This document shows positions 1-64,000 of a DNA stretch of 64,000 nucleotides, piece by piece (within the stretch, counting starts at the first letter, position 1; each line of letters opens with the position of its first letter). This DNA comes from Haloplanus ruber (GTDB lineage: Archaea > Halobacteriota > Halobacteria > Halobacteriales > Haloferacaceae), in contig NZ_JANHDK010000001.1 of the NCBI RefSeq assembly GCF_024494725.1, positions 620,001-684,000 of the forward strand, read 5' to 3'. The notes below the pieces were generated by a model. The model made no database searches, was not told where the DNA came from, and worked only from the letters and a program-made list of their open reading frames with translations. The position numbers and the translations under genes were made by a program.

Positions 1-619
1 GGATCAACACGACGAAGAGTCCGCCGCGCTCATCGAGGCCGCCGTCGACGGGGACGGCCGGGCTGAGTGCGACCACCGGCACGCTCAGTAAGACGACCGC
101 GACGGCGTAGCCGCTTTTCGCGACCGCATCCTGGACCGTCCGTCGGCGGACTAGATAGGCGGTGGCACCAAGCCACGCGACGAAGCCGAGCGGAATCGCC
201 ACGCCACTCCCCGTGAGAAACCCGAGGACGACAGTGCCGACCACGCCGACGACGAGTCCGCCAACGGCGCCGACCAAGGCGGTGAGCGTGCCGTCGACGG
301 CTCCGTCGGGAGCTAGCAGCCGGCTGGCTTGCCCCTCCGTCCCGGCGGTGGCTCCGGACCTGTCGGCCGCGTCGGTGATCCGACGACCGTACGCCGCGAT
401 GGTGGCACCGATCCCGGAGTCCGCCTGTGACTCGGCGGCGCCTGCGGCCATCTCCGTCCCAACCTCGGCCTCCGCCTCGTCCCACACGCCGTCGTTGTCC
501 GCGTCGGCCGCTGCCCGCTCCTCGGTGAGGTCGGCCGAACAGTGCATACAGTAGGTCGCCGTCCGGCCGATTGGCTCACCGCAGTTCGGACAGCGCGGGT
601 CGGTCGTGGAATCAGTCAT
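1..619 (-). CDS. Zinc-ribbon membrane protein, C-terminus cut by window edge
   Basis: The frame opens with ATG at 619 and runs off the left edge without a stop, so at least 206 residues are present. The N-terminus has a double-CxxC zinc ribbon (CPNCGEPIG then CMHC, residues about 10-27), then an acidic Ala/Gly-rich linker (about 30-90), then at least two hydrophobic segments (about 110-135 and 140-190) separated by a basic VRRRT turn. This is the layout of haloarchaeal zinc-ribbon membrane proteins of unknown function. The gene is divergent from the MoCF protein at 784. Function is not assignable from sequence. Confidence 0.8.
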   Translation of the reverse strand, partial: MTDSTTDPRCPNCGEPIGRTATYCMHCSADLTEERAAADADNDGVWDEAEAEVGTEMAAGAAESQADSGIGATIAAYGRRITDAADRSGATAGTEGQASRLLAPDGAVDGTLTALVGAVGGLVVGVVGTVVLGFLTGSGVAIPLGFVAWLGATAYLVRRRTVQDAVAKSGYAVAVVLLSVPVVALSPAVPVDGGLDERGGLFVVLI

Positions 620-783
620 GTCAGGGAGTTCGTTTCGACGGGCAACCTGTGTCGTGGTCGTCGCCAAACTGTTTGGATACGTGACACTACAACCCCTTCA
701 CCGTTACTGTGATCGACCGCTCGCGCGACGCGTTGGTGACCGATCCAGACAGCTTTTGGTCGCGGCCACTCTCGTCACGGCCG

Positions 784-1515
784 ATGGAAGTCGCCATTCT
801 CACCGTGGGCGACGAGGTGCTCGCGGGTGATACGGAGAACACGAACGCGACGTGGCTCGCCGACCGGCTGACGTCGGCGGGTGCGACGGTCGTCCGCATC
901 CTTACCGTTCCGGACGACCGGGCGGTGATTCGGGAGACCGTCGAGCGGTGGTGTGATGCCTTCGATGCCGTCGTCGTCACCGGTGGCTTGGGCGGCACAC
1001 ACGACGATGTGACTGCCGACGCCATCGCGGACGCCTTCGGCCGTGACTTGGTCGTCGACCCCGCTGTCCGCGAGGACGTCGTCGAGACCGTCGCCGCCTA
1101 TCGGGAGCGCAACCCCGACCTGGTCGAGGCCCACGAACTTGACATCGACGTCGACGCCTGGGCGGCGCTGCCCGAGGGGTCCCGTCCGCTCGTCAACCCC
1201 GAGGGGCTGTGTCCCGGCTGTGTCCTCGAAAACGTCTACGCCTTCCCGGGGGTTCCCGCGGAGATGCAGGCCCTCTTCGAACTCGTGGCCGGCGAGTTCG
1301 GCGGCGACGCCGTCTCGACGACGCTGTACACCCCACAGCCCGAGGGATCGATGGTCGAGGCGCTCGCAGGCGTCCGCGAGCGGTTCGACGTCACCGTCGG
1401 GAGCTACCCGAGCGGCGACGAGCGAAACCGGTTGAAGATCACCGCAACCGACGCCGCCGAAATCGAGGACGCGGCCGCGTGGCTCCGAGAGCGAATCGAC
1501 GTCGTCCCGGAGTGA
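784..1515 (+). CDS. Molybdopterin-binding (MoCF/CinA N-terminal-like) protein
   Basis: A 243-residue protein beginning MEVAILTVGDEVL, the standard opening of the MoCF_BD fold (MoaB/MogA/CinA-N). The family signature VVVTGGLGGTHDDVT is at about residues 68-82, and the C-terminal part (GSYPSGDERNRLKITATD) resembles the archaeal CinA-like subfamily. An in-frame ATG at 709 would add 25 residues lacking homology-like character, so 784 is preferred. These proteins bind pterin or nucleotide pyrophosphate substrates; the exact reaction for stand-alone archaeal versions is uncertain. The ABC operon follows after about 120 bases. Confidence 0.85.
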   Translation: MEVAILTVGDEVLAGDTENTNATWLADRLTSAGATVVRILTVPDDRAVIRETVERWCDAFDAVVVTGGLGGTHDDVTADAIADAFGRDLVVDPAVREDVVETVAAYRERNPDLVEAHELDIDVDAWAALPEGSRPLVNPEGLCPGCVLENVYAFPGVPAEMQALFELVAGEFGGDAVSTTLYTPQPEGSMVEALAGVRERFDVTVGSYPSGDERNRLKITATDAAEIEDAAAWLRERIDVVPE

Positions 1516-1632
1516 GTCGGGCGACCGCGCCCCGCGGCGGCAACCGCCGGTCGAACGAGTACGACGGTGTGAGAATCACGACTGATTCTGCGGGCCGTGC
1601 GTTTAACCCGCCGCCGGCCGTCACTCCGAGAG

Positions 1633-2529
1633 ATGATCGAGGCCGACTCCCTCCGGAAGACATACGGCGACTTCCCCGCCGTCGTCGGCAGCACGTTCGA
1701 CGTAGAGCGGGGCGAGATTTTCGGCATCGTCGGCCCGAACGGCGCAGGAAAGACGACGACGCTGAAGATGATCGCCGGGCTGATCGAACCTTCGGCTGGG
1801 TCGGCAACCGTCGCGGGCTTCGACGCCGAGGACCCCGAGATGCGCCGCTCGCTTGGGTTCCTCCCCGAGGAATCGCCGCTCTACGAGGACATGACCGCCC
1901 GCTCGTATCTCGATTTCTTCGCTGACCTCTACGACGTGCCGTCCGAGACGGCGACCGAACGGATCGAAGAGACCCTCGACCGTCTCGAACTTGACCACCG
2001 CGACCGTCGGCTCGGCGACGTATCGAAGGGCATGAAACGCAAGGTCGCAATCGCCCGGTCGCTGGTGAACGATCCCGACGTGTTGGTCTACGACGAACCC
2101 GCGAGCGGACTCGACCCACTGACCACCAACTACGTCCTGGAGTTCGTTCGCGAACTCCGTGACGCCGGCAAGACGGTGCTGTTCAGCGCGCACAACCTCT
2201 ATCACGTCGAGAGCGTCTGTGACCGGGTGGCGATCATGAACCGGGGCGAAATCGTCGCCCGCGGGACCGTCCCCGAGATTCGGGAACGGTACGGCACCAC
2301 CGAGTACCGCGTGTTCACGTCGGTTCCCGTCCCCGCGTTCGAGACCGACCCGGCCGGCGACCGCCACGTCACCACCGTCGCGGACATGGCGGCCGTCGAG
2401 CGGGTCCGCGAGGCGGCCGGCGAGGCGGGCGGCGAGGTAGTCGATATTCGCACCGACGAGCCGAGTCTGGAGGAGATATTCCTGGATCTGGCCGCGGAGA
2501 CGGTCGACGGCCCGCGGGGGGCGCAGTGA
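1633..2529 (+). CDS. ABC transporter ATP-binding protein (NatA/CcmA type)
   Basis: A 298-residue ABC ATPase with Walker A GPNGAGKTT at residues 34-42, a signature-like stretch VSKGMKRK before IARSL, Walker B VLVYDEPASGLDP and a switch histidine in FSAHNLYHVE. The C-terminal about 80 residues form the extra domain common in DrrA/NatA-like exporters. The start at 1633 (MIEADSLRKTYG) matches the family N-terminus better than the in-frame ATG at 1597. Its stop overlaps the GTG start of the next permease, so the subunits are translationally coupled. It should energise the two following permeases; the substrate is unknown (NatA-type systems export Na+, drugs or peptides). Confidence 0.92.
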   Translation: MIEADSLRKTYGDFPAVVGSTFDVERGEIFGIVGPNGAGKTTTLKMIAGLIEPSAGSATVAGFDAEDPEMRRSLGFLPEESPLYEDMTARSYLDFFADLYDVPSETATERIEETLDRLELDHRDRRLGDVSKGMKRKVAIARSLVNDPDVLVYDEPASGLDPLTTNYVLEFVRELRDAGKTVLFSAHNLYHVESVCDRVAIMNRGEIVARGTVPEIRERYGTTEYRVFTSVPVPAFETDPAGDRHVTTVADMAAVERVREAAGEAGGEVVDIRTDEPSLEEIFLDLAAETVDGPRGAQ

Positions 2530-4406
2530 CGGCGCCGCCGCCGTCCGACCGACTCCGCGACGGTCTCCGTGCGGTCGCCCGTATCGCCCGCTGGGAGGTG
2601 GGGCGAAGCGCCGGCGTCGTCGACCGACGGACGGCGGCGCTCGGTCTCGTTGCTCTCCTGCTCGCGGGAGCGGTCGGCGGTGCAACCCTCGCGACTGGCG
2701 GCGCCGCCCTCGACCGCGACGTCTACCGGATCGGGGTCGCGGCCGACAGCCCTTACCACGAGGTGGTTCGAGAGAGTCCGGCACTCGCGGCGCGACCCCC
2801 TGACCTCGGCTCGCTCGGCCGCAGCGTCGAGGTGGTCGTCCGCGACGACCAGTTCTACGTTGCCGACTCGCGGAAGGCCGAGGCCGCACTGTCGTCGTTC
2901 CGGAGCGCCGTTCGACGGCACAACCTAAATCAGATGGAGGCAGAGGAGAACGTCTCGGCGGCGTTCCCGGTCGTCGTCACGCTTCGGTACGCCGACCGTG
3001 GGGGTAGCCCGGGCGCTGTCGCCGATGGCGGCTCCGGGACGGAAACGGGCGCTGGGACCGGCGGCGTAGCCGGCGACGACCCCGCGTCCGGCGACGAGAC
3101 GCGCAGCGGTGGCGACGACGGGAGCGAAAGCGAAGGTGGGAGCGACGGCGGCGACGGAGGAGCAGACGACACTGCAGACACCGCCGGCGGCACCGGCGGC
3201 ACCGACGGCTCGCTCGGCGTCCCGTTTCTCGGCGGGAGTCTCCTGGGCGGCGGCAATTCCGGCTCGCCGGCCGATATCTCGCCGCCGTTCCCCTTCGGCG
3301 CACTCGTCCTCGCGTTCGTCTTTTTCGTGCCGATGAACTTCGTCATCCAGCCCTACGGGAGTAGCATCCTCAACGAACGGATCAACCGACGGGGCGAACT
3401 GCTGTTGGTCGCGCCCGTCTCTCCGACCGCTATCGTCGCGGGCAAGACCTTGCCGTACTTGGCGACGCTGGTGGGCCTGACCGCAGTCATCGCCCTCGCC
3501 ATCGGCGGCGGCCTGACGAGCGTGGCCGCCGTTGCCCCCATCGCCGCCCTCTATCTTGCGGCCACCTTCGTCGGCGGCATGTTCGCCCGGTCGTTCAAGG
3601 AGCTCACCTTCGTCACCGTCACCATCTCCGTCTTTCTCACCTCCTATGCCTTCGTCCCCGCCATCTTCACGAACGTGACGCCAATCGCCCTCATCTCGCC
3701 GCTGACGCTCGTCGTCCACGACCTGCAGGGTACCGGCGTCACCGCCGCCCAGTACGCCTTCTCGACCGGCCCCTTCTACGTGGGCGCGGCCGTCCTCTTC
3801 ACCCTCGGAGTCGGTGTCTACCGCGAGGAGGATATGTTCACACAGCGCCCCGTCCCGCTGAAGTTCCTTGACGCGCTCGACAGCCGAATCGCTGGGCCGC
3901 GCTCTATGGCCGTCCTGAGCGCGCTCGCTATCCCCTTCGTCTTCATCGTCGAACTCCTCGCCATCGCCGTCCTCTTTGTCCTCCCCGTCGACGTCTCGAT
4001 TCCCCTCCTCCTGCTCGTCGTCGCCGGCGTGGAGGAAGTCGCAAAGAGCGTCCACGTCTACGCGGGATTCGAAAACGACTTCACCAACCGCCGCACCCTG
4101 CGGACGGCACTCATTCTCGGCTCGCTCTCGGGACTCGGATTTTTCCTCGGCGAGAAGCTCACTGCCGTCGTCCAGTTCGTTGGGCTTCCGGATCTGGCGC
4201 TCGGACAGGCGGCGTTCACGCCGGTCGGCGTCGGCTCCGCGGCCGCCCTCGGACTCCTCGTTGCCCCCCTCGTCCTCCACGCGACGACGACGAGTATCGC
4301 GGCGCTGGGGGCGAGTCGCTCCCGTAACTGGTATTTCGCGGCGCTCGTGCCCGCGACGTTGCTTCATGCGGCGTACAACTTCGCGGTGGTGAGTGTCCTT
4401 GGGTGA
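2526..4406 (+). CDS. ABC-2 type permease fused to a PrsW-like intramembrane protease domain
   Basis: A 626-residue protein with GTG start overlapping the ATPase stop. Residues about 35-57 form a first membrane segment, then comes a large extracytoplasmic region with a Gly/Asp/Ser-rich low-complexity stretch (about 155-240). A bundle of ABC-2 helices begins at about 258, including the signature-like region around NERINRRGELLLVAPVSP. From about residue 455 a second helical domain carries PrsW-family motifs: EEVAK at 503-507 (EExxK), FFLGE with F539 and E543 (FxxxE), H585, and HAAYN at 614-618. PrsW proteins are glutamic-type intramembrane proteases related to CPBP. The fusion implies transport coupled to membrane proteolysis; this is inferred, and activity could be lost. 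It overlaps the next permease by 14 bases. Confidence 0.82.
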   Translation: MTAPPPSDRLRDGLRAVARIARWEVGRSAGVVDRRTAALGLVALLLAGAVGGATLATGGAALDRDVYRIGVAADSPYHEVVRESPALAARPPDLGSLGRSVEVVVRDDQFYVADSRKAEAALSSFRSAVRRHNLNQMEAEENVSAAFPVVVTLRYADRGGSPGAVADGGSGTETGAGTGGVAGDDPASGDETRSGGDDGSESEGGSDGGDGGADDTADTAGGTGGTDGSLGVPFLGGSLLGGGNSGSPADISPPFPFGALVLAFVFFVPMNFVIQPYGSSILNERINRRGELLLVAPVSPTAIVAGKTLPYLATLVGLTAVIALAIGGGLTSVAAVAPIAALYLAATFVGGMFARSFKELTFVTVTISVFLTSYAFVPAIFTNVTPIALISPLTLVVHDLQGTGVTAAQYAFSTGPFYVGAAVLFTLGVGVYREEDMFTQRPVPLKFLDALDSRIAGPRSMAVLSALAIPFVFIVELLAIAVLFVLPVDVSIPLLLLVVAGVEEVAKSVHVYAGFENDFTNRRTLRTALILGSLSGLGFFLGEKLTAVVQFVGLPDLALGQAAFTPVGVGSAAALGLLVAPLVLHATTTSIAALGASRSRNWYFAALVPATLLHAAYNFAVVSVLG

Positions 4407-5445
4407 TCCACGCCTGACCATCGCCCGGCGGGAACTGGCGACGCTGCGCTCCGAGAAGACAATCGTCCTCGCCTTGCTCATTCAACTGTTCATCGCCGCC
4501 TTCTCGTCGTTTCTCGTCGTCGGCCTCGTCTCGCTGTACGACCCTGGAAGCGTCGATGGCTTCGAGACGGAGGTGGCCGTCACCGGCGACGCGAGCAACG
4601 AGTTGCTGGCGACCGTCGACGAGCGACCGTCGATATCGGGGACGCGCTACGTCTCCGAGACGTCGGCGCGGGCGGCCTTCGACCGCGGGGAGGTGGACGC
4701 CATCCTCCTCGCGGACCGGCGGGCGGGCCGGGTATTCGTCACAGCGACGGTCCCCGACGGTAACGTCCGTACGACGATCATCGTCGTCCAGTTGCGCGAC
4801 GCGCTGTCGACGTTCGAGCGCGTGGAGCGGGCCGACCGCTCCGCGCAGCTGTCGGCGACGCCGCTCGGCCTCCCACCGCGGAGCGGCGCCTCGCCGTACT
4901 ACGGGTTCAGCTACACCGTGTTGCTCCCGTTGCTCTGTTTCCTCCCCGTCTTCATCAGCGGGTCGATGACCGTCGACTCGCTGACCGAGGAGGTCGAACG
5001 CGGGACGCTCGAACTCCTCCGGGTCGCCCCCGTCTCGACCGTCGACATCGTCGACGGCAAGGTGTGGGCCGCGGTGGGACTCGCCCCCGCGCAGGCGGCG
5101 CTCTGGGTCGCGTTGTTGGATCTCAACGGGACGAGCGTTCGCCACCCCGTCGCCGTGCTCGTCGTCGTCGCCGCACTCGCTCTCCTCGTGGTCACACTTG
5201 CGGCGACCATCGCCCTGCTCGCCCCGGACCGCCGGGCCGCCCAGTTTCTCTACTCCGTGGGCGTCCTCGTCGCCTTCGGCGGGGCGACGCTCCTCCCCGT
5301 GAACCCCGTCAACTCCGTCGCCCGCCTCGCCGTGGACAGCGTCGGTCCGACGTATCCGTTGCTGGTCGCTGGCTACGTCGTCCTCGGGGTCGCCGCCTAC
5401 CTCGGCCTCCGGCGAACGGTGCCGCGGATCGACGTCGACGAGTAG
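4393..5445 (+). CDS. ABC-2 type permease, second subunit
   Basis: A 350-residue permease with GTG start inside the end of the preceding gene. One N-terminal membrane segment (about residues 17-40) is followed by an extracytoplasmic domain of about 130 residues and then about five membrane helices. The sequence VERGTLELLRVAPVSTVDIVDGK is the typical ABC-2/NatB motif between helices and corresponds to RRGELLLVAPVSPTAIVAGK in the preceding permease, so the two permeases are paralogous. Together with the ATPase they should form a heterodimeric exporter. Confidence 0.88.
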   Translation: MSLGDPRLTIARRELATLRSEKTIVLALLIQLFIAAFSSFLVVGLVSLYDPGSVDGFETEVAVTGDASNELLATVDERPSISGTRYVSETSARAAFDRGEVDAILLADRRAGRVFVTATVPDGNVRTTIIVVQLRDALSTFERVERADRSAQLSATPLGLPPRSGASPYYGFSYTVLLPLLCFLPVFISGSMTVDSLTEEVERGTLELLRVAPVSTVDIVDGKVWAAVGLAPAQAALWVALLDLNGTSVRHPVAVLVVVAALALLVVTLAATIALLAPDRRAAQFLYSVGVLVAFGGATLLPVNPVNSVARLAVDSVGPTYPLLVAGYVVLGVAAYLGLRRTVPRIDVDE

Positions 5446-5491
5446 CTCCCACCCCGAAACACACTCAAGGCACGCACGAGAGATGTCGTGT

Positions 5492-5803
5492 ATGGGTTTC
5501 GGAAGCACCGCCAAGAAGCTTCAGCAGGTCGCCGACATGGCCGAAGACGTCTACGCCCGCCTGAACAAGCTTCGAGAACAGGTGAGCGAGATGCGCGAAA
5601 CGGTCGTCGAGACACAGGACCGGGTCGACGAACTCGACCGCGAACTAGCCGAACAGCGGGCCATCCTCGAGGCACTCGCCGAGCAACGCGGGATCGACGT
5701 GGAAGCGATCACCGCCGAAGTCCACGTCGTCGACGCCGAGGAAGTCGCCGCCGAGGAAGGAAGCGACGGCGGTGACGCGGCTGACGCCACCACCGACGCC
5801 TGA
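5492..5803 (+). CDS. DUF5798-type small coiled-coil protein
   Basis: A 103-residue protein beginning MGFGSTAKKLQQVADMAEDVY. The middle (about residues 20-65) is a heptad-rich coiled coil (LREQVSEMRETVVETQDRVDELDRELAEQ), and the tail is acidic and Ala/Asp-rich. This resembles the haloarchaeal DUF5798 family, whose function is unknown. An upstream in-frame ATG at 5483 would add only three residues; the MGxGSTAKK start looks like the family start. The gene follows the ABC operon after 46 bases and converges on the CoA-binding protein. Confidence 0.8.
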   Translation: MGFGSTAKKLQQVADMAEDVYARLNKLREQVSEMRETVVETQDRVDELDRELAEQRAILEALAEQRGIDVEAITAEVHVVDAEEVAAEEGSDGGDAADATTDA

Positions 5804-5807
5804 CCCC

Positions 5808-6230
5808 TCACTCGCTGTGTCGCCGATGTTCGACCTTCAGACAGCGATCCTGGACGACGCGCAGTCCAGCCTCGCGGGCGCGGGCGGCCGCGTCGTCGTC
5901 ACGGATCCCGCGCTGGAGCCAGACGCCTTGGACGTCGTCACGCGCCGCGACCCGCTCCAGCACGTCGCTGACGACGCCGCTCACTGCCTCGCTCGGTCGA
6001 AACACGTCGACCAAATCGACCGCCGCACCAACCTCGGCGAGGCTATCGACCGACGGCCGGCCGAGGATCTCCTCGCGGTTCGGGTTGACCGGGACGATGT
6101 CGTACCCCTGTCGTTGGAGGTAGGCCGGAACGTCGTGGGCTGCCTTGCCGGGCGTTCCCGAACAGCCGACGACGGCGATGGTGTCGACGTTGAGGAGCGA
6201 TTCGATGTCGTCGTCAGTCGTATCAGTCAT
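5808..6230 (-). CDS. CoA-binding domain protein (YccU-like)
   Basis: A 140-residue single-domain Rossmann protein: IAVVGCSGTPGKAAHDVPAYL near the N-terminus is the nucleotide-binding loop, IVPVNPNREEILGRPSVDSLAEV is the second strand/helix region, and VDLVDVFRPSEAV follows. This is the CoA_binding_2 pattern, related to the N-terminal domain of succinyl-CoA synthetase alpha. Proteins of this size bind CoA or acyl-CoA and have no known catalytic role. Convergent with the DUF5798-type gene, four bases between stops. Confidence 0.87.
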   Translation of the reverse strand: MTDTTDDDIESLLNVDTIAVVGCSGTPGKAAHDVPAYLQRQGYDIVPVNPNREEILGRPSVDSLAEVGAAVDLVDVFRPSEAVSGVVSDVLERVAARDDVQGVWLQRGIRDDDAAARAREAGLRVVQDRCLKVEHRRHSE

Positions 6231-6268
6231 GGTTGTGGCGTAGGCGACCCGCGATCAAGAATCGCCCG

Positions 6269-6883
6269 CTACCGCTCAGGCAGGTTCGCCGTCGGCTCGC
6301 CGTCCTCGTGAGTCTCGATCACGCCGTCGAACAGTTGTTTTAGCGTGTTCATGGTCTTGTCGTCGTGGGCCGAGGAGTCGATGGCGTAGAGACCGAGTCC
6401 GTCGACGCTCTGGACGCGCCCGGTGAAGACGTGAAGGAAGCGGAACACCGTCTGGAGGTCCGAGTACATCAGGAGCGTCGACAGCGAGTCCAGAAACACC
6501 CGGTTTCGCTCCACACCTTGCTTCTCGTAGAACTCTTCGAGGATTTCGGAGAACTTGATCCCGACGCCAGTCATGTCCACGGGCGAAGAAGTGTAGCGGA
6601 CCTGCGTATCGTCGCGGACCTCGTTGACACCCTGCTGTCTGGTGACACAGTCTACGACCGCGACGGGACGGTCGGCGTAGTCGACGCGTTCACCGAGATC
6701 CTCGAAGACGCGTTTGGCGCCGTCGGTGTTACTGACGACGACGGCACCCTCGTCGTTGCGGATGCCGGTCGCTAGTGCGTCGAAGGCGAAGCTTTTCTTG
6801 CCGGTGAGCGCCGGACCGGAGAGAAGGAGGTTGGTCCCCGCTTCGACCTCGACACCGAGCGGCGGGCCAAGGTCATACATCAC
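6269..6883 (-). CDS. KaiC/RAD55-like RecA-superfamily ATPase, altered P-loop
   Basis: A 204-residue protein of the KaiC/GvpD/RAD55-like type common in haloarchaea. The P-loop region reads LLLSGPALTGKKSFAF (residues 19-34), with lysine where Walker A normally has Ser/Thr after GK. A Walker B-like strand is NRVFLDSLSTLLMYSD. The C-terminus is acidic. Such short proteins are often near signalling genes, but the role here is unknown. Two adjacent ATG codons open the frame (6883 and 6880); either could be used. The altered P-loop suggests a nucleotide-binding or regulatory rather than fully active ATPase. Confidence 0.75.
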   Translation of the reverse strand: MMYDLGPPLGVEVEAGTNLLLSGPALTGKKSFAFDALATGIRNDEGAVVVSNTDGAKRVFEDLGERVDYADRPVAVVDCVTRQQGVNEVRDDTQVRYTSSPVDMTGVGIKFSEILEEFYEKQGVERNRVFLDSLSTLLMYSDLQTVFRFLHVFTGRVQSVDGLGLYAIDSSAHDDKTMNTLKQLFDGVIETHEDGEPTANLPER

Positions 6884-7101
6884 GAACCCTCGTGGGGACC
6901 ACTAGATGGAGGGAAACCACTCCCTGCGGACGACACAGCTCACCGGAAATCATGAGGTAGTATGAACATATAGTGAGCCGGTAATATTCTTTTTGATTGC
7001 GTAGAATCGGAGGATGAGGCTTCGATGCGGAGAAACCGTCCCCACCCCTATCACTCGGCCCGGACGATACCGTGCTCCTGCGATGTCCATCGCAAATCGC
7101 G

Positions 7102-7113
7102 TCATTTATCATC
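7102..7113 (+). promoter_or_regulatory. Probable TATA element of tRNA-Arg
   Basis: AT-rich TCATTTATCATC lies 25-36 bases before the mature 5' end of the tRNA, the expected archaeal TATA distance. Assigned from position and composition only. Confidence 0.45.
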
Positions 7114-7137
7114 GGCCGTCGAGTTTCGTTAGAACAC

Positions 7138-7212
7138 GGGCGCTTAGCTCAGCCTGGACAGAGTATCTGGCTTCGGACCAGATTGTCGCGGGTTCAAATC
7201 CTGCAGCGCCCA
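7138..7212 (+). tRNA. tRNA-Arg (anticodon TCG)
   Basis: A 75-base cloverleaf. Acceptor arms GGGCGCT / AGCGCCC pair perfectly with discriminator A. The D arm is GCTC/GAGT, the anticodon stem TCTGG/CCAGA with loop CTTCGGA giving anticodon TCG, and the T arm GCGGG-TTCAAAT-CCTGC. CCA is not encoded. No intron is seen. The tRNA forms the left border of the restriction/nuclease block; tRNA-Arg genes are frequent integration sites, but no integrase or second copy of the 3' end was found. Confidence 0.96.
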
Positions 7213-7328
7213 TTCGTCTTCAACGGATTCAATTTGTGCGAGAGGTCATCTTTAGGAAGCCACTGTATTTCGACTGCCTACTTCAGACAATCGAAACACA
7301 GTAGTCGACGCCATCGACGTTCCCTCTA

Positions 7329-7370
7329 CGAAAACACCTATCCCAGAGAGTACACATCTTTTTGTAGATG
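7329..7370 (+). promoter_or_regulatory. mcrB promoter with inverted repeat over the start codon
   Basis: CGAAAACACCTATCCC (7329-7344) looks like a BRE/TATA element centred near -27 relative to the ATG at 7368, implying a leaderless transcript. The start lies in an inverted repeat, CATCT (7355-7359) and AGATG (7366-7370), separated by TTTTGT. A repressor there would block initiation. The repeat is short and could be chance. Confidence 0.4.
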
Positions 7371-9989
7371 CCAAGTACGCTCGAAATTGAGGGCTATTAC
7401 TTTGATACGCAAGAACTGAAGAACGCGTATCACCTCGTTTCGGTTCCGAGTGCGATGGAGGAGACAGATTACTCGGAGGCCGCACTTCGGGGAGTGCTAC
7501 GCTATTTCGCTGATTGGGGGCCCGCGAGGGAAGAACAACTGAACGACGCAGTTGTCGATACGACCGAGACGCTAACAGCCGAGGAAAAACGCGCCCTCTA
7601 TCAGACCTTCACCAGACGTCTTTCAGCAAGTCTCAATGATCAGTATCGCTTCGATATCGACCCTGCCGACCTAGAACGGTTTTTCGAACACATCGGCACC
7701 GACCCAGTGCCGGAATCCTTCGCAACGTTCCTCTTACAATCGATTCGACAGACATCACGCCGTATTCACGAGTACCGACAGGAACTTCAAGATGAGATCG
7801 AAGAAGGGGAAGCCAGTGAACCGAACAGCTTCTGCGAGGCGATTCGACGCCTTCCAAGCCCCTATCTGAAGGCGAAAGCGAACCAGTACCAAGGCGACGA
7901 CAAGATCAACCGGGTTCGCTACCGAGCGCTTCAGTCGATTACGTCGGATAGCGGGTTGACGACTGACGAACTAGCCACATTCATCGAGGAAGAGAACGAG
8001 AAACACGAGAAGAACATCGCTCAGGGTTATAGACCGTTCACTACGGTCGGCCAGCTATACTACGACTACTACAAGCCTCGGCTGAACGCCTATCTTCGGA
8101 CGTTATCCAACTTCTTCCTCGAGCAGAGTGGCGCACAGGAGTCGACCCAGCATATCGTCAACCATTCAGAGCCCCGTCACAAGCTGGACGACTTCGCTTG
8201 GCTAGCGATATTTCCAGCCACCCACGAGAGCCAGACCGAAGCGTACCAACTGTATCTCGGATTCCACGGTGATCGTCTCTCATACGGCCTCCACGTAGGC
8301 GACGAGAAACGTGATGGGGAGTGGAAACAGCAACGTGACCTCGAACGGATAACCGACGAAGCGGTGACTGCCGGAGCTGTGCTTTCGAAATTCGAGTCGG
8401 TCCTCGAGAGCTACCACACGCTCAATGGAATCACCGAACCGAGCCGGCCCGAGCGGCCACCGATAGCTGGTGTTGTCGAGCGTCAACTCAAGAGTTCGAA
8501 GCAAGTCGTTTTCTATGGTCCGCCTGGAACGGGTAAGACGTTCGAGGCGAAGCGGTTCGCCGACTGGTGGGTGAACGAGCGAACTGAAGGCGAGCCGACA
8601 CAGAGTCAGGTTCGGTCGGTCACATTCCACCCGTCGTTTTCCTACGAGGACTTCATCGAGGGTCTGACTGCCGATGCGACTGAGTCCGGGAGCGTTTCCT
8701 ACCGAGTCGAAGACGGCGTCCTGAAGAAAATCGCCGGGGACGCATCCGACGCCCTGCAAGCAACCGCTGACGGTGAGACATCACCACCGTTCGTTCTCAT
8801 CATCGACGAGATCAACCGCGGTAACCTCGCGCAGATATTCGGTGAGGTGATCACGCTCCTCGAAGCCGACAAGCGGGATAGCTTCGAAACCGAGCTCGCC
8901 CACTCGGGGGAGACGTTCACGATTCCATCGAACCTCTACGTCATCGGGACGATGAACACGGCCGACCAGTCCATTGCGCTGGTCGATACTGCGCTTCGAC
9001 GGCGGTTCCGGTTCATCGACTTTCCCCCAGATCTGGAGTCGGTGTTCGACGAGTACGACACCGTAACGACTGATCCACGAAGCGCTGTCACAGAGCGATC
9101 TGATGCAGTCCCACCTAGGGAGCGACTCTTGGGCGTGAGTATTCTCGCAGTGCGAACGCTGAATGACCGTATCTTGGCAGCCCCTCAGCTCGGGAAGGGG
9201 AAACAGCTGGGACACACGTACCTTCTCAACCACGAGTCGGCGAGTGCGTTCTCCGATGCCTGGCGGTACGACATTCTCCCACAACTCGAGGAATACTACT
9301 TCGGTCAGTTCGAGCGCCTTCGTGACGAACTCCTGCGTGAGACGGGCGATCGACTGGTAGACTGGGACACCGAACGGATTCGATCGTTCGATGTACACGA
9401 GCTGTATCTTGCACTATGTGCCCTCGCGGGTATAGACGACCCCGCCCCGCTTCCTCGATCTGTAACTGCAGAGTCCAATGGAGGCGCTACCGGAGCAGTA
9501 CAACAGGATGCAGAAGACCCGTGGGCTGCCGGCGAACGAACACCCGAGACGTTCCGTCAGCGACTAACATCGACACTTGACAGCGAATCGGCAGCACAGA
9601 TCAACAGAGTACTCGACGCTGGTGACGAGATTGGCTGGTTGGACGCGGGCCGAGGCAAGCACAATGCGTCTGTGATGGTGAAGTCAGACGATGTCGATCC
9701 CGGTGTCGGAATCATCAAAATCGACGAAAAGGGAGAAATTGGGTTCCGGTGGAATTGGTTGCACAACCGGGATGAGAACCCACTCACCCGCGAGTTCATC
9801 GAACAAGCCGGCCGCGTCTTCAACGACATCGACGGCTACGAGCACAACTGGAACCCGGACGCAGGAGACAATGGCTCATTCAATGAACCTACCCTCGCCA
9901 TAGACGAACTCGCCGAGGAAGCGATTACGACTCTCGAAGAGGGGATTCGATCGTTCGCGAAAGAAGCGCGGTCGTTCCGGGATGAGTGA
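7368..9989 (+). CDS. mcrB: McrB-like AAA+ GTPase of a type IV restriction system
   Basis: An 873-residue protein. The AAA+ core has Walker A GPPGTGKT at 384-391, the McrB-typical Walker B IIDEINRGN with D480, sensor-1-like VIGTMNTADQS (525-535) and arginine residues in LRRRFRF (543-549). This module is known from McrB/GTPase-driven modification-dependent restriction; the McrC partner follows with an 8-base overlap. About 380 N-terminal residues have no DNA-binding fold I recognise, except that residues about 270-330 (FAWLAIFPATHE...GLHVGDE) resemble the MrcB-type N-terminal domain. Residues about 720-830 form another unassigned domain (GWLDAGRGKHNASVMV...FRWNWLHNRDENPL). Third positions look less GC-rich than in neighbours, consistent with transfer. 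Confidence 0.9.
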   Translation: MPSTLEIEGYYFDTQELKNAYHLVSVPSAMEETDYSEAALRGVLRYFADWGPAREEQLNDAVVDTTETLTAEEKRALYQTFTRRLSASLNDQYRFDIDPADLERFFEHIGTDPVPESFATFLLQSIRQTSRRIHEYRQELQDEIEEGEASEPNSFCEAIRRLPSPYLKAKANQYQGDDKINRVRYRALQSITSDSGLTTDELATFIEEENEKHEKNIAQGYRPFTTVGQLYYDYYKPRLNAYLRTLSNFFLEQSGAQESTQHIVNHSEPRHKLDDFAWLAIFPATHESQTEAYQLYLGFHGDRLSYGLHVGDEKRDGEWKQQRDLERITDEAVTAGAVLSKFESVLESYHTLNGITEPSRPERPPIAGVVERQLKSSKQVVFYGPPGTGKTFEAKRFADWWVNERTEGEPTQSQVRSVTFHPSFSYEDFIEGLTADATESGSVSYRVEDGVLKKIAGDASDALQATADGETSPPFVLIIDEINRGNLAQIFGEVITLLEADKRDSFETELAHSGETFTIPSNLYVIGTMNTADQSIALVDTALRRRFRFIDFPPDLESVFDEYDTVTTDPRSAVTERSDAVPPRERLLGVSILAVRTLNDRILAAPQLGKGKQLGHTYLLNHESASAFSDAWRYDILPQLEEYYFGQFERLRDELLRETGDRLVDWDTERIRSFDVHELYLALCALAGIDDPAPLPRSVTAESNGGATGAVQQDAEDPWAAGERTPETFRQRLTSTLDSESAAQINRVLDAGDEIGWLDAGRGKHNASVMVKSDDVDPGVGIIKIDEKGEIGFRWNWLHNRDENPLTREFIEQAGRVFNDIDGYEHNWNPDAGDNGSFNEPTLAIDELAEEAITTLEEGIRSFAKEARSFRDE

Positions 9990-11277
9990 CTTCGTTCCCA
10001 TCGGCCAACTCGGTCCGCCGATCCAAGCAGAGAGCGAGGCCGGACCGACCCGTGATGGAGACATCGTCTCCCTCGACGAACACGACAGCACTCACCCCAT
10101 CGACCTCAGCCAGAAAGACATCACGTTCTTAGAGTCACTCGATGATATAAGCCAGACGACACCGCTCGAAACCGCCTTCACCAGCGACGGCCTAGTGATC
10201 ATCGAAACCGGTTCTCACGTGGGGACGATCACACTTCCCAGCGGGCTACAGATCGAAGTAACGCCAAAACAAACGGTAACCCGGTTGCTCTGGGCACTAC
10301 AGTACGCGTTCGATACTCCCGTGGATACGTTTGACTTCGAAACGTCGTTCACCAGTGCATCATCGTTCTTCGATGCACTTGGCGTGCTTTTCCAAGCAGA
10401 GCTACAGACCGTCCTCGATCAAGGACTTCACCGTAACTACACTCGGACGCGCGATATTCGAGAGCACGTTCAGGGCCGAATAGACGTACAGCGACAGCTC
10501 CAGCGACCGGCCGCTGTGACGACCAACTTCGCTGTCGAGTACGACGAATTCACTACCGACAACCTGTTGAACCGGGCTGTTCTCGCCTCATTACGGATTC
10601 TCTTGGTGCTCGTTCAAGATGAGAAGTTATCTAGCCGACTGAAGCACCAGGAGCAACAGCTTCGGGAATTCGTTTCCGTGGAACCGGTCTCGATGGCCGA
10701 TGTCCGGCGAATCGAGCTCTCCCGTTTGAACGACCACTACGAGGCGTTGCTCGAACTGGCGCGATTAATCCTCGCACGCGAGTTCTTCGAAGACGTCCGG
10801 GCGGGGGAGCGACGCTCGCTGGCGTTATTCGTCAATATGAACGACGTGTTCGAACGGATAGTCGAACGGTCGTTCCGAGCGGCGGCGAAGAATCTTGACG
10901 GTCTCCAGGTAGCAGGGCAGGCCTCGATACCGAACGTGGTTGAAGGCCCACACGCAGTATCAATGCGCCCCGACATACTCGTCACTCGTGACGACGGCAC
11001 ACCGGTTACTGTGGCTGACGCCAAGTGGAAAACGGGATCGACCTCGTCAGGCGACGTGTACCAACTGACGTCGTACATTTTGGCCCTCGAAGCACCTGGT
11101 GCAATCGTCTATCCGCAGACGGGTGGTGAGCGGAAAGAGTCGAGTGTGATGGGAACCTACTCGCTCCGTTCGATCGAACTCGCAACCAATCCCGACGTAG
11201 AGACGTACGACGACTATGCCACAACTCTCGAAGAGAGTGCTTGCCAGTATCTGAACGCGGTTGGGGAAGCACTGTAG
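9982..11277 (+). CDS. mcrC: McrC-like PD-(D/E)XK nuclease subunit
   Basis: A 431-residue protein overlapping mcrB by 8 bases. The N-terminal half has the McrC pattern (ETGSHVGTITLPSGLQIEVTPKQ). The nuclease core shows RPDILV with D331 and VADAKWK at 345-350 (D346, K348), the PD-(D/E)XK residues of McrC. In characterised systems McrC binds the McrB hexamer, stimulates its GTPase and cleaves DNA carrying modified cytosines or other modifications. All motif residues appear intact. It converges on the helicase gene, 63 bases between stops. Confidence 0.9.
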   Translation: MSDFVPIGQLGPPIQAESEAGPTRDGDIVSLDEHDSTHPIDLSQKDITFLESLDDISQTTPLETAFTSDGLVIIETGSHVGTITLPSGLQIEVTPKQTVTRLLWALQYAFDTPVDTFDFETSFTSASSFFDALGVLFQAELQTVLDQGLHRNYTRTRDIREHVQGRIDVQRQLQRPAAVTTNFAVEYDEFTTDNLLNRAVLASLRILLVLVQDEKLSSRLKHQEQQLREFVSVEPVSMADVRRIELSRLNDHYEALLELARLILAREFFEDVRAGERRSLALFVNMNDVFERIVERSFRAAAKNLDGLQVAGQASIPNVVEGPHAVSMRPDILVTRDDGTPVTVADAKWKTGSTSSGDVYQLTSYILALEAPGAIVYPQTGGERKESSVMGTYSLRSIELATNPDVETYDDYATTLEESACQYLNAVGEAL

Positions 11278-11340
11278 TCCTTTCACGACCGGACGGATTG
11301 ATCGCGCGTCTACCTGCCGGACGTGCGCCAGACGACGCAG

Positions 11341-14220
11341 TCACTGGTCTATTGCTTCGCTAACACCCCCCGAAGGAGGTTCGACCTCTTCGACGAGACG
11401 CTGTATGTCGTCGATGGGTTGGGGGTCAATCTCGTGCCGACTTCCCGTTTCGGTGTAGAAGATACTAGCAGTGATCTCGCGGTCGGGATAGACTTCGCGA
11501 GCGACGTGGTAGTACACGCTCAACTGCTTGCGATACTCCTCTTCGCCATGTCGGCCCCGGTCAGTCTTGTAGTCCACAATCTCGACACAGTCAGGGGTCA
11601 CGCACACGAGGTCGACGATGCCCGAAATCGTGACACGATCACCGTCGACCGACAGCGGTAGATACGCGTCCTCTTCGACCAACAAGTCCCCGTCAAACCC
11701 GTCGATGAGTTGCTTGACGTGCGCTTCGTCAGTATTCCGCGGTTCGACGCACTCACCGAGTGCATACGCCTCGGCGAAGTCGTGAACCTGCGTGCCGAAC
11801 TCAGTCCCTCTGCCGCCCTCGACGTCCTCGAAGACGTCGTCGTGCATGAGTGTGTGTGGCGTGTGGCCTCGTGGGCCCTCTGGGACTGGCATCTCGACCT
11901 GAAGCGGAGTCTGTTCCGTCTCCTTCTGCGTGCGCTCCGTGACGTCGGGAGCGATTTCCTCGACCTCGACTGGGAGTTCTTCGACAAACGTGTTCGGGTC
12001 CTCGCCGGCTGTGAAGACGACGTGGCTTTCGGCGCGGGTGATGGCGACGTACAGCAACCGGCGTTCCTCGTCGTACTCGCGAGGTGAACACTTCTGGAGG
12101 ACGTCGGCTTGCCAGTTGTCGTAGACGTGTGGCAGCCCGTGTGCCTCCTCCGAGTAGATCTTACGCTGCCGCACCCCGTTGGGTTCGTCGTAGCTAATGA
12201 CCCCGCCACCACTGCCACCCGGCGGGAAGCGCCCGCTGTTCATATTCGCCAGAATGACGATGGGATACTCGAGGCCTTTCGTGGCGTGAATCGTCTGGAC
12301 GGTCACCGAGTTCGTCCCCGCCCCGGCGTGCACCTCGTGGGTACTCCCGGCCTCGATTGCGCGCTCGATGAACCGGATGAGGTCGCCACGCGTCTGTGTG
12401 GTCGCGTTGTGGACCGACTGGAGCGTATGGAGGACGACGTCGGCAGTCGGCCCAGCGTACCCGTAGCGCGCGAACACACACCGGGCGACGCCGCCAAGCG
12501 TCTCCATTCCCTGGAGCTCTTCGCAGAACTCGACCATGTTCTCGGGGTATGCCTCACGTTCGAGGACGGCATCGATTTCGTCGAGCGCGTACCCCGCGCG
12601 CTCGAGGACGACTGCCCAACCACGGTCGACGTCGTCTTCGAGGATGCGCAACCAGGCGAGCAGAAGCTTCGCCTGATCGGTTCGGAAGAGTTCGATTCCA
12701 CCCTCGTATGCCATCGGGAGACCGTACTCTTCGGCAGTCCCGAGCAATTCGCGACCGAAGTCACGGGTACGGGTCAACACTGCGACGTCGCTATACTCTG
12801 GCGCCCGGAGGCCACCGTCTTCGTCCTCGACGCGGTAATCCTCGTTGCCGACGATCCCCTGTATCTTCGCCAGCACCGCTTCCTGTTCCTCGTCGCTCTG
12901 GACGGCTTCGATGGTGGTGTTCTCGTGGTCAGCGTTCGACTCGAGTGAGACGATGCGGTCATCGACCGCATCGACGTCGACGTCGTCGCGATTCGCCGCG
13001 GGGACACGGAGGCCGTGTTCCGAGAAGTCGAGGATCCGTTGGGTGGAACGGTAATTCTCGACGAGTTCGATGGTGGTGATGGGACTCGTAGGGAACGAGA
13101 CCCGTTCGTGGTCGCTGTTCAACTGCTCGACGAATCGACCGAGTCGATCCTCGAACTCGACGATGTTGGCGACGTCGGCGTACTGGAAGCGATAGATGCT
13201 CTGCTTCCAGTCTCCGACGACACAGATGTTGTTCGTCCCCGCCAACAGGAGCGCGAGTTTGAACTGGATCTCGCTGGAGTCCTGGAACTCGTCGATCATC
13301 ACGTACTCGAACGCGACCTCCTCGCGCAACTCGTGGTTCTCACAGAGCAGGACGAACGCGAACAGTTGGAGCATCCCGAAGTTCAGGTAGTTCCGCCGCA
13401 GCGCGAACCGCAGGTACTCGTGGTAGACATCGTGGACGAACGCCTTCAGTTCCCCTCGGTCCTCGGCAAAGACGAGTTGGGCGATGTCGTCGGGCACCTG
13501 CTTGCCGCTGCCGCGAATCTTCGACTTCTCGGGCGCATCTGGCAGGTATGTCTTGTTCCGGCCGTACCGACCGAGTTTCGACCGCAGCAGCGACTGTTTG
13601 CTCCCACCGTTGCGCGATTCGTTCAGCTCGTCGAACTGTTGCTTGAACGCTGCAAAGTCGCCATCGAGGTGGCGCTCGCCGTCGCGGTACCAGCCGTCGG
13701 CGTCGGGGAATACCCCCTTCGCGGCGAGCTGGTTGACGAGTCCCAGCAGGTCTTCTGGGTTCGAGAGCGCGCGGAAAACGTCGTCGTACTCGGGGTGGTC
13801 GTCGCTGAATCGGTCGATGAACTCCTCGAACAGGGCTTGTTCGACGAGTTCGTCCTCGATGATGCGCGTCGATCCGGTGATGCGGTCGTCGATGCCGAGG
13901 TAGGTTGGCGCGGCGTGGCCATGCTCTTCGAGGACGTCGTGGCACAGCGAGTGGAACGTCTGGATCGGTGCGTCCGCGAGGTCACGCATCCCGTAGTGGC
14001 AGTTGCCGACGATGCGATCTTTCATCTCGCCGGCCGCGTTGTTCGTGAACGTTACAAGTAAGACGTCGTCAGGCTCGACGTCGTTCTGTGAGACGATGTT
14101 GGCGTAACGGCGCGTCACGGTGAACGTCTTGCCGGTCCCGGCGCCGGCGTCGACGAGGTAGAGACCGTCCGTGCTGTCGATGAGTTCCTGTTGCTGATCG
14201 TTCGGTTGGGGGTCGGTCAT
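11341..14220 (-). CDS. AddA/UvrD-like helicase with C-terminal PD-(D/E)XK nuclease
   Basis: A 959-residue superfamily 1 helicase-nuclease. Motif I is DAGAGTGKT at 24-32, motif II IDEFQDSSEIQ, motif III VVGDWKQSIYRF, then VENYRST (IV), TIHATKGLEYPIVI (V) and YVAITRAESHVV (VI). The C-terminal nuclease carries ISGIVDLV followed by EIVDYKTDRG and QLSVYYHVA, a RecB/AddA-type active site. It is shorter than bacterial AddA (about 1200). The start overlaps the stop of the upstream AddB-like gene by 4 bases. Expected activity is ATP-dependent unwinding and degradation of DNA ends; whether it repairs host DNA or destroys invaders cannot be told from sequence. Confidence 0.9.
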   Translation of the reverse strand: MTDPQPNDQQQELIDSTDGLYLVDAGAGTGKTFTVTRRYANIVSQNDVEPDDVLLVTFTNNAAGEMKDRIVGNCHYGMRDLADAPIQTFHSLCHDVLEEHGHAAPTYLGIDDRITGSTRIIEDELVEQALFEEFIDRFSDDHPEYDDVFRALSNPEDLLGLVNQLAAKGVFPDADGWYRDGERHLDGDFAAFKQQFDELNESRNGGSKQSLLRSKLGRYGRNKTYLPDAPEKSKIRGSGKQVPDDIAQLVFAEDRGELKAFVHDVYHEYLRFALRRNYLNFGMLQLFAFVLLCENHELREEVAFEYVMIDEFQDSSEIQFKLALLLAGTNNICVVGDWKQSIYRFQYADVANIVEFEDRLGRFVEQLNSDHERVSFPTSPITTIELVENYRSTQRILDFSEHGLRVPAANRDDVDVDAVDDRIVSLESNADHENTTIEAVQSDEEQEAVLAKIQGIVGNEDYRVEDEDGGLRAPEYSDVAVLTRTRDFGRELLGTAEEYGLPMAYEGGIELFRTDQAKLLLAWLRILEDDVDRGWAVVLERAGYALDEIDAVLEREAYPENMVEFCEELQGMETLGGVARCVFARYGYAGPTADVVLHTLQSVHNATTQTRGDLIRFIERAIEAGSTHEVHAGAGTNSVTVQTIHATKGLEYPIVILANMNSGRFPPGGSGGGVISYDEPNGVRQRKIYSEEAHGLPHVYDNWQADVLQKCSPREYDEERRLLYVAITRAESHVVFTAGEDPNTFVEELPVEVEEIAPDVTERTQKETEQTPLQVEMPVPEGPRGHTPHTLMHDDVFEDVEGGRGTEFGTQVHDFAEAYALGECVEPRNTDEAHVKQLIDGFDGDLLVEEDAYLPLSVDGDRVTISGIVDLVCVTPDCVEIVDYKTDRGRHGEEEYRKQLSVYYHVAREVYPDREITASIFYTETGSRHEIDPQPIDDIQRLVEEVEPPSGGVSEAIDQ

Positions 14221-16802
14221 CGGTCACCCTCCAGGAGGAGGTCGCGGTTGTCCACGTAGCGGTAGTTCGGTTCCCCACCGAGTCCCTCGACGGGGAAGCG
14301 CTCCTCACCTGCACGTCGTCGATTCAACTCCTCGAGACGCTCGTCGACGAACGGCTCGAACGCGTCAAGGTCGTTCTCGAAGAACGCCTGTCCACGGACG
14401 CGCGTCAACTGACGCAGCGCCTGCTTGCAGCCCGACTCGACGTACTTGTAGTCGCCTACGCAGTCTTTCATCCGTGCAGTTAGTGTCTCGCCGAACACCG
14501 AGTCGATGAGTTCGTCGCTGTCAGTTGTATCCGGTGGGGCCGCCTCGTCGAAGACCGCAGCGTAGTCCTCGTAGGCCACCTGAGAGAGCGTTTTCTGGCA
14601 GTTGTTCGAGCCGTCCTCGACTAGCTCGTCGAAGAAGGACTCGGAGCGGGCGTATTCGTCGAACGGCATCGGGTAGTACGAAACCGTCGTTAGCGTGTCG
14701 TCAAGGTCAACTTCGCCGGCGACGACATCGTCGAGCGTCTCGAGGAAGTGGAAGAATGTGAACTCGAGTTCTTGGTCGGGATACTGCGAGCGCCAGTGGG
14801 TGAGGTACAGCAGTGCTTGGAAGTTCGGCGAATCGCTCGGCGGGTCGAGCGCCGAACTCTTGACGACTTGACCGGCGCTTTTGCGCCGGCCGCTCTTGTG
14901 GTCGACCAGCCGGGATGGCGAGTGAATCAGATCGATCTTACCCTTCAGTCTCAGGTCGTCGTTCTCGAACCAGCGTTCGGTGATGGGAGAGGCGACGGAT
15001 TTGTCGAAGCGCTCGGCAAAGACGTTCGTCCCCCAGTCGCTCGTGGTGGTGAGGAACTCGCCGTCGACCGGCCTGTTCTCCTCGAAGAACGCGACGATGG
15101 TCTCCAGACCAGCACGGTATTTGGTCCGTCGGGTCGCTTCGTCGACCGACCGGACGAACGGTCGCGTTTCGTTGAGCACGTACTCCACGACGTCGTCGAT
15201 AACGTTGTCGTCGACGAACTCCGGGTGGGTGACGTAGAACTCGGCGAAATCGTGGAACAAGTTGCCTTCTTTGAAGTAATCCTTGTCTGGGCCGTCGACA
15301 AGCCGGCCGAAGAAGTGGTCGCGGGGCGAGTTGACGTACGTGCTAAGGCTCGACTGGCTGATGGTCGACACCTCGGTGGTGGTGGCGTCGGACGATTCTT
15401 TCTCAAATCCACCACCAGAACGACCGACCCGTCGCGTGTGCGTTTCGGATTCGAGGTCGCTGAAGCGCTCGAACTCTTCGTCAAGCAATTCTTCGAAGTA
15501 GAGACACGGCGTAACCGGTGAACCTCCCTTCGCATCCTGGACGAGGTAGTATTGGGTTCCCCCGCTCTGGAGAAGGAGCCGAAACTGCTGGATGTTGCGC
15601 GTGTACTGGGCGTCCTGGTCGACCCAGGGGCGACGTGGCGCCGAGTGTGTCCAGTCTTCGTCCAATCCCAGGTAGAAGACGACCGGGCGGTCGACGTAGG
15701 CGGCTGACTTCGCGTCGGCGAGCAACACACCCTCGTTCTCACGGTCGACGGGTACCTCGTAGCTCTGGAGGTAGAACACGAGCTGGTCCACCGCGCGCTC
15801 GGTTGCGTGCGTGTCGGCGATTCCGAGCGTCTCCAGTTCGTCACGGAATGTGTCGAGTCGGCGGTCTACCCTGTCCTCGAACCGATCGAGCACCTCAGCG
15901 AAAGTCCGGTTCTCGATGCGGTCACAGAAGTCGACAACCCAGTCCAGTTCACTGTCGTCGAGTTCGTAGAGCCGTTTCTCGTCGTGTTCGACGTCTATAG
16001 AGACGCCGAGTCGAGAGAGGAGTGGCCGTATCTCGCCGACGCGAGTATCGGTGCCGCCGTGTGCTGCACGAAGCAACTGGACGAACGTGCGGTGATCCGG
16101 ATGGTCGACGAACCCGGGGCCACCGTAGAACGGGATGTCGTCAGCCTCGAAGGCAGACTCGATGAGTGGGGAGAACTCACTCCCCTGATCGAGTACGACA
16201 GCAACGTCGTCGGCGTTCTCTTCGGTAACGGCGTCGACGACGGTGTCGACGATTGCTGTCGAGGAGTCGAAGATGTGGAACGGTGGATGGTCGAACTCCC
16301 TGTCGTCGAACGTGTCGTACGTATCGTAGTCGTCGGGGAGGATGGAACGCTCCAGTTGGGTCAGTTGCTCGTCGCCGACGACGGCGACATCCTGCTGATC
16401 GTCGATTCGATACTCGGTGAGTCGCCAGGAGGTCGTCTCGAGGTCAGCGATGTGCTCGACGGCTTGGCGTGTGGCGTCGTCGACGTAGGCGTCGTAGTCG
16501 AGAATCGCCTCGAGACGCCCATGATGTTCCCAGCACTGGAGGATGTTCCCGATGGCGTAGGCACCGCGCTTCCAGTCCAAGTCGGTCCGTTCGACGAGTT
16601 CGAGGAAGGCAATGCGGTCCTCGGCTTCTTCGCGGCGACCCGCTGCGAGACGACGTGGGGTTATCGCAAACGATCCGAGGTGTGGCCTGTCGATACGGCG
16701 GTTCAACGCACTGGCCAGCGGCGCGTCTGGGACCACAACGAGGTCGTATCCAGCGACCTCATCGTAGAGGTCGTCAACCGGCTTGGCCCGAGGAAATGAC
16801 AC
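14217..16802 (-). CDS. AddB/RexB-like PD-(D/E)XK nuclease subunit
   Basis: An 861-residue partner of the helicase. The N-terminal half looks like an inactivated helicase fold, as in AddB: it begins with a strand-loop VVVPDAPLASALNR lacking a P-loop and contains VFYLGLDEDWTHSAPRRPW. The C-terminal nuclease shows LKGKIDLI followed by LVDHKSGRRKS. Cysteines near the C-terminus (MKDCVGDYKYVESGCK) recall the AddB iron-sulfur cluster, but the four-cysteine pattern is not clear. First gene of a two-gene minus-strand operon coupled by a 4-base overlap. Assignment rests on arrangement and motifs; similarity to bacterial AddB looks distant. Confidence 0.78.
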   Translation of the reverse strand: MSFPRAKPVDDLYDEVAGYDLVVVPDAPLASALNRRIDRPHLGSFAITPRRLAAGRREEAEDRIAFLELVERTDLDWKRGAYAIGNILQCWEHHGRLEAILDYDAYVDDATRQAVEHIADLETTSWRLTEYRIDDQQDVAVVGDEQLTQLERSILPDDYDTYDTFDDREFDHPPFHIFDSSTAIVDTVVDAVTEENADDVAVVLDQGSEFSPLIESAFEADDIPFYGGPGFVDHPDHRTFVQLLRAAHGGTDTRVGEIRPLLSRLGVSIDVEHDEKRLYELDDSELDWVVDFCDRIENRTFAEVLDRFEDRVDRRLDTFRDELETLGIADTHATERAVDQLVFYLQSYEVPVDRENEGVLLADAKSAAYVDRPVVFYLGLDEDWTHSAPRRPWVDQDAQYTRNIQQFRLLLQSGGTQYYLVQDAKGGSPVTPCLYFEELLDEEFERFSDLESETHTRRVGRSGGGFEKESSDATTTEVSTISQSSLSTYVNSPRDHFFGRLVDGPDKDYFKEGNLFHDFAEFYVTHPEFVDDNVIDDVVEYVLNETRPFVRSVDEATRRTKYRAGLETIVAFFEENRPVDGEFLTTTSDWGTNVFAERFDKSVASPITERWFENDDLRLKGKIDLIHSPSRLVDHKSGRRKSAGQVVKSSALDPPSDSPNFQALLYLTHWRSQYPDQELEFTFFHFLETLDDVVAGEVDLDDTLTTVSYYPMPFDEYARSESFFDELVEDGSNNCQKTLSQVAYEDYAAVFDEAAPPDTTDSDELIDSVFGETLTARMKDCVGDYKYVESGCKQALRQLTRVRGQAFFENDLDAFEPFVDERLEELNRRRAGEERFPVEGLGGEPNYRYVDNRDLLLEGDR

Positions 16803-16922
16803 GACAGAAAGAGCAGACTGTCAACTAATAAAGGTTCATAGAGAGAGCATATCGCATTCAGTAAACCGGCACTCCCTCCCCAAGATACACTCTGAACGGG
16901 GGTGTCAGCGGAGGGGTCTCAC

Positions 16923-17337
16923 ACCGCCACAGTAACTAGTCGAATCGGTAGCTGTAGAGTATATTGATAGTGTCAACTCGGACGTAGAATCGTCTGAAAA
17001 GTCGAGAGTGGTGTCTGTCGCTGTGAACGACAGTCGTGTCCCAGTATTACTGCCGGACGACGTTCGCCGCGCGAGGCCCCTTCGGCGAGGACTCGATGTC
17101 GAATTCGACCTCAGTACCTTCCGTGAGGTCTTCGCCGCCGACATCCTCCATGTGGAAGAACACGTCTTCGTCGTCGTCGAGGTCGCCGTCGTCAGTCGAA
17201 ATGAAACCGTAGCCGCCTGTGTCGTTGAAGAAATCAACCTTACCGTTTGCCATTACAAACAAACAGAGGGCCGAGTGACGGATAACGTTTCCGAGGGTCA
17301 AGGTATCACGGCACCTTCACGACCGCCACAGTAGCTA
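16923..17337. repeat. Near-identical 16-base direct repeat flanking cspA
   Basis: ACCGCCACAGTAACTA at 16923-16938 and ACCGCCACAGTAGCTA at 17322-17337 match at 15 of 16 positions, one on each side of cspA about 400 bases apart. No transposase or inverted ends are seen. They may be remnants of a duplication or a recombination target. Confidence 0.45.
17047..17253 (-). CDS. cspA: Cold-shock domain protein (CspA family)
   Basis: A 68-residue single cold-shock domain. It opens MANGKVDFFNDTGGYGFIST with RNP1-like GGYGFI, and RNP2-like VFFH at about residues 31-34. A longer in-frame start at 17298 exists, but MANGKVDFF is the universal family start. The acidic loop DDGDLDDDED is typical of halophilic versions. 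Expected to bind single-stranded RNA/DNA as a chaperone. Confidence 0.95.
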   Translation of the reverse strand: MANGKVDFFNDTGGYGFISTDDGDLDDDEDVFFHMEDVGGEDLTEGTEVEFDIESSPKGPRAANVVRQ

Positions 17338-17904
17338 CCAAACAGCGATTTCAGCGCCAGCAGTACCGAACCGAGAGGACGTGAACAGCTGAAACAATGG
17401 CTTGGAGCTGCTGAGCCTGATGCTGAAACCATGAGCGAGGTTCCTGATAAGATCGGTAGTACCACGGCGAATTCACAGCCGTCTTCGTACAGCCTCCGGA
17501 CGCGGACAGGTCCTCGCCAACGCCGCTGTCTCCGGCTGCGATGGCGCATTCGCTCGGCTACGGCATCATTCCGGACGACGGCGGTTTCGCCTCGTGGTTC
17601 GATCCCTCTCCAGTGTGGCACGTCGCTTCGTCGCACGTTCGTCGTCTAAGACGGACTACGACGTGAGTCGTCGTTTCGAAACCATACTCGGGATTCGAGT
17701 TCCGCGAGTTCCTCGGAGCCGCTCCGGGAGCGACTCCCGGATGTCCTCCCTGCGCGCGCTCCGGCCCCTTCGATCCAGGGGTGGTACGGTCCTCACAGCA
17801 CCGCCTGGTCTCGAAAGAGCGGGGAATGGGCGGACCGCCTCGAATTCGTGTAGGGATCGTTTACTAGGCCAAGATTCATACTTTAGCACGGAAAGTCAGG
17901 GAGT
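17254..17904 (+). other. 650-base gap with possible decayed coding sequence
   Basis: No intact gene is supported. One frame from about 17340 reads protein-like (GREQLKQWLGAAEPDAETM, then SEVPDKIGSTTANSQ), and a second frame between 17460 and 17666 reads MAHSLGYGIIPDDGGFASW followed by FDPSPVWHV. A frameshifted remnant of a regulator-like gene would explain the switch, but I recognise no family. The 3' part (17670-17900) shows nothing beyond the region upstream of the kinase. Confidence 0.25.
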
Positions 17905-20007
17905 ATGTCCTTCTCCTTTGGGGTGGCAACGTGGCTCCTGCTGGGAGTTTCTTGCCTCAATCTCGGACTTGCTATTATGGCTGTCCGTCGAAGGGGGGTC
18001 CAAGGCGCGGTGCCGTTCGCTGCGACAATGATCTGCGTCTCGCTGTATGCGTCGGGGAGTGCTGTTCAGGGCGCAAGCACGACTCTCGCGACCTATCGAG
18101 GAGGCCTTTTCGTCAGCTACGTCGGATTAGTCGGGCTACCGCCGACGCAACTGTGGTTCGTCCTCGCGTATGCAGGCCACGAGTCACTGCTCCGTCGACG
18201 GGCCGGCGTTCTACTCCTCGTCGAACCGGCTATCGTCCTCGCACTCGCCGCGACATCGCCGATGCACGACCTATTGTGGACGATTACCGGATTTACCGGT
18301 GCACCTATGGCGTACGTCGACCGTGCGCTCGGGCCGGCGTTCTGGCTCAACATCGTCTACTCGTATGCGTTGCTCTTCGTGAGCTACCTGATTATCATCC
18401 TCGTCGGGATTCGACGGCACCGACGATATCGGATCCAAGTTGGGCTGATATTGTTCGGCGGTCTGGTTCCCCTCCTCGTGAGTTTGTTTTGGGTGTCAGG
18501 TATCTCTCCGCTCGGATCGGTGACGCTCGGTGGATTCAGCGTCGGCCTCCCGAGTTCGATAGACCCGACCCCATTCGCGTTCGGAGTCACGGGTATCACA
18601 TTCGCGGTTGCCCTCTTTCGCTTTGACTTCCTCGAACTCGCACCCGTTGCAAGACACGCGCTCGTCGACGAGATGACCGATCCCATCTTCGTCGTTGACT
18701 TGGATGGCCAAGTCGTCGAAGTGAACGCGGCCGCCGTGGAACTACTGGACACCGAGACGCCGGTCATCGGCCAACCCGCTTCCGATATCGTTCCATCCTA
18801 CGGCTCCACAGCAGAAGACGAGAACGCCCCGGAGGCAGACGTCTCCGTCGAGTCCGCGGATGGGAAGCGGTACTTCGACGTCACCCAGACGGCACTGACC
18901 GATCAGACTGGCGCCGAACTCGGATCGCTCCTCATCTACCGGGACGTGACCGACCGGCACGTGGTCGAAGAACGGTTCCAACGGCTCATCGAGCGGTCGT
19001 CCGATGTCGTGACCGTGATGCAAAAAGACGGAACGGTCACGTACGTCAGCCCGTCGGTCTCGGAGATACTCGGCTACGACCCGGAGGAGATGATCGGTGA
19101 GAACATCATCGACCGAATTCACCCCAATGATCGAGAGGAGATCATCATGGAACTCTCGAGGCACGCGGACGACTACGGCTTCGTCGGTCAGTACGTCGCG
19201 AGATACCGCGATGCCGACGGCAACTGGCGGACGATGGAAGCGCGTGCGACGAACTTGCTCGGCGACCCGTACGTCGAAGGCATCGTCCTCAACTCGCGTG
19301 ACGTGACGAAACAACGGCAGCGAAAACGACAGCTCGAACGCCAGAACGAACGACTCGACCAGTTCGCGAGCATCGTTGCGCACGACCTTCGAAATCCGCT
19401 TAATGTCGCAGCCGGTCGGGCCGAACTTCTCAAACCAGACGTCGACGAGGAAACTGCCGCGGCCATCGACGATATCCAGCGCCAACTCGGCCGAATGGAG
19501 GACATCATCGAGGACTCGCTCACGCTGGCTCGGGCCGGCGAGATAGCCGCCGAGACAGCGGACGTGGACATCGGAACGCTCGCTCGTGACGCCTGGGAAA
19601 ACGTTGCGACCGGTGAGGCGACGCTCGTCGTCGAGACCACCCTCGAACTCGAGGCTGACGGTGATCGCTTGCTCAACGTCTTCGAGAACCTGTACCGAAA
19701 CAGCGTCGAACACAACGACTCGACTGAGATGACCGTCGAAGTCGGTCCCTTATCGGGCGGGCGCGGATTCTATGTCGAGGATACCGGTACCGGAATCCCC
19801 GAACGCGAACGGCAGAACGTTCTCAAACAAGGATACACGACGAGTCAGCAGGGAACGGGGTTCGGCCTCGCAATCGTCCAAGATATCATTAAAGCACACG
19901 GGTGGCAGCTCTCGGTTTCGGAAGGCGAGGAAGGGGGAGCGAGGTTCGAGATCGAATGTAGTGAATCTCTCCCCGAAAAGGAACCCGGCCACGCCACGTC
20001 CGACTAG
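17905..20007 (+). CDS. Sensor histidine kinase: 7TM-PAS-PAS-HisKA-HATPase
   Basis: A 700-residue membrane kinase. Residues 1-220 form seven hydrophobic helices of the histidine-kinase N-terminal 7TM type. PAS domains lie at about 240-345 (DPIFVVDLDGQVVEVNAAAVELLD) and 350-475 (SSDVVTVMQKDGTVTYVSPSVSEILGYDPEEM). The HisKA helix has phospho-acceptor H493 in VAHDLRNPLN. ATP-binding boxes are NVFENLYRNSVEHN (N), VEDTGTGIPE (G1) and QGTGFGLAIVQDI (G2). All catalytic motifs are intact. No response regulator is adjacent, so its partner is elsewhere, as is usual for orphan haloarchaeal kinases. Confidence 0.92.
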   Translation: MSFSFGVATWLLLGVSCLNLGLAIMAVRRRGVQGAVPFAATMICVSLYASGSAVQGASTTLATYRGGLFVSYVGLVGLPPTQLWFVLAYAGHESLLRRRAGVLLLVEPAIVLALAATSPMHDLLWTITGFTGAPMAYVDRALGPAFWLNIVYSYALLFVSYLIIILVGIRRHRRYRIQVGLILFGGLVPLLVSLFWVSGISPLGSVTLGGFSVGLPSSIDPTPFAFGVTGITFAVALFRFDFLELAPVARHALVDEMTDPIFVVDLDGQVVEVNAAAVELLDTETPVIGQPASDIVPSYGSTAEDENAPEADVSVESADGKRYFDVTQTALTDQTGAELGSLLIYRDVTDRHVVEERFQRLIERSSDVVTVMQKDGTVTYVSPSVSEILGYDPEEMIGENIIDRIHPNDREEIIMELSRHADDYGFVGQYVARYRDADGNWRTMEARATNLLGDPYVEGIVLNSRDVTKQRQRKRQLERQNERLDQFASIVAHDLRNPLNVAAGRAELLKPDVDEETAAAIDDIQRQLGRMEDIIEDSLTLARAGEIAAETADVDIGTLARDAWENVATGEATLVVETTLELEADGDRLLNVFENLYRNSVEHNDSTEMTVEVGPLSGGRGFYVEDTGTGIPERERQNVLKQGYTTSQQGTGFGLAIVQDIIKAHGWQLSVSEGEEGGARFEIECSESLPEKEPGHATSD

Positions 20008-20343
20008 CGCGCTGTCACGGTCGTATTCGTCACAGACGGCCGGCAATCTCTCACCCCGCGCTCTGTCTCTGTGCTGTGGCGCCCGACCACCAATTACTGC
20101 CCAGGCGACCGGGTCCGGTGGCCATCAGCCACCCAGTCCACACCACCGTGTCTGTCGTGCCGCCGTCGGCAGAGGCCGAGTAGTTGGCGACGGGGCGGCG
20201 ACACGCGGAGCGCGTATACAGCACCCGCATACGCCGACCAACGACACTCTCCCTCGGAACGCGACAGGCCGGGGGTGGATGCCAACGGCCCCTACCGAAG
20301 CGTACTTACCGACTGTCCGAGCATGGGCTAATCTGACGACTGT
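20008..20343. other. Intergenic region before trkA
   Basis: About 336 bases between the kinase and trkA with no convincing frame or RNA. CGTACTTACC (20301-20310) is a possible TATA element for trkA, placing transcription start about 10-15 bases before its ATG. Confidence 0.5.
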
Positions 20344-21678
20344 ATGCGCGTGATAATCGCCGGTGCCGGCCGGGTCGGAACGAGAGTCGCAGCCGAACTC
20401 GCGAGGAACCACGACGTCGTGATGGTCGACGTAGACGCGGACCGCACCGACGGTCTGGGCTACGAACTGGACGTGCTGACGGTCGTGGGCGACTGTTCGT
20501 CTATCGAGACGCTACGGGAATCGGGGGTCGAAAGCGCCGATCTACTCATCGCAAGCACCGGAAGCGACGAGATCAATCTACTGACCTGTGAGACCGCGAA
20601 ATCCTTGGCGGATGTCACGACCGTCGCACGGGTAAAGGGGTTGAAATACATCGACACGTGGGACCGAGCGGAGGACGTGTTCGGTGTCGACTTCATGGTC
20701 GGGACGAATCTGTTGACAATCGGGGCAGCGGTCGGCGGGACGGGACTGGAGGCAGCGCAGGACTTCGACGTCTTCGCCGGCGGAACGGTCCAGATGGCCG
20801 AGTTCAACGTCGAATCGGGCGGCGCTATCGTCGGCAAGACGATCAGCGAGGCTGATCAGTTCGAATCGCTGACCTTCGCTGCGATCCTGCGGGGGGGAAC
20901 GACCATCGTCCCGCGTGGCTCGACCCGAATCGAGGCGGACGACGATATCATCGTCATCGGGAAACCCGCATCCGTTCACGCCTTCGGCGCCAAACTCGGG
21001 CACGCCGAATCACCGACGAGAAACGTGCTGATCGTCGGAGGTAGCGATATCGGCTATCACACCGCTCGGCTCCTGGAGGAGCGTGGCCTGCGCCCCCATC
21101 TCCTCGAAGCCGACCCCGACCGGGCACGCGCACTGTCGGAGCGTCTTTCGGTGACGACCGTCCGCAACAAGGACCCGACTGTTCGTGACTTCCTCGACGA
21201 CGAACGGATCGAAGACATCGACGTCGTCGTCGCCGCACTCGACAGGAACAGCGAAGCGAATCTTCTCTCGGCGTTGCGGGCCAAACAGGTGGGCATCGAC
21301 CGGTCAGTCGCAATCGTCGACCACGGCGAATACGTCGAACTGTTCGAGGATGCTGGCGTCGATGTCGCGGTAAATCCACGGCGGGCAACCGCGGAGGAAA
21401 TCGTCGAGTTCGCCCGCGATCAAGACACACAGAGCGTCGACCTCCTCGAACACGAGCAGGTAGAGGTGATCGAAATCCGGATCGACGAGGAGAGCATTCT
21501 CACCGGGCGTCCAATCGAGGAGGCTATCGGTGACCTCCCGGACGGCGTCGTGGTCGGTGCGATCACCCGCAACGGGAGCTTCCTGATGCCCCGCGGTGAT
21601 ACCGTCGTCGAATCGGGGGACCATGCCGTCGTTCTCGCCGACAGTGACGTAGCCGAAGCGACGATCAACCTCCTATGA
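20344..21678 (+). CDS. trkA: Trk potassium uptake regulatory protein TrkA (two RCK domains)
   Basis: A 444-residue cytoplasmic protein with two TrkA_N/TrkA_C units. The first Rossmann loop is IIAGAGRVGTRVAAELA (residues 4-20); the second is LIVGGSDIGYHTARLLEE (about 227-244), where the GxGxxG loop is altered, as often in the second RCK. Each is followed by a TrkA_C domain (GGAIVGKTISEADQF; EESILTGRPIEEAIGDL). TrkA binds NAD(H)/ATP and gates the TrkH channel encoded 73 bases downstream. Potassium uptake is central for a salt-in halophile. Confidence 0.95.
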   Translation: MRVIIAGAGRVGTRVAAELARNHDVVMVDVDADRTDGLGYELDVLTVVGDCSSIETLRESGVESADLLIASTGSDEINLLTCETAKSLADVTTVARVKGLKYIDTWDRAEDVFGVDFMVGTNLLTIGAAVGGTGLEAAQDFDVFAGGTVQMAEFNVESGGAIVGKTISEADQFESLTFAAILRGGTTIVPRGSTRIEADDDIIVIGKPASVHAFGAKLGHAESPTRNVLIVGGSDIGYHTARLLEERGLRPHLLEADPDRARALSERLSVTTVRNKDPTVRDFLDDERIEDIDVVVAALDRNSEANLLSALRAKQVGIDRSVAIVDHGEYVELFEDAGVDVAVNPRRATAEEIVEFARDQDTQSVDLLEHEQVEVIEIRIDEESILTGRPIEEAIGDLPDGVVVGAITRNGSFLMPRGDTVVESGDHAVVLADSDVAEATINLL

Positions 21679-21751
21679 GACCGCGTGACGACGAACGCTC
21701 CCGGACGATGCGGTCCCGACGCTCGCGTCGTCTGGAACGGAGTGTCGGTGC

Positions 21752-23323
21752 ATGCGCGTGAGCGTCAACTGGCGACAGAGCTGTGCGTACGTGGGCACGC
21801 TGCTCAAGTATCTCGCCGTGACGATGCTCGTCCCACTGACCGTCGCCGTCGTCTACGGTGACGACCAGTTCGTCTTTCTGGCATCGATGGTGATCACTGC
21901 CGGGATCGGTCTGGCGCTCGAACGACTCGAGGACGGAGCCGACCTCGGACTCGAAGAGGCGTTCCTGTTCGTGACGCTTGCCTGGGTTGGGGTCTCCGTG
22001 GGCGGGACAGTGCCGTATCTACTGGCGGGGTTCGACACGGCGTCGACCGTCGGCCTCTCGCTGGACTCGCCGGCTGCACTGGGGAACTCACTCGTCAACG
22101 CACTGTTCGAGTCGACGTCGGGATACACGACGACGGGGGCGACGGTCCTCGAGGAGATATCCTTCGAGCGTCACTCCCACGCCCTGCTGATGTATCGGCA
22201 ACTGACGCAGTGGCTCGGCGGGATGGGTATCATCGTGCTCATGGTCGCGATTCTGCCCGAACTCGCGGTCAACGGTGCTCAGTTGATCGACGCGGAGGCG
22301 CCAGGACCGGAACTGAAGAAGCTCACCCCCCAGATCGCCGAGACGGCACGCATCCTGTGGCTGGTCTACGCCGAGTTCACCGCGTTGTTCATCTGTCTGC
22401 TGTACGCGCTCCACCTTCTCGGTGTTGCCCCCAACATGGATCTGTACAACGCGATTGCACACGGGTTCACGACGCTCCCGACCGGCGGATTCTCGCCCGA
22501 GGCAAACAGTATCGCAGCCTTCTCGCCGGCGGTCCAGTGGCTCGTCATTCCCTTTATTATCGTCGCAGGGACGAACTTCGCGCTCTTCTATTTCGTTCTG
22601 CAACGGAAGTTTGCGGAGGTGTTCCGGAACCGAGAGTTGCAGGGATACGTCGGCGCAATCGTCGGCATCACACTGTTGCTCTGGGCGATGCTGTTCACCG
22701 GGGCCGCCCCCGCACTCGGCGGGCTGGGTGGCACCACTCAGGGTGTCGCCGAGAACTCGCTCCGGCAAGCGCTGTTCCAGACCGTGACGCTACTCAATTC
22801 CACGGGCTACGCGACGAGTGATTTCGCTCAGTGGAGCGAGTGGACACAGGTACTCCTGTTGGCCGTCATGTTTATCGGCGGGTCCGCCGGGTCGACCGGC
22901 GGCGGCGTCAAGGTCATCCGGTGGCTGGTCATTCTCAAGGCCGCGCGACGCCAACTGTCGGCGACGGTGTATCCCGACGTGGTGGAACCAGTACGGCTCG
23001 GTGGACAGGTCATCGACGAAGACGTCGTCAGCGGTATCTTTGGATTCACGTTCCTCTATCTGTTCATCTTCGCCGTATCGGCGGTGATCATCGCCCTCGA
23101 TACGGGGCGTGTCGGACTCCAACTGACGACCATCGAGGCGCTCAGCGCGAGTATCGCGACCATCGGGAACATCGGCCCCGGATTCGGGATGCTCGGCCCG
23201 TTCGGCAGTTACCTCCAGTTTCCCGCGACGTCGAAGGTTCTCATGATCGTGCTGATGTGGCTCGGACGACTCGAAGTGGTGCCGGTGCTGGTGCTGTTCA
23301 CCCGCTCGTTCTGGGAGTGGTAA
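21752..23323 (+). CDS. trkH: TrkH-family potassium uptake channel
   Basis: A 523-residue membrane protein with the fourfold M1-P-M2 layout of TrkH/KtrB. Pore-loop sequences are recognisable: STSGYTTTGATVLEE, FTTLPTGGFSPEANS, LLNSTGYATSDFAQWS and SIATIGNIGPGFG, each with the central glycine of the selectivity filter, followed by the GGSAGSTGGGVKVIR loop. It works with TrkA just upstream; 73-base gap, same strand. Confidence 0.95.
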   Translation: MRVSVNWRQSCAYVGTLLKYLAVTMLVPLTVAVVYGDDQFVFLASMVITAGIGLALERLEDGADLGLEEAFLFVTLAWVGVSVGGTVPYLLAGFDTASTVGLSLDSPAALGNSLVNALFESTSGYTTTGATVLEEISFERHSHALLMYRQLTQWLGGMGIIVLMVAILPELAVNGAQLIDAEAPGPELKKLTPQIAETARILWLVYAEFTALFICLLYALHLLGVAPNMDLYNAIAHGFTTLPTGGFSPEANSIAAFSPAVQWLVIPFIIVAGTNFALFYFVLQRKFAEVFRNRELQGYVGAIVGITLLLWAMLFTGAAPALGGLGGTTQGVAENSLRQALFQTVTLLNSTGYATSDFAQWSEWTQVLLLAVMFIGGSAGSTGGGVKVIRWLVILKAARRQLSATVYPDVVEPVRLGGQVIDEDVVSGIFGFTFLYLFIFAVSAVIIALDTGRVGLQLTTIEALSASIATIGNIGPGFGMLGPFGSYLQFPATSKVLMIVLMWLGRLEVVPVLVLFTRSFWEW

Positions 23324-23650
23324 CGCCACACGACGGCTCCGGCATCTGCCGTCGGTCTCCGATATCGGCCGCGTCCCAGAAGACATCGGCGTGAAGCCGC
23401 CGACGCCGACGCGCAACCGGGAGCAAGCGTCGTCGGGCCGACCCACCGACCTGTCGTCGCGTTCGTCTCCCTGATCGACACAGCCATCGGGACTAGAGAC
23501 TCGGGAGAGCACCGACCGCCTCTCTCTCCGGCGAGCACGAAAGCGGCGCTGTGACACCCTCACAGACGCGGAACTTGTCGAACGAGAGAAGGCTAAAATC
23601 AGTTGTTGACCGTGCCACGAACTTTTGCGATCCGGCGGAGATGGTGACAT
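23324..23650. other. Intergenic region before lipoprotein gene
   Basis: 327 bases with no gene seen. CGAACTTTTGCG at about 23615-23627 is positioned like a TATA element for a leaderless start at 23651. Confidence 0.4.
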
Positions 23651-24199
23651 ATGAACCGCCGTCAGTTACTGGGGGCGAGCGCGCTTGCGTTAGCCGTTCC
23701 GCTCGGTGGCTGTGCGTCATCCGGAGAACCGGCGGCCAACTCGGCGTTTTCACTCACGCGGACGGGAGACATCCCAGTTGCAAAGCACACACGCGAGTTC
23801 GTCCGCTCGTACCCCGGTCAAGCGCCCGGTACGGAGGTCGTTTTGGGCGAGACGTCGAGGCCCGTGAGTGTTCATGGGGTAGAGATATACAACGATTCCG
23901 AGGATGCGGTGAGTGTTTCGCTAACCGTCGACCTGGGGTCGAACGAACGGGCGCTGGTATGCGAGGGAACGGGAACGATTTCGCCCGGAGGCTACATCGC
24001 ACTCGCGCTCTCCCGTCCCGCGACGTACACCACCAGACTCGCGGTGAGTGGGGCGGACGGCGACCTTCGGAAAGCCTTCGACGTGCCCCGGAGCGCGTGG
24101 AACGCAAAATCGGGCGGTGACGAAGGACTCAGTCCGGAACACAACGTCCACATTCGACGGGACGAAATCGAGGTGCGGTTCGTCGGGGAGGGGAGGTAA
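23651..24199 (+). CDS. Tat-type lipoprotein of unknown function
   Basis: A 182-residue protein with RR at 3-4, a short hydrophobic segment and lipobox LGGC with lipid-anchoring C21. The mature part has beta-rich character (VHGVEIYNDSEDAVSVSLTVDLG; GGYIALALSRPATYTTRLAVSG), suggesting an immunoglobulin-like or DUF-type surface domain. I recognise no family. Stand-alone gene between trkH and a histidine kinase. Confidence 0.75.
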   Translation: MNRRQLLGASALALAVPLGGCASSGEPAANSAFSLTRTGDIPVAKHTREFVRSYPGQAPGTEVVLGETSRPVSVHGVEIYNDSEDAVSVSLTVDLGSNERALVCEGTGTISPGGYIALALSRPATYTTRLAVSGADGDLRKAFDVPRSAWNAKSGGDEGLSPEHNVHIRRDEIEVRFVGEGR

Positions 24200-24413
24200 A
24201 GAGAGGAGCAAATGGACGCCATCGATCCCTGAAGCACTCACCCGTTCGTGTGCGCTTCCACTCGCCCGGGACGGACGCGGGTTCCCATCCCGTGAGAATA
24301 CGCTAGCACCACTTTAGTAGCGCTCTTGTACTCTTGACTGCGGACGTGACCGCAGTGGGACGGTTTTCCTGCCGTGACGGGGATCCGATAACAGAGACAC
24401 ACCGAAGAAATAG

Positions 24414-26993
24414 ATGGCACAGATCATACTCGGGACGTTGCACGGTCTCTACGTGGCGGTCTTCAGCCTCGCTGGTCTCATCTGTCTCGGTGCGCTACTC
24501 GGCGTTCGGACGCTCTCTCACCCCGACATCCGTCGTGGAGTCGCCGGACTGTTCCTGTTGAACGGGGTCTGGGCGCTCCTGATGGCGGCCCGACTCCTGT
24601 TGCCGGCGCTGTCGAGCAAACGTATCGTATATCTCATCGGACTGATCGCCGGCATCGCCACCGTCTTCGCGTGGCTCTACTTCGCTTCGGCCTACAGTGG
24701 CCGGCAGTACCACCGATCACGGTCCCTGCGACTCCTCGCTGTCAGCGTCTTCGCCGCGATTGTACTGATGAAGGTGACCAACCCGATCCACGGAGCGTAC
24801 ATGCAGATGCGAATCGTCGCGGACCCGTTCCACCACGCCCGCGTCACGCACTTCGCCCCCCACTGGCTGGTGACTGGGTTCTCGTACACCGCGTCCGGGA
24901 TGGGATTTTGGTTTCTCTTCGATTCGTTTGCCGACGCCGAGACGCGTCCGACGGCGCTGTATCTGCTCGTCTCGGTCACGGCACTCCCGCTTGTTCCGTA
25001 CATCGCCGCCTACTACGACCAGGGGCCGGTACTCCTGTTGAACTACGAACCGATTGGTGTCGCTCTCTTCGCACTCGGTGTGTTCTGGTACGCGCGCGGC
25101 GAGTTCACCCGCCTCAGCAATCCCGATCAGTCGTCTATCGCCGAGAGCATCTCCGAGGGGGCGCTCATCCTGGACGATCACGGGACGGTCGTCAACTACA
25201 ACGACAGCGCGGCCTCCATCCTCGAAAACGAGCCTATTCAGGGCCGACCCCTCACCACCGCCGACCCCGAACTGGCGAACCTAGGTAGCGGTGAAAAGAC
25301 CGTCATCTCCCGGTCGCTCGGTGACCAGCGTGCCAAGTTCGAGGGCCACCGGGTCGACATCAAGGCCGAGACCGCCTCGGAAGCGATCACGCTCACCGAC
25401 GTGACTCAGATTGTCCACCTCGAAGAGGTCGCCCGGCTGTTTCGTGAACTCAACAAGGTGCTCGTCCAGAACGGGGATCCAGACGAGTTCACGACGCTCG
25501 TTCCGGAGAAGTTGTCGACCATCGACGCGTACCGGGTGGCTTGGCTGTACGCGGTGGCGGACGACGAGACTGGCTACGTCGCCGGGCACCCGGACGGGTA
25601 CGTCCACCGGCAGCGCAGCGACATCGACGACCCCGATCCAGTGTGCAGAGCGGCCGACGCCGGCGCCGACGAAGTCCACGTCGTCGACGTCGACCCGGAC
25701 CGCGATGACGGCTGGGAAGCGGCTGCTGCCGACCGAGGGATCACCGCGTGTCTGGCAGTCCCGTTGCGCTTCCCGACCGGCCGGGCGTACGTTCTCGGCG
25801 TCTACACGACTGCGCTGGACGGCTTCAGCGAAGCCGAGATCGAGTTGTTCCGGGACATTTCCGAAGCAATTCCGAACACGGTCGCCGCCATCACGGCGCA
25901 TCGAGAGGCAAAGGAGTATCAAAAGGCAGTCGAACACGCCGGATACGCAATCTTCATCACCGACGCCGACGGCGTGATCCGCCACGTCAACCCGGCGTTC
26001 GAGGAGATCACCGGCTACTCCGCCGAGGAGGCCATCGGGCAGACGCCGCGTATTCTCAAGTCCGGTGAGATGGACGAGGGGTACTACGAACGGCTCTGGA
26101 ACACCGTGCTCGCGGGCGAGGTATTCTCCGAGCAGATCGTCAACAAGACCAAAAGCGGGGATCGGTATCTCGCCCGCCAGACGGCTGCACCGGTCACCGA
26201 CGAGCACGGAGCGCCGGTCGCGTTCGTTGCCATTCAGGTAGAACTGACGGAGGATCTCGTCCGCGAGCAGCGTCTGTCGGTGTTGAACCGGCTGCTCAGA
26301 CACAACCTCCGGAACAAACTGAACGTCATCTCGCTCCAGATGACGCGACTCGAAGACCTCTACCAGTCCTCTGTCGACGACGACGAGCGGGAAGCACAGA
26401 CCCGCCAGGTCGCCCAGGCAGTCCAGGGCGTGACCGAGACGATCATCGCTCGATCCGAGAAGGCACACGAGATCGAGCAGATCTTTGATCGCCTCGATGC
26501 GACGGGCGGGCGGCTACCGTTGGGGTCGGCCACGACGTCGATCCGACAAGCGCTCGCTGACATCGAGGCGACCACGACACTCGATGTCGACGAGCGTCTC
26601 GCCGGCTACGAGGTCACCCACGAGATACTGACGATCCTCGACGAACTGATCGCGAACGCCGTCAAGCACAACACGAATCCGGATCCGGCAGTACACATCG
26701 ATGTCACGCTCAGCGACGAGGGCGAGGTTCAGTTCTCGGTGCGCGACAACGGTCCCGGGCTGTCCGCCCAAGAACAACACATTCTGACCACAGGTGAGGA
26801 AACACAACTCACCCACAGCAGCGGGCTCGGTCTCTGGAAGGTGACCTGGATCGTGACGTACTGTGGCGGGATGGTGACGGCCGACGTCGACGACCACGGG
26901 ACGACAATCGACGTCTTCGTCCCGGCGTGGCCCGCCGACAGCGCCCAGGATCGCTCGAAGGAGAGTGCCCCAGCCAACGGAGGCCGGGGCTGA
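24414..26993 (+). CDS. Sensor histidine kinase: 7TM-PAS-GAF-PAS-HATPase
   Basis: An 859-residue kinase. An N-terminal 7TM region (about 1-225) is followed by a short PAS (about 240-325, EGALILDDHGTVVNYND), a GAF domain (about 345-500, RGITACLAVPLRFPTGRAYVLGVY), and a PAS/PAC unit (about 505-620, AGYAIFITDADGVIRHVNPAFEEITGYSAEEA). The dimerisation helix has H630 in RLLRHNLRNKLNV, and the ATPase boxes are ILDELIANAVKHN, VRDNGPGLSAQE and THSSGLGLWKVTWIV. It shares the RHNLRN motif with the kinase at 43288, so the two belong to the same HisKA subtype. No receiver is adjacent. Confidence 0.92.
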   Translation: MAQIILGTLHGLYVAVFSLAGLICLGALLGVRTLSHPDIRRGVAGLFLLNGVWALLMAARLLLPALSSKRIVYLIGLIAGIATVFAWLYFASAYSGRQYHRSRSLRLLAVSVFAAIVLMKVTNPIHGAYMQMRIVADPFHHARVTHFAPHWLVTGFSYTASGMGFWFLFDSFADAETRPTALYLLVSVTALPLVPYIAAYYDQGPVLLLNYEPIGVALFALGVFWYARGEFTRLSNPDQSSIAESISEGALILDDHGTVVNYNDSAASILENEPIQGRPLTTADPELANLGSGEKTVISRSLGDQRAKFEGHRVDIKAETASEAITLTDVTQIVHLEEVARLFRELNKVLVQNGDPDEFTTLVPEKLSTIDAYRVAWLYAVADDETGYVAGHPDGYVHRQRSDIDDPDPVCRAADAGADEVHVVDVDPDRDDGWEAAAADRGITACLAVPLRFPTGRAYVLGVYTTALDGFSEAEIELFRDISEAIPNTVAAITAHREAKEYQKAVEHAGYAIFITDADGVIRHVNPAFEEITGYSAEEAIGQTPRILKSGEMDEGYYERLWNTVLAGEVFSEQIVNKTKSGDRYLARQTAAPVTDEHGAPVAFVAIQVELTEDLVREQRLSVLNRLLRHNLRNKLNVISLQMTRLEDLYQSSVDDDEREAQTRQVAQAVQGVTETIIARSEKAHEIEQIFDRLDATGGRLPLGSATTSIRQALADIEATTTLDVDERLAGYEVTHEILTILDELIANAVKHNTNPDPAVHIDVTLSDEGEVQFSVRDNGPGLSAQEQHILTTGEETQLTHSSGLGLWKVTWIVTYCGGMVTADVDDHGTTIDVFVPAWPADSAQDRSKESAPANGGRG

Positions 26994-27148
26994 ACCCGCA
27001 CGGGTGACACCGACCCCCGGGAACCAGCGGTTCTCGGCGTGAACCTGACCGCGGGTTCGTTCCGTCGGTGGCGGACCGGTATTCCCTCGTCGGTGGCTAC
27101 GTCCGCGGTACGGAAAAGCTATTTTCGAGTGGCATGGGACGTGATGGT

Positions 27149-27640
27149 ATGGATGGGACGGGGACTGCCGAACGAATCTTCACTGCGCCCGACGCTGGCG
27201 CCCCGATGGAGACACGCAGCGAAGTCGAAGCCGTCGCGGGGCGTGGCCTTCGGGGTGACCGGTACTTTAGCGAAAACGAAACCGGGACGTTCGTCTCTTG
27301 GGAGCAGAGCGAAGCCCGGGACGACGGCTACGACCTGACGCTCATCGAAGCGGAAGCCATCGACGCGATCGCCCGCGACGCCGATATCGAACTCGACTCC
27401 GGCGAACACCGTCGGAACGTCGTCACCCGGGACGCCGCACTCAATCACCTCGTCGACACGCGATTTCGCGTCGGCGACGCTATCTGTCGAGGGGACCGTC
27501 TCTGCGAACCGTGTCACTACCTACAGGACCTCGTCGGCGCGGACGTCCTCGACGCGCTCGCCCACCGTGGCGGGCTTCGAGCGGATATCCTCGTAAGCGG
27601 GACCATTCGTCCGGGTGACACCGTCGAACCGCTCGAATGA
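27149..27640 (+). CDS. MOSC-domain protein
   Basis: A 163-residue protein from MDGTGTAERIF. MOSC features are EAVAGRGLRGDRYF near the start, LTLIEAEAIDAI, HRRNVVTRD, DTRFRVGDA and the cysteine motif CEPCHYLQ near the C-terminus, the cysteine used by MOSC/YiiM-like proteins to handle sulfur or molybdenum-cofactor ligands. An ATG at 27134 is also in frame. The AT-rich box AGCTATTTT at about 27117-27125 lies about 27 bases before 27149, which favours the later start. Likely activity involves sulfur transfer or detoxification of N-hydroxylated compounds. Confidence 0.85.
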   Translation: MDGTGTAERIFTAPDAGAPMETRSEVEAVAGRGLRGDRYFSENETGTFVSWEQSEARDDGYDLTLIEAEAIDAIARDADIELDSGEHRRNVVTRDAALNHLVDTRFRVGDAICRGDRLCEPCHYLQDLVGADVLDALAHRGGLRADILVSGTIRPGDTVEPLE

Positions 27641-27867
27641 CGCTCCGTATCGAGCCATCGGAGAACTTACTCGACGTTGTGCCCGATGATGGCGACGACG
27701 GGGCGGAGAGCGGAATCGAGTCGGCGGCGAGAAACCCCGCCTCCATTGTGGGGCGTCCGCTGTCCCATCTCCACCGACACGGAGTGTTCCGAAGGTCACC
27801 CCGTTCGTTGGTGTGACAACCGCCTGCCGGCCAACAGTTACGTACGTACAACCCACTCACCGACAGT

Positions 27868-28371
27868 ATGGGAGCGAGCACACGAGAAAACGGGGGCGAC
27901 GTTGCCGATTCCGGGCTGACATTCCTGCGACGGTGGTGGGTTCTCACCCCGCCATACGGCTACGTGATCGGAATCCTCCTCTGGCCGGTGCTGCTATCGC
28001 TTGCGTCCGTGTGGGCCGTGTTGTTGCAGTCCGGACTCCCCGCACTCGTCGATACCCTCGGCGGCCTCGTCGTCGGTGTCGGTGGCTTTGTTTCGATCAG
28101 CGTGAGTTCGGCGCTGTCGATGGGCGGAACGGCGTGGAACACTCCAGACGAGCGCATTCGGCGGCAGTTCGCGGCCCTGTCGCTCGCTCTCCCTCTCGCA
28201 GGACTGCTGTTCGGTCTGTATCGGAACTGGCCACTGCTGCCGTTCCGTGACGAACTGGGAGTGACTGTCTTCGTTGCACACGAACTGTCGAAGATTGTCT
28301 TCCTGGGTCCGGCGATTGGATTCGCGTTCGTGACCGTTCCACTGGGAGTCCTCGCGTACAGGTGTCGCTGA
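27868..28371 (+). CDS. Small four-helix membrane protein, unknown function
   Basis: A 167-residue protein with four predicted membrane segments (about 30-55, 60-85, 105-125 and 140-165). The soluble N-terminus is hydrophilic (MGASTRENGGDVADSG). No catalytic motif is seen. Single gene between the MOSC gene and a small ORF; promoter-like AT content precedes it. A haloarchaea-specific membrane protein is the likeliest description. Confidence 0.7.
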   Translation: MGASTRENGGDVADSGLTFLRRWWVLTPPYGYVIGILLWPVLLSLASVWAVLLQSGLPALVDTLGGLVVGVGGFVSISVSSALSMGGTAWNTPDERIRRQFAALSLALPLAGLLFGLYRNWPLLPFRDELGVTVFVAHELSKIVFLGPAIGFAFVTVPLGVLAYRCR

Positions 28372-28516
28372 GAGTATCCTTCGGTCGGCGCAGAGATCGT
28401 GTGATAGCGAGCGACGGGAGGCGGAGCCTCGGCCCACAGATTGAAGTCGGTCGGGTCCGGAGTGCTCGGTATCCCGTCTGGATCGACCGACGTCGAAGGG
28501 TCCGGACGACCGAGCC

Positions 28517-28705
28517 ATGAGCGATACGAGCGACACTCACCGACCCAGACTGGACCGCGAACAGCGCCGGGAACTGCGAAATCTCGGCTGGCGCTGGCTC
28601 GGCCGCCGGCGCGCAAAACGCCCGCGGTCGGTCAGTCGGCGGCATCTCGTCGACGCCGAGGTGGACGACGAGACGGCGCTGGTCGACCTAGACGCCCGCC
28701 TCTAG
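28517..28705 (+). CDS. Small basic-acidic protein, hypothetical
   Basis: A 62-residue frame with a basic helix-rich centre (LDREQRRELRNLGWRWLGRRRAKRP) and an acidic tail. Its stop overlaps the stop of the convergent cupin gene by three bases. Composition is compatible with a haloarchaeal short protein, but no family is recognised and it could be non-coding. Confidence 0.45.
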   Translation: MSDTSDTHRPRLDREQRRELRNLGWRWLGRRRAKRPRSVSRRHLVDAEVDDETALVDLDARL

Positions 28706-29019
28706 GGCGCCCCTGCGATGACGAACAGGGACGCTTCCTCGGTGTCGATCTGGCGGGTCGACGCCGGGTCGACGCGCAGGGCGTCGCCAGCCGCCATCGA
28801 CACCGTTTCGTCTTCGACGGTGACCGTCGCCGCCCCCTCGACGAGGACGTACACTTCCTCTTGACCGTCGTCTTCGTGGTCGTGGGGCTTCCCGCTCCAG
28901 CCGGCCTCGACGTCCAGCACCGACACTCCGAGGTTCGCACAGTCGAGGGCGTCGCGCAGGAAGTGCAGGCCGCCACCGACCGGGTCGACATCGTGGTACT
29001 CGACGCGTTCGTGTGTCAT
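28702..29019 (-). CDS. Small cupin protein
   Basis: A 105-residue single cupin. Motif 1 reads KPHDHEDDGQEEVYVLVEG (the G(X)5HXH(X)3-4E(X)6G pattern with both histidines and the glutamate), motif 2 is around GDALRVDPASTRQI, where the usual histidine is replaced. A metal site is likely but with one altered ligand. Start MTHERVEYHDVD at 29019. Substrate unknown. Confidence 0.82.
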   Translation of the reverse strand: MTHERVEYHDVDPVGGGLHFLRDALDCANLGVSVLDVEAGWSGKPHDHEDDGQEEVYVLVEGAATVTVEDETVSMAAGDALRVDPASTRQIDTEEASLFVIAGAP

Positions 29020-29241
29020 AACCGGACGGTGGGTCGGAACGGGCAAAAATCCCCCAGTCACCGACGACTGTCCGCGTGACCCATCGCCCTCGACGTGGGC
29101 CGATACGACCGACGGGGTGGGGCGTGACCGGTGTGTCGCTGGTCGGTCGTCCCCGCGGAGTCACCGCGCGCACCGGTATCTCAAACCGGTCTTTGTGTCT
29201 CCCGGACACCTTTGTCACTTCCCGGCGGAGGTCGTCCTACC

Positions 29242-30015
29242 ATGCAACGACACGCGTTCGTCGCCGTGGGACTCGCCGCCCTACTCGTGATCGCCGGCTG
29301 TTCGGCCGGGTCGTCGACGACCGCCAACACGCCAACACCGTCGACAGCGGACAGCACTATCCGCGTCGCCGGAAGCGGGAGCGCCGACGCCGAACCGAAT
29401 CAGGCCGTCGTCGACGTGGCGGTCGTCGCGACTGCCCCTGACGCGGCGACCGCCCGCCGTGACCTCACCCGCAACGTTTCGCGGATGCGTACCGCCCTCA
29501 CCGACGCCGGCGTCGCAGAGGATCACATCACCACCCAGCGCTACGATATCCGGCAGGATCGCCGTCGGCCCCGCGAAGAGGGCGCCGACCCCCAGATTCG
29601 ATATCGAGCCATGCACGACTTCGAGATCACCGTCACCGATCCGGACCGCGTCGGCGACATTGTCGACACCGCCGTCGCCAACGGCGCTACCGAGGTCGAC
29701 GACGTGAGTTTCACGCTCTCGACCGACCGCCGGCGAGAACTCGAAGGCCGCGCCCGGAGCGCTGCAATGGCCGACGCCCGGACGAAGGCCCGCGCGCTCG
29801 CCAGCGACGCGAACCTTTCTGTCACCGGCGTGAACGTCATCCGGACGACCCGAGGAGGGTCCCCTCGTGCCGCCGACGAGGGCGCCTATGCGACCGAGAC
29901 GCCCGTTGCGACCGGCGCTCCTCCAACCGACATCGAGTCCGGTCCCGTGACGGTGCGGGCGTCGGTTCAGGTGGTCTACGAGGCGGCACCCGACGGCAAC
30001 GCGACGGCAGGGTGA
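29242..30015 (+). CDS. SIMPL-domain (DUF541) lipoprotein
   Basis: A 257-residue secreted lipoprotein starting MQRHAFVAVG, with lipobox VIAGC at C20. After a Thr/Ser-rich linker the SIMPL domain starts at about residue 36 (RVAGSGSADAEPNQAVVDVAV), with the typical region RYRAMHDFEITVTDPDRVGDIVDTAVANGA and the end region VTVRASVQVVYE. The family's members are oligomeric envelope proteins with no agreed biochemical role. A longer in-frame ATG at 29131 is rejected because it would bury the signal peptide. Confidence 0.88.
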   Translation: MQRHAFVAVGLAALLVIAGCSAGSSTTANTPTPSTADSTIRVAGSGSADAEPNQAVVDVAVVATAPDAATARRDLTRNVSRMRTALTDAGVAEDHITTQRYDIRQDRRRPREEGADPQIRYRAMHDFEITVTDPDRVGDIVDTAVANGATEVDDVSFTLSTDRRRELEGRARSAAMADARTKARALASDANLSVTGVNVIRTTRGGSPRAADEGAYATETPVATGAPPTDIESGPVTVRASVQVVYEAAPDGNATAG

Positions 30016-30037
30016 GGCGTCCGCGAACCGTGGCGTC

Positions 30038-31828
30038 TCATTCGAGCTGGTGATAGTCGAGTTCGTGGCCTTCGTCGAGAGCCGCCTGTACCGCCTCGCT
30101 CGGCGCGTCGACAGGCTCGGCGTGCGTCGTCATTCCACCGATTGCAGCCCGTCGGTAGTGGATGTTACGCTGCCACGTGCCGTCGGTTTCGGGGTAGTCC
30201 GTCCGATAGTGGGCGCCGCGCGATTCGGTGCGCTCGTCGGCACCCCGGAGCACGGCTTCGGCGGCCGTCAGCATGAATCCGATGTCGATAGCGAGTTCGA
30301 ACGACCGACTCGTGACCGGTCCGACTCGCATGTCGCCGGCCTTCTGTCGAACGTCATCGAGCGCGTCGAGGCCGTCGGCCAGCGACTGTTCGTCGCGGAG
30401 GAGACCCGCGTGCTCCCACGTGAGGGCCTGTAGTTCCTCGAAGACGGTCTCGGCGTCGTAGGCCCCGTCGCTGTCGGCCATCCGGTCGAGGTCGGCCAGA
30501 TGCGGTTCGACGACCGTCTCGATGCAGGTCTCGGGCACCGATCCGGGTCCGTCGACGCGGTCAGCGATCCGCTTGCCGGTGAGGAACCCGTACGCGACGG
30601 TTTCCGCGAGCGAGTTGCCCCCCAGCCGGTTCGCGCCGTGGACGCCGGCCATCGTCTCCCCAATCGCGAACAGCCCCCGGATATCCGTCTCACCGTGAGC
30701 GTCGACGGCGACGCCGCCCATGCCGTAGTGGGCCGTCGGAGCGACTTCGACCGGCTCCGTCGCCAAGTCGACCCCGAGGTCCTGAAACCGCTCGTACATC
30801 CGGGGGAGTCGTTCCTGAATGAACGACGACTCGCGGTGGGAGATGTCGAGATAGACGCCGCCGTTCGCCGTGCCACGCCCCGCAGCGACCTCCTGAGCGA
30901 TGGCGCGCGCGACGACGTCTCGGGCGTCTAACTCCATCTGCCCCGGCGAGTACCGCTCCATGAACCGCTCGCCGTCGGCGTTGTAGAGCCGTCCCCCCTC
31001 GCCTCGAACGGCCTCGGTGACGAGTCGGCCGCTCCACGGCTCCCACTCGGCATCGGACTCGTCGACCGCCATCCCGGTCGGATGGAACTGTACGAACTCC
31101 ATGTCCATCAACTCGGCACCGGCGTCGTAGGCCAGCGCCGGGCCGTCGCCGTTGTTCTCGTCGTCCCGCGAGGTGTGGCGGCCGTAGATGGCCGCGTACC
31201 CGCCAGCCGCGAGCACGACCGTTCCGGCATTGAACAGGACGAACTCGCCGCTGTCCATGTCGAACCCGACAGCGCCGTGAATACGGTCGCCGTCGGTGAC
31301 GAGTTTGGTTATCATCACGTCCTCGCGATACGGGATTGCGAGCGACTGCGCCCGGTCGATCAGCGTGTCGAGGAGTGACTCACCGGTGTGATCGCCGGCG
31401 AACGCGGTGCGACGGAACGACTGTGCGCCGAAGTACCGCTGGTCGATCTCACCGTCATCCGTCCGGGAGTAGTCCATCCCCCACTCGTCAAGCTCTCGAA
31501 GCCGCTCGGGCATCTGTTCGGCGACGGCCCGAACTTTCTCGGGATCGTTGACGAAGTGGCCCTCGTCGAGGGTGTCCGCGGCGTGGATCGTCCAGTCGTC
31601 CTCCGGGTCCCGCGTCCCCAAGGCCCCATTGATACCGCCACGTGCCCACGTGGTGTGGGCATCACCGTGGCTCCGCTTCCCGAGAACGAGCACGTCGTCG
31701 ACGCCGCGCTCGGCCAGTTCGATTGCCGTCCGGGCGCCGGCAGCACCGGCGCCGATTACGAGCACAGAGACGTCGGTTTCGGCGTAGTCCGGCGGGTCCG
31801 ACCTCACCCGCTCGTCACGTTGACTCAT
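30038..31828 (-). CDS. FAD-dependent oxidoreductase, L-aspartate oxidase / fumarate reductase family
   Basis: A 596-residue flavoprotein. The FAD loop is VLVIGAGAAGARTAIELAE, followed by THTTWARGG-like DAHTTWARGGINGALG, the FVQFHPTG catalytic region, GEGGRLYNADGERFMERY and HYGMGGVAVDAHGE, then GANRLGGNSLAETVAYG. These are hallmarks of the SdhA/FrdA/NadB family. Length (usual NadB about 530, SdhA about 600) leaves both possible. No SdhB/C/D genes adjoin; haloarchaeal NadB is the best guess, in NAD synthesis. The start MSQRDERV at 31828 is preferred over 31852. It is divergent from thiC. Confidence 0.8.
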   Translation of the reverse strand: MSQRDERVRSDPPDYAETDVSVLVIGAGAAGARTAIELAERGVDDVLVLGKRSHGDAHTTWARGGINGALGTRDPEDDWTIHAADTLDEGHFVNDPEKVRAVAEQMPERLRELDEWGMDYSRTDDGEIDQRYFGAQSFRRTAFAGDHTGESLLDTLIDRAQSLAIPYREDVMITKLVTDGDRIHGAVGFDMDSGEFVLFNAGTVVLAAGGYAAIYGRHTSRDDENNGDGPALAYDAGAELMDMEFVQFHPTGMAVDESDAEWEPWSGRLVTEAVRGEGGRLYNADGERFMERYSPGQMELDARDVVARAIAQEVAAGRGTANGGVYLDISHRESSFIQERLPRMYERFQDLGVDLATEPVEVAPTAHYGMGGVAVDAHGETDIRGLFAIGETMAGVHGANRLGGNSLAETVAYGFLTGKRIADRVDGPGSVPETCIETVVEPHLADLDRMADSDGAYDAETVFEELQALTWEHAGLLRDEQSLADGLDALDDVRQKAGDMRVGPVTSRSFELAIDIGFMLTAAEAVLRGADERTESRGAHYRTDYPETDGTWQRNIHYRRAAIGGMTTHAEPVDAPSEAVQAALDEGHELDYHQLE

Positions 31829-32068
31829 ATCGAAACGTAGGGTCGAACGCACTTAGCGTCGTCGCGCGCGTGCGCGCGAAGCTGAAAACGAACACCATCG
31901 CCCCGGTGTCCCGAGCGGCGGGCCGATCCGAACCGAGCCAATCCGTGTGGTGTCGAGTCGGCAAAGGCACACTCCGAACGGCAGCGTGCGGTCCACGTCG
32001 TGACCCGACTCGTCTCTCGACGAGCGACCGACCGCTGCTATCCGGGGCCGCCACCGGGGGAGGAGCCG

Positions 32069-32102
32069 AAACAAATATTATCTAGTGATATAACCTAGTT
32101 AT
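32069..32102 (+). promoter_or_regulatory. thiC promoter with two adjacent CTAG-centred palindromes
   Basis: AAATATTA (32073-32080) sits about 27 bases before the thiC ATG and looks like a TATA element of a leaderless transcript. Directly after it are two inverted repeats: TATC-TAGT-GATA (32079-32090) and ATAAC-CTA-GTTAT (32090-32102), the second ending two bases before the start codon. A repressor bound here would occlude initiation. A thiamine-responsive regulator such as archaeal ThiR is a candidate; this is inference. Confidence 0.55.
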
Positions 32103-32104
32103 CG

Positions 32105-33553
32105 ATGGCGCCGACCCAGATTCAACGCGCTCGCGACGGCGAGGTGACGGCAGCGATGGAACGGGTGGCCGAGCGAGAGCATCGCGACCCGGAGTTCATC
32201 CGGGAACAGGTCGCCAGCGGCCAGGCGGTCATCCCCAACAATCACGCCCACGACGCGCTCGATCCGATGATCATCGGGCGGGAGTTCGCCACGAAGGTTA
32301 ACGCCAACATCGGCAACAGCGAGGAGACGAGTGATCTACAGGGGGAACTGGAAAAGCTCCACGCGGCGGTCCACTACGGGGCGGATACGGTGATGGATCT
32401 CTCGACGGGGGCCAACCTCGACGAGATTCGCGAGACGAACGTCGATCACTCGCCGGTGCCCGTCGGTACGGTTCCCATCTACGAGGCGATCAAGCACGTC
32501 GACGATCCTGCCGACCTCACCCACGACCTGTTGCTCGACGTGATCGAAAAGCAGGCCCAACAGGGGGTCGACTACATGACGGTCCACGCCGGCGTTTTGA
32601 TGGAGCACCTGCCGCTGACCGACGGCCGGAAGACGGGTATCGTCTCCCGTGGCGGGTCGATTCTAGCCCAGTGGATCGAGGAGAACGGAGCGCAGAACCC
32701 GCTGTACACCCACTTCGAGGACATCTGTGGGATCTTCGCCGAACACGACGTCACGTTCTCGCTCGGCGACGGGCTTCGGCCGGGGAGTCTCGCCGACGCG
32801 AGTGACGAGGCCCAGTTCGCCGAACTCGATACCTTGGGCGAACTCACCCGGACGGCGTGGGACCACGGAGTGCAGGTGATGGTCGAAGGACCGGGCCACG
32901 TCCCGATGGATCAGGTTGCGAACAACGTCGAGCGCCAACAGGCGGTCTGTGATGGCGCCCCGTTCTACGTGCTCGGCCCGCTCGTCACCGACGTCGCACC
33001 GGGGTACGACCATATCACGAGCGCCATCGGCGCGGCCGAGGCGGGCCGTGCCGGGGCCGCGATGCTCTGTTACGTTACGCCGAAAGAGCACTTGGGACTT
33101 CCCGGCCGCGAAGACGTGCGCGACGGGCTGGCGGCCTACCGAATCGCCGCCCACGCGGCGGACGTGGCGGCCGGCCTGCCGGGCGCCCGTGACTGGGACG
33201 ACGCGCTCTCGGAGGCGCGCTACGAGTTCGACTGGCGTCGGCAGTTCGACCTCGCGCTAGATCCGGAGCGAGCCCAGGCGTACCACGATCAGACTCTTCC
33301 CGGAGACAACTACAAGGAGGCGCGGTTCTGCTCGATGTGTGGTGTGGAGTTCTGCTCGATGCGGATCGACCAGGACGCCCGCGACGCGGACGGCAAGATG
33401 TCGGCCATCGACGACGAGACCGATCTCGATGCCTCACCGGCGGCCGAGACGAACCTCCCGCCGGTCGGAACTCACGACACGAGCAGCGTCCCGGATGAAA
33501 TCGAGATTGACGGCGTTACGTTCACGCCGGAAGGGGGCCACGCCGACGACTGA
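32105..33553 (+). CDS. thiC: Phosphomethylpyrimidine synthase ThiC
   Basis: A 482-residue radical-SAM enzyme that converts aminoimidazole ribotide into HMP-phosphate for thiamine synthesis. The C-terminal iron-sulfur motif CxxCxxxxC is intact at C409, C412 and C417 ([13 protein letters not shown]). Other family sequences are [41 protein letters not shown] and [11 protein letters not shown]. It ends with an acidic tail. Short upstream spacing and the probable operator suggest thiamine control. Confidence 0.97.
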
Positions 33554-33740
33554 GCGCGGACAGCGGCCGAGCATCCCGATCCGGGTGATCACCGTCGGCG
33601 GCACGTCCGCAGGGATCGCGGGGAGCCAATAGGGGACTGCCCCACCGCGCAACCAACGCCGTTGCTGCCAACCCGCGTCCGCGACTGCGCGAGCGTTCGC
33701 CCACCGAGGGGCACGTGGGGACCCGAACGACGCCCCCGCG

Positions 33741-35885
33741 TCAGGCGGTGTCGACGCCCGTAATTTCGACTCGTGTTCCGCCGCCGTCGCTGTCTGTCAC
33801 CGCGACCTTCCAGCCGTGACCGTCGACGATGCGCTTGACGATCCGCAACCCAAGGCCGGTTCCATCGGTCGTAGTCGAGTAGCCAGCCTCGAAGACCTCC
33901 TCGCGTTCGTTCTCGGGAATCCCGACCCCGTCGTCCGCGACGTAGAACCCGTCGGGCAGGTCGCCGACTGACACCGTCACCTCCGCCCCACCGTGTTCGA
34001 CGGCGTTGGCGAAGAGATTCTCCAGCACCTGGCGGAAGCGGCTGCGGTCGGCACGTATCGTCCGGTCGCTCTCGACAGCCAGCGTGGCGTCGTCGCTCGG
34101 GACCATCTGCCAACACTCCTCGGCTTGTGCCGGCACCGAGAGTGGTTCGGTGCTGCCCACCGTATCGCCGCACTGTGCGAGCGTCGACAGGTCGTCGATA
34201 AGCGCCTGACTCCGGTCCAGTGCATCGGCTGCGGCCGACAGGTGGGTGGAGTCGTCCTCTGCCTGTGCCAACTCCAGCCGCCCCGTGGCGGCCTGAAGTG
34301 GGTTTCGTAGGTCGTGGGTGACGACGTCGGTAAATTCCTCCAACCGCTCGTTTTGGGTCTCGAGTTCCTGCCTGCGCTCGACTTGCTCCGTGACGTTCTG
34401 TGTCAGTGCGATTCCGTGAGTGATCGCTCCGCCACCGGTTTCGACCGGCACCGTCCGATTCCGGTAGGTCCGGTCCCCGAGCGTCTGTGTGAACGTATGA
34501 CTGCGCCCGTTCAGGGCCTCGGTGAAATAGTGTGCGAGTTCTTCGGCGAGCGCGTCCGGGAAGACGTCGTGTGGAGTCGTCCCTTCGACATCGTCGGGTG
34601 AGAGACCGACCGCGTCGAGTTCTGGCCCACGAGCCCGGACGTACCGAAGGTCGTCGTCGAACAGGAACACTGCCCCGTTGGGAATATTCTCCGAGAGTGT
34701 CCGATACTGACGACTCAGCTCCAGTATCTCTTCGACGCGACGCTTGCTCTCGGTCACGTCCTGAATCGTCCCACGAACTCTGACGAGCTCTCCGTCCTCG
34801 GTCTGTGGCTGCCCGTGGACGGACACCCACCGTGTCTCTCCGTCTGCGGGCTGGAGCCGCAGCTCTAGGTCGTACGGCTCGCCGGTTTCGACCGCGTCCG
34901 TACACGCCTCCCGAAGCGTCTCCCGGTCGTCCGGATGGTGCAGGTCCACGACCGCTTCGGTGTCCGCGGGCGCCTCCGGTGGACGGTCGTAGATTTCGTA
35001 GACCTGATCCGTCCACGTGATTCGGTCCTCCAAAATGTCGTACTCCCACGCACCGATGTCGGCGATGTCCTGCGCTTTCCTGAAGAGGTCGTTTTGCCGC
35101 TCCAGTTGCTCTTTTTGCCACCGTTTTTCCGTGATGTCGTAAAACGAAACCACCAACTGTTCGATCTCACCGTCCAACACGACGGGAGCAACCTTGCCCG
35201 GTCTGGCAACCTGACCGGCCGGCAGTTCGAGGTCGACCGTGTATTCGAGCGGTTCACCACGCTCGACGCACGTCCGGTATGCCCCCCGAATTTTCCGCCC
35301 GTCCTCCGGGCCGAACACCTCACACGGCGTGTGTCCGACGATACCTGTCCGGTCCCGGCCAATGAGTTCGAGCGCCTGCGGGTTACACCGTTGATATCGG
35401 AATCCGTCGCGTTCGACATCGACCAACAGCAGTCCAACCAAGGCGCTCTCGAAGACGGTGGCGTACTCCTCTCTCGTCTCCCGGAGCCGGGTTTCGGATC
35501 GGTACTGTGAGACGGCGTTTCCGATGCGGTTGGCGAGCAACTCGTACTGATCCGTCCCTTTCCCTTTCTGTAGGTAATCGGTCGCGCCGTGGGCAATCGC
35601 CTCGCTGGCGACCTCCTCGCTCCCCTTACCGGTGAACAGAATAAACGGTAACTCGGGCCACTCGTCGCGGACACGTCGCAGGAACTCGATGCCGTTTGCC
35701 CCCGGCATGTCGTAATCGGAAACGACACAGTCGGGTGGCTGGCTTCTGATCCTGTCGATGGCCTCGGCGACACTCGTGGCCGTCTGAACGGCGAAACGGT
35801 CGTCTTCGCGCTCGAGGAACGTCGCCGTCAGCTTGCCAAGCTGAGTGTCGTCGTCGACGTGAAGCACTCGCACCGTCTGGGTCAC
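33741..35885 (-). CDS. Receiver-PAS histidine kinase (REC-PAS-PAS-PAS-HisKA-HATPase)
   Basis: A 714-residue soluble kinase. The N-terminal receiver has acidic DDD at 11-13 and phospho-acceptor D57 in VVSDYDMPG, then lysine in YLQKGKG. Three PAS units follow at about 140-255, 260-370 and 380-495 (FDDDLRYVRARGPELDAVGL). HisKA carries H524 in VVTHDLRNPLQA, and the ATPase boxes are VLENLFANAVEHG, VADDGVGIPENE and TDGTGLGLRIVKRIV. This receiver-first order is common in haloarchaeal signalling. It has no membrane segment, so input is likely a cytoplasmic cue or another kinase. Confidence 0.93.
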   Translation of the reverse strand: MTQTVRVLHVDDDTQLGKLTATFLEREDDRFAVQTATSVAEAIDRIRSQPPDCVVSDYDMPGANGIEFLRRVRDEWPELPFILFTGKGSEEVASEAIAHGATDYLQKGKGTDQYELLANRIGNAVSQYRSETRLRETREEYATVFESALVGLLLVDVERDGFRYQRCNPQALELIGRDRTGIVGHTPCEVFGPEDGRKIRGAYRTCVERGEPLEYTVDLELPAGQVARPGKVAPVVLDGEIEQLVVSFYDITEKRWQKEQLERQNDLFRKAQDIADIGAWEYDILEDRITWTDQVYEIYDRPPEAPADTEAVVDLHHPDDRETLREACTDAVETGEPYDLELRLQPADGETRWVSVHGQPQTEDGELVRVRGTIQDVTESKRRVEEILELSRQYRTLSENIPNGAVFLFDDDLRYVRARGPELDAVGLSPDDVEGTTPHDVFPDALAEELAHYFTEALNGRSHTFTQTLGDRTYRNRTVPVETGGGAITHGIALTQNVTEQVERRQELETQNERLEEFTDVVTHDLRNPLQAATGRLELAQAEDDSTHLSAAADALDRSQALIDDLSTLAQCGDTVGSTEPLSVPAQAEECWQMVPSDDATLAVESDRTIRADRSRFRQVLENLFANAVEHGGAEVTVSVGDLPDGFYVADDGVGIPENEREEVFEAGYSTTTDGTGLGLRIVKRIVDGHGWKVAVTDSDGGGTRVEITGVDTA

Positions 35886-36776
35886 AACGTATTATGTTGC
35901 CTGCAAAAGAGTAAATGATTTACCATCCCCAAGTGCGTCGTGTTCCACGGCGTGACCCCTCATAGTCTGCAGTGGCGACGCCGCGACGAGACGGAGCGCG
36001 GAATACCTGTATGCGTCGTGAACGCCGCTTCAAGCGTAGATACCCCGGCGGCTGCTCCTCAGCCGGGTCGTCGGTTCGGGTTGCTCCAAGTCGACCACAC
36101 GCATAGATTCGGAGCGTGGACCGGAGCGTTTGAGACTGCCGACCTCTCTCGCAACCCGCGGATCGAAAGAAGCGTTCAGATCGAGCAGCACTCGCCGAAA
36201 TAGAACGACTCGCCGATAAGTACAATCCCCTTCGAGCCGGGAGATGGCCGAGCACGTGGAGACCGGTCGGAGCGCGTATCGGAAACACGCCGGTTCGTGG
36301 AACAACGCCCCCGAAGCGGCCGGAATAGATCGTCTGCGACCGAAGTCCAACACATCCCGGAACCAGCCGACGAGTGACGACGCCTAGCGGATGAACTCGG
36401 CACCACCTCGACAACGGATGCCCTGCGGCGAGATGGTGAGTTCAGTCCGGGCACCGACACCACTCGGTTCGGGTCGTGGGTCGCGGCCCCGTGAGACGGG
36501 TTGGCTTGTTCGTTATCCAATTGAACCGCGCAACCCCGAAATTCGCGGGTTTCAAAGACCATTTGACCGGGGAGAGCGACGATCACCGGCGAGATCAGAC
36601 CGAGCTATCCCTCTATAATCCACCCGTTGAACGGCGTGACGGTGATCGGCAATCAGTCATAGGCAATCTTCAACCGCCTCACAACAACACAGGTAGGGGA
36701 AAACGGGTGACGTAAGCGCGTTCGATCACAGCACCGGGCTGTGAGACAGGGCGCGCGAAAATAGGAGCGAACGACT
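35886..36776. other. Gene-poor 891-base region
   Basis: No intact gene is seen. Open frames in all six frames lack the acidic, GC3-rich signature of surrounding genes, and they overlap one another. A 47-codon frame at 36244-36386 (MAEHVETGRSAYRKHAG) and a protein-like run just before it in another frame (EIERLADKYNPLRAGRWPS) may be debris of an inactivated gene. The last about 100 bases should hold the promoter of the DUF1102-type pair; GAAAACGGGTGACGTAAG at 36698-36715 is a possible BRE-like stretch. Confidence 0.4.
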
Positions 36777-37319
36777 ATGCAACGACGCAAGTTCATCACT
36801 GGTGTGGGATCACTCGCGGCCGCGGCGGTCGCTGTGACTGGTACTGGTGCGTTTACTAACGTGACTGCAAGCCGGAACGTCGACGTGGCGGTTGCTGACG
36901 ACGCAAGCGCGTACCTGCGACTGGAGGGGACCGGCGGCGCAAACTCCGAGTACGTGACCGACGACGGGAACGGTGGAACGCTGTCCATCGACCTAGATGC
37001 CAGTAACGCAACTGGTGGTGGAGGTGACGGTGTCAATCCCGACGCAGTGACCCAGATAGACGACCTCTTCCACATCGAGAATCAGGGAACGCAAGAGGTC
37101 GAAGTCAGTCTCTCCAAGACAGGAGACAATAGCTCTCTGGTGAAGTTCTACAAGGATGGTAACGCGTACGACGGAGACTCGATTGGGAGTAGCCCAGTCA
37201 CCCTCGGGACGGGGAGTAGTGTTACTGTCAGTATCGAGATCGACACGGTCGGTGAAAGTGTGAGCGACGGCGACCAGCTCCTCGGTTCGGTGACCTTCAC
37301 CGCGACCGCAACCAACTAG
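36777..37319 (+). CDS. DUF1102-type exported protein 1
   Basis: A 180-residue protein with a twin-arginine-like signal (MQRRKFITGVGSLAAAAVAVTGTGAF), then a beta-rich domain beginning ASRNVDVAVADDASAYLRLEG. The features VAVADDASAYL, FHIENQGTQEVEVSLS and GDQLLGSVTFTATA are typical of haloarchaeal DUF1102/SipW-type surface proteins. A second member follows 11 bases downstream. It probably forms part of an extracellular or envelope structure; role unknown. Confidence 0.8.
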   Translation: MQRRKFITGVGSLAAAAVAVTGTGAFTNVTASRNVDVAVADDASAYLRLEGTGGANSEYVTDDGNGGTLSIDLDASNATGGGGDGVNPDAVTQIDDLFHIENQGTQEVEVSLSKTGDNSSLVKFYKDGNAYDGDSIGSSPVTLGTGSSVTVSIEIDTVGESVSDGDQLLGSVTFTATATN

Positions 37320-37330
37320 GAGGAGTAATA

Positions 37331-37912
37331 ATGAACCGTCGAAGATTCGTGCTGGGACTCGGGGCCCTCGCCGGTGGCGGTGCGGCAACCGTGGGTACCG
37401 GAGCGTTCTCCAGTGTCGAGGCGCAGCGTAATATCAGCGTCACGGTCAGCGACGACGCCGACGCACACCTCGGCATTCAGCCGACCGATGAACCGAGCGG
37501 AAATTACGTCGACACCACCTCGAATGACGCCCTCGCAATCGACCTCACCGCGAGCAACAACAATGTCGGGAGCGGAATCGCTGGTGGGGAGGGACTGAAC
37601 GCGAACGCGATCACCGAGATTGCCGATGTGTTCGAGATCCGGAATCAGGGCGCCCAGACAGTTGAGGTAACCGCGACCCCACTGGCGTATCTCGAGACCG
37701 ACTCTGGAGCGGTGGCCGTTCTGCTCGTGCCACAAAACGCACCAGATCTGTTTGGTTTCGGAGTCTTCTATCCAACGGACGGAATCACGATCAAGGAACT
37801 AGCTCCTGGTGAGGACATCCGCTTTGGCCTCATCGGCCTCCCACTTTCGGAGAGTGCAATCGACTCATCAGGTATCAGTGACGAACTAGCGATCAGCGCG
37901 GAGGCGGTGTAA
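37331..37912 (+). CDS. DUF1102-type exported protein 2
   Basis: A 193-residue paralogue of the previous gene: signal MNRRRFVLGLGALAGGGAATVGTGAF, then AQRNISVTVSDDADAHLGIQPT and VFEIRNQGAQTVEV. The match to the upstream paralogue is strongest in the signal and first strand, with a diverged second half (APGEDIRFGLIGLPLSESAID). Tandem arrangement with short spacing indicates co-transcription and perhaps co-assembly. Confidence 0.8.
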   Translation: MNRRRFVLGLGALAGGGAATVGTGAFSSVEAQRNISVTVSDDADAHLGIQPTDEPSGNYVDTTSNDALAIDLTASNNNVGSGIAGGEGLNANAITEIADVFEIRNQGAQTVEVTATPLAYLETDSGAVAVLLVPQNAPDLFGFGVFYPTDGITIKELAPGEDIRFGLIGLPLSESAIDSSGISDELAISAEAV

Positions 37913-37914
37913 CA

Positions 37915-38040
37915 ATGCCAAACGAGCCACCGACGGTCAGTGATTACGAGGAGATGGCAGAGGTTGACTTCGACTTCAGTGACGACGAGCTAGATAGGGA
38001 GACTCTAAACGCGAGACTCGCTGAAATGTTCGACAACTAG
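37915..38040 (+). CDS. 41-residue acidic protein in DUF1102 operon
   Basis: ATG at 37915 starts two bases after the preceding stop. The 41 codons read MPNEPPTVSDYEEMAEVDFD, then FSDDELDRETLNARLAEMFDN, very acidic, with a helix-forming C-terminus. The tight junction with the DUF1102-type operon supports it being real. No family recognised; an accessory or chaperone-like role is possible. Confidence 0.6.
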   Translation: MPNEPPTVSDYEEMAEVDFDFSDDELDRETLNARLAEMFDN

Positions 38041-38077
38041 AATCGAGCGGGTTCTCTCCGCTATTCTCTAATTTCTA

Positions 38078-38285
38078 TATCGACGAAAGTGACGCCGTTG
38101 AGCCAAACGCGTCTCGTGCCTGTTGTACGGTGTCGTGAACTAACTCAGCGACGTACGACGACCGGAGACCCCTGTCAAACTCCCTTCTGCGAGGGAGTAG
38201 TTCCGCGCTCAGAGGTGATGAATCCAGTCGTCTCAGAGTTCGCACTTCGCGGTCGTGATCCCTGAGTATGACCGAGGAACAGTAG
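38078..38285 (-). pseudogene. Possible gene remnant abutting tRNA-Ala
   Basis: On the minus strand a frame free of stops runs from the end of the tRNA to a stop near 38078. It reads LRDHDREVRTLRRLDSSPL, then SAELLPRRREFDRG and LRSSYVAELVHDTVQQARDAF. The second half looks like a real protein C-terminus, with codons such as TTA unusual for this genome. There is no start codon before the tRNA, so if genuine it is a truncated relic, possibly left by an element inserted at the tRNA. Confidence 0.3.
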
Positions 38286-38357
38286 TGGACTCGCCGGGAT
38301 TTGAACCCGGGGCCTCTCCCATGCCAAGGGAGTGATCTACCCCTGATCTACGAGCCC
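38286..38357 (-). tRNA. tRNA-Ala (anticodon GGC)
   Basis: A 72-base cloverleaf on the minus strand. Acceptor arms GGGCTCG / CGAGTCC pair with one G-U, discriminator A. The anticodon stem is CTCCC/GGGAG with loop TTGGCAT giving anticodon GGC, and the T arm is CCGGG-TTCAAAT-CCCGG. CCA is not encoded and no intron is seen. Confidence 0.95.
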
Positions 38358-38385
38358 GCGTCGCAACGAACCGTACCGCGGTCCA

Positions 38386-38395
38386 CATAATAAGG
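38386..38395 (-). promoter_or_regulatory. Probable TATA element of tRNA-Ala
   Basis: CCTTATTATG on the minus strand lies about 29-38 bases before the tRNA 5' end, in an otherwise GC-rich stretch. Confidence 0.5.
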
Positions 38396-38449
38396 CCTTC
38401 GGATCGGGGCGTCGGTCGTGTCACAGTCCCACGGCCCCGAACCCTCGGA

Positions 38450-38467
38450 TTCGAAACGGTTTAGTGC
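38450..38467 (+). promoter_or_regulatory. BRE/TATA promoter of the rps15 operon
   Basis: TTCGAAACGGTTTAGTGC has a BRE-like CGAAAC followed by a TATA-like TTTAG. It would start transcription at about 38487, giving a leader of about 115 bases before the rps15 ATG, unusually long for a haloarchaeal gene. Confidence 0.5.
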
Positions 38468-38543
38468 TGGACTGCGTTGGTTCGGGTGGGAACGGCGCGA
38501 CCGCAAATCCGACTCGCCTTCGGGCTTGGGATTGCGGGAGTGT

Positions 38544-38565
38544 GTGACCGACAGCTGTCGGTCAC
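38544..38565 (+). promoter_or_regulatory. Perfect 22-bp palindrome in rps15 leader
   Basis: Arms GTGACCGACAG and CTGTCGGTCAC abut with no mismatch. In RNA this gives a 9-bp stem with an AGCU loop, 38 bases before the start codon. It could be a ribosomal-protein autoregulatory leader hairpin or a DNA operator; the sequence does not decide. Confidence 0.7.
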
Positions 38566-38603
38566 GGATACGCTTCTGCGGTCTGTGCGGTTCCAATCCA
38601 TCT

Positions 38604-39071
38604 ATGGCACGAATGCACACCCGCCGCCGTGGCTCGTCCGGTTCGGACAAGCCGGCGGCAGACGAACCCCCGGAGTGGAGCGACGTAGACGAAGCGGACA
38701 TCGAAGAGCGCGTGGTCGAACTCGCCGAGCAGGGTCACGACCCGAGCGTCATCGGGATGAAACTGCGCGACGAGGGCGTGAAAGGCACGCCAATCCCCGA
38801 CGTCAAGCTGGCGACGGGGAAGAAGCTCACCGAGATTCTGGCAGAACACGACGCTGAGCCGGAACTGCCCGAGGACCTGCGCAGCCTGATGGAGCGGGCC
38901 CTCCGCCTGCGCGAGCATATGCAGGAGAACCCTCAGGACCACCAGAACAAGCGCGCACTCCAGAACACGGAGTCGAAGATCCGCCGCCTCGTGAACTACT
39001 ACCGCGGCGACGCGCTCGACGAGGACTTCACGTACAGCTACGAGGTCGCCGTCGAACTGCTCGAGGAATAG
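38604..39071 (+). CDS. rps15: 30S ribosomal protein S15
   Basis: A 155-residue archaeal/eukaryotic-type S15 (S13e family): MARMHTRRRGSSGSDKP, WSDVDEADIEERVVELA, GHDPSVIGMKLRDEGVKGTPIPDVK, and the conserved HQNKRALQNTESKIRRLVNYYR RNA-binding region near the C-terminus. It binds 16S rRNA in the small subunit. Upstream in-frame ATGs (38418 and others) would add non-homologous residues. It begins a four-gene operon. Confidence 0.97.
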   Translation: MARMHTRRRGSSGSDKPAADEPPEWSDVDEADIEERVVELAEQGHDPSVIGMKLRDEGVKGTPIPDVKLATGKKLTEILAEHDAEPELPEDLRSLMERALRLREHMQENPQDHQNKRALQNTESKIRRLVNYYRGDALDEDFTYSYEVAVELLEE

Positions 39072-40244
39072 ATGTCCACCGCGCCCGCGACAGTCGAGGA
39101 CGCCGACGCCGGCGACGTGGCCGCGACGCTCCGTGACGCCCCGTTCGTCCGGGTCGTCGCGGCGGCGAACGGCGACGCGCTGGCCGCCAGCGGCGTCCTC
39201 GCGCGGGCGTTACGGGAGCGATCCACGCCCTTCCAGGTGCGCGTCGACCCGGTGCCCAACCCCTTGCCGGCCGACGGCGACGATGTCGCCCTCGCACTCG
39301 GCGTGACGGGTGGGGACCTCGCACTCCCGGGCGACGCGCGGCCGACGAGTGTCGGGGCCGCGGCGGCGGCCCGCGAACTCGGCGTCGACTCCGATCCGAT
39401 CCTCGCGCTCGCGGGGGTCACCGCGGCCGGTCGCCCGGTCGGTGACGCGCCGTCGTTGCTCGACGCGGCCACAGAGCAGACGGAGATCGAGCGTCGCCCG
39501 GGATTAGCGGTTCCGACGACCGACCCGGTTGAGGGTCTCGCCCACTCGACGCTCGTTCGCGGGCCGGGGTCGGGCGATCCCGAACAGGTGCGGGCGGCGC
39601 TCGCGGACCTCGGTGTTCCCGCCGACCCCGAGAGTGCGGACCGTCGGCAGTTGGCGTCGTGGCTGGCTATCGAGGCTTCGGCGCCGTCGACGCGGGCTGC
39701 GGAGGCCGTCGAGCGGGTCCTGCATCCGTACGCGACCCCGGAGCGTCGGTTCGCGACCGTCGCAGGGTTCGGTGACGCCCTTGACGCGGCCGCACGCGAG
39801 CGGCCGGGGACGGGAGTCGCCCTCGCCATTCGCGACGCCGAGGCGACCCGGTCGGCCGTCGTCGACGCCTGGCGGGGACACGCCCGGGCGGTCCACGGGG
39901 CGCTGTCGGACGCGACGACGGGTCGATACGACGGCGTCTTCGTCGCGCGCGTCGCGGACGGTGATCCGGGTCGGCTCGAAACGGTCGCTCGCCTCTGTCG
40001 GGACTTCGAGTCGCCGGAGCCGACCGTGTTGGTCGTTGCCGACGAGGCGGCTGCCGCCGCGAGCACGGCCGACGACGGTCTCGACGCGGCGATGGCCGAG
40101 GCGGTTCGGGCGGTCGACGCGGACGGGCAGAGCGCCGGTGGCTCCCGGTGGGCGACGGCGCGGTTCGACGACGCGAGCGCGGACGCGGACGCGTTCGAAG
40201 CGGAGGTATCGAGGTTCATCGCGGCGTTCAGGGGGGCGCTATGA
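39072..40244 (+). CDS. RecJ-like DHH-family protein, catalytic motifs degenerate
   Basis: A 390-residue protein starting directly after the rps15 stop, its own stop overlapping pcc1. Position in the rps15-pcc1-rps3ae operon and overall pattern match the haloarchaeal RecJ-like exonuclease family. The motif I position reads VVAAANGDALAASGV rather than HxDxDG, and no DHH is present near GVTGGDLALPGD. A catalytically inactive, structural role (like RecJ-type partners of replication or ribosome factors) is therefore likely. Composition is extremely Ala/Asp-rich. Confidence 0.72.
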   Translation: MSTAPATVEDADAGDVAATLRDAPFVRVVAAANGDALAASGVLARALRERSTPFQVRVDPVPNPLPADGDDVALALGVTGGDLALPGDARPTSVGAAAAARELGVDSDPILALAGVTAAGRPVGDAPSLLDAATEQTEIERRPGLAVPTTDPVEGLAHSTLVRGPGSGDPEQVRAALADLGVPADPESADRRQLASWLAIEASAPSTRAAEAVERVLHPYATPERRFATVAGFGDALDAAARERPGTGVALAIRDAEATRSAVVDAWRGHARAVHGALSDATTGRYDGVFVARVADGDPGRLETVARLCRDFESPEPTVLVVADEAAAAASTADDGLDAAMAEAVRAVDADGQSAGGSRWATARFDDASADADAFEAEVSRFIAAFRGAL

Positions 40245-40477
40245 GACGCGCCCGCGTCGAGACGACACACGAGGACGCGTCGGCGGTGGCGGCCGCACTC
40301 CGGCCGGACAACACGCCGTCGATGACGACCGACGTGGCGGACGACGTCGTCCGCACGGTCGTCGAACGCGAGACCGCAGGCGGTCTGGGGTCGACCCTCG
40401 ACGATTACGTGGTGAACCTGACGGTCGCGGAGACCGTCGTACAAACGGCACGCGGACACAACCACAATCATGAGTGA
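40241..40477 (+). CDS. pcc1: KEOPS complex subunit Pcc1
   Basis: A 78-residue protein whose ATGA overlaps the previous stop and whose own stop overlaps the rps3ae start by 8 bases. The sequence ALRPDNTPSMTTDVADDVVRT, then LGSTLDDYVVNLTVAETV, is the Pcc1/CTAG-type dimerisation fold. Pcc1 dimers scaffold Kae1/Bud32 in t6A tRNA modification. Confidence 0.88.
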   Translation: MRRARVETTHEDASAVAAALRPDNTPSMTTDVADDVVRTVVERETAGGLGSTLDDYVVNLTVAETVVQTARGHNHNHE

Positions 40478-41114
40478 ACGCTCAGTACCCAAGCAGCAAC
40501 GTGGCAAGCGCTGGTATACGGTTTTCGCCCCGGAGCAGTACGACCGGGCGGAACTCGGCCAGACGCTCGCCGACGAACCGGAGAAGATCATCGGACGAAC
40601 CATCGAGACGACCCTCGGCGACCTCACGAACGACGCCGGGTCGAACAACACCAAACTCACGTTCAAGATCACGGACGTGGGGTCGGACTCCGCGTACACG
40701 GAGTTCGTCAAGCACGAACTCACGCGGGACTACCTGCGGAGTCTGGTGCGCCGCGGCGCCTCGAAGGTCGGCGCCACCGTGACGGTGCTGACGACGGACG
40801 ACTACCGCGTCCGCGTACAGCCCGTCGCGTTCACGACGAAGAAGGCCGACCGGAGCCAGGAGCAGGCCATCCGGCGGGTCATGATCGACCTCGTCGAGGA
40901 AGCTGCCGACGAACGCGACTTCGAGTCCTTCGTCGAGAGCTGTATCGAGGGGCGTCTCTCCTCGGCCGTCTACGGCGAGGCCAAGACCATCTACCCGCTC
41001 CGGCGGGTCGAGGTCCAGAAACTCACCCTCGAAGCGCGGCCCGAAGAGGTCGCCGCCGAGGAGGAGGCCGCCGTCGACGTCGACGAGGAAGACGTCGCTG
41101 TCGACGAGGACTGA
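40470..41114 (+). CDS. rps3ae: 30S ribosomal protein S3Ae (S1e)
   Basis: A 214-residue archaeal S3Ae: KQQRGKRWYTVFAPEQYDRAELGQT, GRTIETTLGDLTND, KLTFKITDVGSDSAYTEFVKHELTRDYLRSLVRRG, and YPLRRVEVQKL near the end, with an acidic halophilic tail. Last gene of the operon. Confidence 0.97.
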   Translation: MSERSVPKQQRGKRWYTVFAPEQYDRAELGQTLADEPEKIIGRTIETTLGDLTNDAGSNNTKLTFKITDVGSDSAYTEFVKHELTRDYLRSLVRRGASKVGATVTVLTTDDYRVRVQPVAFTTKKADRSQEQAIRRVMIDLVEEAADERDFESFVESCIEGRLSSAVYGEAKTIYPLRRVEVQKLTLEARPEEVAAEEEAAVDVDEEDVAVDED

Positions 41115-41128
41115 TCGGTACCGACCGA

Positions 41129-41138
41129 CCCTTTTTGC
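41129..41138 (+). terminator. Possible T-run terminator after rps3ae
   Basis: ACCCTTTTTG follows the rps3ae stop by about 15 bases, the only T5 run nearby. Haloarchaeal termination often occurs at such runs. It could equally be a promoter element of the LLM gene at 41188. Confidence 0.3.
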
Positions 41139-41187
41139 GGACGCCGCGATCCGAGTACGGATGTGTGTCCGGCGACAAGGACACCCG

Positions 41188-42111
41188 ATGACCGAGTTGG
41201 AGTACGCAAACGCCGGCTACCGACGGCTGTTCGCATCCGACGGCCTCTCGTTCGGAATCGGGTTCCCGCTTACGGGCGTCCGGGAATCGACCCCAGACAT
41301 CGCGACGGAGACACGACTCGCGAGCCACGCCGAGTCGGTTGGTTTCGACGGTCTCTGGGCACGGGACGTCCCGACGTACTGGCCGCGGTTCGGCGACGCT
41401 GGCGGCGCGTTCGATACGTGGCCCCTGCTCTCGCACGCGGCGGCGCACACCGACGAGATAGCGCTCGGAACCGCTAGCGTCGTCCTTCCGCTCCGGCACC
41501 CGATTCACGTGGCCAAGGCCGCGGCGAGCGTCGACCGTCTCTCGGAGGGCCGACTCGTCCTCGGCGTCGCCTCCGGCGACCGTGACCCCGAGTATCCCGC
41601 GTTCGGCGTCGACCCGGACGACCGGGACGTGACGGTCCGCGAGCGCATCGACGCGATTCGGACCCTCTGGCGCGAGGAGTATCCGACCCTCGATGGCCCG
41701 TGGGGTGAACTCGACGGCAAGTTGGACGTGTTGCCGAAGCCGACGACGGAGACGCTTCCACTGTTCCCGACGGGCCACGCCCGCCAGTCGGTCGAGTGGA
41801 TTGCCGACCACGGTGACGGCTGGATCTTCTATCACCTCCCGGAGGAAACACTCCGGAGCTACTTAGACCGGTGGCGGAACCTCGCGGGCGAGAAACCGTT
41901 CGTGATCGCCGTCCGCGTCGATCTCACGGACGACCCGGGAGCGGAGCCGGAGCCGATCCACCTCGGCTACCGCGCCGGTATCGACTGGTTTCGGGACTAC
42001 TTCCGACGACTGTCGGAGTACGGTCTCGATCACGCCATCATCAGCCTCCTGTCCGCGAAGCCCCGGCGGGCGATGACGCGGTTCGCCGCGGGCGTCCTCG
42101 ACGAGCACTGA
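41188..42111 (+). CDS. Luciferase-like (LLM) F420/FMN-type oxidoreductase
   Basis: A 307-residue TIM-barrel flavin/F420 protein. It starts MTELEYANAGYRRLF, with SFGIGFPLTG, ESVGFDGLWARDVPTYWPRFGD and IALGTASVVLPLRHPIHVAKAAASVDRLSEGRLVLGVASGD, the conserved LLM core. It resembles the TIGR03571 (BA3436-type) subfamily. The cofactor could be FMN or F420; substrate unknown. The upstream ATG at 41161 is less likely because it adds MCVRRQGHP. Confidence 0.88.
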   Translation: MTELEYANAGYRRLFASDGLSFGIGFPLTGVRESTPDIATETRLASHAESVGFDGLWARDVPTYWPRFGDAGGAFDTWPLLSHAAAHTDEIALGTASVVLPLRHPIHVAKAAASVDRLSEGRLVLGVASGDRDPEYPAFGVDPDDRDVTVRERIDAIRTLWREEYPTLDGPWGELDGKLDVLPKPTTETLPLFPTGHARQSVEWIADHGDGWIFYHLPEETLRSYLDRWRNLAGEKPFVIAVRVDLTDDPGAEPEPIHLGYRAGIDWFRDYFRRLSEYGLDHAIISLLSAKPRRAMTRFAAGVLDEH

Positions 42112-42192
42112 CCGGCGACGACCGCCGGCCACGTGACGTAAGCCCCGAGTTCGCCCGGTACGCTTGTGCCCACCGGGACCCCACACAGTGGT

Positions 42193-43212
42193 ATGAGCAC
42201 CGCCCAGGCGCTACGAGAGCTACTGACGCCGGCCGAGGAACTGACCATCGTCTGTCACAACAACCCCGATCCGGACTGTCTCGCGAGCGCGCTAGCGCTC
42301 GGACGGATCGCCGCAGCCGTCGGAATCGACGAGCGGCGGATCCTCTACAGCGGGGACATCTCACACCAGCAAAACCGGGCGTTCATCAACCTCCTCGATA
42401 TCGACCTCCGGGAGTTCGACACGGAGAGCATCCGTGACCGCCCGCCGGAGTCGCTCCTAGCGTTTGTCGATCACGCTGTCCCCGGCGCGAACAACCGCGT
42501 GTCGGACGGGACGCCGGTGGACATCGTCTTCGATCACCATCCTGCGGAGGATATCGATGCTCGCTTTGTCGACCACCGCGAGACCATCGGCGCGACGGCG
42601 ACGATTCTCACCGAATACGTCCGGGCGTTCGACCTCGACCTCGATGCCACGCTGGCGACGGCGCTGCTGTTTGCGATCCGGCGGGAGACGCTGGGCTTTC
42701 TCCGTGGCGCGACCGACGCCGAGTACGACGCCGCGGGATATCTCCACGACGCGGCGGATCTGGATCTGCTCCGACAGCTCTCGACGCCGTCGGTCACCGG
42801 TGCCACCGTCGACGCCATCGCCCGCGCCATCGCCAACCGGCGGGTTCGGGGCGCGGTGCTCATCTCCCACGTCGGCCGGACGACCGAACGAGACGCCCTC
42901 CCGCAAGCGGCGGACTACCTCGCCACGCTGGAGGGGGTCGAAACCGCCGTCGTCTTCGGTGTCGTCGACGAGAGCATCCACCTGAGCGCACGCTCGACGG
43001 ACACACGGGTCCACATCGGCGACGTGCTCACCGAGGCGTTCTCGGATGTGGGCAGCGCCGGCGGCCACCGGGAGATGGCCGGCGGCGAGGTACCGCTCGG
43101 CATCTTCGCCGACTACACCAGCGACGACGCCCAACTGGTCGATATCGTCGAACAGGTCATCACCGCCCGACTCGTCGCGGGACTGAACCTGCAAGCGGAC
43201 GACGCCCTCTGA
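42193..43212 (+). CDS. DHH-family phosphoesterase (NrnA/RecJ-like)
   Basis: A 339-residue protein with intact DHH motifs: motif I VCHNNPDPDCLASALAL, motif II LAFVDHAVPG, motif III IVFDHHPAEDID, then a DHHA1 C-terminal domain with GGHREMAGGEVPLG. This is the pattern of archaeal oligoribonucleases/pAp phosphatases. It contrasts with the motif-poor RecJ-like gene at 39072. The start MSTAQALRELL at 42193 is preferred over 42166. Confidence 0.9.
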   Translation: MSTAQALRELLTPAEELTIVCHNNPDPDCLASALALGRIAAAVGIDERRILYSGDISHQQNRAFINLLDIDLREFDTESIRDRPPESLLAFVDHAVPGANNRVSDGTPVDIVFDHHPAEDIDARFVDHRETIGATATILTEYVRAFDLDLDATLATALLFAIRRETLGFLRGATDAEYDAAGYLHDAADLDLLRQLSTPSVTGATVDAIARAIANRRVRGAVLISHVGRTTERDALPQAADYLATLEGVETAVVFGVVDESIHLSARSTDTRVHIGDVLTEAFSDVGSAGGHREMAGGEVPLGIFADYTSDDAQLVDIVEQVITARLVAGLNLQADDAL

Positions 43213-43270
43213 GTCGGGGCGACGTAACCGGCCGCCGGCGCCGGGAGCCGAACGCTTATGATTGGCCATT

Positions 43271-43288
43271 TTTTAGGTATGCCTAAAA
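43271..43288 (+). promoter_or_regulatory. DtxR-type box overlapping a kinase start codon
   Basis: TTTTAGGTATGCCTAAAA is a perfect 7-4-7 inverted repeat with the core TTAGGnnnnCCTAA of DtxR/IdeR operators. Its last base is the A of the ATG at 43288, and an AT-rich TATA candidate (CTTATGATT, about 43255-43263) lies about 27 bases upstream, so the operator fills the space between TATA and start. A DtxR-family metalloregulator would block transcription when iron or manganese is plentiful. Confidence 0.75.
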
Positions 43289-44523
43289 TGGACGAGTCGA
43301 CGGACCAGATCGCCGGGGCCGTGTTTCGGGCGCTGAGTCGCCGCGGGCACGAGGCGGTAGAGCGGGCGGTGGTCGACGCCTACACCGGCGTCGGCGGGGA
43401 GACTGCGGCGGATCGGGAGCAACTCTCACGGACGGTGTTCGCGGAGTTGCTCGACGCGTTGGACCGCGAACTCGACGGCGAGGAGCAGGTGGCCGTGCTC
43501 ACGGCGGCCGTCGAGGATCTCGTGGATCGGTTCTCGACGGTGATCGACGCGGCGCCCGTGGCGATCTGTGCCGTCGACGAGAGGGGCTGCGTACAGCTCT
43601 GGAATCCGGCCGCCGAGCGAACCTTCGGCCGGGAGCGGGCGGCCGTCCTCGGTCGTTCGTTCGGTGTGACTTGGGCCGACAGACCGGACGGCGACGGATT
43701 CGACGCCCTCCTCGACCGCCTGCGGCGGGGAGCGCGGATCGCGGGCGAGGACGCACACCACCGGCGGCCGGACGGCTCCCTCCTCGATACCCGGATCTGG
43801 GCTGCCCCGCTCCGCCGGGAGGACGGGGGCGCGGCGTTTGTCGTCCTCGACGTGACGGATCGCCGGGGGCGTCGACAGCGACTCGGCGTCCTCAACCGGG
43901 TGTTGCGCCACAACCTCCGGAACGACGTGAACGTCGTACAGGGTCACGTCGATCAACTGGCGACACACGTAGACGACGAGGCGGCGAGACGGAGCCTCGA
44001 TGTCGCTCGGCGCCGCCTCGATGATCTCGTCGAGTTGAGCGACGAGGCCCGGTTGATCGCTCGGGTTGCCGACGCCGACCGGACCGAGGCGACCCGGCTG
44101 GATCTGGCCGCCGTGACGCGGGAGCGACTCGCCGAACTCCGGCGGACGTTCCCCGACTGTGAGATTCGGGCGACACTCCCGGACGTGGCCCCCGTGAGCG
44201 CGCACGAACTTCTCTCACACGCCGTCGACAACGTCCTCGAAAACGCGGTCGAGCACAACGAAACACCCGTTCCGCGGGTGTGTGTGGATCTCTCGACGGC
44301 CGACGCCGGCGAGCGAGTCGTCCTCCGAATCGTCGACGACGGTCCCGGACTCCCGCCGGTGGAGCGGCGCGTCCTCGAGGCGGGGGCGGAGACACAACTC
44401 ACCCATAGCACCGGGCTTGGGCTGTGGCTCACGAACTGGATCGTTCGCGTGTCGAGCGGCCGAGTCGACGTCGACACCGGCGACGACGGGACGACCGTCG
44501 TCGTCGAACTCCCGACGGCGTGA
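43288..44523 (+). CDS. PAS-domain sensor histidine kinase behind a DtxR-type box
   Basis: A 411-residue soluble kinase from MDESTDQIAGAV. Residues 1-85 form an N-terminal helical domain, residues about 90-195 a PAS domain (VIDAAPVAICAVDERGCVQLWNPAAERTFG). H208 is in RVLRHNLRNDVNVVQ; ATPase boxes are HAVDNVLENAVEHNE, VDDGPGLPPVE and THSTGLGLWLTNWIV. The start at 43288 is preferred over 43258 because the operator/TATA spacing fits a leaderless transcript. Its stop directly abuts the stop of the convergent halocyanin gene, hinting at joint function in metal response. Confidence 0.9.
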   Translation: MDESTDQIAGAVFRALSRRGHEAVERAVVDAYTGVGGETAADREQLSRTVFAELLDALDRELDGEEQVAVLTAAVEDLVDRFSTVIDAAPVAICAVDERGCVQLWNPAAERTFGRERAAVLGRSFGVTWADRPDGDGFDALLDRLRRGARIAGEDAHHRRPDGSLLDTRIWAAPLRREDGGAAFVVLDVTDRRGRRQRLGVLNRVLRHNLRNDVNVVQGHVDQLATHVDDEAARRSLDVARRRLDDLVELSDEARLIARVADADRTEATRLDLAAVTRERLAELRRTFPDCEIRATLPDVAPVSAHELLSHAVDNVLENAVEHNETPVPRVCVDLSTADAGERVVLRIVDDGPGLPPVERRVLEAGAETQLTHSTGLGLWLTNWIVRVSSGRVDVDTGDDGTTVVVELPTA

Positions 44524-44940
44524 TCACTCCTCGACGACGACCTGTCCGACCATCCCCGCCCGCTCGTGTGGGATACAGAAGTAGTTGAACCGGCCGGGCG
44601 TCTCGAAGGTGTGGCTGAACGTCTCCCCGTTTTCGAGCGCGCCGTCCAACCCGTCCCACGCCTCGCGGGCGGCGCTCGTGGAGTCGTAGCCGCCCGTGGC
44701 GAAGAAGTCCGCACCCTCGGGGATGCCGTCGTCGTAGGCGGTGACGGAGTGAGCGCGGGCGCTGTTGTTGTGCCAGACAACGTCCTCACCGACGGTGATC
44801 GTGATGGTCGCGGGCTGGAAGGCTTCGGCGGTCATACCGACATCGCCCTTGACGTCACCGCTGACGCCACCGGCGACACAGCCGGCGCTGCCGACGGCCA
44901 GTCCCGTTCCGAGCGCCGCGAGGAGTCGACGCCTGTGCAT
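44524..44940 (-). CDS. Halocyanin-like blue-copper lipoprotein
   Basis: A 138-residue protein: signal MHRRRLLAALGTGLAVGSAGC with twin arginine and lipobox cysteine C21, then a plastocyanin-fold domain. Type 1 copper ligands are H64 (ARAHSVTA), C122, H125 and M130 (FCIPHERAGM). The stretch SVTAYDDGIPEGADFFATGGYDS is nearly repeated in the C-terminal domain of the protein at 52560, so they are paralogues. Likely a membrane-anchored electron carrier. An alternative longer start (45156) lacks a signal peptide. Confidence 0.92.
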   Translation of the reverse strand: MHRRRLLAALGTGLAVGSAGCVAGGVSGDVKGDVGMTAEAFQPATITITVGEDVVWHNNSARAHSVTAYDDGIPEGADFFATGGYDSTSAAREAWDGLDGALENGETFSHTFETPGRFNYFCIPHERAGMVGQVVVEE

Positions 44941-44960
44941 ACGTATCACTCGGCGCGCGA

Positions 44961-44970
44961 CGAATAAAGG
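44961..44970 (-). promoter_or_regulatory. Probable TATA element of halocyanin gene
   Basis: CCTTTATTCG on the minus strand is centred about 25-27 bases before the start at 44940, fitting a leaderless transcript. No DtxR-type box is visible here. Confidence 0.45.
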
Positions 44971-44997
44971 CAGACTGGTTCGGTGATCGAATCCGAC

Positions 44998-45008
44998 GAT
45001 ATAAAGAC
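44998..45008 (+). promoter_or_regulatory. Probable TATA element of pssA
   Basis: GATATAAAGAC lies 30-40 bases before the pssA ATG, giving a transcript with a leader of under 15 bases. Divergent with the halocyanin promoter about 30 bases away. Confidence 0.5.
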
Positions 45009-45037
45009 GTAAATCCTCGGTCCCAGAGGTTGGGCCT

Positions 45038-45718
45038 ATGCAACCGCGGTTCGTCGGGCGTCTGGGGCTGGCCGACGCCGTGACGGTCAGCAACGCGATG
45101 CTCGGGTTCCTGGCCGCGTTTGTCGCGACGGAGAACGCCCCACTCGCGGCCCGCATCGTCCTCCTGGCGGCCGTCGCCGACGGCCTCGACGGAGTCGTCG
45201 CGCGGAAGCGCGGGGGGACGCCTGCCGGTCCCTATCTCGACTCTCTCGCCGACGTGGCCTCTTTCGGCGTCGCCCCCGCCATGCTCATCGCGTCGCGGGC
45301 GGCCGACGCCTGGACGCTCGCCGACCGCCCTCTCCTCTATGCACTGGGACTGCTCCTCCCCGCCGTCTACGTCGCGATGGCGGTCACCCGCCTCGGCCTC
45401 TATACCGCCTACGACAGCGACCTCGCGGAGACGAAAGGCTCGCCTTCGACGCTCGCCGCGACCATTCTCGCGGCCGGCGTCCTCGCGGGCTTCGTCGGCC
45501 CGCTCCTGCTCGTTGGCCTCTCCGGCGTCCTCGCGGGGCTGATGGTGACACAGATCACCTACCCCGACCTCCATCCACAGGACGCCCTCGTGATGGGCGT
45601 CGTCCAAGGGCTCGCCATCCTCCTGCGAGGGCGGCCGGGGGAGGTGTTCGCGTTCGCGCTCCTATTTCTGGCGCTCGCCTACCTCACGCTCGGGCCGCGA
45701 TTCTACTGGACTAGCTGA
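45038..45718 (+). CDS. pssA: Archaetidylserine synthase (CDP-alcohol phosphatidyltransferase)
   Basis: A 226-residue membrane enzyme. The CDP-OH-P motif D-x2-DG-x2-AR-x-G-x3-D-x3-D is complete: D48, D51, G52, A55, R56 (ADGLDGVVARKRG), then PYLDSLADVASFGVAPA. About five hydrophobic helices follow. It attaches serine to CDP-archaeol; in haloarchaea the same family member is needed for archaeosortase (ArtA) processing of surface proteins. Confidence 0.92.
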   Translation: MQPRFVGRLGLADAVTVSNAMLGFLAAFVATENAPLAARIVLLAAVADGLDGVVARKRGGTPAGPYLDSLADVASFGVAPAMLIASRAADAWTLADRPLLYALGLLLPAVYVAMAVTRLGLYTAYDSDLAETKGSPSTLAATILAAGVLAGFVGPLLLVGLSGVLAGLMVTQITYPDLHPQDALVMGVVQGLAILLRGRPGEVFAFALLFLALAYLTLGPRFYWTS

Positions 45719-45729
45719 CGACCGTCAGC

Positions 45730-45996
45730 CTACATCCCCATGTCGGCTGCCTCGTCGGGCACCGGGAGGTTCGCGACGCCGACGCCGAGCAGTTCCGCGG
45801 CGTGATCGAGTGCCATGTCGAAGCCGTAGTACCGCTCCAGTTCGTCGCCGTCCGGGTCGGGACGCACCCTCACCATGGCGTACCCCTCGCTGTTCTGTGC
45901 GAGCGTTGCCGTCCGGCCATCGCGTTCGAACGTCAGGACCCGTTCCCCACCGGACTCGTAGTATCGCGCGGCGATGTCACCGTCGTGGTCGGTCAT
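45730..45996 (-). CDS. Conserved small haloarchaeal protein
   Basis: An 88-residue soluble acidic protein with antiparallel-beta character: IAARYYESGGERVLTFERDGRTATLAQNSEGYAMVRVRPDPD followed by a helix (MALDHAAELLGVGV). It resembles a haloarchaeal family of unknown function (DUF7111-like). Convergent with pssA. Confidence 0.72.
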   Translation of the reverse strand: MTDHDGDIAARYYESGGERVLTFERDGRTATLAQNSEGYAMVRVRPDPDGDELERYYGFDMALDHAAELLGVGVANLPVPDEAADMGM

Positions 45997-46037
45997 ACTT
46001 GTCTGTTGGTCTCCGGCCTGTCGAACCTTGCGGTCGA

Positions 46038-47177
46038 TCAGCGAATCTCGTCGGCGATGGTGCTGCGCAACACCTCGCTGGTCCCCTCGTATATCTCGTT
46101 TAGCTTGGCGTCGCGGTAGAACCGCTCGACTGGGAAGTCCTTTGTGTAGCCGTACCCCCCGTGGACCTGGATCGCCTCGTTTGCCACCTCACGACTCACC
46201 TCGCTCGCGTGGAGTTTGGCCTGGGCGGCCGCCTTGACGAACCGCTCGCCGCGCATCTTCCGGTCGGCCGCTCGGTGCATCAACAACCGTGCCGTCTCCA
46301 CTTTCGTATCCATGTCCGCGAGTTTGTGACCGACCGCCTGGAAGTCGCCGATGGGCTGGCCGAACTGCTCGCGCTCGTTCGCGTACGCCACGGCCTCGTC
46401 TAGCGCCGCTCGGGCGATGCCCACGCCACGGGCCGCGATGGTGATCCGTCCCGCGTTGAGCGTCTTCAGCGCCTGGACGAACCCGTCGCCCTCCGCGCCG
46501 AGGCGGCGGTCGGCCGGGAGTCGAAGCTCGGAAAAGCGCAGTTCCGCCGTCGGACAGCCCTTGTCGCCGAGTTTGTGTTCGGTCCCCTCGACGTGGAAGC
46601 CGTCGTCCTCCGCGGGCCGGACGACGAACGAGGAGATGCCGTCCCGACCCGCGTCCGGGTCGGTCTTGGCAAAGAGGATCACCGTGTCGGCGACCGACCC
46701 GTTCGATATCCAGAGTTTGTCGCCGTCGACGACGTACTCGTCGCCCTCGCGGACGGCCGTCGTCTCCATGGCCGGGACGTCGCTCCCGGCGCCCGCCTCC
46801 GAGAGCGCGAAAGCCCCGATGTCAGTCCCCTCGTTCAGTGGCGTCAGATACTCCTCCATCTGGGCGTCGGTGCCGAAGGCGTCGAGCATTCCGCCCGCGA
46901 GACTCGTGTGGGCGGCGACAATCGTCCCGAGACCGCCGCTCCCGCGGCTGATCTCCGCGAGACAGGCGGCGTAGGCGTGATAGTCGAGACCGGCGCCCCC
47001 GTAGGCCTCGTCGAAGGGCATTCCCATCAGCCCGAGGTCGGCCATCTGTGACACTAGTTCGGCCGGGAACTCGTCGGTTTCGTCGATTTCGGCCGCGACC
47101 GGGACGACCTCCGCGTCGACGAAGTCGGCCACCATGTCACGCATCTGGGCCTGCTCGGCGGAGTGGCTGAGGTCCAT
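46038..47177 (-). CDS. Acyl-CoA dehydrogenase
   Basis: A 379-residue flavoenzyme of the short/branched-chain type. Landmarks are AFALSEAGAGSDVPAMETTA, YVVDGDKLWISNG, GFHVEGTEHKLGDKG, RLGAEGDGFVQALKTLNAGRI, YANEREQFGQPIGDFQAVGHKLADM and the catalytic-base region IYEGTSEVLR at the C-terminus. It catalyses alpha-beta dehydrogenation of acyl-CoA; partner ETF genes are not in the window. Confidence 0.95.
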   Translation of the reverse strand: MDLSHSAEQAQMRDMVADFVDAEVVPVAAEIDETDEFPAELVSQMADLGLMGMPFDEAYGGAGLDYHAYAACLAEISRGSGGLGTIVAAHTSLAGGMLDAFGTDAQMEEYLTPLNEGTDIGAFALSEAGAGSDVPAMETTAVREGDEYVVDGDKLWISNGSVADTVILFAKTDPDAGRDGISSFVVRPAEDDGFHVEGTEHKLGDKGCPTAELRFSELRLPADRRLGAEGDGFVQALKTLNAGRITIAARGVGIARAALDEAVAYANEREQFGQPIGDFQAVGHKLADMDTKVETARLLMHRAADRKMRGERFVKAAAQAKLHASEVSREVANEAIQVHGGYGYTKDFPVERFYRDAKLNEIYEGTSEVLRSTIADEIR

Positions 47178-47268
47178 ACCTGTCGTACGGCGGCCCGTCG
47201 TCTTATATCTGGGTCCCCGGTTCGGCCGGAGCCGAATGAGCTAAGTACACCCCGGCGGACGTACCGAT

Positions 47269-47451
47269 ATGGCACACGACGCCGCGGCGACGGACAGGGG
47301 TGTCGGGTTCGGCATGCTGTTCTCGATTCTCGCGGCCGGAGGCGCGCTGGCGATGCTGGCCGCACCCGGACAGTTGACCAAGGCCTGGGGGTTCGCCTTG
47401 GGCCTCGTGGCGGCGCTTCTCGCGGTCGTCTCGATCCAGGCGTACGCCTGA
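47269..47451 (+). CDS. Small two-helix membrane protein (DUF7525-like)
   Basis: A 60-residue protein: a hydrophilic start (MAHDAAATDRGVGFG), then two membrane helices (MLFSILAAGGALAML and WGFALGLVAALLAVV). It resembles a haloarchaeal family of tiny membrane proteins with no known function. It begins about 90 bases from the divergent acyl-CoA dehydrogenase. Confidence 0.7.
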   Translation: MAHDAAATDRGVGFGMLFSILAAGGALAMLAAPGQLTKAWGFALGLVAALLAVVSIQAYA

Positions 47452-47518
47452 TTGTCCGGCGGTCGGGCACCCGGGCTTGAAAGAGTTAAGATGCTGAATC
47501 CCCTACAACGGGTGAACG

Positions 47519-47743
47519 ATGACCTCTCTGACCGAAGAGGAACGGCGGATCCTCGCGTACCTCCACGACAGCGTTTCCCGGGGTGAGCGCTACTTCCGCG
47601 CGAAGAATATCGCCGACGCCATCGGGCTGACGGCCAAGCAGGTCGGCTCTCGGCTCCCGCGACTGGCCGAGAAGTCCGAGGACGTCGAAATCGAGAAGTG
47701 GGGGCGCGCCCGGTCGACAACGTGGCGCGTCACGCAGGGGTGA
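47519..47743 (+). CDS. Small winged-helix protein (DUF7123-like)
   Basis: A 74-residue protein with a winged-helix pattern: EEERRILAYLHDSVSRGERYFRAKNIADAIGLTAKQVGSRLPRLAEKSEDVEIEKWGRARSTTW in overlapping segments, helix-turn-helix at about 27-48 and a wing strand near the end. It resembles the conserved haloarchaeal DUF7123 family, presumably DNA-binding. Confidence 0.8.
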   Translation: MTSLTEEERRILAYLHDSVSRGERYFRAKNIADAIGLTAKQVGSRLPRLAEKSEDVEIEKWGRARSTTWRVTQG

Positions 47744-47780
47744 CCCTCGGATTTTTCAGCGTACGGCCGGAGGTTCGTCC

Positions 47781-48206
47781 ATGACCGTACGCGTTCGTCG
47801 GGCGTTCGAGTTCGAGACACCACCCGAACAGGTCTGGGAGTTTATCGCTGATCCCGGCAAGCGGGCCGGCGCGATCAGTGTCGTCCGCGACTTCGAGGTC
47901 GACGGCAACAGCGCGACCTGGGAGATCGACCTCGATCTTCCGCTGATCGACCGCACCGCGACCGTCGAGACCGAGGACGTCGAACGAGACGAGCCTCAAT
48001 ATGTGAAGTTCGTCGGCCGTTCGTCGGTCCTCCGGGTCACCGGCGAACACCGCATCGAGGAGACCGAAACGGGCTCGCGCCTCCACAACGAGTTCGTCGT
48101 CGACGGTCGGCTTCCGGGCGTCGAGCGCTTCTTCAAGAAACGCCTCGACAACGAACTCGACAACCTCGAAGCGGCGCTCAGGCGCGAACTGGGGCTGCCG
48201 GCCTGA
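47781..48206 (+). CDS. SRPBCC-superfamily (START-like) protein
   Basis: A 141-residue protein of the polyketide cyclase/CoxG type: VRRAFEFETPPEQVWEFIADP at the start, SVVRDFEVDGNSATWEIDL, and the C-terminal helix FFKKRLDNELDNLEAALR. This fold binds hydrophobic ligands. One base separates its stop from the ATG of the nitrilase-like gene, so they are co-expressed. Confidence 0.87.
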   Translation: MTVRVRRAFEFETPPEQVWEFIADPGKRAGAISVVRDFEVDGNSATWEIDLDLPLIDRTATVETEDVERDEPQYVKFVGRSSVLRVTGEHRIEETETGSRLHNEFVVDGRLPGVERFFKKRLDNELDNLEAALRRELGLPA

Positions 48207-48207
48207 G

Positions 48208-49017
48208 ATGAAACTCGCGCTCGCCCAACTCGACCAGACCGCCGGCGACGTCGAGGGAAACGTCGACCGGGCGATCACGGCCGTCGCCGACGCCGCCGGC
48301 CGCGGCGCCGACCTGGTCGTCCTCCCCGAACTGTTCACCGTCGGCTACTTCGCGTTCGACGCCTACAACCGCGCCGCGGAGGGACTGGACGGTCCCACGT
48401 TCACCCGTCTCGCCGACGCCGCGGCCGATCACGGCGTCGGTCTCCTCGCGGGGAGTCACGTCGAGGACCTCGCTGAGAGTGCTGCCGCCGGCGTCGAGAC
48501 GCCCGCGGCCGACGGCCTCGCCAACACCTGTGTCTTCTACGACCGCGACGGCCGCCGCCGAGCGGTCTATCGCAAACACCACCTCTTTGGGTACGAGTCC
48601 GCCGAGACGCGCCTGCTCACGCCCGGGGAGTCACTCTCGACCGTCGACTTCGAGGGCTTTACCGTCGGTATGTCGACGTGTTACGACCTGCGGTTCCCGG
48701 AGCTGTACCGTCGGCTCGCGGACCGCGGGACGACGCTCGTCTGCGTGCCGAGCGCGTGGCCCTACCCCCGGGTCGAACACTGGCGGACGCTGGCGCGGGC
48801 CCGCGCCATCGAGAACCTCACCTACGTGGCGGCGGCCAACGGCGCCGCGACCTTCGAGGATGCGACCCTCCTCGGGCGGTCGACCGTCTACGATCCCTGG
48901 GGAACGACACTCGCGAGCGCCGGCGACGAGGGGACTCTCGTCGTCGCCGACCTCGATCCCGACCGGATCGACGCCGTTCGCGAGGAGTTCCCGGCGCTGC
49001 GCGACCGGCGGGACTGA
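48208..49017 (+). CDS. Carbon-nitrogen hydrolase (nitrilase superfamily)
   Basis: A 269-residue hydrolase with a complete Glu-Lys-Cys triad: E41 in VVLPELFTVGY, K123 in YRKHHLFGYE and C158 in GMSTCYDLRFPELYR. Also AWPYPRVEHWRTLARARAIENLTYVAAAN. The omega-amidase/Nit2-like subgroup is likely. Substrate not deducible. Forms a two-gene unit with the SRPBCC protein. Confidence 0.93.
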   Translation: MKLALAQLDQTAGDVEGNVDRAITAVADAAGRGADLVVLPELFTVGYFAFDAYNRAAEGLDGPTFTRLADAAADHGVGLLAGSHVEDLAESAAAGVETPAADGLANTCVFYDRDGRRRAVYRKHHLFGYESAETRLLTPGESLSTVDFEGFTVGMSTCYDLRFPELYRRLADRGTTLVCVPSAWPYPRVEHWRTLARARAIENLTYVAAANGAATFEDATLLGRSTVYDPWGTTLASAGDEGTLVVADLDPDRIDAVREEFPALRDRRD

Positions 49018-49303
49018 GGCGACCAACGGGGCGAGCGACGCCAGCGACCCCTGCCGCTGTCGGAGCCTTTATCACGGAGAGAACACTACCGAAGGATGCC
49101 GACGTATCGACGCTTTTCTCGTCGAGACTCGGCATCAACATCCACCACGTCGTCGCTCGCCCCGGTCGGGTCGCTCCCCTCGCCCGGCAGGAGCGACTCG
49201 ACGTCCCGATCCCGCCTCCCTCTCGTCCGCCCCTTTGTACGCGGGTCTGATCTGTGTTCCAGTGACTCGGTGAGCAACCGGTACCGACGTACGACAGTCT
49301 GTC

Positions 49304-50101
49304 TCACGCCGCGTGCTTCTCGACTTCGCCTTTGAGCGCCGCGGCGTCGCAGTCGTGATCCGGGCGGATGTTGACGAAATCGACGAAGTCCAGTGCGGCG
49401 ATCAGATCCTCGGTGTCGTAGGCCGTCGCCGCGGCGTCGACCGTCGCCGTCGCGCCGACGAGTGGTTCGAGGGCGGCGAGTCCACAGGCGATGTCGTACG
49501 CCCGGGCGTCCGCCCGCCCCTCGCTCCCGATGTTGGTCGCGTCGATGAAGTAGAGTTCGTCCCCGAGGACGAGAACGTTCTCGGCTCGGAGGTCGCCGTG
49601 GGCGAGGCCGTGGTCGTGCATCGTCCGGAGCGCGGCGAACAGGTCGGGAGCGAGCTCCCGCGCGGCCTCCCGGTCGAGTTCGTCGAGCGGTCGGAACTCG
49701 GGCAGATACTCGAGGACGACGACCCCGAGACCAGCGATTTCGAGCGCTTCGAGGGGTTCGGGCGCGTTCAATCCGGTCTCGCGCATCCGCTCGGTCGCTT
49801 CCAGTTCGTGGGTCGCCATCTGATAGGGCGTGCCGAAATGCTCGAAGAAGCCCTCGGTTCCCGCGGAGAAGACGCCGATGTTCCGGCCGGTGGTGATGAG
49901 CGCGTGGACGAGGGAGTTCTGCTTGGAGATCACCTTCACGAAGAGTTCCTCGTCGAGGACGAGCGGCGTCGAGAGCCAGTTGTCGGCATCGAGATAGCGG
50001 ACGGACGGCTCCTCGTGGTCGTACCGCTCCGCGACCGCTGTGATCACCTGGTCGAGGCGGTCGTCGTCGACCCGGCCGCGGAGGAACCGCCTGACTTCCA
50101 T
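49304..50101 (-). CDS. RIO/LPS-kinase-like protein kinase
   Basis: A 265-residue kinase-fold protein: ATP-binding lysine candidate K56 in LFVKVISK, catalytic loop HGDLRAENVL with D170 and N175, metal-binding D187 in YFIDATN. It matches the RIO1-family regulatory kinase/ATPase class. N-terminal residues 1-45 form an extra helical segment. Targets unknown; in archaea RIO proteins act in ribosome maturation, but this divergent type may have another role. Confidence 0.85.
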   Translation of the reverse strand: MEVRRFLRGRVDDDRLDQVITAVAERYDHEEPSVRYLDADNWLSTPLVLDEELFVKVISKQNSLVHALITTGRNIGVFSAGTEGFFEHFGTPYQMATHELEATERMRETGLNAPEPLEALEIAGLGVVVLEYLPEFRPLDELDREAARELAPDLFAALRTMHDHGLAHGDLRAENVLVLGDELYFIDATNIGSEGRADARAYDIACGLAALEPLVGATATVDAAATAYDTEDLIAALDFVDFVNIRPDHDCDAAALKGEVEKHAA

Positions 50102-50147
50102 CAGCAGTCGATACGCGGTCGGGAGGGATATATGTTCGTCGCTGTGA

Positions 50148-50783
50148 CTACGTCGAAGGCTCGTCGAGTGACCCGGACAGCGCCCGTACCGCCCGTTCGC
50201 CGTCGGATTGCGGGACGGACAGACGAACCGGCTCGTCGCCGAACCGCTCGATCACGAGCGCCGACCGGCGCGTCCGGAGATACCGGGCTAGTAAGGCGAG
50301 GCCGACGAACGACAGGGCGAGGCCGCCGAACAACAGCAACGTCGTGAGGGTCGCGAGCGCCGACGCCAGCACGTCGATCACCGTCAGGACGCCCCCGACG
50401 GGGGCTGTGCCGGCCGCCCCAGACCCTATCGACAGCGTCGCGCCGAGGTCCATCGCCCGGAGGATGGCACCGCCGGCGGCGGCGGCCAGTCCGTAGCCCA
50501 GCGCCCGAATCCCCCACCCGAGGAGCCGTCGGTCGCCCGCGGCGTCGACGCTCATGCCTGCGACGTTCGGCCGGTCGACCGCCTCGAACCGGCGGCCGTC
50601 GGCCGCCGGGTTGTACGCGACCACCCGGTGGCTGGTGACGGCTGCCCACCCGGTGCCGAGCGGCGTCGCGGTGACGACTGACTCGCCGTCGTAACAGTAT
50701 CGCTCCGCCTCGGACGCCGCGTTCGTCGGATGGGTGGCGGCGTCGTCTCCACGCCCGCTCACGCCCGTAACCCCCTCGTCCAT
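50148..50783 (-). CDS. Membrane protein with PH-like N-terminal part, unknown function
   Basis: A 211-residue protein. The N-terminal part (about 30-85) looks beta-rich (YCYDGESVVTATPLGTGWAAVTSHRVVAYNP), reminiscent of a bacterial-PH-like domain. Two to three hydrophobic segments follow (about 95-115, 130-170), then a short soluble tail (RTRRSALVIERFGDEPVRLSV). No family is firmly recognised. Confidence 0.65.
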   Translation of the reverse strand: MDEGVTGVSGRGDDAATHPTNAASEAERYCYDGESVVTATPLGTGWAAVTSHRVVAYNPAADGRRFEAVDRPNVAGMSVDAAGDRRLLGWGIRALGYGLAAAAGGAILRAMDLGATLSIGSGAAGTAPVGGVLTVIDVLASALATLTTLLLFGGLALSFVGLALLARYLRTRRSALVIERFGDEPVRLSVPQSDGERAVRALSGSLDEPST

Positions 50784-50890
50784 CGCTCGGGGAGAGGGCG
50801 CCCCCGGTCCTTACCCTTTCGGCTGGTTTCGGTCGAATTTTAACGGCTGGGTGCGCGAATTCGCGGTATGGGTCTCGGTGAGACGATAGC

Positions 50891-52399
50891 ATGAGCGACT
50901 CCGACGGTCCTTCCGGGTTCGTGGAGTACGGTATCGAGGACAGACCGCCGATCCCGACGTCGATACTGCTCGGGGTTCAACATTACCTGACGATGGTCGG
51001 GGCGAACGTCGCGGTGCCGCTTATTCTCGCGGGGGCACTGGGGATGCCCGACGCGGTCGTTCCGCGATTCGTCGGCACCTTCTTCGTCGTCTCGGGCATC
51101 GCGACGCTGGCGCAGACAACCTTCGGGAACCGCTATCCCATCGTTCAGGGGGCGCCCTTTTCGATGCTCGCGCCGGCGCTTGCAGTCATCGGCGTCGTAC
51201 AGGCGAGCAACCCCGCAGGACCGGCCTGGGAGGCCGCACTCCTCCAGTTACAGGGGGCAATCGTCGTCGCGGCAGTCGTTGAGGTTGCGGTCGGCTATCT
51301 CGGCTTGCTCGGCCGTCTGCGGTCGTACATCTCGCCGGTCATCATCGCGCCGACCATCGCTCTGATCGGCCTGGCGCTGTTCAACGCACCACAGGTGACC
51401 GCCGCCTCGGGCAACTGGTGGTTGCTCGGCCTGACACTCGTCCTGATCGTCCTGTTCTCGCAGTACCTCGGGGACGCCTCGCGGGCGTTTCAACTGTTCC
51501 CGGTCCTGCTCGGCGTCGTCGTCGCTTGGATCATCGCCGCCGTCCTCTCGGTGATTGGCGTCTACGGTCCCGAGACGTCCGGGTTCGTCGACCTCGCCTC
51601 CGTGGCGTCGGCACCGGCGCTGATGCCGATCTACCCGCTCCAGTGGGGTGTTCCACAGATCGAGACGGCGTTCGTGATCGGCATGCTCGCCGGCGTCGCG
51701 GCGTCGATGCTGGAGTCGTTCGGTGACTACCACGCTGTCGCGCGACTCTCGGGGGTCGGCGCGCCGAGCGAGGAGCGGATCAACCACGGCATCGGGATGG
51801 AAGGGCTAATGAACGTCTTTGCCGGCCTCATGGGAACCGGGGGGTCGACCTCCTACTCCGAGAACATCGGCGCCATCGGCCTGACCGGCGTCGCCTCGCG
51901 GTACGTCGTCCAGATCGGTGCCGCGGTGATGCTCGTCGTCGGCTTCGTCGGCTACTTCGGCCAGTTGATCGCAACCATCCCCGACCCCATCGTCGGCGGT
52001 CTCTACGTCGCCATGTTCGGACAGATCGTCGCGGTCGGCCTCTCGAACTTGGAGTACGTCGACTTAGACTCCTCGCGGAACGTCTTCGTCGTCGGTATCG
52101 CGCTGTTTACCGGCCTCGCCGTCCCAGCCTACATGGGCAACGTCGGCAGCGCCGCGGCGTTCCGGGAAGGGATGCGAGGCGTCGCCGTCCTCGGTCCGGT
52201 GCTCGGCGCCCGCGCCGTCGCCGATACGATCTACGTCATCGGTTCGACCGGCATGGCCGTCGGCGGCCTCGTGGCGTTCGTCCTCGACAACACCATCGAA
52301 GGCACCCGCGAGGAACGCGGCCTCGTAGAGTGGGAGCAGGCGACCGAGGAGGATGCCGCCTTCCGCTCCGCGTTCGACCGGTTCCTCCGCGACGACTGA
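50891..52399 (+). CDS. NCS2-family nucleobase permease (uracil/xanthine type)
   Basis: A 502-residue transporter with about 14 membrane segments. NCS2 landmarks are GVQHYLTMVGANVAVPLILAGALG at the start, RYPIVQGAPFSMLAP, and the substrate region GVAASMLESFGDYHAVARLSG with conserved ESxGDxxA. NCS2 proteins import uracil, xanthine or urate with H+ or Na+. Specificity cannot be read here. Confidence 0.93.
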   Translation: MSDSDGPSGFVEYGIEDRPPIPTSILLGVQHYLTMVGANVAVPLILAGALGMPDAVVPRFVGTFFVVSGIATLAQTTFGNRYPIVQGAPFSMLAPALAVIGVVQASNPAGPAWEAALLQLQGAIVVAAVVEVAVGYLGLLGRLRSYISPVIIAPTIALIGLALFNAPQVTAASGNWWLLGLTLVLIVLFSQYLGDASRAFQLFPVLLGVVVAWIIAAVLSVIGVYGPETSGFVDLASVASAPALMPIYPLQWGVPQIETAFVIGMLAGVAASMLESFGDYHAVARLSGVGAPSEERINHGIGMEGLMNVFAGLMGTGGSTSYSENIGAIGLTGVASRYVVQIGAAVMLVVGFVGYFGQLIATIPDPIVGGLYVAMFGQIVAVGLSNLEYVDLDSSRNVFVVGIALFTGLAVPAYMGNVGSAAAFREGMRGVAVLGPVLGARAVADTIYVIGSTGMAVGGLVAFVLDNTIEGTREERGLVEWEQATEEDAAFRSAFDRFLRDD

Positions 52400-52412
52400 C
52401 GGGTCGGTACTC

Positions 52413-52430
52413 TTTTAGGCCGTCCTAAAT
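52413..52430 (+). promoter_or_regulatory. DtxR-type box 1 upstream of DUF5059-type gene
   Basis: TTTTAGGCCGTCCTAAAT is a 7-4-7 inverted repeat with one mismatch at the outer base, with the TTAGGnnnnCCTAA core. It lies 14 bases after the permease stop and about 130 bases before the next gene. Confidence 0.65.
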
Positions 52431-52502
52431 ACGTATCTGACGCCGCCGTTGCTGCCGCCACTACATCCCAACCGACGAGGGGGTGCCGGCCGGCGCGCGA
52501 AT

Positions 52503-52520
52503 TTTTAGGCGCGCCGAAAA
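52503..52520 (+). promoter_or_regulatory. Degenerate DtxR-type box 2
   Basis: TTTTAGGCGCGCCGAAAA keeps the left arm and differs by one base in the right (CCGAAAA instead of CCTAAAA). The start-to-start distance to box 3 is 36 bases, allowing cooperative binding. Confidence 0.55.
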
Positions 52521-52538
52521 ACCGACGGGCTTTTGTAT

Positions 52539-52556
52539 TTTTAGGTCAGCCTAAAA
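52539..52556 (+). promoter_or_regulatory. DtxR-type box 3 at the transcription start
   Basis: TTTTAGGTCAGCCTAAAA is a perfect 7-4-7 repeat ending three bases before the ATG at 52560. TTTTGTATTT (52531-52540) is the TATA candidate at about -27. Same geometry as the box at 43271, so both genes are likely controlled by the same regulator. Confidence 0.78.
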
Positions 52557-52559
52557 TCT

Positions 52560-55100
52560 ATGCGACACACGAGAAGACGGATGATTCAGGCGGCGGGCGT
52601 TGCGCTCGGCGCCGGACTGGCCGGCTGTGGCGGCGAGAGTGGAACTGGCGCGGCCGAAGGGACGGAAGACGGGACGTCCGAATCCACCGCGACCGAGACG
52701 GCCGACGCTACGGCGACCGAGACGCCGGCCGCGGAGGCATCCGTGGACACGGCGCTCGCAGCCGAGTGGAACGTCATGCGAGCGCGACTCCACGACGCGG
52801 TGGCACTCGGCCGCACCGACCACGCCGCCACGGCCGCGACGCTCGTCGGCGACGTATTCGCCCGGTTCGAGAACGCCGGTGGCGAGTACGGCGCCCACGA
52901 GGGCCTCGAATCGACCAGCGAGGAGGCCTACGAGGCCTTCGAGGGGAGCCTCGGCGACGCTCGTTCGGCGTTCGAGGCAGGCGGTTCCGACGACGCCATC
53001 AGCGCCCTTGACGTCGCGGGGGACGAACTGCTGTCGGCCCAACAGGAGCGAACCGGTGACGCCGCCGCCGAGGTGTTCTCCCTGTTCGTGTTCGCCTCGC
53101 GCGTCCGGAACGTCGACGCCCTCGCTAGCGCCGGCCTGACCGACGCGGCCGCGACAGTCGGGCAAGCCGCCCTCGCCGACTTCGAGCAGGCGGCGGTCCA
53201 CGACACCATCGAATCGGCCGGCCAGGAGTATTACGAGGCCTTCGAGGGCGGCCTGGAAGACGCCGTCTCGGCCGCTCAGGAGGGTGACGCCGGCGCCGTC
53301 CACGAGGCGACGCTGTCGGCGTCACAGGGCGTCGTCGACGCCGCGTACGAACTCGTTCCGGACGGGGTGGCCGGCGTTGGCCACCTCTCTCTGCTGGGCG
53401 CCGTCGGCTTCGACACCGAGATGGCCGCCGGCCTGGGCGGCCCGGGACTCGGTCTTGCACACGCCGCTAGCCTGAACGGCTACCGCGCCCGCGTCCGTGA
53501 CGCCGCGTGGCTCTACGAGGCCGGAGACCCCGAGGCGGCGACGACCGCCGCCCAGTCTATCTTCCAGCACTTCGAAGGGGCTCGCGCCCACGAGGCCCTC
53601 GAAGCGGCCAGCGAGGACGCCTACGAACAGTTCGAACACGAGGGACTCGAATCGCTGATCGAGGCCATCGAGAACGGCGACGACGCCGGCGTCGCGGACG
53701 CGGTAGCGACGACTCACGACGGTCTCACGGCCGGTATCGAGTCCCTCGCCGGCGGGGCAGCGCCCGTGCTCGAATCCGGGTTCTTCCGCGCTCGGCTCGG
53801 CGACGCACGCGAGCACTACACCCAGGGCAACGGCGAGGCTGCCGCGACGGTTGCGGAGGACCTCTTCGCCCGCTTCGAGGAGAACGAGGCCGACTTCCAC
53901 GAGAGCCTAGAGGAGGAAAGCGAGGACCTCTATCACACCTTCGAGGAGGAACACCTGACGGCCCTGCCAGACGCCTTCCGCGGAGGCGACGACGACGCCG
54001 TCGATACCCATCTCACAGGGGCGACCGACGCCCTGATCGAGTTCGAGGCGTCGGCGTCGACGCCCGTCGCCAGCGCGGCCGCCGCGACGTACATGACCGG
54101 GCGTGCCGGCGACGCGGGCGCCCTCGCGACACTCGGCGCGACCGACCGCGCCGAAACGGTCGCTACCGCCGCCTTCGAGTACTTCGAGGCGGGGGCGAAC
54201 GGCTTCCACGAGGCCGTCGAGGAGGCCAGCGAGGAGCGGTACCACGCCTTCGAGGAGGCACTAGGTGCCGTTCGCTCGGCGACGACCGGCGACAGCGAGG
54301 AGCCACGCTCCTCGGGCAGCCAGACGGAGTCCGTCGGCGCGTACGACGCCGCGACGACGTTCGCCGACGAGGCGACCGCCGCAATCTACGCTGTCGTCGA
54401 GAGCGGCGGGAGCGGTGGCGAGGCGAACGTCGGACCCCTGATGAGCGACGTGTTCGCGACCTTCGAGAACGCCCGCGTCCACGAGGCACTCGAAGCGGGA
54501 GATGGCGAGGCCTACGAGACGTTCGAGACGGCGCTTTCGGACTACATCAGTGCACTCGAAGGCGGCGACGTCGACGCCCCGGCCGAGCGGTTCGCACAAG
54601 CGACGCGGACTGCCTTCTTCGCCGTCTCGGGCGCCGTGGACGACGCGCCGGAGATGTCCGGCGGCCACGGCGAGGGCGGCCACGGCGGTGATGGCCGCGG
54701 CGAGGGTGGCCACGGTGGTGGCGGTGACTTCGAGGGCGGCCCCAACGTCGTCGAGGGCGTCCCCGACGACGCCGACCACGTCGTCGATATGACGGCCGTC
54801 GCGTTCGATCCCGCCGAACTCACCGTTTCGGTCGGCGAGACGGTTGCCTGGCAGCACACCGGCGGCGAACCCCACAGCGTCACGGCCTACGCCGACGGGA
54901 TTCCCGAGGGGGCGAGCTACTGGGCGTCCGGTGACTTCGACTCCGAGGAGGCCGCTCGCGAGGGCTGGGAGAACGGTCGGGGCTACGTCGCGCCCGGTCA
55001 CTCCTACGTTCACACCTTCGAGACGGCCGGCGAACACGGCTACTTCTGTATCCCGCACGAGGCCGCGGGGATGGAGGGCACCGTCGTCGTCGAGGAGTGA
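52560..55100 (+). CDS. DUF5059-type six-repeat lipoprotein with C-terminal halocyanin domain
   Basis: An 846-residue secreted protein. Signal MRHTRRRMIQAAGVALGAGL with lipobox C23, then a Thr/Glu-rich linker. Six helical repeats of about 100 residues begin near residues 100, 205, 335, 436, 539 and 632, each with a core FxxFEnA..HExLE..SExAYExFE. A His/Gly-rich linker (about 701-727) leads to a plastocyanin-fold domain with copper ligands H772, C830, H833, M838. The regular His and Glu positions suggest metal binding. Three DtxR-type boxes upstream indicate iron-related induction; a role in iron or copper capture at the cell surface is inferred. The gene stands alone. Confidence 0.85.
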   Translation: MRHTRRRMIQAAGVALGAGLAGCGGESGTGAAEGTEDGTSESTATETADATATETPAAEASVDTALAAEWNVMRARLHDAVALGRTDHAATAATLVGDVFARFENAGGEYGAHEGLESTSEEAYEAFEGSLGDARSAFEAGGSDDAISALDVAGDELLSAQQERTGDAAAEVFSLFVFASRVRNVDALASAGLTDAAATVGQAALADFEQAAVHDTIESAGQEYYEAFEGGLEDAVSAAQEGDAGAVHEATLSASQGVVDAAYELVPDGVAGVGHLSLLGAVGFDTEMAAGLGGPGLGLAHAASLNGYRARVRDAAWLYEAGDPEAATTAAQSIFQHFEGARAHEALEAASEDAYEQFEHEGLESLIEAIENGDDAGVADAVATTHDGLTAGIESLAGGAAPVLESGFFRARLGDAREHYTQGNGEAAATVAEDLFARFEENEADFHESLEEESEDLYHTFEEEHLTALPDAFRGGDDDAVDTHLTGATDALIEFEASASTPVASAAAATYMTGRAGDAGALATLGATDRAETVATAAFEYFEAGANGFHEAVEEASEERYHAFEEALGAVRSATTGDSEEPRSSGSQTESVGAYDAATTFADEATAAIYAVVESGGSGGEANVGPLMSDVFATFENARVHEALEAGDGEAYETFETALSDYISALEGGDVDAPAERFAQATRTAFFAVSGAVDDAPEMSGGHGEGGHGGDGRGEGGHGGGGDFEGGPNVVEGVPDDADHVVDMTAVAFDPAELTVSVGETVAWQHTGGEPHSVTAYADGIPEGASYWASGDFDSEEAAREGWENGRGYVAPGHSYVHTFETAGEHGYFCIPHEAAGMEGTVVVEE

Positions 55101-55162
55101 CCCGACAACGGGGTCCCTGACCCTCCACCGACACCGGTCCCCTGCCGTGGGCTTTTCCTCCG

Positions 55163-56521
55163 CTATCGCCGTTCGACGACGAACTCCGTGCCGGGCTTCA
55201 TGCGTGCCGTCATCGCGCCGACCAGCGGCGGGTCCGCGTCGGGGTCGCCCGGCCAGCGGAGGTCGTACTCGCGGCCGACCGTCGCCAGGGCGAGTGTCGC
55301 CTCCAGCAGGGCGAACTGGCGCCCGATACAGCGACGCGGGCCGCCGCCGAAGGGTGCGTACGCGAAATCCGGCAGGCGCTCGCGGAGGTCGGTCGCCCAG
55401 CGCTCGGGACGGAAGGCGTCGGGGTCATCGTAAAACCGTGGGTCGCGGTGCACCTGATCGACGGTGAGCCACGTCGCCGCCCCTTCGGGGATGCGATAGC
55501 CGTCCAGGGTCACGTCGGTCGCCGCCTCGCGAGGGATCGTATACACCGGCGGATACTTGCGGAGCGTCTCGGTCACGACCCGTTCGGTCATGCCGAGAGC
55601 GTCGACATCGTCGACCGTCGGCGGCCCATCGAGGGAATCGACCTCGGCGTGGAACCGCGCCCGCACGTCCGGGTTGGTCGCCAGCGCGTAGAACGCGAAG
55701 GCGATGGCCGTCGAGGTGGTGTCGTGCCCGGCGAAGATCATCGTCACCACCTGGTCCCGAAGGTGGTCGTCGTCCAGCGCCCCCTCGGGGGCCGCCCCCG
55801 ATTCCCGGAGCGCGACCAGCAGAGAGAGGAGGTCGTCGGCCGCCGACGGATCGGCCGGCGGATCGTCCGCCGCCGAGTCGAGCAGGTCGCCGGCGACGGC
55901 GTGGAGGCGTTCCTTCCCGCGTTCGAACCGCCGACGGGCCGGCGTCGGCACCCAGCGCGGGAGCGGGTAGGAGGTAGGGGTAAACCAGTCCTGTAGGCGG
56001 TCGGCGGCCGTCCGGATCGACTCGTCGCCGTCCAAGGCGAGTTCGCGCCCGAAGAGCGTCGCGAACAGCATATCCAGACTCAACTGCCCCGTCTCCGCGG
56101 CGAGGTCGATCCGGTCGCCGTCCGCCCAGCGGCGACACCGGCGCTCGACCTGCGCGACCATTTCCTCGGCGTGATCGAGGAGTCGGTCCCGGGCGAACAG
56201 GGGTTGTAACACCCCACGCTGGCGGCGCCAGCTATCCCCCTCGACGGCCACGAGTCCGCCGTCGAAGGCGATTCTGAAGTCGTCGGACTTCCGGAAGTCG
56301 TCGCGGCCGCTCAGGAGAACGTGCTCGAAGTGGTTCGGGTGGCCGAGGTGGTAGACGTCGCCCGGGCCGAGGAGTTTGACGCGGACGAAATCGTGTTCGG
56401 CCATCGCTCGGGTCCGGAAGCCGAAGACGTCGCGCATCGCCCCGACGGTGTGGGTCAGCGGGTGACCGAGCGTCGAAGGGTAGGGCGGCAGTGGGGCCGC
56501 CGCGCCGTCGCCCGATGACAT
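55163..56521 (-). CDS. Cytochrome P450
   Basis: A 452-residue P450 with heme-ligand C398 in APFGGGPRRCIGRQFALLE, I-helix AGHDTTSTAIAFA, K-helix ETLRKYPP and the meander PERW. It has no membrane anchor, so is soluble. It resembles the CYP4/CYP102-like class seen in haloarchaea. Substrate and redox partner cannot be identified; no ferredoxin gene is adjacent. Confidence 0.95.
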   Translation of the reverse strand: MSSGDGAAAPLPPYPSTLGHPLTHTVGAMRDVFGFRTRAMAEHDFVRVKLLGPGDVYHLGHPNHFEHVLLSGRDDFRKSDDFRIAFDGGLVAVEGDSWRRQRGVLQPLFARDRLLDHAEEMVAQVERRCRRWADGDRIDLAAETGQLSLDMLFATLFGRELALDGDESIRTAADRLQDWFTPTSYPLPRWVPTPARRRFERGKERLHAVAGDLLDSAADDPPADPSAADDLLSLLVALRESGAAPEGALDDDHLRDQVVTMIFAGHDTTSTAIAFAFYALATNPDVRARFHAEVDSLDGPPTVDDVDALGMTERVVTETLRKYPPVYTIPREAATDVTLDGYRIPEGAATWLTVDQVHRDPRFYDDPDAFRPERWATDLRERLPDFAYAPFGGGPRRCIGRQFALLEATLALATVGREYDLRWPGDPDADPPLVGAMTARMKPGTEFVVERR

Positions 56522-56887
56522 ACCGGTATGTCTCGTTTCCGAGGCTTATACCTCGGGGATCACGGCGGCGGCGTCAGGGCAACACGACCGGGCAGCGAAC
56601 GGCAGGGTCTCCTTTCGCACCCGGATCGGCGATGGAAGTGTGACGCCCACTTCCCCCGTACGGGAGATACTGGGAGACGTCATCGGAGGGAATAGATATA
56701 TGCGTTCCCGCCGTCCGTCTCGATTCGAGATGCGGAACCCAAATACGATGCCCGCGGGCGGATGGCAGAGAACGGTCCACCGGTCGTTCACGCCGGCCGG
56801 CGCTGCGAGCATCGTCCCCACCGGCGCACTCCGGAATCGTCGCCGTCCCCACGACACACCGGGCGGGCAACGGGGGTCAGTCGGGGG
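56522..56887. other. Intergenic region between P450 and proline-racemase-family gene
   Basis: 366 bases with no supported gene. AATAGATATA (56691-56700) is the one strong AT-rich box and may be a promoter, leaving a leader of about 160 bases. A frame at 56640-56891 overlaps the next start but has an Arg/Pro-rich, non-halophilic composition. Confidence 0.4.
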
Positions 56888-57919
56888 ATGAACGTGGACG
56901 TCGAACTCGACGCCGTGCCCGCAGAGGCAACCTTCACCACGGTCGATACGCACACGGCGGGAGAGCCGACGCGGATCCTTCTCGATGGGGTCGACAGTTC
57001 GACCCTGGCGGGCGACAGTGTCCGCGCCCGGCGCGATTCGTTCGCTGCTCAGTACGACTGGGTCCGCGAACTGCTGATGCGCGAACCGCGAGGTCACGAC
57101 GACATGTTCGGTGCGGTGGTCGTCGACCCACACGACGACGACGCCGACCTCGGCGTGTTCTTCCTGGACGCCGACGGATATCTGGACATGTGCGGTCACG
57201 GGACCATCGGCGTCGTCTCGGCGCTCGTCGAGTTAGGGGAACTTTCCGCCGATCCGACGGTTCGCGTCGAGACCCCGGCGGGGGTCGTCGAAGCACGGCC
57301 ACGATGTACCGACGAGGGGGTCGACGCCGTCACACTCCGGATGGTCGAATCGTTCGTCTACGAGAGAGTGACGATTCCGAGTCCGTGTTCGGACGCGTCG
57401 CTCCCAGTCGATGTCGTCTACGCCGGGAACTTCTTCGCGCTCGTCGACGCCGCCCACTTGGACGGCTCCCTCGAAACCACCCCGACGGACGCACTCGTCG
57501 AGTGGGGCCTCGACATCCGGGACGCCGTCAACGAGCGTCTCGACGTCGTCAACCCCCTCACCGGTGACGCGGCCCGCGTGTCGATCACCGAAATATACGA
57601 ATCGGGTGACGACGCCGACCGGAGTATCGTCGTCTTCGGCGACGGCCAGGTGGACCGCTCCCCCTGTGGCACCGGCACGTGTGCGAAGATGACGCTGCTG
57701 TACGAGACCGGCCGACTCTCGGTCGGCGACCAGTACGTCCACGAGAGCATCATCGGAACGCGGTTCCAGGGGCGGATCGTCGAGACGAGAGAGCGAGACG
57801 GGGTCGAGACGACCGTCCCCACGATTACCGGTAGCGCCCGGATCACGGGCCGTCACACCTTCCTGAAGGACCCGCGGGACGGGCTGAGCGGGTTCAGTCT
57901 CTCCGCGTCGGACGGCTAG
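56888..57919 (+). CDS. Proline racemase / 4-hydroxyproline epimerase family enzyme
   Basis: A 343-residue enzyme with both catalytic cysteines: C102 in LDMCGHGTIG and C260 in RSPCGTGTCAKM. Other family sequences are TVDTHTAGEPTRI, RGHDDMFGAVV and ESIIGTRFQGRI. Having two cysteines argues for racemase/epimerase activity rather than the dehydratase form, which has a threonine. Substrate (proline or hydroxyproline) is undecided. Confidence 0.93.
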   Translation: MNVDVELDAVPAEATFTTVDTHTAGEPTRILLDGVDSSTLAGDSVRARRDSFAAQYDWVRELLMREPRGHDDMFGAVVVDPHDDDADLGVFFLDADGYLDMCGHGTIGVVSALVELGELSADPTVRVETPAGVVEARPRCTDEGVDAVTLRMVESFVYERVTIPSPCSDASLPVDVVYAGNFFALVDAAHLDGSLETTPTDALVEWGLDIRDAVNERLDVVNPLTGDAARVSITEIYESGDDADRSIVVFGDGQVDRSPCGTGTCAKMTLLYETGRLSVGDQYVHESIIGTRFQGRIVETRERDGVETTVPTITGSARITGRHTFLKDPRDGLSGFSLSASDG

Positions 57920-57997
57920 TTGATCGAGAAGGCCGCCGTCCGGCCCTGCCGTGAGCGTGCATCAAAGGATTAGTTGCTTCGACCAGTCTCCTCGCGC

Positions 57998-59839
57998 ATG
58001 AGTTCTGACGAGTCGCCGGATCCGGAGGAGACAGTGCGGGAGGCCGTCGAGCGGTCTCGGAGCGGCGCGCCAGCGGTCGGGGAGGTGGTCCGAGACCGAT
58101 TCTCGACGGACGAGGTGTTCCAGCGTATCGTCGCGGCGGCCGACGAGGAGATCACCGCGGGGAGCCGTGAGCTGTTCTTTTCGGGGCTGGCAGCCGGCTT
58201 CGCCATCACGATCACGTTCCTGCTGTACGCGTCGCTGACGGCATCGACCGACGGTCACCCCGTGTTGAGCGCGATGCTGTACCCACTGGGATTCATCTAC
58301 ATCATCATCGGGGGGTATCAGCTGTACACGGAGAATACGCTCCCTCCGGTGGCGCTGACGCTCGAACGCTTGGTGAGCGTGCCGGCGCTGTTGCGAAACT
58401 GGACGGTCGTTCTCGCGGGCAACTTCACAGGGGGAACCATCGGGGCTGCCGCGCTCGCGTGGGGCGGCGTCTTCTCCCCGTCGACGGCCGCGACAGCCGT
58501 CGAACTCGGGCGAAAGGGCGTCGAGACGGCGCCATCGACGCTGTTCGTCAAGGCCGCCTTCGCCGGCCTGATCGTCGCCGGCGTCGTGTGGGTCGAATAC
58601 GCCGCTCGCGACACCGTCTCCCGGATCGCCGTCGTCTATCTCGCCTTCCTCGCGGTGCCGCTCGGCAACCTGTTTCACATCGTCGTCTCGTACACCGAGA
58701 TGGTCTATCTGGTCCTCGTCGACGACCTCTCAATCGTCGTCGGCGTCACGGAGTTCGCACTCCCGGTCCTGCTTGGCAACACCGTCGGCGGCGTCCTGCT
58801 GGTGACCGTCGTCAACTACTTCCAGACGACCGAACACCGGCTCGAATCCGCGCGGTTCGAGGGGGCGAAACGCCAGCTGTCGCCCCGCGAGTGGGTTCTC
58901 GGCGGCCTCGCCGGCCGACCGTACGTCCCGCTGGTCAACACGGGCGAACGCGTCGCCGACGACGACGGACCGTACCGAATTATCGTCCCGATAGCCAACC
59001 CACGGACCGAGCGACGCCTGATCGAACTCGCCTGTCTCGTCGCGCGCGACCGGGAGGCGGCGGTCGTCCACCCGGTCCACGTGGTGCAGGTGCCCAGCCA
59101 ACGGGCCGGCGGATACGGTGCCGGCCAACACCGCCGGATCATCGACGAGTCCGACGAACTCCTCGAAGGGGTCCGCGAGACGGTCCGAACCCACGATGTC
59201 GACGTCGAAACGTCGACCATCGTCTCCCACCGGTCGTTCGACGAGATATTCGACGTGGCCGAACGCGAGAACGCCGACCTGCTAATGATCGGCTGGGACG
59301 ACAACCGCCCGTGGACGACCGGCCGCGGCGGACGGTCGCTGACGGACCTGCGTGGCGCGCCGCCGTGTGACTTCCTTGCCCTGCGGGACCGTGACCTCGA
59401 CACCTCGCGAATCCTCCTGCCGACCGTCGACTCGGCCGACTGCGCGCTCGGGAGCGAGATGGCCAGGGCGCTCGGATCGACTGCCGGCGCGTCGAGTACG
59501 CTCCTCCACGTCGTCGACGGCCCGGACGCCCGCGAGGCGGGTGAGGCGTTCCTCGACCGGTGGGCGACCGATCACGGCCTCGACGACGCCGAACGCGTCG
59601 TCGACACCGCCGGCGACGTCGAGGGCGCCATCGCGACGGCGTCGGCCGACCACTCGCTGGTCGTCATCGGCGCGGTCGAACGTGGACTGCTCCCCCGTCT
59701 CGTCACCGACTCGCTCAGGCTCGACGTCGTCGACGAAGTCGACTGTTCGGTGTTGCTGGCCGAACGTGCGTCGCCCCGGAGCCTCCGCGAGCGACTGTTC
59801 GGCCGGCGGGCCGACCCCCGGGAGCCGACCAAGCGCTGA
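57998..59839 (+). CDS. Formate/nitrite transporter fused to two universal-stress domains
   Basis: A 613-residue fusion. Residues about 1-300 match the FNT channel fold: ELFFSGLAAGFAITI, GFIYIIIGGYQLYTENTLPP, LLRNWTVVLAGNFTGGTIGA and FHIVVSYTEMVYLV. Residues about 315-455 and 460-600 are Usp-like domains (DGPYRIIVPIANPRTER...LLMIGWDD; SRILLPTVDSADCAL...LVVIGAVERGLL). FNT channels carry formate, nitrite or other monovalent anions; the cytosolic Usp pair probably senses nucleotide or stress state. An earlier ATG at 57974 is unlikely. Confidence 0.88.
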   Translation: MSSDESPDPEETVREAVERSRSGAPAVGEVVRDRFSTDEVFQRIVAAADEEITAGSRELFFSGLAAGFAITITFLLYASLTASTDGHPVLSAMLYPLGFIYIIIGGYQLYTENTLPPVALTLERLVSVPALLRNWTVVLAGNFTGGTIGAAALAWGGVFSPSTAATAVELGRKGVETAPSTLFVKAAFAGLIVAGVVWVEYAARDTVSRIAVVYLAFLAVPLGNLFHIVVSYTEMVYLVLVDDLSIVVGVTEFALPVLLGNTVGGVLLVTVVNYFQTTEHRLESARFEGAKRQLSPREWVLGGLAGRPYVPLVNTGERVADDDGPYRIIVPIANPRTERRLIELACLVARDREAAVVHPVHVVQVPSQRAGGYGAGQHRRIIDESDELLEGVRETVRTHDVDVETSTIVSHRSFDEIFDVAERENADLLMIGWDDNRPWTTGRGGRSLTDLRGAPPCDFLALRDRDLDTSRILLPTVDSADCALGSEMARALGSTAGASSTLLHVVDGPDAREAGEAFLDRWATDHGLDDAERVVDTAGDVEGAIATASADHSLVVIGAVERGLLPRLVTDSLRLDVVDEVDCSVLLAERASPRSLRERLFGRRADPREPTKR

Positions 59840-59860
59840 CTCGTCGGTTCGGTCCGCGGC

Positions 59861-60868
59861 TCAGATTCCCTGTACCCCGTCGACGACGCCAGCCGTCTCG
59901 AGGGTCATCCACCCGAGGAAGATCAGATAGAGGCCGAGCAACGCGTACGCCTCGGGATCGGTCAGTTCGAGATGTGTCCGGGTAAGCACGACGAAGACAA
60001 TCGTCGCGAAGGCGAGAAACCCGAGCATGGGGGTGGCGACCCGGAAGTCGACGGTCACGGACCCGCCGAGCAGGACGCCCACGGGAATGGCTACGAGCAG
60101 ATTGAACGTGTTGCTCCCGAGGACGTTCGTGAGGCTGGTAACGGCGTCGTCGTCCGTAGCGGCGCGGACGCTGACGAACGCATCGGGCAGGCTAGTCGCC
60201 GCGGCGATGACGGTGATCCCCCAGAGAAAGGAGGGCGTCCCGAAGAAGGCGCCGAACGCGAGGGCGGCCCGCACGATGCCCTCGACGCCGACGGCGATGA
60301 GGATGAGCGCGACGACGAGCCAGCCCCACTCCCGACCCACCGCGATGTCGGACGACGGGGTGGCGGTATGCTCGCGCGTGTCCTGATACTGGAGGAAGAC
60401 GTAGACGCCGTAGGTGAGCAGGGGAAGGACCGCGAGCGTCGGCGTGAGCACCGCCGCCTCGACTGTCCCGTCGGGGACGTACGTGGCGCCGAGGGCGAAC
60501 GTGAGAAAGAGAACGAGGACGCTGATGATGTAGAACTGGGCGTCCTTGTGGACGATGTCACGGGTCGTCTCCAGTTCCTCGCTCGCGAGGGCGGCGACAG
60601 CGGGGATCACCAGCAGGTTGAAGATGGCGCTGCCGACGATGGCGCCGACACCGAGCGAGAAATCGCCGTGGAGGAGCGTGCTGATGACGACGGAGCTGAG
60701 CTCCGGAAAGCTCGATCCGACGGCGACGACGACGGCGCCGTGGACGGCGACCGGCAGCCCGTAGTAGCGGCTGAGCCGTGCCGCCGCCGATTCGAGGCGT
60801 TCACTCCCCATCCAGATGACGGCGGTCGAAGCGACCAGGAGGCCGGCCGCGAGCGTGGGTCCGAGCAC
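59861..60868 (-). CDS. Sodium/calcium exchanger (CaCA, YrbG/NCX-like)
   Basis: A 335-residue membrane protein with two inverted alpha repeats: AVGSSFPELSSVVIST...VGSAIFNLLVIPAV and AAATSLPDAFVSVRA...LGSNTFNLLVAIPVG, each with the acidic/polar cation-binding residues. About ten membrane helices. It exchanges Na+ for Ca2+ or another cation. It begins about 90 bases from the divergent MFS gene. Confidence 0.93.
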   Translation of the reverse strand: MLGPTLAAGLLVASTAVIWMGSERLESAAARLSRYYGLPVAVHGAVVVAVGSSFPELSSVVISTLLHGDFSLGVGAIVGSAIFNLLVIPAVAALASEELETTRDIVHKDAQFYIISVLVLFLTFALGATYVPDGTVEAAVLTPTLAVLPLLTYGVYVFLQYQDTREHTATPSSDIAVGREWGWLVVALILIAVGVEGIVRAALAFGAFFGTPSFLWGITVIAAATSLPDAFVSVRAATDDDAVTSLTNVLGSNTFNLLVAIPVGVLLGGSVTVDFRVATPMLGFLAFATIVFVVLTRTHLELTDPEAYALLGLYLIFLGWMTLETAGVVDGVQGI

Positions 60869-60959
60869 CGCCCGGGTTGTCGACGGGAACGGGCAAAAAC
60901 CCCCCTCCTCGGGTCGGGCGACCGCCCGGTATAAGTCCCGAGGGGGCGAGTAGCCGGAC

Positions 60960-62282
60960 GTGTCCGACCGGTGGCTCTACGCGTGGGGGTTGGCCTCGCT
61001 GGGACTCGGCGGTGCGTCGCTCATCGTGCCGCTGTACGTCGTGGAGTTGGGCGGCGGCCCAGCGACGCTCGGAATTCTCGCGGCCGCGGCCGCGGCGGCC
61101 GGAACGCCCGGAGCTCTCGGCATCGGGTGGCTCGCCGACCGCACCGGCCGGCGCCGGCGGTACGTGCTCGCGGCCGTCGGCGTCGTCGCCGTCTCGCTCG
61201 CGGCCGTGCCCGCCCTCGACGCCATCGCTGCCGTCGTGGTCGCGAACGCGGCGATTTGGCTCGCGTTCGCCGCCGCGGTGCCGGTCCTTACCCTCCTCGC
61301 CGTCGTGGATACGCCGGAGTCGGCGTGGAGCGACCGGATCGCCCGGCTCAACGAGATACAGGGTGTGGGATGGGCGCTCGGCCTGCTCGTCGGGTTCGTG
61401 GTCGTCCTCGCGGGCGACCGACTCGGCTGGGCGGCGGTCACCGCCCAGCGGGCCGTGTGTCTGATCTGTGCGGCGAGTACGGGCGTCGGCGGGGTCGTCG
61501 CCGCCCGCTCACTGCCCGCCGATCCCGACCCGGACTCCCCGAGCGCCGCCCCGACACCGCGTCGCCTGCGCCGCGCACTCCGCGACGTGCGACCTTTCGG
61601 CGTCCGCGGCGCGAGCTTCCCGTTCACCGCCCGACGGATGGACGTCCGTGGACTCCATCCACGGCGGTTCGTCCGGCGATTCACCCCCGAACTCGCGGTC
61701 TTTTTCCTCGCCATCACGCTCGCGTTCGCGGGCTTTGGCGCCTTCTTCGCTCCGCTGCCAGCCTACCTCGCGGGCGTCGGCGTCGGTGACTCCGGCGTCT
61801 TCGGCCTCTATCTGGTCTTGAACGTCGCCGCGGCCGCCTGCTTCGGCGTCGCCGCGACGCTCACGGCACGCTACGAGGTGACGCTGGTCCACGTCGGCGC
61901 GCTGGCGGTCAGAGGCGTCGCATTTCCGGCTCTCGTCCTGACCGGCGGGGCGCTGGCGCCGACCGTCGCCCTGTTCGTCGCCGTCGGCCTCGCGTGGGCG
62001 GTCATCGCCGTCTCCGCTGGAACGCTCGTCACGCGGCTCTCCCCGCCAACCGTCCGCGGGGAAGCACTCGGGGTGTACAGCGCCCTCTCGACGTTCGCGA
62101 GCGGCGTCGGGAGCGTCGTCGGCGGGTGGCTGGCGGCGACCGGCTACCTTCGCACGTTCGGCGTGGCCGGCGGCCTCGTCGCCGCGGGCGCGGTGGTCGT
62201 GCTCCTCCTCCGGCGACGCGTCGGGCGTGACCGCGCCGCCGACACGGAGCGGACGGTTTATTCCACGGACGGTCCAGGGTGA
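60960..62282 (+). CDS. Major facilitator superfamily transporter
   Basis: A 440-residue protein with a GTG start (MSDRWLYAWGLASLGLG). Twelve hydrophobic segments are predicted, with the MFS loop motif GWLADRTGRRRRYVLAA between helices 2 and 3 and GVYSALSTFASGVGSVVGGWLAA near helix 11. A soluble central loop (about 195-245, Arg-rich) separates the halves. Substrate unknown. Confidence 0.9.
   Translation: MSDRWLYAWGLASLGLGGASLIVPLYVVELGGGPATLGILAAAAAAAGTPGALGIGWLADRTGRRRRYVLAAVGVVAVSLAAVPALDAIAAVVVANAAIWLAFAAAVPVLTLLAVVDTPESAWSDRIARLNEIQGVGWALGLLVGFVVVLAGDRLGWAAVTAQRAVCLICAASTGVGGVVAARSLPADPDPDSPSAAPTPRRLRRALRDVRPFGVRGASFPFTARRMDVRGLHPRRFVRRFTPELAVFFLAITLAFAGFGAFFAPLPAYLAGVGVGDSGVFGLYLVLNVAAAACFGVAATLTARYEVTLVHVGALAVRGVAFPALVLTGGALAPTVALFVAVGLAWAVIAVSAGTLVTRLSPPTVRGEALGVYSALSTFASGVGSVVGGWLAATGYLRTFGVAGGLVAAGAVVVLLLRRRVGRDRAADTERTVYSTDGPG
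62252..62263 (+). promoter_or_regulatory. Probable TATA element of K+ channel gene
   Basis: GACGGTTTATTC, inside the end of the MFS gene, lies about 23-34 bases before the ATG at 62286 and fits a leaderless start independent of the upstream gene. Confidence 0.4.
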
Positions 62283-62285
62283 GGT

Positions 62286-63932
62286 ATGGATACCTGGCAG
62301 CGGCGGACGCTGATCTACGTGGTCGTCCTCGTTGGGGTGATGCTCGGCTACGCGGCGGCGTACGACGCCGGCATGAGCCTCTTCGAGGGCTCGCCGATCA
62401 GCTTTCTGCACGCACTCCAGGTCGTCGTCGAGACGTTCACGACCACGGGCTACGGCTCCGACGCCCCGTGGTCGAGCGCCGCGATGAACCTCTTTGTCAT
62501 CGCGATGGACCTCTCGGGCGTGGTGCTCATCTTTCTCGCGCTTCCGGTCCTCGTCTTCCCGCTGTTCGAGGAGGCTATGTCGACGACGGTGCCCACGGCC
62601 GCCGACGAGGACCTCTCGGATCACGTCGTCGTCTGTACGCTCACGCCGCGGGGTGAGACCCTCGTCGACGAACTCGATTCCTGGGACGTCGAACACCTGA
62701 TCCTCGAACCCGACCGCGAGCGCGCCCGGGACCGCTACGAGGAGGGGTACGACGTGGTCCACGCCGATCCGCAGTCCGTCGACGGCTTGGAAGCCGCCAG
62801 CCTCTCTACGGCACAGGCCCTCGTCGCCGACGACACCGACCCCGTAAACACGAGCATCGTCTTGACCGCCGAGGAGGTCGCGCCGGACGTCCGAACGGTG
62901 AGCGTCGTCGACGACCCCGACCGGGAGCGGTACCACCGCCTCGCGGGCGCCGACGACGTCCTCTCGCCTCGGGCGCTGCTCGGCGAGGGACTCGCCGCCA
63001 AGGTAACGACAGGTATCTCGACGGAACTCGGCGAAGCCATCGAGATTGGCGAGGACTTCGAGGTGGCGGAGCTTCCGGTCCACCGGGGGAGCGACCTCGT
63101 CGGCCGCACCATCGCCGAGAGTGGGATTCGCGAGCAGTCGGGCGCGAACGTCGTCGGTGCGTGGTTCCGCGGGGAGTTCGAGAGTCCACCGGCACCCGAC
63201 GCCGTGATCGACGGCGGCACCGTGTTGCTGGTCAGCGGCCGCGAGACGCAACTGGAACGCCTGAAGGATATGACGCTGTCGGACGTTCGCTCGCTCGGCC
63301 GGGGGCGGACCGTCGTCGTCGGCCACGGCGAGGTCGGAGGGACGGTCGCCGATGCGCTCTCGGCGGCGGATATCGCCCACGTCGTCATGGATCGCGCGGA
63401 AGATCCGACGGTCGACGTGGTTGGCGACGCGACCGATCCCGAGGCGCTCGTCCGGGCTGGTATCGAAGACGCTGGCACTCTCATCCTCGCGCTCCCCGAC
63501 GACACGCTCACCGAGTTCGCCATCCTCGTCGCGCGCGATCTGAACCCGTCGGTCGAGTTGATCGCCCGGGCCGAGGAGACCGAGAACGTCCAGAAGATGT
63601 ACCGCGCCGGCGCGGACTACGTCCTGTCGCTGGCGACGGTCAGCGGCCGGATGCTCGCCTCGACGATTCTGGAAGACGAGGAGGTGATCTCGCTGGACAA
63701 GCAGGTGGAGGTGATTCGCACCCACGCCCCTGGCCTCGTCGGACGGACGCTCGGCGAGGCGGACGTGCGCGCACGCACAGGGTGTACGGTCGTCGGCGTC
63801 GAACGGGACGGCGAGATGGTGACCGATCTCGGCCCCGCGTTCCGGATCGAGGAGGGTGACGAACTCGTCATCGCCGGCACCGACGCGGGGACAAACAGCT
63901 TCACCGAGACGATGGGGTCACGGAGCGACTGA
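62286..63932 (+). CDS. Potassium channel with two RCK (TrkA) units
   Basis: A 548-residue protein. Two membrane helices (about 10-27 and 68-95) flank a pore with filter TTTGYGSDAPW (about residues 52-62). A first TrkA_N unit (DHVVVCTLTPRGETL, with a degenerate Rossmann loop) and TrkA_C domain are followed by a second, canonical unit (VVVGHGEVGGTVADAL) and TrkA_C. The layout is like MthK/GsuK-type ligand-gated potassium channels with NAD-binding domains. Three bases separate it from the MFS stop. Confidence 0.92.
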   Translation: MDTWQRRTLIYVVVLVGVMLGYAAAYDAGMSLFEGSPISFLHALQVVVETFTTTGYGSDAPWSSAAMNLFVIAMDLSGVVLIFLALPVLVFPLFEEAMSTTVPTAADEDLSDHVVVCTLTPRGETLVDELDSWDVEHLILEPDRERARDRYEEGYDVVHADPQSVDGLEAASLSTAQALVADDTDPVNTSIVLTAEEVAPDVRTVSVVDDPDRERYHRLAGADDVLSPRALLGEGLAAKVTTGISTELGEAIEIGEDFEVAELPVHRGSDLVGRTIAESGIREQSGANVVGAWFRGEFESPPAPDAVIDGGTVLLVSGRETQLERLKDMTLSDVRSLGRGRTVVVGHGEVGGTVADALSAADIAHVVMDRAEDPTVDVVGDATDPEALVRAGIEDAGTLILALPDDTLTEFAILVARDLNPSVELIARAEETENVQKMYRAGADYVLSLATVSGRMLASTILEDEEVISLDKQVEVIRTHAPGLVGRTLGEADVRARTGCTVVGVERDGEMVTDLGPAFRIEEGDELVIAGTDAGTNSFTETMGSRSD

Positions 63933-63940
63933 CCGGGCGT

Positions 63941-64000
63941 TCACTCCCCCGTCGTCACGACGAGTTTGCCGAGTGTGTCGCGCTCTTCCATGGTCCGGAA
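63941..64000 (-). CDS. C-terminal end of a quinone-oxidoreductase-like (zinc-type dehydrogenase) protein
   Basis: The last 19 codons are present, reading FRTMEERDTLGKLVVTTGE then stop at 63943-63941. This matches the C-terminus of NADPH:quinone reductase/medium-chain dehydrogenases (ERxxxGKLVV). The rest is beyond the right edge. Confidence 0.65.
   Translation of the reverse strand, partial: FRTMEERDTLGKLVVTTGE

What the first reader, a model, noticed from the sequence alone, without database searches (positions are those of the whole stretch)
7138..16802. Defence-island candidate: McrBC convergent with an AddAB-like helicase-nuclease pair next to tRNA-Arg
Two tightly overlapping gene pairs face each other: McrB/McrC (8-base overlap) and an AddA-like helicase-nuclease with an AddB-like nuclease (4-base overlap). 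All core motifs seem intact: Walker A/B, McrC D331/D346/K348, helicase motifs I-VI, and both AddAB-like PD-(D/E)XK sites. McrBC makes breaks in modified DNA; a RecBCD/AddAB-type machine would degrade from those breaks. A combined cut-and-chew system in archaea is plausible and, as far as I know, not described as a unit. Known: the individual families. Inferred: that they work together.
Basis: partly seen in the sequence, partly recalled or inferred. Interest (0 to 1): 0.8.

Follow-up and report, generated by a model that had tools for sequence, protein, structure and literature searches.

The report
Mobile DNA-shredding gene pair beside McrBC
Next to an arginine tRNA gene, a salt-loving archaeon carries a McrBC enzyme predicted to cut modified foreign DNA, beside a mobile two-gene DNA-degrading machine (a compact relative of AddAB) that turns up across haloarchaea next to many anti-virus systems; the two are repeatedly neighbours but are not an obligatory unit.

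Summary
Observation confirmed: McrB/McrC (8-nt overlap) converge on an AddA-like helicase-nuclease and an AddB-like nuclease (4-nt overlap), downstream of tRNA-Arg, with all catalytic motifs present.

The AddBA pair is a compact haloarchaea-specific AddAB-like family. It occurs in 162/391 genomes, always as a pair (140/140 loci), with no match in phages or viral contigs, and moves as its own ~5.4-kb unit. The predicted AddB fold matches B. subtilis AddB best.

A weaker form survives. McrBC lies within ~9 kb of AddBA in 7/140 loci (0.16 expected), with at least five independent origins on the AddA tree and different McrBC lineages beside near-identical AddBA. AddBA is also linked to BREX-5 (43 vs 28.6 expected genomes). 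A second, full-size haloarchaeal AddAB shows the same habits: next to McrBC, and divergent from BREX-5 operons. The two AddAB types tend to exclude each other.

Best reading: an interchangeable DNA-end-degrading module recruited beside several restriction-type systems, McrBC being one. Function is inferred. I found no published description of this association.

The parts
7138..7212 (+). tRNA-Arg (TCG); its 3' end is the sharp border of the strain-specific island
   Evidence: similarity to four of ten fetched congener loci stops exactly at 7213, one at 7221, others end just before the tRNA
7368..9989 (+). McrB: AAA+ GTPase motor with an unassigned N-terminal head (1-370)
   Evidence: the head differs between relatives
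9982..11277 (+). McrC: PD-(D/E)XK nuclease subunit, D331, D346, K348
11341..14220 (-). compact AddA-like protein: UvrD-type SF1 helicase plus C-terminal RecB-type nuclease
14217..16802 (-). compact AddB-like protein: helicase-fold N-terminal region without Walker A plus RecB-type nuclease (D624, D634, K636)
   Evidence: predicted fold: best PDB hits are B. subtilis AddB chains
11400..16843 (-). the unit that recurs as DNA (72-87% identity) in otherwise unrelated surroundings: AddB-AddA with about 40 nt upstream
   Evidence: similarity in L032-L040 starts at 11381-11500 and ends at 16757-16843
7312..16842 (.). the whole McrBC-AddBA block shared with one other genus (G141), 86% DNA identity
   Evidence: L035

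Best explanation
The AddBA pair (11341-16802) is a compact haloarchaeal AddAB-type helicase-nuclease that spreads horizontally as a two-gene module and is recruited into defence islands next to restriction-type systems: here McrBC, elsewhere BREX-5, DISARM-like or R-M genes. Most likely mechanism: AddB-AddA heterodimers load on DNA ends, AddA unwinds, and the two RecB-type nucleases degrade the strands, so that ends made by a neighbouring nuclease (here McrBC cutting modified DNA) or the free ends of a linear viral genome are destroyed rather than repaired. Shown: gene content, intact motifs, AddB-type fold, strict pairing, mobility, defence-island context, repeated juxtaposition with several systems including independent McrBC lineages. 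Inferred: heterodimer, end-dependence, that it acts on the products of its neighbours, antiviral effect.
For: Two full nuclease motifs plus helicase motifs conserved in 98.5% or more of 122-138 relatives. AlphaFold model of AddB (pLDDT 76.6): top four PDB hits are AddB of B. subtilis AddAB, then RecC, AdnA, UvrD. AddA next to AddB in 140/140 loci. Patchy: 162/391 genomes, 56/86 genera, 2 of 8 listed genomes of the own genus including the window's own. The DNA block is confined to AddBA in different surroundings. Neighbours are BREX (BrxA, BrxB, BrxC, PglZ, PglX, BrxHII), DrmD/DrmMI-like, type IIG and III R-M, Lamassu-like, McrBC. Matched plasmid windows: 8/10 with defence genes vs 2/10 controls, p=0.023. 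Proximity to McrC 7 vs 0.16 expected; to BrxC 13 AddB loci within 20 kb and 43 vs 28.6 genomes, p=1.4e-4. A second, full-size AddAB has the same partners and the two AddABs are anticorrelated (23 vs 36.5, p=9e-4).
Against: No experiment. Defence islands cluster unrelated systems, so adjacency alone does not show joint action. Statistics are not corrected for phylogeny; the compact pair is partly inherited vertically at one chromosomal site, a tRNA-Arg locus shared with the window. The control comparison is small and classified by hand from annotation. The AddB model has low inter-domain certainty (pTM 0.51, TM 0.27).
Confidence: 0.55

Rival explanations
1. Dedicated cut-and-chew system: McrBC and AddBA evolved as one functional unit, McrBC cutting modified DNA and AddBA degrading from the cuts.
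For: Convergent AddBA-McrBC adjacency with 33-142 nt gaps in the window, G141, G036 and Halosimplex pelagicum, and co-directional AddB-AddA-McrB-McrC in Natrinema salsiterrestre. Different McrBC lineages sit beside 87%-identical AddA (McrC 37% identical). At least 5 independent gains of proximity, 3 of direct adjacency. Full-size AddAB followed co-directionally by McrBC in Halocatena salina.
Against: 133/140 AddBA loci lack McrBC nearby; genome-level co-occurrence at chance; many McrBC loci have no compact AddBA. Equal or greater proximity to BREX.
Confidence: 0.15
2. AddBA is a stand-alone antiviral system (like Gabija or Hachiman, a helicase plus nuclease acting on DNA ends or damage) that merely shares islands with McrBC, BREX and others.
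For: Moves alone as a 5.4-kb unit; neighbours vary widely; two proteins suffice by motif content; comparable helicase-nuclease defence pairs are known (PMC12278908 abstract; PMC12904381).
Against: Non-random enrichment next to BREX-5 and McrBC and the same pattern in full-size AddAB suggest a link with the neighbours.
Confidence: 0.2
3. AddBA is a DNA repair or replicon-maintenance enzyme (double-strand break processing), often carried by plasmids, with no defence role.
For: Bacterial AddAB is a repair enzyme (established knowledge); Orc1/Cdc6 and ParA genes are common neighbours on plasmids.
Against: Absent from more than half of the genomes, and 164/391 lack both AddAB types (arithmetic); neighbours are rich in defence genes; patchy within genera.
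Confidence: 0.1

Closest known systems
Bacterial AddAB (B. subtilis; NCBIfam TIGR02785/TIGR02773)
   Same: Two-gene operon, SF1 helicase with C-terminal RecB nuclease plus a dead-helicase/nuclease partner; AddB model hits AddB chains first
   Different: Smaller (959/861 aa vs about 1130-1234 aa for each bacterial subunit); far below AddA cut-offs and closer to PcrA; AddB recognised by no AddB model; no C-x2-C-x5-C iron-sulphur pattern (pattern from my own knowledge)
Full-size haloarchaeal AddAB (1222/1062 aa on pHLAJ5I; 1212/1062 aa on pNATPE02)
   Same: Same order of genes, overlap, defence-island partners (BREX-5, McrBC)
   Different: A separate family (24% identity in AddA, no significant BLASTP match in AddB), scores 364-377 bits to AddA
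McrBC (type IV restriction)
   Same: GTPase motor with McrC nuclease, overlapping genes, motifs intact
   Different: N-terminal head of unknown type; MNTADQS instead of the E. coli MNTADRS (E. coli motif from memory)
Type II/III CoCoNuT (McrBC with SF1 helicase CnuH; PMC11090510)
   Same: McrBC-type genes together with an SF1 helicase
   Different: CnuH is UPF1-like, not UvrD/AddA-like; CoCoNuTs are nearly absent from archaea; no AddB-like partner mentioned
Gabija (GajB UvrD helicase)
   Same: PADLOC GajB profiles match the UvrD core of AddA
   Different: No GajA OLD-family nuclease; RecB-type nucleases instead

Membership tests
McrBC type IV restriction | McrB AAA+ GTPase with Walker A/B next to McrC with PD-(D/E)XK motif | tested here: met
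McrBC type IV restriction | N-terminal domain recognising modified DNA | tested here: inconclusive
   no Pfam hit for residues 1-371; structure model of too low confidence, pLDDT 48
McrBC type IV restriction | GTP-dependent cleavage of modified DNA | not testable with these tools
   needs biochemistry
AddAB (bacterial equivalog) | AddA scores above the NCBIfam equivalog cut-off | tested here: not met
   181 bits vs cut-off 708
AddAB (bacterial equivalog) | AddB recognised by AddB models | tested here: not met
   no NCBIfam hit
AddAB superfamily (helicase-nuclease plus AddB-fold nuclease) | AddA: helicase motifs plus C-terminal nuclease; AddB: AddB/RecC-type fold with nuclease | tested here: met
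AddAB superfamily | AddB iron-sulphur cluster cysteines | tested here: not met
   well conserved Cys only at 90, 433, 735 (792 partly), wrong spacing; this feature defines bacterial AddB, not RecC or AdnA
AddAB superfamily | Chi recognition and end resection | not testable with these tools
   needs biochemistry
Gabija | GajA OLD nuclease beside GajB | tested here: not met
   no such neighbour; partner is AddB-like
CoCoNuT | UPF1-like CnuH helicase with CnuB/CnuC | tested here: not met
   helicase is UvrD/PcrA-like
Dedicated McrBC-AddBA system | the four genes co-occur across genomes | tested here: not met
   29 vs 26.5 expected, p=0.49
Dedicated McrBC-AddBA system | repeated adjacency in unrelated islands | tested here: met
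   7/140 loci vs 0.16 expected; at least 3 independent direct adjacencies

The most novel reading that the evidence does not exclude
In haloarchaea two non-orthologous AddAB-type helicase-nucleases (compact AddBA and full-size AddAB) fill the same interchangeable slot as the DNA-degrading second step of defence, serving BREX-5 (which has no known nuclease) and McrBC. The BREX-5 operons with a divergent AddAB, and the McrBC-AddAB tandems, would be true functional super-systems.
Probability: 0.3. Interest if true: 0.82.

Novelty: new variant of a known kind. Interest (0 to 1): 0.56.

Why it matters
If AddAB-type machines are standard partners of BREX and McrBC in archaea, they may supply the missing destruction step of BREX and show that relatives of a bacterial repair enzyme were recruited as shared antiviral effectors. 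It also gives a family (compact AddB) that PADLOC 2023 does not contain (no AddB-like model hit) although 41% of sampled haloarchaea carry it. The 2026 BREX survey (PMC12839542) has no occurrence of UvrD, AddA, RecB or McrB in its main text, so the association seems undescribed and is directly testable in Haloferax or Halorubrum virus systems.

Tried and rejected
AddBA as a core repair gene: rejected by its patchy distribution. AddBA carried by viruses: no phage or IMG/VR match. Gabija or CoCoNuT membership: partner genes and helicase type do not fit. tRNA att duplication inside the window: none found with up to 3 mismatches. Nature of the McrB head: no Pfam hit and an uninformative model. Phylogeny-corrected co-occurrence tests were not possible because the genus of most negative genomes was not listed.

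Full report
1. The observation. tRNA-Arg(TCG) lies at 7138-7212. McrB (7368-9989, +) and McrC (9982-11277, +) overlap by 8 nt; the AddA-like (11341-14220, -) and AddB-like (14217-16802, -) genes overlap by 4 nt. Pfam assigns AAA_5, McrBC, UvrD helicase plus PDDEXK_1, and PDDEXK_1 respectively. GC drops from about 0.68 to 0.53-0.64 between 7 and 28 kb. Against congeners, DNA similarity runs up to the tRNA and stops at base 7213 in four of ten fetched loci, at 7221 in another, and just before the tRNA in others, so the 3' end of tRNA-Arg is the island border. The same tRNA-Arg sits near AddBA in twelve other fetched loci, including a congener; it is an insertion hotspot.

2. What AddBA is. The helicase scores higher to PcrA than to AddA and is far below any AddA equivalog cut-off; AddB is recognised only as a PD-(D/E)XK nuclease. 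In 122-138 relatives both proteins keep full RecB/Cas4-type nuclease motifs, and AddA the helicase motifs. An AlphaFold model of AddB (pLDDT 76.6, pTM 0.51) has the AddB chains of B. subtilis AddAB as its top four PDB hits, followed by RecC, AdnA and UvrD; TM-scores are low (about 0.27) because domain placement is uncertain. The bacterial iron-sulphur cysteine spacing (own knowledge) is not there. So it is AddAB-like in design, and a distinct compact family rather than AddAB proper.

3. Distribution. Compact AddB: 162 of 391 Halobacteria genomes, 56 of 86 genera, and in the own genus only the window's genome and G334 among the eight listed. The best 80 of 117 relatives in 84,980 species genomes are all haloarchaea (the other 37 were not shown). 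No phage record and no IMG/VR contig matches; 34 haloarchaeal plasmids do. AddA adjoins AddB in 140 of 140 loci. The conserved DNA block in relatives with 72-87% identity is AddBA alone, with unrelated flanks; only G141 shares the McrBC part too.

4. Is McrBC its partner? McrC is in 64 of 391 genomes. Both occur in 29 genomes against 26.5 expected (p=0.49): no genome-level link. Yet where both occur they are often close: 7 of 140 AddBA loci have McrBC within about 9 kb, 0.16 expected under random placement. Direct neighbours are found in convergent order (window, G141, G036, Halosimplex pelagicum; gaps 33-142 nt) and co-directionally in Natrinema salsiterrestre. On the AddA tree this needs at least five gains of proximity and three of direct adjacency. 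G036 and Halosimplex have 87% identical AddA but McrC only 37% identical, so different McrBC lineages were placed beside the same AddBA.

5. Other partners. Neighbour clustering and PADLOC scans show BREX (BrxA, BrxB, BrxC, PglZ, BrxHII), DrmD/DrmMI-like proteins, HmaC-like, type IIG and type III R-M and Lamassu-like proteins. Among ten annotated plasmids I judged 8 AddBA surroundings to hold defence genes against 2 of 10 windows on the opposite side of the same plasmids (Fisher p=0.023). BrxC co-occurs with compact AddB in 43 genomes vs 28.6 expected (p=1.4e-4), with 13 AddB loci within 20 kb of BrxC.

6. A second AddAB. Two of the control windows contained a full-size AddAB (1222/1062 aa and 1212/1062 aa). 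It scores 364-377 bits to AddA and is a separate family. It is in 88 of 391 genomes, co-occurs with McrC (27 vs 14.4, p=1e-4) and BrxC (29 vs 15.5, p=5e-5), and is under-represented with compact AddB (23 vs 36.5, p=9e-4). It lies within 10 kb of McrC in 5 genomes and of BrxC in 8 (about 0.2 expected each), five of the latter in a stereotyped divergent arrangement. Named examples: a complete BREX-5 operon divergent from AddAB in Natrinema pellirubrum; BREX-5, AddAB and McrBC in one row in Halocatena salina, with AddB-AddA-McrB-McrC on one strand; and in Natrinema caseinilyticum.

7. Interpretation. The simplest account is a DNA-end-degrading helicase-nuclease that haloarchaeal islands recruit next to systems that mark, block or cut foreign DNA, with two unrelated AddAB versions filling the slot. 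In this window the partner is McrBC. Shown: motifs, fold class, pairing, mobility, context. Inferred: enzyme activity, cooperation, antiviral effect. A stand-alone antiviral function is the strongest rival.

8. Literature. Searches for AddAB with haloarchaea, BREX or McrBC found no description of these associations. A 2026 BREX survey (PMC12839542) contains none of the words UvrD, AddA, RecB or McrB in its main text. The CoCoNuT census (PMC11090510) links McrBC with UPF1-like SF1 helicases, nearly absent in archaea. Subscription journals and supplements were not searchable.

9. Caveats. Genomes are related, so the p-values are optimistic; the anticorrelation of the two AddABs in particular may partly reflect lineage. 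Expected proximities assume random placement on a 3.6-Mb genome and ignore that defence systems cluster. The McrB model (pLDDT 48) says nothing about the recognised modification.

Noticed in passing
L286 (NC_019963.1 240509-267369), L287 (NZ_CP096023.1 25784-58038), L288 (NZ_CP100447.1 13272-37575): Full-size haloarchaeal AddAB lies divergently, 0.13-0.35 kb upstream, of BREX-5 operons, and in two of the three McrBC follows on the other side.
   Followed up: partly
window 7138-7213 and congeners (G334:C1:1790837, G392:C2:2138442): Copies of the 23-24 nt 3' end of tRNA-Arg(TCG) lie downstream of the tRNA in congeners, as left by site-specific integration; none found in the window.
   Followed up: partly
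L035 15513-18122 (McrB of G141): Walker A reads GPPGTSKT instead of GPPGTGKT, so this McrB may be impaired although the gene is otherwise conserved.
   Followed up: no
L282 2862-5999 and L285 2865-5999 (McrB N-termini): Related McrBs carry a quite different N-terminal head (by eye resembling an EVE domain), so the recognition domain is swapped while motor and C-terminus stay.
   Followed up: no
window 17047-17253: Small cold-shock protein gene (CSD) just beyond the AddB start, between AddBA and a sensor kinase.
   Followed up: no
window 35000-39000: A second low-GC stretch (0.58-0.61) beside tRNA-Ala (38285-38357), holding small proteins of unknown function (DUF1102), possibly another insertion site.
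   Followed up: no
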